The notes beneath the pieces are model-generated. The model was not told the origin of the DNA, searched no databases, and worked only from the letters and a program-made list of their open reading frames with translations. Source: Mogibacterium sp. (GTDB lineage Bacteria; Bacillota; Clostridia; Peptostreptococcales; Anaerovoracaceae). From it: DNA of 37,116 nucleotides. Shown in pieces: positions 1 to 37,116 of the stretch. Each line of letters opens with the position of its first letter. Position 1 is the first letter of the stretch. A program made the translations under genes and the position numbers. The DNA lies in the NCBI GenBank assembly GCA_017432075.1, contig JAFRJV010000121.1, positions 1-37,116 of the forward strand, read 5' to 3'.

Positions 1-1
1 C

Positions 2-163
2 AACGTATACACAGGAATCCCGTTCCTGGCTGCGATGAACATCCCGAGCACGGTATACAACATGCTGCCTTACATCATCTCGCTCATCGTTCTTGCATTC
101 ACATCCAAGAACTCCAGAGCACCGAAGGCAGAAGGAATACCATACGACAAGGGCATGCGTTAA
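2..163 (+). CDS. ABC transporter permease, C-terminal fragment (nucleoside/simple-sugar type)
   Basis: Only the last 53 residues are in the window; the 5' part lies outside. The frame begins NVYTGIPFLAAMNIPSTVYN and continues as a hydrophobic segment (YIISLIVLAF) followed by a short basic tail ending PYDKGMR and TAA. This tail (SKNSRAPKAEGIPYDKG) resembles the ends of permease subunits of BMP-type nucleoside importers (NupP/NupQ, YufP/YufQ family), an inner-membrane channel role. That assignment rests on family memory, not on a search. The neighbours support it, because deoC, udp and deoB lie 2.3 kb downstream and catabolise imported nucleosides. A strong terminator follows the stop, so this gene ends its own operon. 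Other sugar ABC permeases of the same superfamily cannot be excluded from 53 residues. Confidence 0.7.
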   Translation, partial: NVYTGIPFLAAMNIPSTVYNMLPYIISLIVLAFTSKNSRAPKAEGIPYDKGMR

Positions 164-180
164 ATCATGTCAAAGGACAA

Positions 181-209
181 AAGCGGAAGTTGCGGCTTCC
201 GCTTTTTTT
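181..209 (+). terminator. Intrinsic terminator of the ABC permease operon
   Basis: The 9-bp stem AAGCGGAAG / CTTCCGCTT (181-189 with 196-204) has a 6-nt loop and runs into a T-tract at 203-209. It lies 18 nt after the permease stop codon, so it most likely ends that transcript. Confidence 0.9.
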
Positions 210-210
210 C

Positions 211-377
211 ATGCGGCCCGCATCTACCCCGGATGTGTTCCTCCCGGAATTGATTGCGGTCAGCATGCGGAAGATCGGAAATCTTAAGGGCTGTAACTTC
301 ATGATGATGTGAAGGCTTGTCTGTGTTTCGTTACTCCGCAACTCCGTCCGGAAGCACATCCGGCGTGCGGGCCGCAT
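211..377. repeat. Long inverted repeat in the gap before the transglutaminase gene
   Basis: The 326-nt gap at 164-489 has no supported gene. ATGCGGCCCGCA at 211-222 is the exact reverse complement of TGCGGGCCGCAT at 366-377. Just inside, CCGGATGTG (229-237) pairs with CACATCCGG (355-363). A direct repeat, CCTCCCGGAATTGATTGC, occurs at 240-257 and again at 394-411, so one copy is inside and one outside the palindrome. The block could be a small non-autonomous mobile element, a remnant, or a long hairpin. No protein-coding signal was recognised in it. Confidence 0.6.
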
Positions 378-440
378 ATTAAACGGAAGAGTCCCTCCCG
401 GAATTGATTGCATTGAGCGTGATTTTGCTTATCTGCTTTT

Positions 441-451
441 TATGGTAAAAT
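441..451 (+). promoter_or_regulatory. Extended -10 promoter for the transglutaminase gene
   Basis: TATGGTAAAAT has TG one base before TAAAAT (446-451), the form of an extended -10 box. A poor -35 candidate, TTGCTT (425-430), stands 15 nt upstream. Transcription would start near 458, about 30 nt before the ATG at 490, where GGGAG serves as ribosome binding site. Confidence 0.5.
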
Positions 452-489
452 GAAGCATCTATATTCATTGAACTGATGGGAGCTTTTTT

Positions 490-2379
490 ATGAAGGGTAC
501 AAGGAAAATACTGGCGGTCATTCTTTCTTTGACTATGCTGCTGTCGCTGATGCCTGCTATGGCATTTGCTGATATTGAGGGCAGTGATCCTGATGCAGCT
601 GCTGCTGAGACTGTTACGGACAGCACTGTAGAGGTGGAAGAGCAAGCCGTTCAGAATGAGGATCAGTCTGCAGATGCTGCTGAAGAGGCTATAGCAGAAG
701 AGCCTGCGGACGGAGCTGCGGAAGCTGATGCGGCTGAGGAACTTGTTGTCGATGAGCCGGCAGATGCGAACGCGGAGGATGAAGAGCTTGCAGATGGCGA
801 CGAAGCTGCTGATGAAGAGGAGATCGGCGAAGCTGAGATCTCTTTCACAGAGGGTATCGATCCTGAAGAACTTGAAGGTGCGGATCCGGATTCTCTGATG
901 GAGAAATTCCTTTATAGCGAGGATGCCGAGGAAGAATGGACATATGAGGATGGCAGGGCGCCGAAGGCTCCGTTATCGATCAAGGGCGACAGACTTACCG
1001 GAAACAACCTGAAGTACTATAACTATTTCAAAACCATCATCACTCAGGTATCAGCCGGAAGCAGAACCGAGACCTCGATGCAGGTACCGGTCACATCGAT
1101 CACCGGTAAAAGCACATACACAGCCAAGAGCCTTGGTCTTTCAAAGTTTGGTACTGTAAGGAACGGAACTCTGTATCTTACAAGTGCAGCACAGAAGAAG
1201 ATCAATGCTTTGATTGCCCCGGAGGACTGGAGAAAGGTATATACCAGTATAGTCAGTGATTTTGCGGCTGACAGCTATTGGGTGGACTGGTACACAAGGC
1301 AGTATTTCTATGGTGCGAGCTGGTACATAAAAGGCACTTCGAAGTCCATTACATTTGTAAAGAGCAAATCCAAAGCTACGATCCAGCTGGCGGTTATCCC
1401 TGAGCTTGCATCTTCGACATTCAGAGTAAGTTCAGGCAAGATCAGTGCTGCAAATACTGCAAAGGCCTATGCAAGATCGATAGCTTCGACCTCCGACAGC
1501 ACCATAGCTGCGAAGTATGGAGACACCTATTACGAGAACTGTGACTACAACAGACTTCGTTATTACTGCGAAGAGATCGCACGCCTTACGGAGTATGACT
1601 CTGTAGCATATGAGACTCCGGTAAACCAGCTGTACTGGAAGGGTGCGTGGAGCATGATCAACGTGTTTGACCGTAACACCAGTACCAAGACTGTCTGTGT
1701 GGGTTATGCCATGGCATTCAAATATCTCTGTGATCTGAGCACGTTCAGGAGCGACTGGATCGATTGCCAGGTAATGTCCGGCGACGCTATGACCAGTAAT
1801 GGATGGGAAGGTCACATGTGGAATCTCGTCAGGATGAATGACGGTCTCAATTATCTGGTAGATCCTACATGGATGGATCTGGATGGAACCTGGGATGGCG
1901 AACCATATATATCAGCAATCTGGTTCCTGAGAGGAGCAGCAGACGGAACTGCAAATTCATATACAGTTAATGGCTATTTGCGCAAATACGACGACTGGAC
2001 TATAGCCACGATCCCTGCGGCAGAGAGGACTATTGCGAAGGCAGATTACCAGAAAGTCGCCGACAGACCGATAGTCCTCCCGGGTACGAAGCTTAAGAAG
2101 ATCGGCAAGGGTAAAAAGTCTTTCAAAGCCAGATGGATACCGGTAACGACACCTGTCGGTGCGCTGTATGTTGACGGATATCAGATCCAGTACAGCTTAA
2201 AGAAGAACTTCAGGAAAGCAAAGACTGTGACTGTGAAGGGCTTCGGTCAGTCCACAAAGGTCATAAAAAAGCTTAAAAAGAAAAAGGTATATTATGTACG
2301 TATCCGCACCTATGCAAAGGTGGGCAAACACACGTATTACAGCGCATGGAGCGGCAGAAAAAAAGTAAAGACCAAATAG
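490..2379 (+). CDS. Exported transglutaminase-like protein with acidic stalk and C-terminal Fn3-like domain
   Basis: This 629-residue protein starts with a clear signal peptide (MKGTRK, hydrophobic core, then PAMAFA before DIEG), so it should be exported. Residues about 28-150 are a low-complexity Ala/Glu/Asp region. The transglutaminase-like core lies at about 350-470 and shows a full Cys-His-Asp triad: Cys403 in TVCVGYA, His442 in EGHMWN and Asp458 in LVDPTW. Residues about 530-629 form a Lys-rich fibronectin-III-like domain (VDGYQIQYS ... YYVRIRTYA). The family includes bacterial cysteine proteases or peptide-modifying enzymes with this fold. A surface or peptidoglycan-associated role is inferred; the substrate is unknown. 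The gene is monocistronic, with its own promoter and terminator. No sortase motif or transmembrane anchor is visible at the C-terminus, so secretion or charge-based wall binding is likely. Confidence 0.85.
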   Translation: MKGTRKILAVILSLTMLLSLMPAMAFADIEGSDPDAAAAETVTDSTVEVEEQAVQNEDQSADAAEEAIAEEPADGAAEADAAEELVVDEPADANAEDEELADGDEAADEEEIGEAEISFTEGIDPEELEGADPDSLMEKFLYSEDAEEEWTYEDGRAPKAPLSIKGDRLTGNNLKYYNYFKTIITQVSAGSRTETSMQVPVTSITGKSTYTAKSLGLSKFGTVRNGTLYLTSAAQKKINALIAPEDWRKVYTSIVSDFAADSYWVDWYTRQYFYGASWYIKGTSKSITFVKSKSKATIQLAVIPELASSTFRVSSGKISAANTAKAYARSIASTSDSTIAAKYGDTYYENCDYNRLRYYCEEIARLTEYDSVAYETPVNQLYWKGAWSMINVFDRNTSTKTVCVGYAMAFKYLCDLSTFRSDWIDCQVMSGDAMTSNGWEGHMWNLVRMNDGLNYLVDPTWMDLDGTWDGEPYISAIWFLRGAADGTANSYTVNGYLRKYDDWTIATIPAAERTIAKADYQKVADRPIVLPGTKLKKIGKGKKSFKARWIPVTTPVGALYVDGYQIQYSLKKNFRKAKTVTVKGFGQSTKVIKKLKKKKVYYVRIRTYAKVGKHTYYSAWSGRKKVKTK

Positions 2380-2391
2380 ACTGAGAACACG

Positions 2392-2420
2392 GGCGGGAGC
2401 GAAAGCTTCCGCCTATTTAA
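2392..2420 (+). terminator. Intrinsic terminator after the transglutaminase gene
   Basis: GGCGGGAGC (2392-2400) and GCTTCCGCC (2405-2413) form a 9-bp stem with one G-T pair and a GAAA tetraloop. A short U-rich tail, TATTTAATT, follows. The stem starts 13 nt after the stop codon. Confidence 0.8.
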
Positions 2421-2513
2421 TTATTAATGCAATCGCAATGCACATGTGTTTCGTAGTATACTTATGTTGTAATAATATGCACGTTTGTAAGAAATCTGCA
2501 AAGGAGCTGGGAT

Positions 2514-3167
2514 ATGGAAACAAAAGACATTCTTAAGTACGTCGACCATACACTTCTTGCTCAGACAGCAAAGTGGGACGACATCAAAGCACTGATCGAT
2601 GACGGCATCAAATACGAGACAGCAAGCGTATGCATCCCGCCGGGGTATGTCGCTCAGGCAAGGGAGTATATCGGAGCAAGGCTTCCGATCTGCACTGTCA
2701 TCGGATTCCCGAACGGCTATAACACAACAGCAGTCAAAGCATTCGAGACAAGCGATGCACTGGACAACGGCGCTGACGAGATCGACATGGTCATCAACAT
2801 CGGCTGGGCAAAGGACGGCAGATGGGATGACATCGAGAACGAGATCCGCACACTCAAGGAGATCTGCGGCGACCACATCCTCAAGGTCATCATCGAGACA
2901 AGCATGCTGACCGACGAGGAGAAGGTAAAGCTCTGCGAGATCGTCACTTTCGCGGGTGCTGACTTCATCAAGACTTCGACCGGTTTCGGCGGAGGCGGAG
3001 CTACATTCGAGGATGTGGAACTCATGGTGAAGAACGTCGGAGAAGGCGTAAAGGTAAAGGCTTCCGGCGGTATCAGTGGACTCGATGACGCAGCTAAGTT
3101 CCTCGAGATCGGAGCTAAGAGACTCGGCACAAGCAGAGTCGTTAAGGCTGCTAAAGCTGCCGAATAA
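2514..3167 (+). CDS. deoC: Deoxyribose-phosphate aldolase
   Basis: DeoC splits 2-deoxyribose 5-phosphate into glyceraldehyde 3-phosphate and acetaldehyde in the cytoplasm, the last step of deoxynucleoside catabolism. The 217-residue protein has the expected TIM-barrel family length. It shows KYVDHTLLA near the N-terminus and [12 protein letters not shown] with the conserved Asp91. The Schiff-base lysine is Lys153 in FIKTSTGFG, and the second active-site lysine is Lys182 in VKASGGI. AAAGGAG lies just ahead of the ATG. It is followed by udp and deoB, so the three genes form a nucleoside-degradation block. A TATACT -10-like box sits at 2457-2462 without a convincing -35. A 117-nt gap separates it from udp, so udp may also have its own promoter. 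Confidence 0.96.
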
Positions 3168-3284
3168 AAATTATCTGAACAGCTGCAAAAGTGCTGAAAA
3201 TACGCCGGAAAGACGGCCAAATTATAATAAAGTTATAACATTCGCAATATTGTTACTGAAATAATGTGAAAAGAGGTACTGGAA

Positions 3285-4076
3285 ATGGTAGATTACACAG
3301 AAGGCGCAGGATATCAGTATCACGTTGGACTCAGACCCGGCGACGTAGGTGAGTACGTAATTCTTCCTGGCGACCCGCACAGAGTCCCAAAGATCGCGGC
3401 GTATTTCGACAATGCGGAAAAGGTCGCAGACAGCCGTGAGTATGTAACTTATACAGGCTATCTTGACGGAGTAAAAGTCAGCTGCACCAGTACAGGCGTT
3501 GGCGGACCGTCGGCATCAATTGCGCTCGAAGAGATCGCAAATGTAGGCGGCAAAACATTTATCAGAGTCGGAACCTGCGGCGGTATGGACATAGACGTAA
3601 AGGGCGGCGATGTAGTTGTTGCTACGGGAGCTGTCCGCATGGAGGGAACTTCAAAGGAATACTGCCCGATCGAATATCCGGCTGTTGCCGATGTAGAGGT
3701 CGCTGCTTCGCTGGCTCAGGCAGCCAGAAAACTCGGTGCGGACTATCACACGGGAGTCGTGCAGTGCAAGGATGCGTTCTATGGTCAGCATATGCCTGAG
3801 GCGCTCCCTAACAGCTATGAACTTCTGAACAAATGGGACGCATGGCTGCGCATGGGATGCAAGGCATCGGAAATGGAATCGGCTGCGCTCTTCATAGTAG
3901 GAGCATACCGCAGGCTGAGAGTCGGCTCGGTATTCCTGGTCGTTGCTAACCAGGAGAGAGAAAAGGCAGGCCTGCCTAATCCGCAGGAGCACGATACAGA
4001 TCTGGCTATCCGCGTCGCGATAGAAGCGATCCGCATGATGATAGCCGACGAGAAGATCCATGGTGAAAGAAAATAG
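3285..4076 (+). CDS. udp: Uridine phosphorylase
   Basis: This enzyme phosphorolyses uridine (and often deoxyuridine or thymidine) to uracil and (deoxy)ribose 1-phosphate. The 263 residues fit the nucleoside phosphorylase-I family. The phosphate-binding motif GDPHRV starts at residue 29, GTCGGM spans 96-101, and the ribose-binding EMESAALF starts at residue 196. The phrase [13 protein letters not shown] is closer to Udp than to purine phosphorylases, but specificity is inferred. The ATG is preceded by AGAGGT. A TATAAT-like box lies at 3223-3228 without a clear -35. The gene ends 11 nt before deoB, which would convert the sugar 1-phosphate product, so the two steps are almost certainly co-expressed. 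Confidence 0.92.
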
Positions 4077-4087
4077 AGGGTGATATT

Positions 4088-5254
4088 ATGGCTAAAAGAG
4101 TATTCTGGATAGTGCTCGACAGCGCGGGCATAGGCGGAGCTCCTGATGCGGCTGAATTCGGAGACTTCGGAGCCGATACTTTCGGCAGCTGCTATAAGAG
4201 CGGCGAGCTTGATGTTCCGAATATGGAAAAAATGGGACTAAAAAACATCGCAGGCACATCATTTTGCGATCCTCAGGACGAAATCATCGGATGCTACTGC
4301 CGCATGCATGAGAAATCACGCGGCAAGGACACCACAGTAGGCCACTGGGAGATGGCGGGCATGGTCTCGCCTAACCCGCTGCCTACATATTACGAAGGAT
4401 TCCCGCAGGAGATCCTCGATAAGCTGTCAGAAGCTACGGGCCGTGGAATTGTCTGCAACAAGACGTATTCCGGCACCGATGTAATCAGGGATTACGGTAA
4501 GCATCACGTTGAGACAGGTGATCTCATCGTTTATACGAGTGCTGACAGCGTGATGCAGATCGCGGCTCACGAGGACGTAGTGCCTATTGAAGAGCTTTAC
4601 GATATCTGCCACAAGGCAAGAGAGATAATGCAGGGCGAGCACGGCGTAGGCCGCATAATCGCGAGACCGTTCGAGGGCGAGTGGCCATTTAAGAGGACGG
4701 TAAGGCGTCACGACTACAGCCTGCAGCCACCAAAGGAAACAGTCCTGGATGCATTGAAAAAAGAGGGATTCCAGACTATTGGCGTTGGCAAGATCTACGA
4801 CATTTTCGCAGGAAAGAGCGTAATGTTCAGCTACTCCAACAAGGGTAACGAAGCTAACATGGTAAGGACGATCGATCTTGCAGATGCAGATTTCGAAGGT
4901 CTCTGCTATGTGAATCTGGTAGACACCGACATGATCTACGGACACAGGAGAGATATTCCGGGTTATACCAAAGCTCTCAACCTGGCGGACAAACAGTTCG
5001 GCGAACTTATGAAGAAGATGGGACCTGAAGACATGCTTATGATCACGGCAGATCATGGCTGCGATCCGGCATTCAAGGGAACCGACCACACCAGAGAAGA
5101 TATTGCATGCCTCGTATGGGGTCCGGGTCTCAAAAAGGGAGTTGACCTCGGCACACGCGATACCTTTGCCGATATGGCGGCAACGATCGCTGAGTACTTC
5201 GGCATAGACTACCGTGGAGACGGAACTTCGTTCCTTGCAGATATCACGGAATAA
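4088..5254 (+). CDS. deoB: Phosphopentomutase
   Basis: DeoB interconverts (deoxy)ribose 1-phosphate and 5-phosphate, linking udp upstream to deoC and the pentose phosphate pathway. The 388 residues match the usual DeoB length. Metal-binding and catalytic features of the alkaline-phosphatase-like fold are visible: Asp11 in VLDSAGIG, the phospho-acceptor threonine region KDTTVGHWE (80-88), and the metal site ADHGCDP (Asp322/His323) with GTDHT at 331-335. GAGGGTG precedes the ATG. The next start (mnmE) is only 16 nt past the stop, so transcription probably runs on into the tRNA-modification gene. That is an unusual neighbour for deoB. Confidence 0.97.
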   Translation: MAKRVFWIVLDSAGIGGAPDAAEFGDFGADTFGSCYKSGELDVPNMEKMGLKNIAGTSFCDPQDEIIGCYCRMHEKSRGKDTTVGHWEMAGMVSPNPLPTYYEGFPQEILDKLSEATGRGIVCNKTYSGTDVIRDYGKHHVETGDLIVYTSADSVMQIAAHEDVVPIEELYDICHKAREIMQGEHGVGRIIARPFEGEWPFKRTVRRHDYSLQPPKETVLDALKKEGFQTIGVGKIYDIFAGKSVMFSYSNKGNEANMVRTIDLADADFEGLCYVNLVDTDMIYGHRRDIPGYTKALNLADKQFGELMKKMGPEDMLMITADHGCDPAFKGTDHTREDIACLVWGPGLKKGVDLGTRDTFADMAATIAEYFGIDYRGDGTSFLADITE

Positions 5255-5270
5255 TCAAGAAGGTAAGATA

Positions 5271-6674
5271 TTGGCAGATACTATTGCTGCGATTTCAACA
5301 GCGCCCGGTGAGGGCGGAATAGGGATAGTAAGGGTCAGCGGACCTCAGAGCTTGAGCCTCATGAAGAGGCTCAAGTTTGCTTGTCCTGAAAAAATCGAAC
5401 CACGACACGCATATTTCGGCAGGGTCGTCAGGGACAGCTCCGATAAAAACGCCAAAGTCATCGATGAAGGGATATTCCTGTATATGAAAGCACCTGCTTC
5501 GTATACAGGTGAAGACATGCTTGAGATACAGGTGCATGGCAGCAATGTTTCGCTTAGAGCAATACTTGCTGCGGTCCTCGATTCGGGGCTGCCTGATGTA
5601 AGGATGGCGGATCCGGGCGAGTTCACCAAACTCGCTTTCCTCAATGGGAAAATGGATCTTTCGCAGGCAGAGGCTGTCATAGACATCATTAAGGCAAAAA
5701 GCGATCTGTCCCTTGAGATCGCTGAGGGACAGCGTGCCGGCAGACTCAGTGAAAACATAAAGAATATCAGGGGTAAGCTGGTCGATGTTCTTGCTCAGAT
5801 GGCAGTGGATATCGACTACCCGGACGAGGATTATGAGACGGACGCTTATGAGGAGCTGATCGAACAGCTCAGAGTGGTCCGTGAGGAAGTTGAAGATCTC
5901 CGCAATACCGCTTCGATCGGCAGGATAGCCCGCGAGGGTGTCAGGGCTGTCATCGCAGGCAAGCCGAATGCGGGCAAGAGCTCTCTGATGAACGCGATCC
6001 TAGGTGAGGGGCGTGTGATAGTCACGGATATCCCGGGGACGACGCGCGATACGGTCGAAGAGAGCGCTTCACTGGGAGGCGTGCCTATCGTGCTCGTTGA
6101 TACAGCAGGTCTGCGCGATTCCGACGACAAGGTGGAGAAGATCGGCATAGAGCGCACCACTCAGGCCATTGCAGGCGCAGATCTGGTCATACTAGTGCTT
6201 GACGGCAGCCGCGAACTCGATGAAGAGGACGAAAGAGTACTGTCGTTCATAGAAAAGATCGAAATGGATCATGTCCTGGTCGTTATAAACAAGGAAGACC
6301 TCGGCAGATCTGTTTCAGAGGATGCGGTTCGCGACAGACTGCCGGGAGCAAGGATCATCAGTACTTCTCTGGTCGGAAGGGAAGCCCTTGTGGCTGCACA
6401 AAAGGTCTCTGATGCTGTCGGTGAGATGTTCGACCTCGGACGTATCCGCGTCAGGGAGACCAATATCGTTACTAACGAGAGACATGTTCACCTGCTGAAG
6501 AAAGCGTCGGCCGATCTGGATGAGGCCATTGCCATGCTGCAGAATGGCGAACCCGTTGAAGTTGCTGAGCTTTCGGCTCATTATGCGTACGGAGCTCTGG
6601 GGATGATCATCGGCGAGGAGGTCGGCGATGAGATCCTTGATACCGTTTTCAGCAAGTTCTGTCTGGGAAAATAA
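5271..6674 (+). CDS. mnmE: tRNA uridine-5-carboxymethylaminomethyl synthesis GTPase MnmE
   Basis: MnmE works with MnmG to modify U34 of certain tRNAs. I place the start at the TTG at 5271 (protein begins M-ADTIAAISTAPGEGG). AGAAGG lies at 5258-5263, 7 nt upstream, and homologues begin with this segment; an upstream in-frame ATG at 5214 would overlap deoB by 41 nt. The resulting 467 residues are close to family length. The inserted G domain is at about 220-385, with GKPNAGKSS (230-238), DIPGTTRDT, DTAGLR and NKED. The protein ends with CLGK, the variant form of the C-terminal C[IL]GK motif holding the catalytic Cys464. It is the last gene of this block before a convergent toxin-antitoxin pair. 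Confidence 0.96.
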   Translation: MADTIAAISTAPGEGGIGIVRVSGPQSLSLMKRLKFACPEKIEPRHAYFGRVVRDSSDKNAKVIDEGIFLYMKAPASYTGEDMLEIQVHGSNVSLRAILAAVLDSGLPDVRMADPGEFTKLAFLNGKMDLSQAEAVIDIIKAKSDLSLEIAEGQRAGRLSENIKNIRGKLVDVLAQMAVDIDYPDEDYETDAYEELIEQLRVVREEVEDLRNTASIGRIAREGVRAVIAGKPNAGKSSLMNAILGEGRVIVTDIPGTTRDTVEESASLGGVPIVLVDTAGLRDSDDKVEKIGIERTTQAIAGADLVILVLDGSRELDEEDERVLSFIEKIEMDHVLVVINKEDLGRSVSEDAVRDRLPGARIISTSLVGREALVAAQKVSDAVGEMFDLGRIRVRETNIVTNERHVHLLKKASADLDEAIAMLQNGEPVEVAELSAHYAYGALGMIIGEEVGDEILDTVFSKFCLGK

Positions 6675-6695
6675 AAAAGAGCTGTGCACAGCTCT
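6673..6695 (-). terminator. Intrinsic terminator of the toxin-antitoxin operon, overlapping the vapC stop
   Basis: AGAGCTGTGCACAGCTCT (6678-6695) is a perfect 18-nt palindrome. On the minus strand it is followed by a run of U residues (A-run at 6673-6678 on +), so it is oriented to end vapC transcription. It also shares its end with the vapC stop codon and lies between two convergent genes, and could slow mnmE readthrough. Confidence 0.75.
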
Positions 6696-7134
6696 ATAAG
6701 GATAATTCGCGGATCAGCTCATGCGGCAGTACAGTCCGGACCGGACATTCCGCAAACAGCTCTGAATCGCGCGTAACGAAAAACTCGCAATTACTGTCAA
6801 CTGCACACTGTATCTGAAGCGCGTCTTCAACATCAGTGGCAAGGCCGGCAGTGATTGCTTTTTCTATATTGCCGCCGGATACCGGCTGCACTTCACAGAG
6901 CGCACACAGATTGAGTATGATCTGGTTTCGCTCTGCAACGGAATACTCCTTTCTGAGAATATAATATATATTGGTCAGAGAGTGAGCTGCTATATGGATA
7001 TCGATCATGCCATTCAGAGAGGAGTCGAATAGATACTCGGCTGCAAGAGCTTCATCTCCTCTGAAAAGAAGGTAGTCGATCAGTATGTTTGTATCAAGAA
7101 AGACTTTTGGGGTATTATCTGCCATATTTTTCAT
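6694..7134 (-). CDS. PIN-domain ribonuclease toxin (VapC-like)
   Basis: This 146-residue protein has the PIN-domain layout: VFLDTNILIDYLL near the N-terminus with Asp14, DVEDALQ with Asp101/Asp104, and TRDSELF with Asp123. These acidic residues would hold the metal for RNA cleavage. VapC-type toxins cut tRNA or rRNA when not bound by antitoxin; the target here cannot be read from sequence. The first 20 nt overlap the end of the upstream antitoxin gene, typical of coupled toxin-antitoxin translation. No good ribosome binding site precedes either possible start (7134 or the ATG at 7125), which fits translational coupling. The pair is transcribed against the flanking mnm genes. Confidence 0.88.
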   Translation of the reverse strand: MKNMADNTPKVFLDTNILIDYLLFRGDEALAAEYLFDSSLNGMIDIHIAAHSLTNIYYILRKEYSVAERNQIILNLCALCEVQPVSGGNIEKAITAGLATDVEDALQIQCAVDSNCEFFVTRDSELFAECPVRTVLPHELIRELSL

Positions 7135-7390
7135 CTAAATACTTATTTCGTTCTTCTCTGTAGTCTTCGCTTATGTTACCTGCAGCGTCCTTGTGTGAAT
7201 TGCGTATCTCCCGAAGAGAAGCCAGAGCATTCACTTTCATATCATTTGATGTGCTCTTTCTTATCGTCAGAACTCCATCAACAACGCTGAGCTCCACGGG
7301 ATCATTCACGCTCAGAGAGGCCTCCTTGAGAAGTTTTTTAGGAATATACAGCCCCTGACTGTTTCCCCATGTCCTGATAATAGACTGCAT
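7115..7390 (-). CDS. AbrB/MazE-family antitoxin (VapB-like)
   Basis: The 91-residue protein starts MQSIIRTWGNSQGLYIPKKL, the swapped-hairpin AbrB/MazE DNA-binding fold (residues 1-47), and ends with a charged helical tail likely to wrap the toxin. The start at 7390 is chosen because AGGAGG stands 5 nt upstream. A longer frame starting at 7441 would run through the promoter and operator. Antitoxins of this type neutralise the PIN toxin and repress their own promoter. The neighbouring palindrome at 7409-7435 is the probable binding site. Confidence 0.9.
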   Translation of the reverse strand: MQSIIRTWGNSQGLYIPKKLLKEASLSVNDPVELSVVDGVLTIRKSTSNDMKVNALASLREIRNSHKDAAGNISEDYREERNKYLDEKYGR

Positions 7391-7408
7391 GTATACCTCC
7401 TGTGTCAA

Positions 7409-7460
7409 AATGTATATACATATCGTATATACATTATACAAGACCTGTGCTTCCTGTCAA
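7409..7460 (-). promoter_or_regulatory. Promoter and palindromic operator of the toxin-antitoxin operon
   Basis: Reading on the minus strand, a consensus -35 TTGACA (7460-7455) is followed after 16 nt by a consensus -10 TATAAT (7438-7433). Overlapping the last three bases of the -10 box is a perfect 11-bp inverted repeat, AATGTATATAC / GTATATACATT, with a 5-nt spacer (7409-7435). Its position is ideal for antitoxin autorepression. The sequence shows the promoter and palindrome directly; the identity of the binding protein is inferred. Confidence 0.85.
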
Positions 7461-7503
7461 GCGGACACAGGCGCTTTTCATCATGTAGAAGTTTGAAAAG
7501 CCA

Positions 7504-7514
7504 TGTGGTAGAAT
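7504..7514 (+). promoter_or_regulatory. Extended -10 promoter of mnmG
   Basis: TGTGGTAGAAT contains TG one base before TAGAAT (7509-7514). Transcription would start near 7521, after the ATG at 7513, which supports the GTG at 7549 as the mnmG start. No good -35 is present. Confidence 0.45.
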
Positions 7515-7548
7515 GTCTGTGATATTTTCAAAGATAAGGAAAAAGAAC

Positions 7549-9543
7549 GTGAAGGGTATATCGTCAGAAGAAAAGTACAGGATAATAGTTATAGGCGCCG
7601 GTCACGCGGGATGCGAGGCCGGTCTTGTTTGCGCGCGTCTCGGTATGGAGACTGCGATGTTCTGCACGGATATCGATTCGGTCGCCATGATGCCGTGCAA
7701 TCCGTCAATCGGCGGAACAGGCAAAGGACACCTTGTGCGCGAGGTCGATGCTCTTGGCGGAGAGATGGGTCTTAATATCGACAAGACCTTCATTCAGTCC
7801 AAGATGCTAAACACTTCAAAGGGCCCGGCAGTGCATTCACTGAGGGCTCAGGCAGATAAGGAAAAGTATCATCAGGAGATGCTGAAGACCATTCGCGAAC
7901 AGGAGCATCTTGAGCTTATCGAAGACGAAGTCACGGAATTGCTGCTCTCTGAACGCAGTGATTGCAATGATTCCGGAAAACCTGTGGAAAAGTTTGTCAG
8001 AGGTATCAGGACCTCATCAGGCAAAGAATACACTTGTGATGCGGTCATCTTCGCCACCGGAACTTTCCTTGCGGGAAAGATATTCATAGGTGACGATATA
8101 CGCATTTCGGGTCCGGGAGGTCTCCGTCCGGCAACCAAGCTGGGCGATAATCTCAGAGACCTCGGATTCCCTATCCGGAGGTTCAAGACAGGAACTCCGG
8201 CAAGGATGCACAAGGACACGCTTAACTACGATGCGATGACCGAGCAGCTCGGCGATGAAAAGATCGTTCCGTTCAGCTTCATGAACGAGGACAAGACTTA
8301 CGATATCGACCAGATCAGCTGCTGGCTTTCGTATACAAACGAGACTACACACAAGATCATACTTGATAATATAGAAAAGTCGGCCATGTATTCCGGAAAT
8401 ATTGTCGGAGTCGGCCCGAGATACTGTCCGTCTATCGAGGACAAAGTATCGCGATTCAAAGACAGAAAAAGGCATCAGCTTTTCGTCGAACCTGAGGGAC
8501 TAGACACTGATCTGATGTACATCCAGGGCATGAGTTCCAGTCTTCCGGAGGACGTGCAGCATGCATTCTATGCTACCATTCCGGGGCTTGAACATGCTGA
8601 AATTCTAAGCCCGGCCTACGCAATTGAATACGACTGCGTAGATCCCCTGTCGCTCAAACCGAGCCTTGAGAGCAAGCTGGTTGAAGGCATGTTCTGTGCC
8701 GGTCAGTTCAACGGAAGCTCGGGATATGAGGAGGCGGCAGCACAGGGCCTGCTTGCCGGCATCAATGCAGTCAGCAAGCTCAAGGGCAAAGAACCGCTCG
8801 TACTCAGGCGCGACCAGGGATATATAGGAGTTCTTATAGACGACCTCGTCACCAAAGGCACCAACGAGCCTTACCGCATAATGACTTCGAGAGCGGAATA
8901 CAGGCTTCTCCTCAGGCAGGACAACGCCGACAGAAGACTTACTGAGATCGGTTACAAATACGGTACGGTCACGGAAGAAAGATACAGAAGATATCTTGAA
9001 AAGAAGGAAAAGGTCGACGCAGAAGTCGCAAGACTCAGAGCAAAGAGAGTCGATATAGACACTTTCAGAGAGTTCCTATACGAGCATGAGATCCGCAGAG
9101 CAGAGGCTGCCTGCAATGGAGATCCGGATAAGCATGAACAGCTCGAAAGAAAGAAAAAGGAACTGGAAGAGACTCCGAATCAGTGCTTTGCAGATATCCT
9201 GAAGAGGCCGGCCATTTATTATAAAGACCTCGAAGATATAGATGACGAGACCAGACCTGCCCTCACAGAGAATGAGAAGACAGAAGTAGAGGTGATCCTT
9301 AAGTATGACGGTTATATCCGCAAGCAGATCAACGAGGTGGAAAAGCTCAGAAGCCTTGAGGATAAAAAGCTCAGCGAGACGCTGGACTATCACGCCATCG
9401 GAGGCTTAAGGCTGGAAGCGAGACAGAAGCTTTCGGATATCCGCCCTATCACAGTCGGTCAGGCGAGCCGCATATCAGGCGTCTCCCCTGCTGACATAAA
9501 CGTATTGCTCGTATATCTAGAAAAAGAGATGCGCAGCCGGTAA
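7549..9543 (+). CDS. mnmG: tRNA uridine-5-carboxymethylaminomethyl synthesis enzyme MnmG (GidA)
   Basis: MnmG is the FAD- and NADH-using partner of MnmE in modifying the wobble uridine of tRNAs. The FAD-binding motif [12 protein letters not shown] sits near the N-terminus, followed by the family signatures [16 protein letters not shown] and [36 protein letters not shown] and [16 protein letters not shown] lie in the middle and C-terminal parts. I choose the GTG at 7549, giving 664 residues, because AAGGA lies 8 nt upstream and the likely promoter -10 overlaps the ATG at 7513. That ATG would add 12 residues and has only a weak GTGG ahead. The protein is slightly longer than the common 620-640 residues, partly from an N-terminal tail and partly from an insert near the [12 protein letters not shown] segment. 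The usual mnmE-mnmG adjacency is broken by the reverse-strand toxin-antitoxin pair. Confidence 0.95.
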
Positions 9544-9548
9544 TTTAA

Positions 9549-9644
9549 AGGCTTTTCAAGCGCTTCGCTCACGTGCTTCGTCGCCGGGAACGCCATCTCG
9601 TTCGGCCTTGCTTCGCAATGTTCGCTTATCGCTTAAAAAGACCT
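9549..9644. repeat. Dispersed palindromic repeat, copy A (short)
   Basis: The block starts 6 nt after mnmG and has imperfect terminal inverted repeats: AGGCTTTTCAAGCG (9549-9562) against CGCTTAAAAAGACCT (9630-9644). Its inner sequence at 9592-9616 (GCCATCTCGTTCG followed by GCCTTGCTTCGC) matches copy B at 23407-23431 in 24 of 25 positions. The tails at 9545-9548 and 9645-9675 hold no gene. It may act as an mnmG transcript end, but there is no clean T-tract. Confidence 0.75.
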
Positions 9645-9675
9645 GGATTGTCCGGTACTTATTATTAATAAAATA

Positions 9676-10329
9676 ATGAATACAGAATCTAATCTAATTA
9701 TTAATACACTTAAGACTAAGTTTGGTGAGCAGAAGGCAGCTGCTCTTCTCGCCTACCTTGACCTTGTACTTGTCAGAAATGAGCATATAAATCTCACTGC
9801 AGTCAGAGACCGCGATGAGGCTCTTGTAAAGCATGTGCTCGATTCTCTTGCCATTGTTGATCTGCCTGAATACGAAAAAGCAGAAACTATCATTGATGTA
9901 GGCACCGGCGCAGGATTTCCGGGCGCTCTGCTCGCGATCGTCAGTCCTGAAAAGGAATTTACCCTTCTCGACTCCACTCTCAAGCGTCTTAAAGTAATAG
10001 ATGAGTTTGCACAGACTCTGAATATAAACAATCTTAGAACAGTGCATGCCCGTGCTGAGGAGATATCAAGAAAGCCTGAATACAACGAGTCTTTCGATAT
10101 CTGCGTATCCAGGGCAGTAGCTAATCTTGAAAAGCTTTCAGGATGGTGCCTCCCTTTCGTCAGAAAAGGGGGACAATTCATTGCATATAAAGGAGAGAAT
10201 TACGAGGAAGAGCTTCAGCAGGCAGCTAAAGCTCTTAAGAAGAACAAAGCTCACCTCTCCTATACAGAATCCTATAAAGACGTGCCGGAAGAGATCTCCG
10301 GACACGTGCTTCTGGTAATCTCCAAATAA
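9676..10329 (+). CDS. rsmG: 16S rRNA (guanine527-N7)-methyltransferase RsmG
   Basis: RsmG (GidB) methylates N7 of G527 in 16S rRNA using S-adenosylmethionine. The 217 residues fit the family. HINLTAVRD and VKHVLDSLAI come first, then the SAM-binding loop DVGTGAGFPG (74-83), then CVSRAVANLEKL and GGQFIAYKG. The ATG at 9676 is the only start that fits family alignments. No Shine-Dalgarno sequence is visible in the AT-rich TTATTATTAATAAAATA ahead of it, which is unusual in this window. It follows the palindromic repeat behind mnmG and ends 2 nt before the first parS site. The order mnmE-mnmG-rsmG-parA-parB is the classic near-oriC arrangement. Confidence 0.95.
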   Translation: MNTESNLIINTLKTKFGEQKAAALLAYLDLVLVRNEHINLTAVRDRDEALVKHVLDSLAIVDLPEYEKAETIIDVGTGAGFPGALLAIVSPEKEFTLLDSTLKRLKVIDEFAQTLNINNLRTVHARAEEISRKPEYNESFDICVSRAVANLEKLSGWCLPFVRKGGQFIAYKGENYEEELQQAAKALKKNKAHLSYTESYKDVPEEISGHVLLVISK

Positions 10330-10331
10330 AA

Positions 10332-10347
10332 TGTTTCACGGGAAACA
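10332..10347. promoter_or_regulatory. parS: parS centromere site 1
   Basis: TGTTTCACGGGAAACA matches the conserved bacterial parS palindrome TGTTTCACGTGAAACA at 15 of 16 positions (G instead of T at position 10). It is embedded in a longer near-palindrome, AATGTTTCACGGGAAACATT. It lies between rsmG and parA, where ParB (Spo0J) nucleation sites are common. Confidence 0.85.
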
Positions 10348-10391
10348 TTGTTCCTGAATATAGCCTAAGAACATCTCATCGTTCACAAAAA

Positions 10392-10407
10392 TGTTTCACG
10401 GGAAACA
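10392..10407. promoter_or_regulatory. parS: parS centromere site 2
   Basis: This is an exact copy of site 1, carrying the same T-to-G change in the core and placed exactly 60 bp further on. The remaining AT-rich gap to parA (10408-10595) holds a TATAAT box at 10544-10549 with no good -35. A small hairpin, CGGGA / TCCCG (10567-10571 and 10578-10582), sits just ahead of the AGGAGG of parA. Confidence 0.85.
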
Positions 10408-10595
10408 TTGCGAGCTTCTATATATAGTGGTTAGTTTTCTTTTATAACACAATTTGCATTTTGCATTTATTAAAGGCCACTAAAATCACGGAAAATACAC
10501 ACAATAGCCACATAAGATGTAGAAAACCCAAAGATATTTGGCGTATAATACACGGAAGTGTTTAATCGGGAACTATGTCCCGCAGGAGGTAATTA

Positions 10596-11381
10596 ATGGG
10601 CAAGGCTATTGCTATTTTTAATCAAAAGGGCGGTGTAGGAAAGACAACCACCAACATCAACCTGGCAGCGTGTCTGGCGCGCAGGGGAAAGAAGGTCCTT
10701 ATGGTGGACATCGATCCGCAGGGTAATACGACCAGCGGTATCGGTATTCGCAAGAGGACTCTGAAATCCACCCTGTATGACGCTCTCATAGATACGGACT
10801 TTGATGTAAGAAAAGCTGTACTGCCAACAAATACTGAGAACCTTTTCCTCATACCTGCAAGCGTTGATCTTGCAGGCGCGGAGGTAGAATTGGCTCAGCT
10901 TGAAGGCCGCGAACGCAGGCTCAAGAGAGTCATCGACGCTGTAAGAGACGATTACGACTATATACTGGTCGACTGCCCTCCTTCACTGGGTATTCTGACC
11001 ATCAACTCGCTCACGGCTGTCAACAGCGTTCTCATCCCTATCCAGTGCGAATTCTATGCTCTTGAGGGAGTCAGCCAGCTCATAAGCACCATCGAAAAGG
11101 TAAAAGAAAGACTGAATCCGGGTCTTTACATAGACGGAGTCATTCTGAGCATGTTTGATGGAAGAACTAACCTCTCCCAGGCTGTTGTCGCAGACGTAAG
11201 AAACTTCTTCGGACCGGCCATGTACCACACGATAATTCCGCGTAACGTAAGGCTGGCAGAGGCCCCTAGCTTCGGTAAGCCGATCATAGACTATGACCCG
11301 AAGGCGCAGGGCGCTAAGGCATACCAGGAATTCACCAAGGAATTTCTGGCCAGAGAAAGAGCAAGAAAGAGAGCGAAGTAA
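10596..11381 (+). CDS. parA: Chromosome-partitioning ATPase ParA (Soj)
   Basis: ParA/Soj is a DNA-binding Walker ATPase that, with ParB and parS, drives origin segregation and in Firmicutes also tunes DnaA activity. The 261 residues show the deviant Walker A motif KGGVGKTT (11-18). VDIDPQGNTTSGIG, LVDCPPSLG and the C-terminal IPRNVRLAEAPSFGKP segment follow. A strong AGGAGG lies 6 nt before the ATG, and a TATAAT box at 10544-10549 probably belongs to its promoter. It is followed after 2 nt by parB, so both are translated from one message. Nothing suggests a plasmid origin; the surrounding genes are all chromosomal core genes. Confidence 0.97.
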   Translation: MGKAIAIFNQKGGVGKTTTNINLAACLARRGKKVLMVDIDPQGNTTSGIGIRKRTLKSTLYDALIDTDFDVRKAVLPTNTENLFLIPASVDLAGAEVELAQLEGRERRLKRVIDAVRDDYDYILVDCPPSLGILTINSLTAVNSVLIPIQCEFYALEGVSQLISTIEKVKERLNPGLYIDGVILSMFDGRTNLSQAVVADVRNFFGPAMYHTIIPRNVRLAEAPSFGKPIIDYDPKAQGAKAYQEFTKEFLARERARKRAK

Positions 11382-11383
11382 CA

Positions 11384-12325
11384 ATGGCCAAGAAAGCAGG
11401 ACTGGGGAGAGGCCTGGATGCACTATTTGCTGATGCAGCCCCGGTAGAAGAAGCAAGGAGACCTGTTGGCGCGGATGAAGGGAAATCATCAAAAGCGTCA
11501 GACGATACAGAAAATGAGGACAGGGTCCTCTACGTAGATATAAACGACATCAGACCAAACAGCGCCCAGCCGCGTAAGTATTTCGACGAGGCCAAGCTCG
11601 GTGAGCTGGCAAATTCGATCAAAACGAACGGAGTCATCCAGCCTCTCATAGTCAGAGAGAGCTCCAATGGCTACGAGCTGGTAGCCGGAGAAAGAAGATG
11701 GCGTGCAGCCAGGATGTCCGGCATGAGAACGGTCCCTTGCATCGTAAGGAACTTCGACGATAAGCAGAATGCAATCGTCGCGATCATCGAAAACATGCAG
11801 AGAGAAGACCTCAATCCAATTGAAGAGGCCCTGGGACTCAAGTCGATGACAGAGAAATACGGTTTCACACAGGAGCAGGTTTCCGCTTCGCTCGGAAGAA
11901 GCCGTACATATATCACGAACAGCATAAGGCTGCTCAAACTGCCTGAAGAGATACAGCAGTACGTGTCAAGCGGACAAATGTCCGCGGCACACGGAAGAAC
12001 TATCATAAACATCCCTGACAAGGCAAAGCAGAAGGAAATCGCTGACAAGATCATCCGCAATGATCTGTCCGTAAGAGCTACCGAAAGGCTTGCTGAAAAG
12101 GTAAAGGATGAGCTGAGGCCTGAGCGCAAGAAGCGCAAAAAGGCTTCTGATACAGACAAGGCGAAATCTGCAGAGATCGCTGCTGTCGAAAGAGAACTCA
12201 TGACGCTGCTTGGCACAAAAGTGCACATCGACGGCGATGACAAAAAGGGAAAAATCGAGCTCGAGTATTACAGCCTCGATGAGCTCAACAGGCTTATCGA
12301 CTCGCTGAGGGATGCCTTCAGATAG
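11384..12325 (+). CDS. parB: Chromosome-partitioning protein ParB (Spo0J)
   Basis: ParB binds parS, loads CTP and spreads along DNA as a sliding clamp to form the partition complex. The 313 residues begin AKKAGLGRGLDALF, the ParA-interacting tail. IRPNSAQPRKYFDE and the CTP-binding motif GYELVAGERRWRAA (96-109) follow, then ENMQREDLNPIEEA (136-149). A helix-turn-helix lies at about 161-190 (FTQEQVSASLGRSRTYITNS). The C-terminal dimerisation region is about 260-313, after a Lys-rich linker at about 240-262. The two nearby parS copies carry the same unusual core base, so the recognition helix of this ParB may be matched to it. It lies 2 nt after parA. Confidence 0.96.
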   Translation: MAKKAGLGRGLDALFADAAPVEEARRPVGADEGKSSKASDDTENEDRVLYVDINDIRPNSAQPRKYFDEAKLGELANSIKTNGVIQPLIVRESSNGYELVAGERRWRAARMSGMRTVPCIVRNFDDKQNAIVAIIENMQREDLNPIEEALGLKSMTEKYGFTQEQVSASLGRSRTYITNSIRLLKLPEEIQQYVSSGQMSAAHGRTIINIPDKAKQKEIADKIIRNDLSVRATERLAEKVKDELRPERKKRKKASDTDKAKSAEIAAVERELMTLLGTKVHIDGDDKKGKIELEYYSLDELNRLIDSLRDAFR

Positions 12326-12337
12326 AGAGGAGAAGTC

Positions 12338-14134
12338 ATGGACAATCAATATATCAATTCGCTTCCGTTCCCGGCTTGTACAGTAGACCCCGGCGGCATA
12401 GTATCCGGCGCCAATCCGCTCATGAAGAATGTTTTCGTCTATGAGGACATAGTCGGATCCAAATTCTTCACACTGACGGGTATCAAGCGTGAACAGCTCC
12501 TGAGTGCCAACACTGAGGAGAGGATCCTTGACCGCAATGACAAGCTGTTCAAGCTCTGGGTCAACGAGGATCCTAAAGAGGACGAGGACATAGTCGTATT
12601 CTTCGACGAAGCGACTGCAAGAGAGTCGTTCAAGAGCAAGCTCGAAAGCGACAGGGCTGCGATCGTGTATATCAACATCGATAACTACGATGAACTGATC
12701 GCAAGCTCACCGGAGGATCTCAGAAGACTCATTCCGGCGCAGATCGACGGACTTCTCCGTAAATGGGGAGACTCGTTTGAGTCACCTGTCATCAGCACAT
12801 GGGACGACAGGTACGTCATGTATACGACCCGCGGACAGCTGAATCGCATGATAGAAGAGAACTTCAGCATTCTTGACGAGGTCAGGAACCTGGAGTCGAA
12901 GATCGACTTCCCGGCTTCTATAAGCCTTGGAATAGGAGTGTCCGGCGTCTCGCTGATAGAATCGACTGAGCTGGCGGAAGCAGCACTTGAGCTTGCGCTC
13001 GGACGCGGAGGCGACCAGGCAGTAGTAAAGACCGACGACGGTACAAACTATTATGGCGGAACGCTCCTTTCACTCGAAAAGAACAACCGCAGTAAGCCGA
13101 GAGTCATAGCTCACGCCATGAAAGCGCTTATAGAGGATGCCGACAAGGTGTTCATCATGGGGCACAAATGGCCGGACATGGATGCTTTCGGATCGGCACT
13201 GGGAGCCAGCGCGATATGCAGCTTCCTCGGCAAGGATTCATACATCGTCATAGAGAAGCACAATGAAGCGCTCGATACCATCTATGACAAAGCAGTGGAT
13301 GCTGATAATTATCAGATAATCAAGCCTGAAAAAGCGCTCCGCATGGTGACAGATATGTCGCTGCTCATCATCGTAGACACCAACCGACCAATGCTGGTTG
13401 AGTGCTCGGAGCTGGCGGATGCCTGCAAGACGAGGGTCGTTATCGACCATCACAGGCTGGCAGCAGATTCGTACCACAATTCGGCGGTCGCCTATGTGGA
13501 AAGCTACGCATCATCGGCAAGCGAACTGATGGCAGAGCTGATGCAGCACTTCTCGCAGAAGCGCTTTATCAGCAAGTTCGAGGCAGAAGCGATGCTCGCA
13601 GGTATCATGGTAGACTCCAACAACTTCTCCGGAAGGACCGGAGTCAGAACCTTCGAGGCAGCTTCGTGGCTCAAGCGCGGCGGTGCAGACAGCACCGAAG
13701 TCAAGAAGTACTTCCAGGTAAGACAGGAGGACTTCCTTGCAAAGGCAAACGCGATAGTCGGAGCGGAATTCGCTCCTGACGGAATCGTGTACGCCATAAC
13801 CGAAGGAACAACAAACAACATACAGATCATCAATGCACAGGTCGCTGACGAGCTGATGACGGTAAAAGGCACAAAGGCATCGTTCGTTCTCGGACGGAAC
13901 GCGAGAGGCCAGACCGTAGTGAGCGCAAGGTCTCTGGGTGAGATCAACGTACAGTCGCTTATGGAAAAGCTAGGTGGAGGCGGACACTTTACCTCTGCTG
14001 CGGTCCAGACCGATGAACCGCTTGCGGAAGTGCTGGCACGCATAAAGAAGGGCATCAAGGACGCTTTCGACAAGGAAGAGGAAGAGCGCAGACGCGCCAT
14101 GAGCAAAACTCAGGAAATTGAACTGATCAGATGA
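12338..14134 (+). CDS. gdpP: GdpP-like c-di-AMP phosphodiesterase lacking membrane anchors
   Basis: GdpP (YybT) hydrolyses c-di-AMP to pApA through a DHH/DHHA1 domain. In this 598-residue protein a PAS-like segment starts immediately (about 10-90). A degenerate GGDEF domain follows (about 100-235, ending LGRGGDQAVV), then the catalytic part. Active-site residues are intact: GHKWPDMDAFG (His276, Asp280, Asp282), VDTNRP (Asp347), DHHR (Asp370-His372) and the DHHA1 motif GGGGHFTSAA (546-555). The usual two N-terminal transmembrane helices are missing: GGAG and the ATG are only 12 nt after parB, leaving no room for them. The enzyme should therefore be soluble. It precedes rplI and dnaB, as gdpP does in Bacillus, which supports the assignment. 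Confidence 0.92.
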   Translation: MDNQYINSLPFPACTVDPGGIVSGANPLMKNVFVYEDIVGSKFFTLTGIKREQLLSANTEERILDRNDKLFKLWVNEDPKEDEDIVVFFDEATARESFKSKLESDRAAIVYINIDNYDELIASSPEDLRRLIPAQIDGLLRKWGDSFESPVISTWDDRYVMYTTRGQLNRMIEENFSILDEVRNLESKIDFPASISLGIGVSGVSLIESTELAEAALELALGRGGDQAVVKTDDGTNYYGGTLLSLEKNNRSKPRVIAHAMKALIEDADKVFIMGHKWPDMDAFGSALGASAICSFLGKDSYIVIEKHNEALDTIYDKAVDADNYQIIKPEKALRMVTDMSLLIIVDTNRPMLVECSELADACKTRVVIDHHRLAADSYHNSAVAYVESYASSASELMAELMQHFSQKRFISKFEAEAMLAGIMVDSNNFSGRTGVRTFEAASWLKRGGADSTEVKKYFQVRQEDFLAKANAIVGAEFAPDGIVYAITEGTTNNIQIINAQVADELMTVKGTKASFVLGRNARGQTVVSARSLGEINVQSLMEKLGGGGHFTSAAVQTDEPLAEVLARIKKGIKDAFDKEEEERRRAMSKTQEIELIR

Positions 14135-14158
14135 TCCGGAAAGACGGAGGAAAATATA

Positions 14159-14608
14159 ATGGAAGTCATTTTGAAACAGGATGTCAAGGGAACAGGTAAA
14201 GCCGGTCAGATAGTAAAGGTAAGCGACGGTTACGCACGCAACAAGCTGATACCGGGAGGACTCGCAGTTGAAGCGACTCCGGCCAACAAGAAGGCGATCG
14301 AGAGAGAAAAGGCAAAGGCCAAAGAGAAATACGAGGCGGATAAGGCCGCAGCTCTTGATCTTGCAAATCAGCTTTCGGATAAGATCGTCGTAGTAAAGAC
14401 AAAGGTCGGCGAAAACGGAAGACTTTTCGGCGCAATCACTTCCAAGGAAGTAGCCGCTGCGATCACTGAGCAGACAGGCATCGAAGTCGACAAGAGAAAG
14501 ATCATTCTCGACAAGCCTATCAAGGAGACAGGCGTTGAGACACTTGAGATCAAGCTGTTCCAGGATATAAAAGCCAAGGTGGTCGTCAAGATCGAAGGCG
14601 GAAAGTAA
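14159..14608 (+). CDS. rplI: Large ribosomal subunit protein bL9
   Basis: bL9 binds 23S rRNA near the L1 stalk and helps keep the reading frame. The 149 residues begin [19 protein letters not shown] and continue [20 protein letters not shown], the conserved N-terminal domain. A long Lys/Ala-rich connecting helix (about 42-75) leads to the C-terminal domain with [14 protein letters not shown] and [19 protein letters not shown] precedes the ATG. The gap from gdpP is 24 nt and dnaB starts 2 nt after the stop, so this is the conserved gdpP-rplI-dnaB operon. Confidence 0.97.
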
Positions 14609-14610
14609 AA

Positions 14611-15969
14611 ATGGACGAAGAAAGAAAAGACGTACTGCTTCCGCCGGTAGATATAGACGCCGAGAAAGCAGTGCTGGGTTCCATGCTCAAAAACCAGGAT
14701 GCCAGAGCCGATGTCAGCGCGATGCTCAGAGCTGAGGATTTCTACCTCAAGGAGCATCAGGAGATATACAGGACCATGCTCGACATGGATCAGAGAGGCA
14801 CAGGCATCGATATAACAACGGTGTACTCCGCCCTGAAGCAGAGAAAGACCGCCGACATGGTAGGCGGTATCACATATCTGAGCAGGCTGATGGACGAGGC
14901 CATCGTTCCTTCGAATGCCCGCTATTACGCTGAGACCGTCTCGGACAAGTCCAAGATGAGACAGCTGATAACAGAGGCAGAGTCAATAAGGGATGCAGCG
15001 TATTCGTCCGAACTCCCGCCTGAAGACATTCTCGACAACGCTGAGCAGCGCATCCTCGAGATCGCGCACAAAGCCCAGCGCAGCAGCTATGTAGATATCA
15101 ACGATGTGCTTTTCGAGAACATCAAACAGCTGCAGGAACTGGAGAAGAACGGCAACGACAAGGGCATCCCGACAGGCTTCAGGGATGTCGACAAGATCCT
15201 CGGCGGATTCCAGAAGACAGACCTTATTATCCTTGCTGCCAGACCGGGTGTCGGCAAGACGGCATGGGCCCTCAACGTAGCGGAACATGCGGCTTCGATC
15301 GGCAAAAAGGTGATGGTGTTCAGCCTTGAGATGGCCAACACCCAGCTCGGCGAGAGACTGCTCTCCATGACTTCGAGCGTGCCTCTGGAGCACATCCACA
15401 AGGGCGAGATCTCGATGGAAGAATGGGAGGATCTTTCCGCAGCACAGGACAGCTTTTACGGATACGACATGGTCATCGACGAATCGTCAGTGATCACGCC
15501 GGTAGAGATGAAAAACAAATGCCGCCGCTTCAAGCAGGAGAAGGGCGACCTGGATCTGGTCGTCATCGACTATCTCCAGCTGATGAGCATGGGCGGATAC
15601 AGAATAGAACAGCGTGAAAAAGAGATCGCGGCCATCACAAGATCGATCAAGATCATGGCCAAGGAGCTCGAATGTGCGGTAATACTGCTGTCGCAGCTCT
15701 CCAGAGGACCTGAGCAGCGCGGAGGCGATCACATGCCGAAGCTGTCTGACCTCAGAGACTCCGGTGCGATCGAGCAGGACGCAGACGTTGTCATCTTCCT
15801 CAAGAGAGATGATTACTACAGCTCCGAAGATGAAAGAGCAAACATTGACGAGAGCACAGGCCTCACCTGCGCGGTCAATATTGCCAAGCACAGAAACGGT
15901 CCGGTCGGAATAGCAAATCTGACATGGATCCCAAGATACGTAAAATTCGGCAACATGGCGAGAGAGTAA
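14611..15969 (+). CDS. dnaB: Replicative DNA helicase DnaB
   Basis: DnaB (called DnaC in Bacillus) is the hexameric replication-fork helicase. The 452 residues have the helical N-terminal domain (PPVDIDAEKAVLGSML ... SNARYYAETV) and the RecA-like motor. Walker A is ARPGVGKTAWA (210-220), then FSLEMANTQLGERL, Walker B LVVIDYLQLM (316-325), the LLSQLSRGPEQR segment and DLRDSGAIEQDADVV. The C-terminal KHRNGPVG arginine-finger region is also present. No intein is present, although this family often carries one. The reading frame starts 2 nt after rplI. The next gene, a DnaD-DnaI_N-like protein, probably acts as its loader or partner. Confidence 0.97.
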   Translation: MDEERKDVLLPPVDIDAEKAVLGSMLKNQDARADVSAMLRAEDFYLKEHQEIYRTMLDMDQRGTGIDITTVYSALKQRKTADMVGGITYLSRLMDEAIVPSNARYYAETVSDKSKMRQLITEAESIRDAAYSSELPPEDILDNAEQRILEIAHKAQRSSYVDINDVLFENIKQLQELEKNGNDKGIPTGFRDVDKILGGFQKTDLIILAARPGVGKTAWALNVAEHAASIGKKVMVFSLEMANTQLGERLLSMTSSVPLEHIHKGEISMEEWEDLSAAQDSFYGYDMVIDESSVITPVEMKNKCRRFKQEKGDLDLVVIDYLQLMSMGGYRIEQREKEIAAITRSIKIMAKELECAVILLSQLSRGPEQRGGDHMPKLSDLRDSGAIEQDADVVIFLKRDDYYSSEDERANIDESTGLTCAVNIAKHRNGPVGIANLTWIPRYVKFGNMARE

Positions 15970-15974
15970 GAGCT

Positions 15975-17363
15975 ATGGCAAAGGTCAAACTGTCGGTAGA
16001 CAAAGGAAGGGACATCTTCCTTCACAGAACGAAGATCGAGAACCTGTTTATAAGTGAGTATCTCCCGGATGCACCGGGCGATTATGTTAAGGTGTTCCTG
16101 TTTGGCCTGATGCACGCTCAGTATGACCTGACGCCTAACAGGAGTGAACTCGCAAAGCTGCTGAAGCTCAGCGAGGAAGAGATCGCTGAGGCCTGGATCT
16201 ACTGGGAATCAAGAGGTCTGGTGCGTATCGTTCGTGAAAAAGACAGCAACAACGAAGAAGTAAGCCATGTCATCTTTCTTTCGAAGATAGAGGAGCTTTA
16301 CGGAAAGCTTGCCGAGACACAGCCGGCTGCTGCGGTTACAGAGGAACCTGCAGAGGAAGACCTGCCGCTCTATGTCTCGATCGACGATATGGACTTCGAT
16401 GAAGTCATAAACAGCAAGCTCGTCGACAGAAAGCTGCGTGAGCTTTATGAGAAATTCCAGATCACCACTGGAAGAACGATCTCCAGGCAGGAGGTCTCCA
16501 AGATCGAGGACGCGATAAAGGTATATGGCATAGAGCCGGAGATCTTCGACTTCGCGATCGACTATTGCGCCGATCTTCAGAAGTACAGCGTCGACTATAT
16601 CTTTAAAGTCGCACTGAGATGGACCGAAGAAGGCTGCCGTACGGTCGAGGAAGCGAAGCGGCTGCTTGACAAACACAGCCGCAGGAATGACTGCTACAGG
16701 CAGGTCTTCAAGGCGCTTGGCTTTAACAGGTTACCTGCGCCGATAGACCGTGAGATCATGGACAGATGGTTCGACGGGCTGAATTGCTCACTCGCGGAGG
16801 TGCTTGATGCATGTTCTGCGGCTGCAGGCATCAGAGAGCCGAACCTAAAGTATGTCAACAAGGTCATAGAGAACCGCAGGCTTGAGAAAGGCGGAGTAAA
16901 CACCAGACTCCCGAAAGACAGTGCTCAGAATGGCTCCGCAGAGTCAGGCGCTGATGAAGGAAGTCCGGTAAGCCGCAAAGTCCTGGCGGATTATTACGAA
17001 TTCATAAGGAATGAAGATGAGAAAGCGCGCGAGGCGCGCATAGTGGAAGTCCTCAGAAAAGTGCCTGAGATGAAGGCGGTCTTCGAAGCGGAAAGCAGCG
17101 TCAACTCAAAGATGCTCTCGCTCAGACCGGGTGCTGATAATCTCGATGCACGACAGAGGCTGAGGGCTGAAAGAATAGCGATAGAGGAAAACAGAAAACA
17201 GCTCCTGACCGGTAACGGTTTCCCAAGCGACTATCTGACAAGAAAGTACAGATGCAGTATTTGCAAGGATACCGGATACACGGATGAGGGCATGGTGTGC
17301 AGCTGCTGCAGGGAACGCGCTGCGGAAGCATACAAATGGCACACAGATAAAGAAAAGGCGTAA
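15975..17363 (+). CDS. DnaD-like primosome protein fused to a DnaI N-terminal (helicase-binding, Zn) domain, no AAA+ domain
   Basis: DnaD-family proteins remodel DNA and bring the helicase to origins; DnaI loads DnaB through an AAA+ domain behind a zinc-binding N-terminal domain. This 462-residue protein has a winged-helix N-terminus (about 30-105, GDYVKVFLFGLMHAQY). Two DnaD C-terminal-type helical repeats follow at about 150-232 and 238-302. Residues about 335-462 look like the DnaI N-terminal domain: NGFPSDYLTRKYRCSICKDT with Cys427/Cys430, then VCSCC with Cys442/Cys444. The chain stops 17 residues after that zinc site, just where an AAA+ domain would begin. The next gene is an unrelated M23 protein. 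The start is the ATG at 15975, 5 nt after dnaB; a longer frame from 15924 overlaps dnaB. Domain calls come from motif recognition and have not been confirmed by a profile search. Confidence 0.8.
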   Translation: MAKVKLSVDKGRDIFLHRTKIENLFISEYLPDAPGDYVKVFLFGLMHAQYDLTPNRSELAKLLKLSEEEIAEAWIYWESRGLVRIVREKDSNNEEVSHVIFLSKIEELYGKLAETQPAAAVTEEPAEEDLPLYVSIDDMDFDEVINSKLVDRKLRELYEKFQITTGRTISRQEVSKIEDAIKVYGIEPEIFDFAIDYCADLQKYSVDYIFKVALRWTEEGCRTVEEAKRLLDKHSRRNDCYRQVFKALGFNRLPAPIDREIMDRWFDGLNCSLAEVLDACSAAAGIREPNLKYVNKVIENRRLEKGGVNTRLPKDSAQNGSAESGADEGSPVSRKVLADYYEFIRNEDEKAREARIVEVLRKVPEMKAVFEAESSVNSKMLSLRPGADNLDARQRLRAERIAIEENRKQLLTGNGFPSDYLTRKYRCSICKDTGYTDEGMVCSCCRERAAEAYKWHTDKEKA

Positions 17364-19898
17364 ATGAAGTTTATTGATCCCGAAGAAGTAAAGAAAAATA
17401 CCGAAGAAGAATCAAAGCCCGCTGAGGTCTATTCCGAAATAGCGGAGCCCGAAATGCCGGAGATAGACGACGCTCAGATAAGAGCGTTGGCTTTGGCATA
17501 CGCCAGATACCTCAAGGACCATAATCTTGCTCCGGGAGATGCCACAAATGTGGAGCCGGAGGAGATCGGAGTATCTGTCGATGGACTCGATGTCGAACTG
17601 GATATAGAGGTCAGCGAGGATGAAGAGGCTCCGGAACAGGAAGACGAACTCTTTGAAAACGTAGAGATATCGGTCGATGAGCCCGATGAAGAGGCTGCAG
17701 AAGAGGAACTCTTTGAAGAAACACCGGCTGAAGAGCCTGTAGAAGAAGAAATCCCGGAAGCCGATGAAACTATTGAGGAACCGGAAGAAATTTTCGAAGA
17801 GATAACTGAAGAAGAATCCGTCGAAGAGGAAGAACTTCCGGAAGCCGAGAAAGAGTCTGATGAACCGGAGGAGGCTCCGGCAGAAGAATCCGTTGAAGAA
17901 ACGATAGAGGAATCTGTTGAAGAGCAGGCTGAGGAAATAACAGAAGATCTCGAAGAAAAAGTTCCAACCGAAGAGCCGGCAGAGGAAACCTCTGCAGAAG
18001 AGGAAATCCCAGAAACCGTTGAAAAAGCTGAGGACCAGGAAGAAATCTTCGAAGAAGTAACTGAAGAAGAATCTGCCGAAGAAGAATATCCAGCTGAGGA
18101 GTCGATCGAGGAAACTCCTGCTGAAGACGAACCTGTAGAAGAGGAAGCCTTAGAAGAAACTCCAGTCGAATCGATAGAAGAAACAACCGAGGAAGAATCT
18201 GACGAATCGGAAGAGACTCCGACTGAAGAATCTGTTGAAGAAACGACGGAAGAATCTGCTGAAAAGCAGAATGATGAAACCGCGGATGCTCCGGCAAAGA
18301 AGAAATCAAAGGAAGATCCTAAGAAAAAGGCGATAAGAAAAGCAAGAGAACGGGCTGCTAAGAAGAAGCTCCGGAAAAGGCTCGAAGCCAAGGAAAAGAA
18401 TAAAGAGAAATTCCTTAAAGGAGGAAATGTTCCGCTTGCAGGCATAACAAATCTTCACGACAAAATACAGGACGGCATCGACGGAGCCTTCGTCACTGTC
18501 GGCAAACAGGCCGTCAGCGGAGCTCATAAGATATCTTCGACATATACTCAGACCCGCAAAGGAATCGCTATAGCCGTTCTGATCACAGGATTGCTGGCAG
18601 CCGGTCTTCTGGTCGTATTCGACATATTCACAGTCTATGAATATGCGTATAACGGCAAGGTTCTCGGATATGTCAAGAATCAGGAGGAGGTCACTGACGT
18701 TCTCGATGTCGCGGGCAGACAGCTCACATATAACAGCAGCACCGAAGCGGACGTAAAGTTTGTGGCAAACCAGAACGTAACGTTCAACCCGGTAGACGGC
18801 AGGGGCAAGAGTACAGACGACTCGGATACGGTCGTCAACAAGCTCATTTACATGACGGATATCGAGACCGAGGCTTACGCTGTTTATGACGGCGACAAAG
18901 CGGTGGCCATCGTGAAGGACCAGAATGATGCCGACAACCTTCTTCTCATGACGAAGGCCGATCTGTCGGTTCCGGATAAAGGAATGGAACTGATTTCTTC
19001 AGAATTCCTCAATGAACTCTCAGTAAAGCCGGTCAACGTTCTGCTCGGAAGCGTTCAGAGCAATGCAGCTGCACAGGATCAGATGACAAACGGCGGAGAG
19101 ATGCATACATTCCACATCGTTGAGGAGGGCGAGACTGTTCACAGCCTTGCGACGCTGTTCGGAGTTGAGGACTTCGATATTTACAACGAAGACAACAGCG
19201 AACCGGTCACCGAAATCGAAACAGGTGACAGAGTCTGCATCAGAAGCGTTGTCTCTCCGGTACAGGTCGAAATGGTCGAAAAGGGAAAGATAAAGGAAGT
19301 TATCGAGTACGAGACCATCAAGAAAGAGAGCGACGAGTACTACAAGGGAGACAGCTTCCTCGAGCAGGAAGGCCAGAACGGAATAGAGATCTTCGAGGGC
19401 TATATCACTAAGGTTTCAGGCGAAGAAACTGAAAGAAAAGCTACAGCCAAACCGGAGGTTCTCCGCAAGAAGAAAAACAAGATCATCGTTGTCGGCACAG
19501 CAGAAAGACCGAAGACCGCAGCGACCGGAACATTCATTGTGCCGCTGGATCATTACACGATAACGTCCGAGTGGGGCGGCAGATGGGGCCGTATGCACGA
19601 AGGTATGGACCTTGCTGCACCAACAGGTACACCGATACACGCCTCCGATGGAGGAAGGATCATTAAGGCCAATTACTGGTCCGGCCACGGACTGTGCGTG
19701 GAGGTCGATCACGGCAACGGAGTTATCACAAGATACTCGCACTGCAGCGCTGTATTTGTAAGCATCGGAGACCTGGTATATCAGGGACAGCATATCGCTA
19801 ACGTAGGTAACACCGGACACAGTTTCGGAAGCCACTGTCACTTTGAAGTAAGAGTTAACGGTTCATCGCGGAACCCGAGAAACTACATTAACCCATAG
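17364..19898 (+). CDS. Membrane-anchored LysM-G5-M23 metallopeptidase with long acidic cytoplasmic arm
   Basis: This 844-residue protein begins at the base after the previous stop. Residues about 60-310 are Glu/Pro/Thr/Ser-rich, with an internal duplication (EEIFEEITEEES at 141-152, EEIFEEVTEEES at 226-237). A Lys/Arg-rich block follows at about 312-352. One transmembrane helix spans about 401-423, so the acidic and basic parts should be cytoplasmic. Outside are a stalk, a LysM-like domain (about 581-626, HIVEEGETVHSLATLFG), a G5-like domain (about 630-712) and the M23 peptidase. The zinc and catalytic residues are His745 and Asp749 in HEGMD and His824/His826 in SHCHFE. The family cleaves peptidoglycan cross-bridges. 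Its direct coupling to replication genes and the presence of divIC next suggest a role in growth or division; that is inference. Confidence 0.88.
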   Translation: MKFIDPEEVKKNTEEESKPAEVYSEIAEPEMPEIDDAQIRALALAYARYLKDHNLAPGDATNVEPEEIGVSVDGLDVELDIEVSEDEEAPEQEDELFENVEISVDEPDEEAAEEELFEETPAEEPVEEEIPEADETIEEPEEIFEEITEEESVEEEELPEAEKESDEPEEAPAEESVEETIEESVEEQAEEITEDLEEKVPTEEPAEETSAEEEIPETVEKAEDQEEIFEEVTEEESAEEEYPAEESIEETPAEDEPVEEEALEETPVESIEETTEEESDESEETPTEESVEETTEESAEKQNDETADAPAKKKSKEDPKKKAIRKARERAAKKKLRKRLEAKEKNKEKFLKGGNVPLAGITNLHDKIQDGIDGAFVTVGKQAVSGAHKISSTYTQTRKGIAIAVLITGLLAAGLLVVFDIFTVYEYAYNGKVLGYVKNQEEVTDVLDVAGRQLTYNSSTEADVKFVANQNVTFNPVDGRGKSTDDSDTVVNKLIYMTDIETEAYAVYDGDKAVAIVKDQNDADNLLLMTKADLSVPDKGMELISSEFLNELSVKPVNVLLGSVQSNAAAQDQMTNGGEMHTFHIVEEGETVHSLATLFGVEDFDIYNEDNSEPVTEIETGDRVCIRSVVSPVQVEMVEKGKIKEVIEYETIKKESDEYYKGDSFLEQEGQNGIEIFEGYITKVSGEETERKATAKPEVLRKKKNKIIVVGTAERPKTAATGTFIVPLDHYTITSEWGGRWGRMHEGMDLAAPTGTPIHASDGGRIIKANYWSGHGLCVEVDHGNGVITRYSHCSAVFVSIGDLVYQGQHIANVGNTGHSFGSHCHFEVRVNGSSRNPRNYINP

Positions 19899-19924
19899 TC
19901 TGCACGGACAGGCGGAGGTCAGAA

Positions 19925-20401
19925 TTGGCAAAAAAGCGCAATAGACAATTTGATACACAGAACGTCCAGTGGGATGACGAGGAGATGAGGCAGCGCATCG
20001 AGGAGAGGCGCAGGACCAACAGCATCAGGAGACGCAGGAAAAAAGCGATCACTCTGTTCGTTGTTATTGTTACCTTTGTCTTTCTCGGCACCATGTGCGG
20101 AAAGGATATCGTTAGGCTCAAGGCGGAGAACCGTGCTCTTAAAAAACAGCAGGCCGCCCTCGAACAGCAGAGGGATGAGCTGCAGGAAGAGCTCAGAAAC
20201 GCCAATAATCAGGAGTACATCAGGGAGCAGGCCAAGAAGCAGCTCCGTCTCCTGAACCCGGGCGAGATACTCTTTACCTTTGAGGAAGAAGCTCCGAAAG
20301 AGACTGAGGAGACCGAAGAGACTGAGGAGGACAAGAAGTCCGACAAGGAAGACAAATCCGATAAATCCGATAAGGACAAGGATGGTGACTCCGATGGGTA
20401 A
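19925..20401 (+). CDS. DivIC/FtsL-like septum-formation protein
   Basis: The 158-residue protein has a basic cytoplasmic N-terminus (RRRTNSIRRRRKK), one transmembrane helix at about 41-60, and an outside coiled coil (about 62-100, LKAENRALKKQQAALEQQ). The segment EYIREQAKKQLRLLNPGEI is typical of DivIC. It ends in an acidic Lys/Asp/Glu/Ser tail. DivIC bridges FtsL and FtsQ/DivIB in the divisome. The start is the TTG at 19925, which has GGAGGT 5 nt upstream. The last 8 nt overlap the rsmA start, giving translational coupling. FtsL is a possible alternative, but the post-coil NPGE motif favours DivIC. Confidence 0.85.
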   Translation: MAKKRNRQFDTQNVQWDDEEMRQRIEERRRTNSIRRRRKKAITLFVVIVTFVFLGTMCGKDIVRLKAENRALKKQQAALEQQRDELQEELRNANNQEYIREQAKKQLRLLNPGEILFTFEEEAPKETEETEETEEDKKSDKEDKSDKSDKDKDGDSDG

Positions 20402-21263
20402 GAAACACACTCAGAGGGTCAGGTCAAAGAGACCGCAGAGCCTCGCGGGAGTCAGACCTCATAAGAGTCTCGGCCAGAACTTCCTCATCGATGAAGAGGT
20501 GATCAGCACCATCATTGAAGAGAGCGGTGTTACGGAAGATACGCTTGTGCTTGAGATAGGACCGGGCACGGGTGCGCTTACTCTCCCACTCGCTGAACGT
20601 GCGGGCAGAGTCATCGCGGTCGATCTTGACCCGGACATGATAGAAGGCCTGAAGATCAAGACTTTCGGGATGGATAACGTGGAGCTGATCCACGGCGACA
20701 TCCTTCAGCAGGACATCAAGGGAATAACCGAAAAGAGCATGAAAGAGCACGGACTTTCCGAGCTCCGCATTATCGGCAATCTCCCCTACTACATAACCAC
20801 ACCAATTATTATGAAGCTGCTCGAGACGGGTACCGGTGCAAAGAGTATCACTGTAATGATGCAGAAAGAGGTCGGCGACAGGATCGCCGCCGAGCCGGGA
20901 ACCAGAGCTTCGGGCGCAATAACATATCCGGTTCACTACTACGCCGAAGTCACTGAGATCATCGACGTGCCGAGGGAGTGCTTCTACCCTGTTCCGGGAG
21001 TAGACTCCGTTGTTCTCAGACTGGACCTCAGAGACAAGCCGGGAGTTGAAGTGAAGAGCGAAGAGATGCTGATGCGCTGCGTCAAGGCGGGATTTGCCAT
21101 GAGGCGCAAGACCCTGCTGAATGCGCTTACTTCTCTTGGCGGATATGATAAAAAAACACTGTCAGACGCTCTCGAAAGCGCGGGCATCGACCCGGGCCGA
21201 AGAGCTGAGAGCCTTACGCTCGAAGAGTTTGCAAGGCTTGCCGACAGTTTGCAGGAGGCATAA
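20394..21263 (+). CDS. rsmA: 16S rRNA (adenine1518/1519-N6)-dimethyltransferase RsmA (KsgA)
   Basis: RsmA dimethylates two adjacent adenines in the 3' hairpin of 16S rRNA late in small-subunit assembly. I take the ATG at 20394, which overlaps the upstream stop as ATGGGTAA and has AAGGAT 10 nt upstream. A frame open to 20280 would add a non-homologous Arg-rich stretch. The 289 residues fit the family: HKSLGQNFLID (23-33), SAM loop LEIGPGTGALT (53-63), and the catalytic motif NLPYY (129-133). The C-terminal helical domain contains FAMRRKTLLNAL. Loss of this enzyme confers kasugamycin resistance in other bacteria. The next gene starts 2 nt after the stop. Confidence 0.96.
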   Translation: MGKKHTQRVRSKRPQSLAGVRPHKSLGQNFLIDEEVISTIIEESGVTEDTLVLEIGPGTGALTLPLAERAGRVIAVDLDPDMIEGLKIKTFGMDNVELIHGDILQQDIKGITEKSMKEHGLSELRIIGNLPYYITTPIIMKLLETGTGAKSITVMMQKEVGDRIAAEPGTRASGAITYPVHYYAEVTEIIDVPRECFYPVPGVDSVVLRLDLRDKPGVEVKSEEMLMRCVKAGFAMRRKTLLNALTSLGGYDKKTLSDALESAGIDPGRRAESLTLEEFARLADSLQEA

Positions 21264-21265
21264 TT

Positions 21266-23368
21266 TTGCAGGATAAGATTCGCAGGTTTCTTGCCGTGAT
21301 CGCTTCTTTCTTCAGGAAGGTTGGCCGGGGCATAGGCAAAGTATTCTACAAGATCTTTCCGAAGAGAGAGGCGAAATACTTCGACGCAGACCTTCACGAG
21401 GCCAGGTACATAGGCCTCATGGCGCTCTCGGCGCTCGCGATCTACATCTACATAGAGGAGTTCGCGAGACTTACCACGGGACCGCTTGAAGGCATCCGGT
21501 GGGCGTTCAGCCATCCGGTAGTCTTCCTCTACAACACCCTCATCATATTTGCGACTCTGACACTTGCCCTGCTTTTCAAGCGGCGCAGGTTCGTTTTGCT
21601 AATGATCTCAATCATCTGGCTTGGAATTGGAACCGCCAATGGCGTGATCCTCATGAACAGGATGACACCGTTCACGCTCTATGACTGCACCAATTTCACA
21701 GACGGACTCACCATTGCGACTACTTACTTCTCTAAGGTCCAGATAACACTCTTCCTCGTTGCCCTGGCTCTGGGAGTTGCGGCCATCGTGATGATATTCA
21801 TCAGGAGCGAGAAGTGGAAGAACATCAGCTATAAAAAGAGTATAGCTGTGATTCTCATCGCAGCTGCCGCTGCAGGCGGATCGACAGTCCTTCTTCAGAA
21901 AGCCGGAACCATAAGTTCTTTCTTCGGAAACCTCAACTACGCTTACAGGGATTACGGCATGCCGTATTGCTTCATTTCCACATCTGTGAGCGCAGGCATT
22001 TCAAGACCGAGGGGCTATTCCGATGAGATGATCGCGGACATACTCGAAGAAAAGACCTACAGAGGAACAGACACGCTGCTGAAGGAGAAAAAAGACAGCA
22101 CGGATCATCCGAATATAATCGTGCTCCAGATGGAATCCTTCACGGTGGCGCAGGACTACGCCAACATCGAAGTGTCGAGAGATCCTACCCCGGTGTTCAA
22201 TAAGCTTTACAAGAATTACACGTCGGGAAGCTACGTTGTGCCGGCTTGCGGAGCAGGAACAGCAAACACCGAGTTTGAGGTCCTTACGGGCATAAGCGCC
22301 AAGTTCTTCGGACCGGGTGAATATCCGTATAAGGGCAAGCTGCGCGAGAACGTGCTCGAGAGCATGGCTTACGTAACCCGTTCGCACGGATACAACACCG
22401 CCGCCCTTCACAATCACAGAGCGCTCTTCTATAACAGAAACGAAGTGTACGCGAATCTCGGATTCAACACGTTCACGTCTGTTGAGTACATGAACAATGT
22501 CGCGTTCACCCCTACCAACTGGTGCAAGGACAGAGTCCTTACGAATGAGATCATGGAGATCATGAAGTCGACCGAAGAAAGAGACTTCATGCACGTCATT
22601 TCAGTCGAGGGGCATGGCGCATATCCTACGGACCGTGTCTTCAAGAACCCGTACACCGAGGTCACGGCAGAAGACGAGGACACGAAGTGGAAATATGAGT
22701 ACTACCTCAACGAATGCCACGAGATGGACACTTTCATCGGGGACCTCATCGACAAGATCGAGGAGAGCGGCGAGCCGACCGTAATGATAATTTACGGCGA
22801 CCACATCCCTGCCCTGGATGTAAAGGAAGAGAATTATAAGCAGAAGTCCCTGTACAGGACCCGCTATGTCATCTGGGACAATATCGGACTCCCGAAAAAG
22901 GACCGCAATATCCATTCGTATGAGAGCGGCGCGATACTGCTTGAAGATGCCGGGCTCGCACACGAGGGAATCATCTTCGACTATCAGCAGTCGAATAACC
23001 GCAAGAAGGACGATACCTATCTCGATGATCAGGAAGCGCTTGCATACGATATGCTCTACGGCAAGCAGTATGCTTACGGAGGCAAGGAGCCTTACGAGCC
23101 TGTCAACATGAAGATGGGCCACAAGACCATCAAGATCAAAGACCTTGTGAAGATCGGAGACAGGTACTACATACGAGGAGACAACTTCACCGAGAGATCG
23201 ATCATCAGCATGGACGGCAAGCAGCTGTCGACGGTATATCTGTCACCTACATTGCTGGCTCTGAACGAGACCATCGATCCGCAGGATGTCGACAAGCTTG
23301 AGGTCAGCCAGGTGGATAAATCCAAGGATACGATACTAACAACAGTCGGAGCAAATGAGGAGCTGTAA
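21266..23368 (+). CDS. LtaS-family sulfatase / phosphoglycerol transferase
   Basis: The 700-residue protein has five predicted transmembrane helices (about 47-63, 86-103, 108-131, 158-178, 193-210) followed by an extracellular alkaline-phosphatase/sulfatase domain (about 280-520). The metal and nucleophile residues seen in lipoteichoic acid synthase are present: Glu290 in LQMESF, Thr332 in GAGTANTEFE, and Asp512/His513 in IYGDHIPALD, plus SVEGHGAYP. LtaS moves glycerol phosphate from phosphatidylglycerol to a growing polymer; a related polymer or head-group transfer cannot be excluded. A C-terminal extension of about 80-100 residues has no recognised domain. The start is TTG with GCAGGAGG upstream. 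Its stop codon lies inside the left arm of palindromic repeat B, so that element abuts it directly. Confidence 0.88.
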   Translation: MQDKIRRFLAVIASFFRKVGRGIGKVFYKIFPKREAKYFDADLHEARYIGLMALSALAIYIYIEEFARLTTGPLEGIRWAFSHPVVFLYNTLIIFATLTLALLFKRRRFVLLMISIIWLGIGTANGVILMNRMTPFTLYDCTNFTDGLTIATTYFSKVQITLFLVALALGVAAIVMIFIRSEKWKNISYKKSIAVILIAAAAAGGSTVLLQKAGTISSFFGNLNYAYRDYGMPYCFISTSVSAGISRPRGYSDEMIADILEEKTYRGTDTLLKEKKDSTDHPNIIVLQMESFTVAQDYANIEVSRDPTPVFNKLYKNYTSGSYVVPACGAGTANTEFEVLTGISAKFFGPGEYPYKGKLRENVLESMAYVTRSHGYNTAALHNHRALFYNRNEVYANLGFNTFTSVEYMNNVAFTPTNWCKDRVLTNEIMEIMKSTEERDFMHVISVEGHGAYPTDRVFKNPYTEVTAEDEDTKWKYEYYLNECHEMDTFIGDLIDKIEESGEPTVMIIYGDHIPALDVKEENYKQKSLYRTRYVIWDNIGLPKKDRNIHSYESGAILLEDAGLAHEGIIFDYQQSNNRKKDDTYLDDQEALAYDMLYGKQYAYGGKEPYEPVNMKMGHKTIKIKDLVKIGDRYYIRGDNFTERSIISMDGKQLSTVYLSPTLLALNETIDPQDVDKLEVSQVDKSKDTILTTVGANEEL

Positions 23369-23545
23369 ACGATGCCTTGCTTCGACACGGCTCCGTCGAC
23401 GGGTATGCCATCTCGTTCGACCTTGCTTCGCGGGGAACGGCTCTGACGCTTCGCTTGCGAGTCTCGTTCCAACCGCTCACCTGCGGTCTCTCTCCGGCAT
23501 TCCAGGCGCCGACTTCGCAGTCTCAGCCCGGCATCGTTTACAGCT
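23361..23545. repeat. Dispersed palindromic repeat, copy B
   Basis: AGCTGTAAACGATGCC (23361-23376) is the exact reverse complement of GGCATCGTTTACAGCT (23530-23545), a perfect 16-bp terminal inverted repeat. Inside are nested arms such as GGAACGGCTC against GAGTCTCGTTCC around a CTGACGCTTCGCTTGCG loop (23443-23459). The loop and CACGGCTCCGTCG (23386-23398) recur exactly in copy C, and 23407-23431 recurs in copy A. The left arm includes the end of the LtaS-like gene. No coding potential is supported. Confidence 0.85.
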
Positions 23546-23557
23546 ATATTTGAGCTG

Positions 23558-23599
23558 GGCGGCGCTATAGAGGCGACTGCATCGAAGCGGTGCGCCGCC
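23558..23599 (+). terminator. GC-rich hairpin behind repeat B, possible terminator
   Basis: GGCGGCGC (23558-23565) pairs exactly with GCGCCGCC (23592-23599) across a 26-nt loop. A run of T residues comes only later (23622-23627), so a classical intrinsic terminator is not clear. It may be an outer piece of repeat B or a processing hairpin. Confidence 0.35.
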
Positions 23600-23645
23600 G
23601 GGAAATGCCTGTGAAAAGGACTTTTTTGAAAAAAGGTACAAATAT

Positions 23646-23872
23646 GGACGAAAAAATCTATATATGTATCTTTTTCAGATGAAAAGATGCACTAATTGAC
23701 AAAGAACTTAACGATAACCCTGAAAAATATGGTTATTGTCAAGCAAAACTTGCTGTTTTCATGGAAAACAGATGAAGAATCACGGAAAAGAAGCAAAAAA
23801 GATACATATATAAAATGAGAATGCTGAATTTGTATCTTTTTCTGAAAAACTCCTCTTTTGAAAGGAAGCTAT
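23646..23872 (+). promoter_or_regulatory. Structured 5' leader of rho with mutually exclusive pairings
   Basis: TATATATGTATCTTTTT (23659-23675) is the exact reverse complement of AAAAAGATACATATATA (23796-23812). The second arm can instead pair with TGTATCTTTTT at 23831-23841, just ahead of the rho ribosome binding site. The first arm can also form a local hairpin, ATCTTTT / AAAAGAT (23668-23674 with 23682-23688). A further perfect hairpin, CTGTTTTC / GAAAACAG, lies at 23753-23771. TTGACA occurs at 23696-23701 with no convincing -10. No gene is supported between 23369 and 23872. The layout suggests attenuation or translational control of rho, which is inference. Confidence 0.55.
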
Positions 23873-25141
23873 ATGGAAAAGAGTATTGAATTAGAAGAAA
23901 ACAAGGAAGCGATGGTCGAAACAGAACCTGCAGCAGAGCCGGTAAAAGCTGATGAAGTTGCTAAGGTTGCCGAAGCTGCTAAGGCTGATGATGTTGCTGA
24001 GGATGCTGAGGCGCCTGAGAACGGCGGCAAGTACGATGTCGAAGGCATTCTGGAACTGGCTGATGACGGGTTCGGTTTCCTCAGGTTCGACAACTTCCTT
24101 ACTTCAAATAAGGACATTTACGTGTCGCCTACGCAGATCAGACGCTTTGGCTTGAGGACCGGCGATAAGATCCTTGGTATTGCCAGAAAGCCTAGGGGTA
24201 CTGAGAAGTTCGGAGCCCTGCTGTATGTTAAGACGGTAAATGGATTCGATCCGATGACAGCAAAGAGAAGACCGCACTTTGACAGCCTCACCCCTATTTT
24301 CGCAAATGAGAAGATCGTGCTTGAGAATTCCAGCATTGACCTTTCGACGAGGGTCATGGACCTGGTGGCGCCTATCGGCAGAGGTCAGAGAGGTCTCATA
24401 GTTGCTCAGCCGAAAGCCGGCAAGACAGTGCTGCTCAAGAAGATCGCTGCTTCGGTGGAAGACAAGTATCCGGATATCGAGCTCATAGTGCTGCTCGTGG
24501 ACGAGCGACCTGAAGAGGTCACGGACATGAAGAGGAGCCTGAAGCACTCCGAGGTCATCTACTCCACTTTCGATGAAGAAACGAAGCATCACGTAAAGGT
24601 GGCGCAGATGGTTATCGAACGCGCGAAGAGACTTGCGGAGTCCGGTAAAGATGTAATGATCCTGCTGGATTCTATCACGAGGCTCGCAAGAGCCTACAAC
24701 ATGGAGGTGCCTGCGTCGGGAAGAACGCTTTCGGGCGGTCTCGACCCGGGTGCGCTGCACCCGCCGAAGAAATTCTTCGGCACAGCGCGGAACCTCGAAG
24801 AAGGCGGAAGCGTTACGATACTGGCGACCGCGCTGGTCGAGACCGGATCGCGCATGGACGATGTGATCTACGAGGAATTCAAGGGCACCGGAAACATGGA
24901 GCTCCACCTCGACAGACAGCTCAGCGAGCGCCGCATCTTCCCTGCCATCGACCTCTACAAGTCGGGCACCAGACGCGAAGACCTTCTTCTTACACAGGAA
25001 GAATATCAGGTCATGTACATGCTGCGCAGAGCAATGAGCTCGGGCAGCGTCATGGATGTGACCGAAGAGATAATAGACAACCTTTCGAGCACGAAGTGCA
25101 ACGCGGATTTCGTTAAATTCATGCTCAAGAAACTTAACTAG
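23873..25141 (+). CDS. rho: Transcription termination factor Rho
   Basis: Rho is a hexameric RNA-dependent ATPase that ends transcription. I use the ATG at 23873, with GAAAGGAAG just upstream; the frame is open to a TTG at 23858. The 422 residues start with an Ala/Glu/Asp/Lys-rich tail (about 1-48). The cold-shock-like RNA-binding domain follows (GILELADDGFGFLRF). The motor carries Walker A AQPKAGKTVLLKK (178-190), Walker B VMILLDSITRLARAYN (261-276) and the secondary RNA-site region SGRTLSGGLDPGALHPPKK. The end of the motor domain includes LVETGSRMDDVIYEEFKGTG. The long structured leader suggests regulated expression. The rpmE gene, which often follows rho in Clostridia, is absent; the next gene starts 7 nt later. 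Confidence 0.97.
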   Translation: MEKSIELEENKEAMVETEPAAEPVKADEVAKVAEAAKADDVAEDAEAPENGGKYDVEGILELADDGFGFLRFDNFLTSNKDIYVSPTQIRRFGLRTGDKILGIARKPRGTEKFGALLYVKTVNGFDPMTAKRRPHFDSLTPIFANEKIVLENSSIDLSTRVMDLVAPIGRGQRGLIVAQPKAGKTVLLKKIAASVEDKYPDIELIVLLVDERPEEVTDMKRSLKHSEVIYSTFDEETKHHVKVAQMVIERAKRLAESGKDVMILLDSITRLARAYNMEVPASGRTLSGGLDPGALHPPKKFFGTARNLEEGGSVTILATALVETGSRMDDVIYEEFKGTGNMELHLDRQLSERRIFPAIDLYKSGTRREDLLLTQEEYQVMYMLRRAMSSGSVMDVTEEIIDNLSSTKCNADFVKFMLKKLN

Positions 25142-25148
25142 ACTAGAG

Positions 25149-27332
25149 ATGGCAAAAATAGACTACAACAAAATTTTTATAAAGGGAGCCTGCCCTACCA
25201 CGATTGGCGGACAGGCTGTAATGGAAGGCGTCATGATGCAGGGCCCTGACAGGGTCGCCCTTGCGATGCGCCTGCCTTCGGGCGAGCTCTACCTCAAGAC
25301 GAAGCTCAAGAAGAAGCAGTCCCCTGCTCTGAAGATCCCTTTCGTCAGGGGCGTCGTTTCTTTTGTGAACGCACTCGTCGGGGGCATGGGTACGCTGATG
25401 GAGTCAGCGGACATTCTCGAGACCTACGCTCCGGAGGAGTATGCCGAGGAGGAAGGAAAACTCGAAGCCTGGATCAATAAAAAATTCGGCGAGAAGGCCG
25501 CATGGAATTTCCTGATGACCACTGCCCTGCTCTTTGCGGTGGCGGTCTCGGTCGTCTTCTTCATTATCCTGCCTACATGGGTAGTGAATTTCCTGGGCAA
25601 GTGGGTACAGAGCGCGATCGTGCTCAACCTGGTAGAAGGCATACTCAGAATACTGATGTTTGTCGGCTACGTTGCTGCGATACGCAGAATGAGCGACATA
25701 AAGACGCTGTTCCAGTACCACGGAGCCGAGCACAAATCGATACACTGCTATGAGAACGACAGGGTGCTCTGCCCTGAAAATGCGGAGGAATTCTACACAC
25801 TGCATCCGAGGTGCGGCACCAGCTTCCTGGTGTTCGTGCTTATCATAAGCCTGCTCCTCTTCAGTTTTCTCGGCTGGCCAAACCTTGCGATGAGGATACT
25901 TTCAAGGATCCTTCTGGTCCCGGTGATCGCGTCCATAAGCTTCGAGCTTCTGAGATGGGCCGGCAGATCCAACGGCAAGATCGTGCGGATCCTCAGCTGG
26001 CCGGGGCTTCAGCTCCAGAGACTGACGACTGCGGAACCAAACAGAGACCAGCTCGAAGTTGCGCTGCTTTCGCTTAAGGCGGTTCTTGTGGATCCGGGCG
26101 TTCCTGAGATCAACAGCTTCGTCGATAAGGACGGCAATGTGGTGAGGTCGAAGGCCGAGGAGAAGGAGATCGAGCGCGAGATGGAGGCCTGGGCGGCGGA
26201 CGTTGAAGCTCATACCGAAGCAAACAAGAAAGCTGTAGCTGCAGTGATCGACGATTTTACAAGGATCGAAGAGCGCACGGTCTTTGAAGACCCTGAAAAC
26301 GGTGCGAACGATGAAGATATCGCCAGCGCCATAGACTTCCTTGACGGGCTCGATACCGATGGCTACACGATAGTTGCGGCTGATGAAACGGACGGCCGCA
26401 CGCTCGTAAGGGCGATCGCAGACAGAGAAGCGATCGAGGCAAAAGCCAGAACGCTCGCACGCAGATATACGAAAGATATAAAGACCTACGAGAACGCGCT
26501 CAGCTGGGGCAAGGCTGCGCTCAGCATGCTCCCGAACGGAAAAAATGAAGCGCGTATGATCATGTCGTACGCGACGGGACTCGGCACGGCCGAGCTCATC
26601 ACCAGGGCCAAGGAGCTCATGCGCGACGATGACTTCGAGGAATTCCAGAAGAGGATCTATCTGAGGATCGAAGGCGTGCCGCTCCAGTACATAATAGGCG
26701 TGCAGGAGTTCATGGGACTGCAGTTCAGAGTCAACAGGTCAGTGCTGATCCCGCGTCTGGATACCGAGATACTGGTTGAAAATGTGATCGGGACCATAGA
26801 AAAAATGAACCGCAGAAATCCTGAAGTGCTCGACCTTTGCACGGGAAGCGGGGCTATCGGTATCAGCATAGCGGCCAAGGTCCCTGATGCGATCGTCACC
26901 ATGACGGATGTGTCCGAAGAGGCGTTGCACACGGCTATGGGCAATGCCGGACTCAATGAGGTAAACCGCCGCTGCATATTCCTGCTCGGCAACATGTTTG
27001 AGGCGCTGCCTGATGACAAGCATTATGACGTCATCGTCTGCAATCCGCCGTACATCCCGAGCGATGTCATAGACACGCTCGATGTAGAGGTGAAGGATCA
27101 CGAGCCGCGCATGGCTCTCGACGGAGGCAGGGACGGACTCGACTATTACAGGATAATAGCGGACAAGGCAGATCTGCATCTCAAGACAGGCGGAGTGCTT
27201 GCCCTGGAGATCGGTGCCGAACAGGCAGATGACGTAAAGAAACTGCTTGAAAAGGCCGGCACATACGAAGGTATCAGAGTGATACGCGATCTCGCGCAGC
27301 TCGATCGCGTCATCATTGCTACACGCAAATAA
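25149..27332 (+). CDS. Fusion of YqhQ (DUF1385) membrane protein and release-factor glutamine methyltransferase PrmC
   Basis: One 727-residue frame joins two proteins that are usually separate neighbours. Residues about 1-315 match the DUF1385/YqhQ family: GGQAVMEGVMMQGP (20-33), KIPFVRGVVSF, four or more hydrophobic helices (about 120-142, 157-178, 224-242, 250-268), HGAEHK (191-196) and HPRCGTSF. Residues about 315-445 are an acidic linker. Residues about 446-727 match PrmC: VPLQYIIG, VLIPRLDTE, SAM loop LDLCTGSGAIG (561-571), catalytic NPPYIP (632-637) and LALEIGAEQ. PrmC methylates the GGQ glutamine of release factors. No internal stop or frameshift is present, so the methyltransferase would be tethered to the membrane unless processed. 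The usual next gene, prfA, is missing. Internal starts for a separate PrmC cannot be ruled out. Confidence 0.9.
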   Translation: MAKIDYNKIFIKGACPTTIGGQAVMEGVMMQGPDRVALAMRLPSGELYLKTKLKKKQSPALKIPFVRGVVSFVNALVGGMGTLMESADILETYAPEEYAEEEGKLEAWINKKFGEKAAWNFLMTTALLFAVAVSVVFFIILPTWVVNFLGKWVQSAIVLNLVEGILRILMFVGYVAAIRRMSDIKTLFQYHGAEHKSIHCYENDRVLCPENAEEFYTLHPRCGTSFLVFVLIISLLLFSFLGWPNLAMRILSRILLVPVIASISFELLRWAGRSNGKIVRILSWPGLQLQRLTTAEPNRDQLEVALLSLKAVLVDPGVPEINSFVDKDGNVVRSKAEEKEIEREMEAWAADVEAHTEANKKAVAAVIDDFTRIEERTVFEDPENGANDEDIASAIDFLDGLDTDGYTIVAADETDGRTLVRAIADREAIEAKARTLARRYTKDIKTYENALSWGKAALSMLPNGKNEARMIMSYATGLGTAELITRAKELMRDDDFEEFQKRIYLRIEGVPLQYIIGVQEFMGLQFRVNRSVLIPRLDTEILVENVIGTIEKMNRRNPEVLDLCTGSGAIGISIAAKVPDAIVTMTDVSEEALHTAMGNAGLNEVNRRCIFLLGNMFEALPDDKHYDVIVCNPPYIPSDVIDTLDVEVKDHEPRMALDGGRDGLDYYRIIADKADLHLKTGGVLALEIGAEQADDVKKLLEKAGTYEGIRVIRDLAQLDRVIIATRK

Positions 27333-27343
27333 AAAGGACGGAA

Positions 27344-28138
27344 ATGACTGAGTTTTTGATCATATTTGCAGTCGCGCTCATAGTAAGCGCGATCGGTTTT
27401 AAAAAATATGTTTGGTTCATATCGATAGGCTACGGATTCTCCGTGGCCGCGATCGGAGTCACACTGCTCTGCCTCTTCGGCGGGCAGGCGGACTGGGGAG
27501 TGATCATCGCCTGTGTGCTCTTCATCCTTTACGGAGTCAGGCTCGGCGGATTCCTCACATACAGAGAAGTTAAAAAAGCATCCTACAACAAGAAGATGAA
27601 GTCCGAGATCAAGGACGGCAAGGGCATGTCCGTGATCGCCAAATGCGGCATCTGGATCTCAGCCGCCCTGCTCTACGCGTGCGAGGTCTCACCTGTGATG
27701 TTCAGGCTCCAGAACGGTAAAGGAACTGACGGCTGGGTCATCGCCGGGATCATCATAATGGCGGCCGGGCTTGTCACGGAGACGACTGCCGACGTGCAAA
27801 AGAGCCTTGCAAAGAGAGTCAAACCGGGGCGCTTCGTAGACACCGGTCTTTACAAAATAGTCAGATGCCCGAATTACTTAGGCGAGATGACATTCTGGAC
27901 AGGAGTCTTCCTCACGGGGATCAGTTCCAACGCAGGCGCATGGCAGTGGATCGCAGTACTGACTGGCTATCTCGGCATAATTTACGTTATGTTCGGAGGT
28001 GCACGCAGACTTGAGATCCGCCAGGACAGGACCTACAATGACGATCCGGAGTATTGGGCGTATAAAAACAAAACACCTATCATGATACCGTTCATACCGC
28101 TCTATAGCGTATCGAAATATAAATGGCTGGTCGCATAG
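27344..28138 (+). CDS. DUF1295 / isoprenylcysteine methyltransferase-like membrane protein
   Basis: The 264-residue protein is strongly hydrophobic, with about six transmembrane segments. It has the C-terminal features of the DUF1295 / steroid-5-alpha-reductase-like superfamily: RPGRF-like KPGRFVDTGLY, RCPNYLGEMTFWTGVFL, and a C-terminal region with RRLEIRQDRTYNDDPEYWAYKNKTP. Related proteins include methyltransferases and reductases that act on lipids; no substrate can be given from sequence. AAAGGACGG precedes the ATG. It lies 11 nt after the YqhQ-PrmC fusion and 10 nt before the acetyltransferase, so it is probably part of that transcript. Confidence 0.8.
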   Translation: MTEFLIIFAVALIVSAIGFKKYVWFISIGYGFSVAAIGVTLLCLFGGQADWGVIIACVLFILYGVRLGGFLTYREVKKASYNKKMKSEIKDGKGMSVIAKCGIWISAALLYACEVSPVMFRLQNGKGTDGWVIAGIIIMAAGLVTETTADVQKSLAKRVKPGRFVDTGLYKIVRCPNYLGEMTFWTGVFLTGISSNAGAWQWIAVLTGYLGIIYVMFGGARRLEIRQDRTYNDDPEYWAYKNKTPIMIPFIPLYSVSKYKWLVA

Positions 28139-28148
28139 GAGATTTACT

Positions 28149-28769
28149 ATGACAGAAACAGAAAGAATGGAAGCCGGTCTTTTGTACGATCCGGGGGCGG
28201 AAGAGATCCTGTCCGTGCAGACCCCGTTCGGGGAAAAGCTCAGGGCATTCAACGACCTTCTGCCGTCGCAGTTTGAAGAGCAGCAACGCTACATGAAGGA
28301 GACCTTCGCGGAATGCGGGGAGAACGTGTTCATCCAGAGGCCGCTGTACGCGAACTGGGGCGGAAGCCATGTACACATGGGCTCCAACATATACGCAAAC
28401 TTCAATCTGACACTCGTCGATGACGGACATATCTACATCGGCGACTGGGTAAAGTTCGGACCGAACGTCACCATCGTAACAGCGGGACACCCGGTACTTC
28501 CCGAGCTGAGGGAGGATCCGGCACTGCAGTTCAACAAGGACGTTCACATCGGGGAATGCGTATGGATCGGAGCGGGAGTGATAGTGCTTCCGGGCGTGAC
28601 CATAGGAAAGAACAGCGTCATAGGCGCGGGAAGTGTAGTAACAAAAGACATCCCGGACAATGTCGTCGCGGTCGGCAATCCATGCAGAGTGATGAGGCCT
28701 ATCGGCGACAGGGACAGAGAAACATTTTTCAGGGACGAGAGAATAGACTGGGAGGAACTCAATGGCTAA
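28149..28769 (+). CDS. Sugar O-acetyltransferase (Maa/LacA/NodL family)
   Basis: This 206-residue left-handed beta-helix enzyme should transfer acetyl from acetyl-CoA to a sugar hydroxyl. The N-terminal Maa-type helix region is at about 1-60 (ERMEAGLLYDP). Hexapeptide turns run from about 58 to 185 (IYIGDWVKFGPNVTIVTAGH ... VWIGAGVIVLPGVTIG). The catalytic histidine is His114 in TAGHPV, and VGNPCRVMR closes the coil. Maltose, galactoside and Nod-factor enzymes share this layout, so the acceptor is unknown. The last 8 nt overlap the next start (ATGGCTAA), giving translational coupling to the flavoprotein. Confidence 0.9.
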   Translation: MTETERMEAGLLYDPGAEEILSVQTPFGEKLRAFNDLLPSQFEEQQRYMKETFAECGENVFIQRPLYANWGGSHVHMGSNIYANFNLTLVDDGHIYIGDWVKFGPNVTIVTAGHPVLPELREDPALQFNKDVHIGECVWIGAGVIVLPGVTIGKNSVIGAGSVVTKDIPDNVVAVGNPCRVMRPIGDRDRETFFRDERIDWEELNG

Positions 28770-29388
28770 AGTAATTCTTATAAACGGCAGTCCCAGGGCT
28801 GATCAGTGCACAGCTACCGCTCTGGATGAGATGATAAAGACGTTCAATGAAGAGGGCGTCGAGACCGAACTCATCCATATCGGAAACAAGAGCATCAGAG
28901 GCTGCGCGGCCTGCGGCTACTGCTCCTCGCATGACGGATGTGTTTTCAACGATATAGTGAATGAAGTCAACGCAAAACTCGAGAAGGCAGACGGTCTGGT
29001 CGTCGGCAGCCCTGTATATTACAGCTCGCCGAACGGAACGCTCATCTCCTTCCTCGACAGACTGTTCTACAGCGCGCAGTACGACATGCACATGAAGGTC
29101 GGAGCAGCTGTTGTCAGCGCCAGACGCGGAGGCAACACCGCATCGTTCGACGTACTCAACAAGTACTTCAGCATAAGCGGCATGCCTATCGCGACATCCA
29201 CGTACTGGAATCAGGTACACGGATTCACGGCTGACGATGTGCGCAAGGACAAGGAGGGTCTGCAGGTATTGAGGAACCTCGCCCGCAACATGTCATTCAT
29301 GATCAAAGCCATTGCAGATGCGAAGGAAAAATACGGAATGCCGAAGGTGGAGCACGACAGCTTCACAAGCTTCCCGGATGGAAAGTAA
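28762..29388 (+). CDS. Iron-sulfur flavoprotein / NADPH-dependent FMN reductase family
   Basis: The 208-residue protein has a flavodoxin-like fold. It begins KVILINGSPRADQCTATALD, a phosphate-binding loop for FMN, with a second FMN contact at GSPVYYSSPNGTLISFLDR. A compact cysteine motif, Cys48-x2-Cys51-x2-Cys54-x5-Cys60 (RGCAACGYCSSHDGC), resembles the 4Fe-4S site of archaeal and clostridial iron-sulfur flavoproteins (Isf). A redox or oxygen-detoxifying role in an anaerobe is likely but unproved. It overlaps the acetyltransferase by 8 nt and is followed after 14 nt by the CooT-like gene. Confidence 0.87.
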   Translation: MAKVILINGSPRADQCTATALDEMIKTFNEEGVETELIHIGNKSIRGCAACGYCSSHDGCVFNDIVNEVNAKLEKADGLVVGSPVYYSSPNGTLISFLDRLFYSAQYDMHMKVGAAVVSARRGGNTASFDVLNKYFSISGMPIATSTYWNQVHGFTADDVRKDKEGLQVLRNLARNMSFMIKAIADAKEKYGMPKVEHDSFTSFPDGK

Positions 29389-29402
29389 AGGAGGAAACGG
29401 AT

Positions 29403-29591
29403 ATGTGCCTTTCAACTGTGTATAAAAATGAGATAAGCGATGCGAACATGCTCGCAAAGAATGTGGCCGACATCAAGGTGGACGGTGGCACCATTATTTT
29501 CACTGACCTCATGGGCATCCGCTATACATTCGACGGAACACTCGAGAAGGTCGACCTGATGGATAACTATGTGTTAGTGAAAGAAGCATAG
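29403..29591 (+). CDS. CooT-family small nickel-binding protein
   Basis: This 62-residue protein begins MCLSTVYKNE, the N-terminal Met-Cys-Leu-Ser pattern of the CooT family. CooT supports nickel delivery to carbon monoxide dehydrogenase in Rhodospirillum, and Cys2 holds the metal in characterised members. Many anaerobes carry CooT relatives with no CO dehydrogenase nearby, as here, so the metal and client are unknown. GGAGGA stands just upstream. It sits between two redox genes, so service to a metal enzyme in this cassette is a reasonable but weak inference. Confidence 0.82.
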   Translation: MCLSTVYKNEISDANMLAKNVADIKVDGGTIIFTDLMGIRYTFDGTLEKVDLMDNYVLVKEA

Positions 29592-29614
29592 TATAAAAAA
29601 GAGAGGAAGAGAGT

Positions 29615-30763
29615 ATGTATTATAACGATTTTCAGGATCTGAAGCTTTCGGGTCTCGGTCTCGGCTGCATGAGACTGCCGTGCATCGATGGTGATGACTC
29701 CAGACCTGATCCTCAGGCAGTGCAGGAGATGGTAGACTACGCGATGGCGAGTGGCATCAACTACTTCGATACCGCATGGGGTTACCACGCCGGCAACAGT
29801 GAGACTGTTGTCGGAGAAGCTCTTTCAAAATACGACAGAAGCAGCTTCTATCTTGCGAGCAAGTTCCCGGGCTATGACCTGTCCAACTTCGGCAAGCACG
29901 AGGAGATTTTCAACAAGCAGCTCGAGAAATGCAAGACTGACTACTTCGACTTTTATCTCTACCACAATGTGTGCGAGCTGAACATCGACAAGTATCTCGA
30001 TGACAGCACAGGTCTCACGGAGTTCCTGCTGAGAATGAAGGAGGAAGGCAAGATCCGCCACCTCGGATTCTCGTGCCACGGAAGCCAGGAGACGATGCAC
30101 CGCTTCATAATGAAGAACTTCAGACACATCGAGTTCTGCCAGATCCAGCTCAACTACCTTGACCTTGAGTTCCAGAATGCAAAGGACAAGGTCGAGGAGC
30201 TCAATAATATCGGCATTCCTATCTGGGTAATGGAACCTCTGCGCGGAGGAAAGCTTGCGAAGTCCTGTCTCGGCGGCGAAAAGCTGCTTGCAAAGAGTAA
30301 CCCGGATTACACGCCGGCCAACTGGGCGTTCGGATTCGTTGAATCGGTACCGGGCGTTACAATGATACTTTCAGGTATGTCCAACTTTGAGCAGCTGAAG
30401 CAGAACATTGAATTCTTCAGTGAAAAGAGAGTCCTCAGCGACGATGATATCGCGATCCTGCTGACAGCGGCACACTACGATACCACGGGAAAGAACGCCG
30501 GTACGGTACCTTGCACAGCCTGCAGATACTGCACTACAAAGTGCCCGATGGAACTGGATATCCCAAGGATACTCTCGCTGTACAACGAGCATGCGTACAG
30601 CGAAGGCGGATTCATCGCGCCAATGGCACTTGCGGCATTCGACGAGAACAAACTGCCGTCGGCATGCATCGGATGCGGAGCCTGCGCAGCAGTATGCCCG
30701 CAGCAGATCGATATTCCGGGAACCATGGCGAAGTTCACGGAGCTTCTCAAAAAGGGCGAATAG
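29615..30763 (+). CDS. Aldo/keto reductase with C-terminal 2[4Fe-4S] ferredoxin domain
   Basis: The 382-residue protein joins an NAD(P)H-type aldo/keto reductase barrel (about 1-275) to a ferredoxin-like tail. The family tetrad is seen as Asp52 and Tyr57 (YFDTAWGYH), Lys83 (LASKFP) and His117 (FYLYHNV). Two cluster motifs follow: Cys300, 303, 306, 310 (CTACRYCTTKCP) and Cys351, 354, 357, 361 (CIGCGACAAVCP). Such proteins may exchange electrons between ferredoxin and a carbonyl or alkene substrate; the substrate is unknown. Repeat C begins 13 nt past the stop, ending this gene group. Confidence 0.92.
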   Translation: MYYNDFQDLKLSGLGLGCMRLPCIDGDDSRPDPQAVQEMVDYAMASGINYFDTAWGYHAGNSETVVGEALSKYDRSSFYLASKFPGYDLSNFGKHEEIFNKQLEKCKTDYFDFYLYHNVCELNIDKYLDDSTGLTEFLLRMKEEGKIRHLGFSCHGSQETMHRFIMKNFRHIEFCQIQLNYLDLEFQNAKDKVEELNNIGIPIWVMEPLRGGKLAKSCLGGEKLLAKSNPDYTPANWAFGFVESVPGVTMILSGMSNFEQLKQNIEFFSEKRVLSDDDIAILLTAAHYDTTGKNAGTVPCTACRYCTTKCPMELDIPRILSLYNEHAYSEGGFIAPMALAAFDENKLPSACIGCGACAAVCPQQIDIPGTMAKFTELLKKGE

Positions 30764-30775
30764 TATTTTGATAAT

Positions 30776-30968
30776 AAAAGCGTTTTAACATGCCTCGCTG
30801 CGCCACGGCTCCGTCGCCGAGTGTGTCAGCTCGTCGGCTTTGCCGTTTGGAGAACAGTGCCTGACGCTTCGCTTGCGGCCGTCTGTTCTTAGCCAACCGG
30901 CTGCAGCCTTCTCGCGACACTCTTAGCGTCTCCTGCGCAGGCGCTGCTCAGCATGTTTAAACGCTTTT
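30776..30968. repeat. Dispersed palindromic repeat, copy C
   Basis: AAAAGCGTTTTAACATGC (30776-30793) pairs with GCATGTTTAAACGCTTTT (30951-30968) with one mismatch, and pairing extends outward into AT-rich flanks. Inside, AGAACAG (30851-30857) pairs with CTGTTCT around the shared loop CTGACGCTTCGCTTGCG (30861-30877). CACGGCTCCGTCG at 30804-30816 is identical to copy B. The right arm ends in six T residues, so it could end transcription of the aldo/keto reductase gene. Confidence 0.85.
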
Positions 30969-31013
30969 TTATTATGCAAAAATACAATCCGAGCCCTATT
31001 TATTCTTGCCTTG

Positions 31014-31030
31014 AACCCCGTACAGGGGTT
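31014..31030 (+). other. Small hairpin in the gap before the dehydratase genes
   Basis: AACCCC (31014-31019) pairs with GGGGTT (31025-31030) across a 5-nt loop and is followed by ACTATTTTAT. It could be a weak terminator or a leader hairpin. The rest of 30969-31120 is AT-rich and shows no gene or convincing promoter; GAGGAGAG lies just before the ATG at 31121. Confidence 0.35.
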
Positions 31031-31120
31031 ACTATTTTATCAACAGGAAACTGATACGGGTGTTTTAGTGCCTTTATTAGTATAGAGAGGGATTTTTTTA
31101 ATAAAGAAGAGGAGAGTAAT

Positions 31121-32323
31121 ATGAAAGACCTCAAGCATCTTTTGTATTTTGAGAACCTCCTGCAGAATGCAAACAACGAACTGATAGAACAGGCCAAGAA
31201 GGACGGCAAGATCTGCGCGGCTTTTACGTGTGAGAATATTCCGGAACCTCTGATGAACCTCGGCAACGCGTTCTCGGTTCGTCTTTTTGCGCCTAATTCC
31301 GGCTCACTCGACATCGCTACGTATTACATGACGAGCTTTCTGTGCGAGACGAGCAGGGCGCTGCTGGAGAGAGCTATCGAAGGAGGCTTTAATTTTGCCG
31401 ACTGCCTGATAGCGGCTGATGGCTGCACAATGATGAACCGTGCCGCCGAGAACATGCAACTGCTGCACTCCATGGACGAGGGTAAGGACAAGTTCTTCTA
31501 TCAGTTCATGGAGATCCCGATGAAGGCGACCGAAAACGGAGTCGCTCTTCTGAAGCTGCAGACAACAAACCACATTCTCAAGCCGCTGCATGAGAACTAC
31601 GGTATCGACATCTCTGAAGAGGCCATGCTCAAGGCAGTTGAAGAGCATAACGAAGTCTGCAGGCTCATTCAGGAGATCGGCGAATTCCGCAAAGAGGATG
31701 ACCCGCGCATCACGGGATACGAATTCCACGTGCTCACGCTCGCAACATATCTGGCTCCGAAGTATCTGCTCATCGACAAGCTGAGAGAAACGCTCGAAGA
31801 GATAAAGACCAGAGAGCCTGACGGCAAGAAGTGGCGTGCACGCGTACTGGTAGTCGGTTCAGAGATCGACGACATCGGCATGATCAAGCTGATCGAGGAA
31901 TGCGGAACCTATGTATGTGCAGACAGATACTGCTTCGGCTCATTCCCGGGCAGAGTGCCTATCGAGATCGATCCGGATTCGGAGGACGACGTTCTCACAC
32001 AGATCTGCCGCCACTACACGATGATTAGCCAGTGCCCGCGTACGATGAACATGGAGAAGGTCTACGGCCGTAAGAAATACGTCAACGACCTCGCAAAAGA
32101 GTACAAGGCAGACGGCATCATCTACGAGCAGGTCAAGTTCTGCGACCCATGGGCTTACGAGCGCATGCTGGGATCGCACATGCTGAGAGAGGATTACGGA
32201 TTCCCGGTGCTCTCCGTAGACAGACCGTACAACATCAACGCAGGTGCAGGCCAGATGCGTACCCGTGTACAGGCGTTCATTGAAAGCATAGAAATAAAGA
32301 AGATCCAGGGAGGTGAGAAGTAA
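31121..32323 (+). CDS. 2-hydroxyacyl-CoA dehydratase family, HgdB/FldC-like subunit
   Basis: These two-subunit enzymes remove water from 2-hydroxyacyl-CoA by a radical mechanism, or as benzoyl-CoA reductases reduce aromatic rings, with a 4Fe-4S cluster in each subunit. This 400-residue protein has the three spaced cysteines expected for cluster binding: Cys37 (AAFTCENIPEP), Cys102 (AADGCTMMN) and Cys341 (VKFCDPWAYE). It also has the C-terminal segment PVLSVDRPYNINAGAGQMRT found in the family. Its stop codon overlaps the start of the next gene as TAATG, so the two subunits are coupled. The activating ATPase (HgdC/FldI) is not in the window. GAGGAGAG precedes the ATG. The substrate is unknown; amino-acid fermentation is the usual setting. 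Confidence 0.88.
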   Translation: MKDLKHLLYFENLLQNANNELIEQAKKDGKICAAFTCENIPEPLMNLGNAFSVRLFAPNSGSLDIATYYMTSFLCETSRALLERAIEGGFNFADCLIAADGCTMMNRAAENMQLLHSMDEGKDKFFYQFMEIPMKATENGVALLKLQTTNHILKPLHENYGIDISEEAMLKAVEEHNEVCRLIQEIGEFRKEDDPRITGYEFHVLTLATYLAPKYLLIDKLRETLEEIKTREPDGKKWRARVLVVGSEIDDIGMIKLIEECGTYVCADRYCFGSFPGRVPIEIDPDSEDDVLTQICRHYTMISQCPRTMNMEKVYGRKKYVNDLAKEYKADGIIYEQVKFCDPWAYERMLGSHMLREDYGFPVLSVDRPYNINAGAGQMRTRVQAFIESIEIKKIQGGEK

Positions 32324-33927
32324 TGGCATTCAAAACGGTCAAGAAGATCACTAACCCTAAAAAGAAAAAAGGCGACCAGACACTCGGTAAGCTCTACCCT
32401 ACCAACGGCAAGACAAAGGTCTTCGTCCGCCGTGAGTGGAGGGGCGTAAAGGATACGCTTTACGATTATTCCAGATGGCTCTACATCATGTCCATCCTCG
32501 CAAGGTTCATCGCCAAGCCGCGCAACATCAAGGCGATGTTCCGCTACAGATGGATGGCAAACTATCTGGCAGTTCCGTATATGATGGATAAATTTACGCT
32601 GGGACTCAGAGATGAGCCACTGCGTATCACCCACACAGCCATGAACTTCGTCATTTACGACGTAGCCAAGACGATGGACAACATCTTCAAGGGCGACCGC
32701 CGTACAGGAAACAACAAGAAGTTCTCTGATACATGCGTGCTGACAGACGAGAACGCGATGACAGCATTCATGATGGGATTCAAGGATACAACAGCGATCC
32801 TCAGAGAGGTCCCGACCATGTTTGTCGCAAACCTCCTGACTCAGAATTCCACGACTCACTATCTCGACGTAGCTCAGGAATTCGGACTTCCGGGCGATGT
32901 CTGCCCTATGCCTGAGGCTGAGGCCGGCATCTCGATCGACGACGACTTCGCTGTGCTCGGCTGCTGCGCTGTTCAGGTCAACACGACATGCGACGGCTCA
33001 CTCATGGGCAACGGCGTTATCGCTCACAGACTAGAGCGCGAGTATGGCATCCCGACGTTCCAGCTGACTGCTCCGCTCCGTCACAAAGAGGACGATGTTC
33101 AGGAATATGCTGCCAACGACATGAAGGAGGCAGTAAAGTTCATCGAAGAGCATGCTCATGAGAAGTGGGACTGGAAGCGTTACTTCGAGAGCGCTGCAAG
33201 AGTCAACGACGCCACAAGACATCGTGCGGAATGGCTCGACAACAACGCGACTGACTATCCGCAGTTCGTAGGCTCGGTATTCTCGCTCTACAACGACACC
33301 AACTACATGGGCAACTGCGGAAGATCCCCGCTCTTCCCGCCAAAGGACAAGAAGATCAGCAAGCTCGTTGAGCAGGGATATAAGAAAAAGACGATGATCT
33401 GCCCTGAGTACAGGCACAGATGTATCGTCTGGGGCGTACAGCCGCAGTACAACATCCACATGCTTTACTGGATGATGCATTGCTGGGGCGTTGTGCCACT
33501 GACAGACATGCTGTCGATGGTCAACACCGACATGATCGCAGAAACGGATACTCCTGAGAACAGAGAGAAGGCCTGGTACGACATGGCATGGCTCAATGAG
33601 AACATGATCATGCGTAACCGTACACACGGCGGATACAAAGTGCTCGTCGATGAGCTCTGGGAGTTCTGCGAGATCATGAACGCCGACATGGTAATGATGT
33701 GGGAGCACATGAGCTGCAAGGCTCTCGACGGACTCCACGGAATGTTCGAGGAGCAGGGCCGCGAGAGAGGCATCCACGTAGTATGGGTCTGCCACGACCT
33801 CTGCGATCCGAGAGTCTACACAAGACAGGCGATCCGCGACGAGTTCAGCCAGTACATGCGTACCGTGCTGCGCGAGGAGCCGCTCGATCCTACAATTGAG
33901 CATATCCCTGACGAAAACATGTGGTAA
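32323..33927 (+). CDS. 2-hydroxyacyl-CoA dehydratase family, larger (HgdA-like) subunit
   Basis: The 534-residue protein is longer than the roughly 400-480 residues common for HgdA/FldB subunits. It has a Lys/Arg-rich N-terminal region (about 1-75) that may account for the difference. Candidate cluster cysteines are Cys194 (GDVCPMPEAE), Cys223 (NTTCDGS) and Cys465 (EHMSCKALDG), with a further HDLCDPR at Cys494. AGGGAGGTGAG just before the upstream stop serves as its ribosome binding site. The gene order, smaller subunit first, is the reverse of the common hgdA-hgdB or fldB-fldC order. A strong terminator follows, so these two genes make up the transcript. Assignment to the large subunit is by partner logic and the motif spacing; the substrate cannot be read. 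Confidence 0.85.
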   Translation: MAFKTVKKITNPKKKKGDQTLGKLYPTNGKTKVFVRREWRGVKDTLYDYSRWLYIMSILARFIAKPRNIKAMFRYRWMANYLAVPYMMDKFTLGLRDEPLRITHTAMNFVIYDVAKTMDNIFKGDRRTGNNKKFSDTCVLTDENAMTAFMMGFKDTTAILREVPTMFVANLLTQNSTTHYLDVAQEFGLPGDVCPMPEAEAGISIDDDFAVLGCCAVQVNTTCDGSLMGNGVIAHRLEREYGIPTFQLTAPLRHKEDDVQEYAANDMKEAVKFIEEHAHEKWDWKRYFESAARVNDATRHRAEWLDNNATDYPQFVGSVFSLYNDTNYMGNCGRSPLFPPKDKKISKLVEQGYKKKTMICPEYRHRCIVWGVQPQYNIHMLYWMMHCWGVVPLTDMLSMVNTDMIAETDTPENREKAWYDMAWLNENMIMRNRTHGGYKVLVDELWEFCEIMNADMVMMWEHMSCKALDGLHGMFEEQGRERGIHVVWVCHDLCDPRVYTRQAIRDEFSQYMRTVLREEPLDPTIEHIPDENMW

Positions 33928-33957
33928 AATCCTTTCGCAATCCAGATTTTAAAACTC

Positions 33958-33982
33958 GGCGCCTCATCAGAGGCGCCTTTTT
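33958..33982 (+). terminator. Strong intrinsic terminator of the dehydratase operon
   Basis: GGCGCCTC (33958-33965) and GAGGCGCC (33970-33977) form a perfect 8-bp stem with an ATCA loop, directly followed by TTTTT. It stands 31 nt past the stop codon. Confidence 0.95.
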
Positions 33983-34023
33983 CTGTGGAATTGCAGCCCT
34001 GACAGGTTTAGAATATAGATGTT

Positions 34024-35391
34024 ATGGAAAACAGGCTATTAAAAAAGCGAATACCCTCGGATCCGGACCTGACCAGCGGCTCTATTGTCGACAAGGTCCT
34101 TCTTTTTGCCATTCCGCTCATGCTGACGAGCATGCTGCAGCAGCTTTTCAATGCGACGGACGTTGCCGTCGTCGGAAAGTTCGCGAGCATGGAGGCGATG
34201 GCTGCGGTAGGAAGCAACACGCCGATAGTCTCGCTGCTTGTCAACTTCTTTGTGGGCATCTCAGTCGGCGCAAATGTGCTGATCGCCCAGAACATAGGGG
34301 CCCGCGAACCCGAAAAAGCAAAGAGTGCGGTCCGGACCTCCATGGCGTTCGCTCTGGCGTCCGGCGTTTTCGTTGCGGTTATCGGTAACTTAATAGCCGT
34401 CCCGATCATTGATTTATTAGGCGTTCCGGCAGAGGTAAAACCTTATTCGGTCACCTACCTCAGACTTTATTTCAGCGGCGCACCGTTCATCATGCTGTAC
34501 AACTTTGAGGCCGCTATTTTCCGCAGCAACGGCAATACAAGGACACCTCTCATATGCCTCTTCATCGGTGGCGTGTTCAATGTGGCGGCAAACCTCTTCT
34601 TTGTTCTTGTTCTTGGAATGGATGTGGACGGCGTTGCCATAGCGACCGTTCTTGCGAACGTCATAAGCTCGATGATGCTGCTCCATTATCTGAGAAAAGA
34701 GGACAGCGTCATACACGTAAACGTTGCAAAGATCCGCATCAATAAAGGCGACCTCGTGACCATCCTGAAGATCGGCTTGCCTGCAGGACTGCAGAGTGCG
34801 GTCTTTTCGATATCCAACATCTGCATACAGTCCGCCATAAACAGCCTGGGCGCTACCTACATGGCGGCGTCCTCCGCCGCGTTCAACATAGAGATATTCG
34901 CCTTCTTCGTGGTAAATGCGTTCACCCAGACTCTGGTGACATTCATGGGCCAGAACTACGGCGCCGGAAAGTACGCGCGGTGCAGAGAGGTAGTACGCAA
35001 GACACTCATGGTGAGCTGGGTGTTCGCCATGGTGCTTTCGGCGATCCTCCTTATATTCGCAAGACCTCTGCTCGGACTGTTCACGAACGAGCCCGAAGTC
35101 ATCGAGGCAGGCCTGCTCAGGGTCAGGCTGCTGCTCTACGCAGAGACGCTCAATGTGCTGATGGACAATCTGTCCGGCGCGATGAGAGGCCTCGGAAAGT
35201 CTCTGGTGCCTGCTCTCACTACCCTCATCTGCGTATGCGGAGTGCGTATAATCTGGGTATTTACCGGCTTTCAGATATATCACACATGGCTGTCAATAAT
35301 GATCATCTTCCCGGTGAGCTGGGCAGTAAACGCCACATTCATAATCATCGGATACATCATCACCCGGAACCGCATGCTGCCGGCAGAGTAA
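34024..35391 (+). CDS. MATE-family multidrug/organic cation exporter
   Basis: The 455-residue protein has about twelve transmembrane segments in two related halves, as in the MATE family that exports drugs or metabolites using Na+ or H+ gradients. Family phrases include IPLMLTSMLQQLFNATDVAVVG, broken here into IPLMLTSMLQQLFNATD and VAVVGKFA, then ISVGANVLIAQNIGA. GLPAGLQSAVFSISN opens the second half. No Shine-Dalgarno sequence is seen before the ATG. A TATAGA box at 34014-34019 with TTGCAG 17 nt upstream would place the transcript start close to the ATG, so a leaderless message is possible. The gene stands alone between two terminators. The transported compound is unknown. Confidence 0.92.
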   Translation: MENRLLKKRIPSDPDLTSGSIVDKVLLFAIPLMLTSMLQQLFNATDVAVVGKFASMEAMAAVGSNTPIVSLLVNFFVGISVGANVLIAQNIGAREPEKAKSAVRTSMAFALASGVFVAVIGNLIAVPIIDLLGVPAEVKPYSVTYLRLYFSGAPFIMLYNFEAAIFRSNGNTRTPLICLFIGGVFNVAANLFFVLVLGMDVDGVAIATVLANVISSMMLLHYLRKEDSVIHVNVAKIRINKGDLVTILKIGLPAGLQSAVFSISNICIQSAINSLGATYMAASSAAFNIEIFAFFVVNAFTQTLVTFMGQNYGAGKYARCREVVRKTLMVSWVFAMVLSAILLIFARPLLGLFTNEPEVIEAGLLRVRLLLYAETLNVLMDNLSGAMRGLGKSLVPALTTLICVCGVRIIWVFTGFQIYHTWLSIMIIFPVSWAVNATFIIIGYIITRNRMLPAE

Positions 35392-35399
35392 CGGGCATT

Positions 35400-35426
35400 A
35401 AAAAACGGCGCTCCCGTGGGAGCGCC
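35400..35426 (-). terminator. Bidirectional terminator between the MATE and ANL genes
   Basis: GGCGCTCC (35407-35414) pairs with GGAGCGCC (35419-35426) around a CGTG loop. On the minus strand the hairpin runs into a U-tract (A-run 35400-35405 on +), best suited to the convergent ANL gene. On + it is followed by ATTTC and could also stop MATE transcripts. Confidence 0.85.
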
Positions 35427-35442
35427 ATTTCTGTATCAAATC

Positions 35443-36801
35443 TTATATAAACATTTCCTGAAGTTCGTGCCTTTTCAGCTTTCCGGTGACTGTGCGCGGG
35501 AGCGCATCCGGTGTCATTATTATATCGCTTATCTGGCGTGAATGCGGGATGCTCCTGTTGAATCTGTCGACTTCTCTGACCAGCTTTTTCCTTATATCAG
35601 CTGCAATGGCAGGATCCTTCGGGCATGTTCCTACTACCAGCACGGCTTCTCCATCCTTAAGGATGACCCCCAGATCAGGCAGACCGCTAACCTGCTCAAG
35701 CGACTCTTCATATTCAGGGCAGAAGATCTTATCTCCATCAGGAAGCACCAGTACATCATTCTTGCGGCCCTTCAGATGAAGCCTGCCCTTTTCGTCAAAC
35801 CAGCCGATATCGCCGGTATAGAAACGGCCATTTTCAAACATCGGATCTCTGCCCAGATAGCCCTGCATCATGCAAGGTGTTGCGACAGAGATCTCACCGT
35901 CCTCTTCAATGCGAATGTCTGCTTCCGGACACGGATACATGGCATCAGGCTCATCGAGATCCTGCGTGATCGCGATACCGCTGGAAGTTTCCGTAAGTCC
36001 ATAACCGAGATAGACCTGTATGCCCTTTTCCCTGAGCGCGTCAACTACAGACTGAGGGCACGGTGCACCTCCGATGAGGACTGTTTTGAGGCCCGGATTC
36101 AGAGCATCTTTCCGGATCATGTCCGCCATCTGCGAAGGGACCGAAGGTATTATTGTAGGATCAAAGAACAGCGCGTCACCCGTAAACTCGAGAATACTCC
36201 TGCCAAGCGCTACGGTAGCGCCGTAAGCGAGTCCCCACAGCATGGCGCATACGAATCCGTATGCATGTGACAGCGAGAGGTTGGACAGGATCACATCGCC
36301 CTTACCGCATGAGAGCATGCTTTGACCGCTCCATGCACTCGTGCACAGCGATCTGGATGTGAGCCTTACTATCTTGGAGCTGCTCGTGGTGCCGGATGTA
36401 AAGAAGAGGAGCTCCCCTTCTCCGCCCTTGCCTTTTATGCGCCCGAACTCGTCCCTCTGATTTTCGCGGAAATATCTGGCGGTCTCAGCTGCCTGAGCGG
36501 CAAACTCGTTAAAACCTTCAGGAACACGCGGATCAGCAATGATGACATCGCAGCCGGCTATCACGTGAGCAAAGATGTCTACGAGAGAGTCTACGTTCTG
36601 CTCGTATCTGACGACTTCGACACTGCTGCACTCCGCTTTCACAAGGAAGGATTCCGAGATGATCATCTCGCCGAATTCCCTGTAGGAGACCTCGCTGGTC
36701 TCGCCTGCCATGTCGCCGCAGCGTATCGCGATCCCGTCACGTGCAAGGAAGTCGTTTACAAGCTCTTCGAAGGATGAAAACTTTCTGTATATGCTATACA
36801 T
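35443..36801 (-). CDS. ANL-superfamily acyl-CoA synthetase / adenylate-forming enzyme
   Basis: The 452-residue protein activates a carboxylate with ATP to an acyl-adenylate, normally then to a CoA thioester. The P-loop signature FFTSGTTSSSKIVRLT is at about 132-147. GYGLTETSSG, YTGDIGWFDEKGRLHLKGR and the C-terminal lysine motif PRTVTGKLKRHE near the end follow. It is shorter than typical 500-550-residue members, mainly in the N-terminal domain, similar to stand-alone ligases of polyketide or aryl-acid pathways. AAGGTGA lies 6 nt before the ATG on the minus strand. The gene faces the MATE gene. It might supply acyl-CoA to the nearby dehydratase pair, but that is only a positional guess. Confidence 0.88.
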   Translation of the reverse strand: MYSIYRKFSSFEELVNDFLARDGIAIRCGDMAGETSEVSYREFGEMIISESFLVKAECSSVEVVRYEQNVDSLVDIFAHVIAGCDVIIADPRVPEGFNEFAAQAAETARYFRENQRDEFGRIKGKGGEGELLFFTSGTTSSSKIVRLTSRSLCTSAWSGQSMLSCGKGDVILSNLSLSHAYGFVCAMLWGLAYGATVALGRSILEFTGDALFFDPTIIPSVPSQMADMIRKDALNPGLKTVLIGGAPCPQSVVDALREKGIQVYLGYGLTETSSGIAITQDLDEPDAMYPCPEADIRIEEDGEISVATPCMMQGYLGRDPMFENGRFYTGDIGWFDEKGRLHLKGRKNDVLVLPDGDKIFCPEYEESLEQVSGLPDLGVILKDGEAVLVVGTCPKDPAIAADIRKKLVREVDRFNRSIPHSRQISDIIMTPDALPRTVTGKLKRHELQEMFI

Positions 36802-36883
36802 AGTAGGTCACCTTTTTTATATAACTCGTATTGAAATAGGCTTGTACTTGATTATAAAACAATCGCACAGGGGCCTCTATAAA

Positions 36884-36930
36884 AAAATGCTGTAAATGGC
36901 TGAATTACGGCATTTTGTGCAAATTGTCAA
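36884..36930 (-). promoter_or_regulatory. Candidate promoter/operator upstream of the ANL gene
   Basis: On the minus strand a consensus -35 TTGACA (36930-36925) is followed after 17 nt by a weak -10 TAATTC. Overlapping it is a 12-bp inverted repeat, AAAATGCTGTAA (36884-36895) against TTACGGCATTTT (36905-36916), with one mismatch. This fits a repressor site or a leader hairpin. A TATAAT box closer to the gene (minus strand 36856-36851) is an alternative -10. Confidence 0.5.
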
Positions 36931-36944
36931 CCCGATTTTGAGGG

Positions 36945-36974
36945 AAAACAAAATGCCGGGGAATGATCCCCGGC
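36945..36974 (-). terminator. Intrinsic terminator of the right-edge gene
   Basis: GCCGGGGA (36955-36962) pairs with TCCCCGGC (36967-36974) around ATGA. On the minus strand it is followed by ATTTTGTTTT. It lies 28 nt past the stop of the partial gene at the right edge. Confidence 0.85.
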
Positions 36975-37002
36975 CTTGGTTGGCTGTGCCTTTGAGCTGT
37001 TA

Positions 37003-37116
37003 TTATGCTCTTGCTCTTGCCATTGCTTCTTCGAAGTCTCTGGTTCCTTCCCAGACATTGTTGGAGTATGGGTTCTTGCCCATCTTGATGGAGCGCTGGA
37101 TTATGAATGCCATAAC
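37003..37116 (-). CDS. C-terminal fragment of an unidentified protein
   Basis: A minus-strand frame enters from beyond the window and ends with TAA at 37003-37005, directly followed by a second TAA. The 37 residues read VMAFIIQRSIKMGKNPYSNN and then end VWEGTRDFEEAMARARA. The first residues may be the end of a hydrophobic helix followed by a polar tail, as in some transporters, but the family is not recognised. A terminator lies just past its stop, which supports a real gene end. Confidence 0.6.
   Translation of the reverse strand, partial: VMAFIIQRSIKMGKNPYSNNVWEGTRDFEEAMARARA

Follow-up and report, generated by a model that had tools for sequence, protein, structure and literature searches.

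A DnaD-type protein ending in the N-domain of a helicase loader, without the loader's ATPase, in the family Anaerovoracaceae

The window, that is, the whole stretch of 37,116 nucleotides that was analysed, belongs to a draft genome of Mogibacterium sp. that is 83% complete. It contains a cluster in which the gene of the replicative helicase is followed by that of a hybrid protein, and the genes and protein parts considered here are the following (coordinates refer to the window):

14159..14608, + strand: rplI (ribosomal protein L9), upstream gene of the cluster, 149 aa; Ribosomal_L9_N and Ribosomal_L9_C
14611..15969, + strand: replicative helicase DnaB, the presumed client, 452 aa; DnaB and DnaB_C
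15975..17363, + strand: DnaD / loader-N-domain hybrid, 462 aa; Pfam, NCBIfam and family alignment
16041..16277, + strand: winged-helix (DDBH1-like) part of the hybrid, residues 23-101; AlphaFold2 model, weak Foldseek match to 2v79
16395..16628, + strand: first DnaB_2/DDBH2 helical repeat, residues 141-218; Pfam DnaB_2, model, 2zc2
16644..16889, + strand: second DDBH2 repeat, residues 224-305; two DnaB_2 stretches, model
16890..16973, + strand: low-confidence linker, residues 306-333; pLDDT below 50 at 308-328
16974..17360, + strand: loader N-terminal (presumed helicase-binding) domain, residues 334-462; NF005304, hhalign; three long helices, Cys4 knuckle and C-terminal helix
17253..17306, + strand: presumed zinc site, Cys427, Cys430, Cys442 and Cys444 (CxxC...CxC); motif conservation
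17364..19898, + strand: next gene, outside the system; acidic stretch, G5 and M23 peptidase domains

The open reading frame at 15975..17363 that the first-pass annotation had proposed was confirmed (462 residues, beginning with MAKVKLSV). The longest frame that opens with ATG is slightly larger (15924-17363, 479 aa), but the start was set at 15975 and not at 15924, because the family alignment begins at that same position. The end of the dnaB helicase gene and the start of the hybrid are separated by 5 bases, and in 53 of the 69 loci with enough upstream sequence a helicase gene of the same strand ends no more than 600 bases upstream of the fusion. The gene after the hybrid had been described as encoding a cell-wall protein, and its G5 and M23 domains agree with that description; they are preceded by a long acidic stretch rich in Glu and Pro.

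The larger part of the hybrid is of the DnaD type. Compared with Pfam (E <= 1), the window protein matches DnaB_2 in two stretches (E 2.1e-19; best stretch 159-228), and beyond this family there are just chance-level matches and no AAA+ domain. DnaB_2 was found in all 80 fusions kept for analysis, and the NCBIfam models DnaD_dom and NF005304 both match the 80 of them. The AlphaFold2 model, built on the 80-sequence alignment (mean pLDDT 85), has the winged-helix order of elements at residues 23-101, helical repeats at 141-305 and a disordered linker at approximately 308-328, after which the chain forms three long helices, a knuckle of cysteines and one more helix (block means 86-98). Foldseek searches with the first part of the model gave 9a5c (DnaD) at E 3.5e-6 and weak matches to 5wtn, 2zc2 and 2v79 (E 0.003 to 0.044): 2v79, the N-domain of Bacillus subtilis DnaD, falls on the winged helix (E 0.036), and 2zc2 on the first helical repeat (TM 0.80 of the target, E 0.025). 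According to these comparisons of the model, the first part appears related to DnaD and to the DnaB co-loader, and the two DnaD-type helical repeats that had been read from the sequence find support in both the DnaB_2 stretches and the model.

The C-terminal part has a different relationship. NF005304 (PRK06835 “ATP-binding protein”) matches residues 337-451 of the window protein (E 3.8e-19, 69 bits), and the match is confined to positions 9-124 of the 330 of the profile; the full-length cut-off of this model, 215 bits, is the loader cut-off referred to below. When the C-terminal segments of 47 fusions were compared with 18 complete loaders by hhalign, they aligned to loader positions 6-128 with a probability of 99.9 (E 6e-37). 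Pfam AAA is present in 18/18 of these true loaders, and in the first of them the AAA-type matches lie at approximately 181-312; since the alignment ends well before that region, the hybrid lacks all of the loader beyond position 128 or so. In keeping with this, no AAA family appears among the 25 Pfam families listed, of 83, for the 80 fusions. On profile comparison, the C-terminal part is the N-domain of a clostridial PRK06835-type AAA+ loader from which the ATPase is missing; modelled alone, segment 334-462 reaches a pLDDT of 95.8. The first-pass annotation had spoken of a DnaI-type zinc domain without an AAA+ ATPase. The lack of the ATPase and the relation to a loader N-domain both stand, in that residues 334-462 are related to such a domain, but the type has to be corrected to PRK06835; after comparison of this part with the PDB, a kinship in fold to the solved N-domain of B. 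subtilis DnaI is tentative at most.

The CxxC...CxC motif is present in 79/79 complete fusions (the 80th locus, L086, has no complete ORF, and the fusion parts are visible there in a six-frame scan). The four cysteines, Pro364 and Asp432 are identical in 47/47 fusions and 18/18 loaders of the combined alignment, and the Cys4 site is presumed to bind zinc. The fusions do not conserve Tyr131, which 17/18 loaders have in the joint that leads to the AAA+ part. In 22 close pairs, many of them with dS near or above 1, dN/dS (NG86) was computable for the N-domain in 15, with values of 0.03-0.20, and in 7 it was not; for the DnaD part it is 0.04-0.12 in 13 pairs. These values indicate that the fused N-domain is under purifying selection, and its higher range implies that it is somewhat less constrained than the DnaD part.

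The hybrid is a family trait and not an assembly artefact. The scan of contigs confirmed at least 548 relatives, from which the 80 were kept, and the fusion profile (E 1e-8 or better) matches 114/119 sampled genomes, in 87/91 genera, of the Anaerovoracaceae, apparently the family labelled f1 in the scans: the fusion occupies the same contig places in G330 and G359 of f1 as in the genomes of Bacilliculturomica and Sinanaerobacter. Most of the genomes compared are drafts, and all 67 of the good ones (>=90% complete, <=5% contamination) match; the five family genomes in which the match was not found are 60-89% complete. The match extends as far as the N-domain within a single contig in 112 of the 114 genomes, and in G361 and G176 (the latter one of the 67) it is split between contigs; a stop lies inside the match in six genomes (G381, G223, G333, G135, G373 and G334). 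Within the genus of the window, the N-domain (NF005304) is found among the matches listed in 33/35 genomes, the copy of G002 having an internal stop. The matches listed for G011 (68% complete) include no N-domain, and G021 (92% complete, 7% contaminated) has as its best loader-model match one of 2.9e-4, which corresponds to neither fusion nor loader. Named isolates with the fusion belong to Anaerovorax, Bacilliculturomica, Sinanaerobacter and Emergencia, all of them Anaerovoracaceae of the order Peptostreptococcales, which is also the order of C. difficile. Conservation in related genomes had been singled out from the beginning as a point to verify, together with the danger of a frameshift hiding the AAA+ part; the fusion is kept across the family, and no frameshift hides the ATPase, because the same short protein recurs.

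An intact dnaI elsewhere in the genome, which the first-pass annotation had also contemplated, did not appear in the genomes searched. Matches over the loader cut-off were found neither in the draft genome of the window (83% complete) nor in any of 16 family genomes hand-picked mostly for completeness, and in the order scan (297 genomes) the cut-off was passed by 0/112 family genomes, whose best loader-model E-values lie between 2.6e-15 and 5.2e-36, and by 0/3 genomes of family f9. Outside these two fused families, 171/182 genomes of the order pass it; of the 11 that do not (no match in G084, G100, G129, G212, G215 and G227; weak in G075, G082, G200, G204 and G287), seven are less than 90% complete. 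A six-frame scan with an AAA+ profile comprising the loader after approximately residue 139, a border that was the analyst's choice, covered 1.15 Mb, made up of the window and of 80 related loci. A single 913-aa frame of L123, Clp-like to judge by its length, accounts for the two hits obtained, and the loader part was found in 12/12 control loci.

In six of the 16 chosen genomes (G005, G101, G236, G312, G391 and G394, the genome with the Emergencia timonensis locus), two of which are single-contig, DnaC-like AAA+ matches are limited to a DnaA-sized frame. Apart from that frame and the fusion, the matches in these genomes are to further ATPase frames, large or short, plus in G236 a weak loader-model match (4.1e-5) at positions 11-90. 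The other ten genomes show DnaC-like or weaker AAA+ matches, and the neighbourhoods examined cover one AAA+ gene in each of six of them (L277-L282; G202, G234, G310 and G392 lie outside this set). Each of the six genes stands beside a phage- or plasmid-type replication gene: the neighbours match PHROGs or Pfam families of phage DnaD-like loaders, RepA_N or replication initiators, and a recombinase (L277), a tape-measure gene (L279) and a PcfJ gene (L282) are found nearby. These results weaken the earlier alternative in which the ATPase acts in trans. Next to the phage-type AAA+ gene of Anaerovorax odorimutans DSM 5092 there is a 140-aa ORF (L279:6197-6619) with a weak match to the loader N-domain (E 3.7e-5), which is perhaps part of a split phage loader.

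The ATP-free loader DciA (PF05258), whose search had been proposed as well, is present in 0/119 family genomes and does not figure in the list of families that the window protein matches at E <= 1. It was matched in 1/60 relatives, the same-genus draft G006; this match (L042, G006:C33:203-463) lies near a contig end of a 78% complete draft and may be contamination or a real DciA.

The way in which the hybrid could have arisen is suggested by its relatives. The statement that a dnaD gene and a separate AAA+ loader gene are usual in Clostridia holds: 324/393 genomes of the class scan pass the loader cut-off, and in 23/23 outgroup loci of the tree the loader ORF comes immediately after that of dnaD. 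In other families (e.g., G507, G471 and G407), the fusion profile gives a single match that starts in dnaD, crosses one stop and extends into the loader frame. Given this adjacency and the matches that span one stop, little would be needed for the two genes to fuse and the 3' part to be lost. A tree built from the dnaD and N-domain alignments joined together unites f1 and f9 in one group (100/99). The proposed course is that dnaD and the AAA+ loader gene were ancestrally neighbours, as they still are in relatives, and that in the ancestor of Anaerovoracaceae and its sister family f9 the two genes would have become one reading frame, with loss of the ATPase part.

Judging from the sequences, similar fusions exist in at least two other families of the class. 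ATPase-less fusions were found in 4/4 genomes examined of f44 (L234-L237) and, read as ORFs, in G568, G584 and G713 of f71, a family in which loci L242, L261 and L274 have a DnaD-type protein that ends in the N-domain without an AAA+ part; also in f71, the N-domain match of G657 falls in a 615-aa frame interrupted by stops, and G552 has a DnaD-type ORF with no detected N-domain. The case of f15 is doubtful: G477 has a weak N-domain match (E 2e-6) at the end of a DnaD-type ORF, locus L238 is likewise weak and G615 has a weak match in a 617-aa frame, while G397 and several other genomes of this family have loader matches in the AAA+ range or better (1e-39 to 1e-58). In the set that covers the further fused families, none of the 17 genomes examined reaches the loader cut-off. 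Three fused groups are separate in the tree, and tests are compatible with one clade. It is a tentative proposal, somewhat short of an even chance and made less likely by the evidence from f15, that the ATPase was lost after fusion to DnaD more than once in Clostridia (in Anaerovoracaceae and f9, in f44, and in f71 with perhaps parts of f15), which would add a further class of loaders, ATPase-free and tethered to the initiator.

Other arrangements were observed in the class. Families f47, f86, f90 and some of f61 have weak loader matches alone; three f47 genomes carry a divergent separate loader (L241, L243 and L244), f86 (L240) has a DnaD-type ORF without the N-domain and f90 gave no match. 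Loci L216-L221, L231 and L232 (families f13, f46, f53 and f64) encode DnaD-type proteins of approximately 500-635 aa with extra DnaD-profile stretches, and in a 714-aa ORF (L215:4177-6321) the DnaD part begins at residue 406, the first 400 residues being unexplained.

The hybrid gene probably encodes a helicase loader without ATPase, in which a presumed helicase-binding domain is tethered to the DnaD part. The helicase-binding role of the PRK06835 N-domain is carried over by analogy from DnaI and DnaC; in B. subtilis, DnaI interacts with the helicase through its N-terminal zinc domain and offers its AAA+ part to the DnaB co-loader as docking site (PMC13326638). In the mechanism that we propose, DnaA would recruit the DnaD part, which would bind single strands of the origin, as may be supposed from B. 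subtilis DnaD, while the C-terminal zinc domain would hold the DnaB helicase and load it, opening its ring or keeping it open by analogy with the isolated helicase-binding domain of DnaC in vitro. The ring would then close on the strand offered by the attached DnaD part, delivery would proceed without an ATP cycle of the loader, and release would come about through competition, perhaps with primase. The covalent link would take the place of the docking of the DnaB co-loader on the AAA+ domain of DnaI, and the locking ATPase would be dispensed with. Published in vitro work on DnaC and on C. difficile makes such a loader plausible: the isolated helicase-binding domain of DnaC loads DnaB at approximately half the wild-type level (PMC8213410), and Walker mutants of the C. 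difficile loader still deliver the helicase; the suggestion made there is that binding or hydrolysis of ATP is dispensable for delivery and that ATP use “locks” the helicase (PMC5204125).

The main rival is recruitment without ring opening, in which the tethered domain brings DnaB to the DnaD-covered origin and the helicase loads itself, by assembly of the ring from smaller oligomers on single strands or driven by primase, so that the hybrid is a landing platform. The conserved parts of the hybrid fit this role equally well, and helicase (self) loading with primase as activator is described for C. difficile (PMC5204125). However, the whole N-domain and not a mere peptide is under purifying selection, with invariant cysteines, and in E. 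coli little DnaB is associated with ssDNA when the loader is missing (PMC8213410); recruitment alone is rather unlikely.

An ATPase supplied in trans by an AAA+ protein encoded elsewhere is quite improbable. The candidates would be DnaA, which is present in the genome of the window, and a domesticated DnaC-like protein. DnaA-sized frames match the loader model in the genomes searched and 10/16 of the chosen ones have DnaC-like or weaker AAA+ matches; against it stand the 6/16 (two of them single-contig) with no DnaC-like match besides the DnaA-sized frame, the phage- or plasmid-type neighbours of the AAA+ genes of six of the other ten, and the loss of conservation of Tyr131 (17/18 loaders) in the joint that precedes the AAA+ part. 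The least probable reading is that the N-domain was repurposed, e.g., to let DnaD dimerise or bind DNA, with another factor loading the helicase. We infer the tie between domain and helicase in these bacteria, which leaves room for such a change; the alternative ATP-free loader DciA, not found in the 119 family genomes, has been counted on the same side. Nevertheless, the majority residue is that of true loaders at the Cys4 site, at Pro364 and at many further positions, and the fusion gene usually adjoins that of the helicase (53/69 loci).

Considered as an ATPase-free loader, the hybrid can be compared with four known systems. It shares with the PRK06835-type AAA+ loader of Clostridia, to which CD3654 of C. 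difficile (DnaI/DnaC class) is taken to belong, the N-terminal domain (hhalign E 6e-37), the Cys4 site and the relation to a dnaD-like gene, after which that loader is placed; it differs in lacking the AAA+ ATPase and in having the N-domain at the C-terminal end of a DnaD-type protein. The DnaD-like primosomal protein CD3653, with the order DDBH1-DDBH2-DDBH2 (PMC5204125), resembles it in the winged helix and the two DnaB_2 repeats, but the hybrid has the loader N-domain in addition. DciA would be similar in loading DnaB without an ATPase, although it is unrelated to the hybrid and was matched in 0/119 family genomes and in 1/60 relatives. Finally, the isolated domain of DnaC is also a loader N-domain that puts DnaB on ssDNA without an ATPase, at about half the level of full DnaC (PMC8213410), but it is an artificial truncation that is not fused to an initiator, and the N-domains of DnaI and DnaC are reported not to be homologous to each other (PMC3791466).

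The loader and DnaD parts are already known, and what is new is their arrangement without the defining AAA+ domain. Among the papers listed by full-text searches of the open-licence literature, none has a title that reports a family-wide, ATPase-free loader/DnaD fusion, and the available part of Brezellec et al. does not mention one. If the proposal is true, the AAA+ engine of the DnaC/DnaI loaders is dispensable in nature once the helicase-binding domain is fixed to a DnaD-type protein, and a family from which evolution removed the ATPase constitutes a natural experiment on why loaders burn ATP, so that the question becomes directly testable. Routine annotation would mask the hybrid, as the NCBIfam label over cut-off is that of a DnaD domain protein alone. 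The window contains another fusion, at 25149-27332, where DUF1385 (63-313) and a PrmC-type methyltransferase (PrmC_N 450-517, MTS 553-635) are encoded by one 727-aa ORF.
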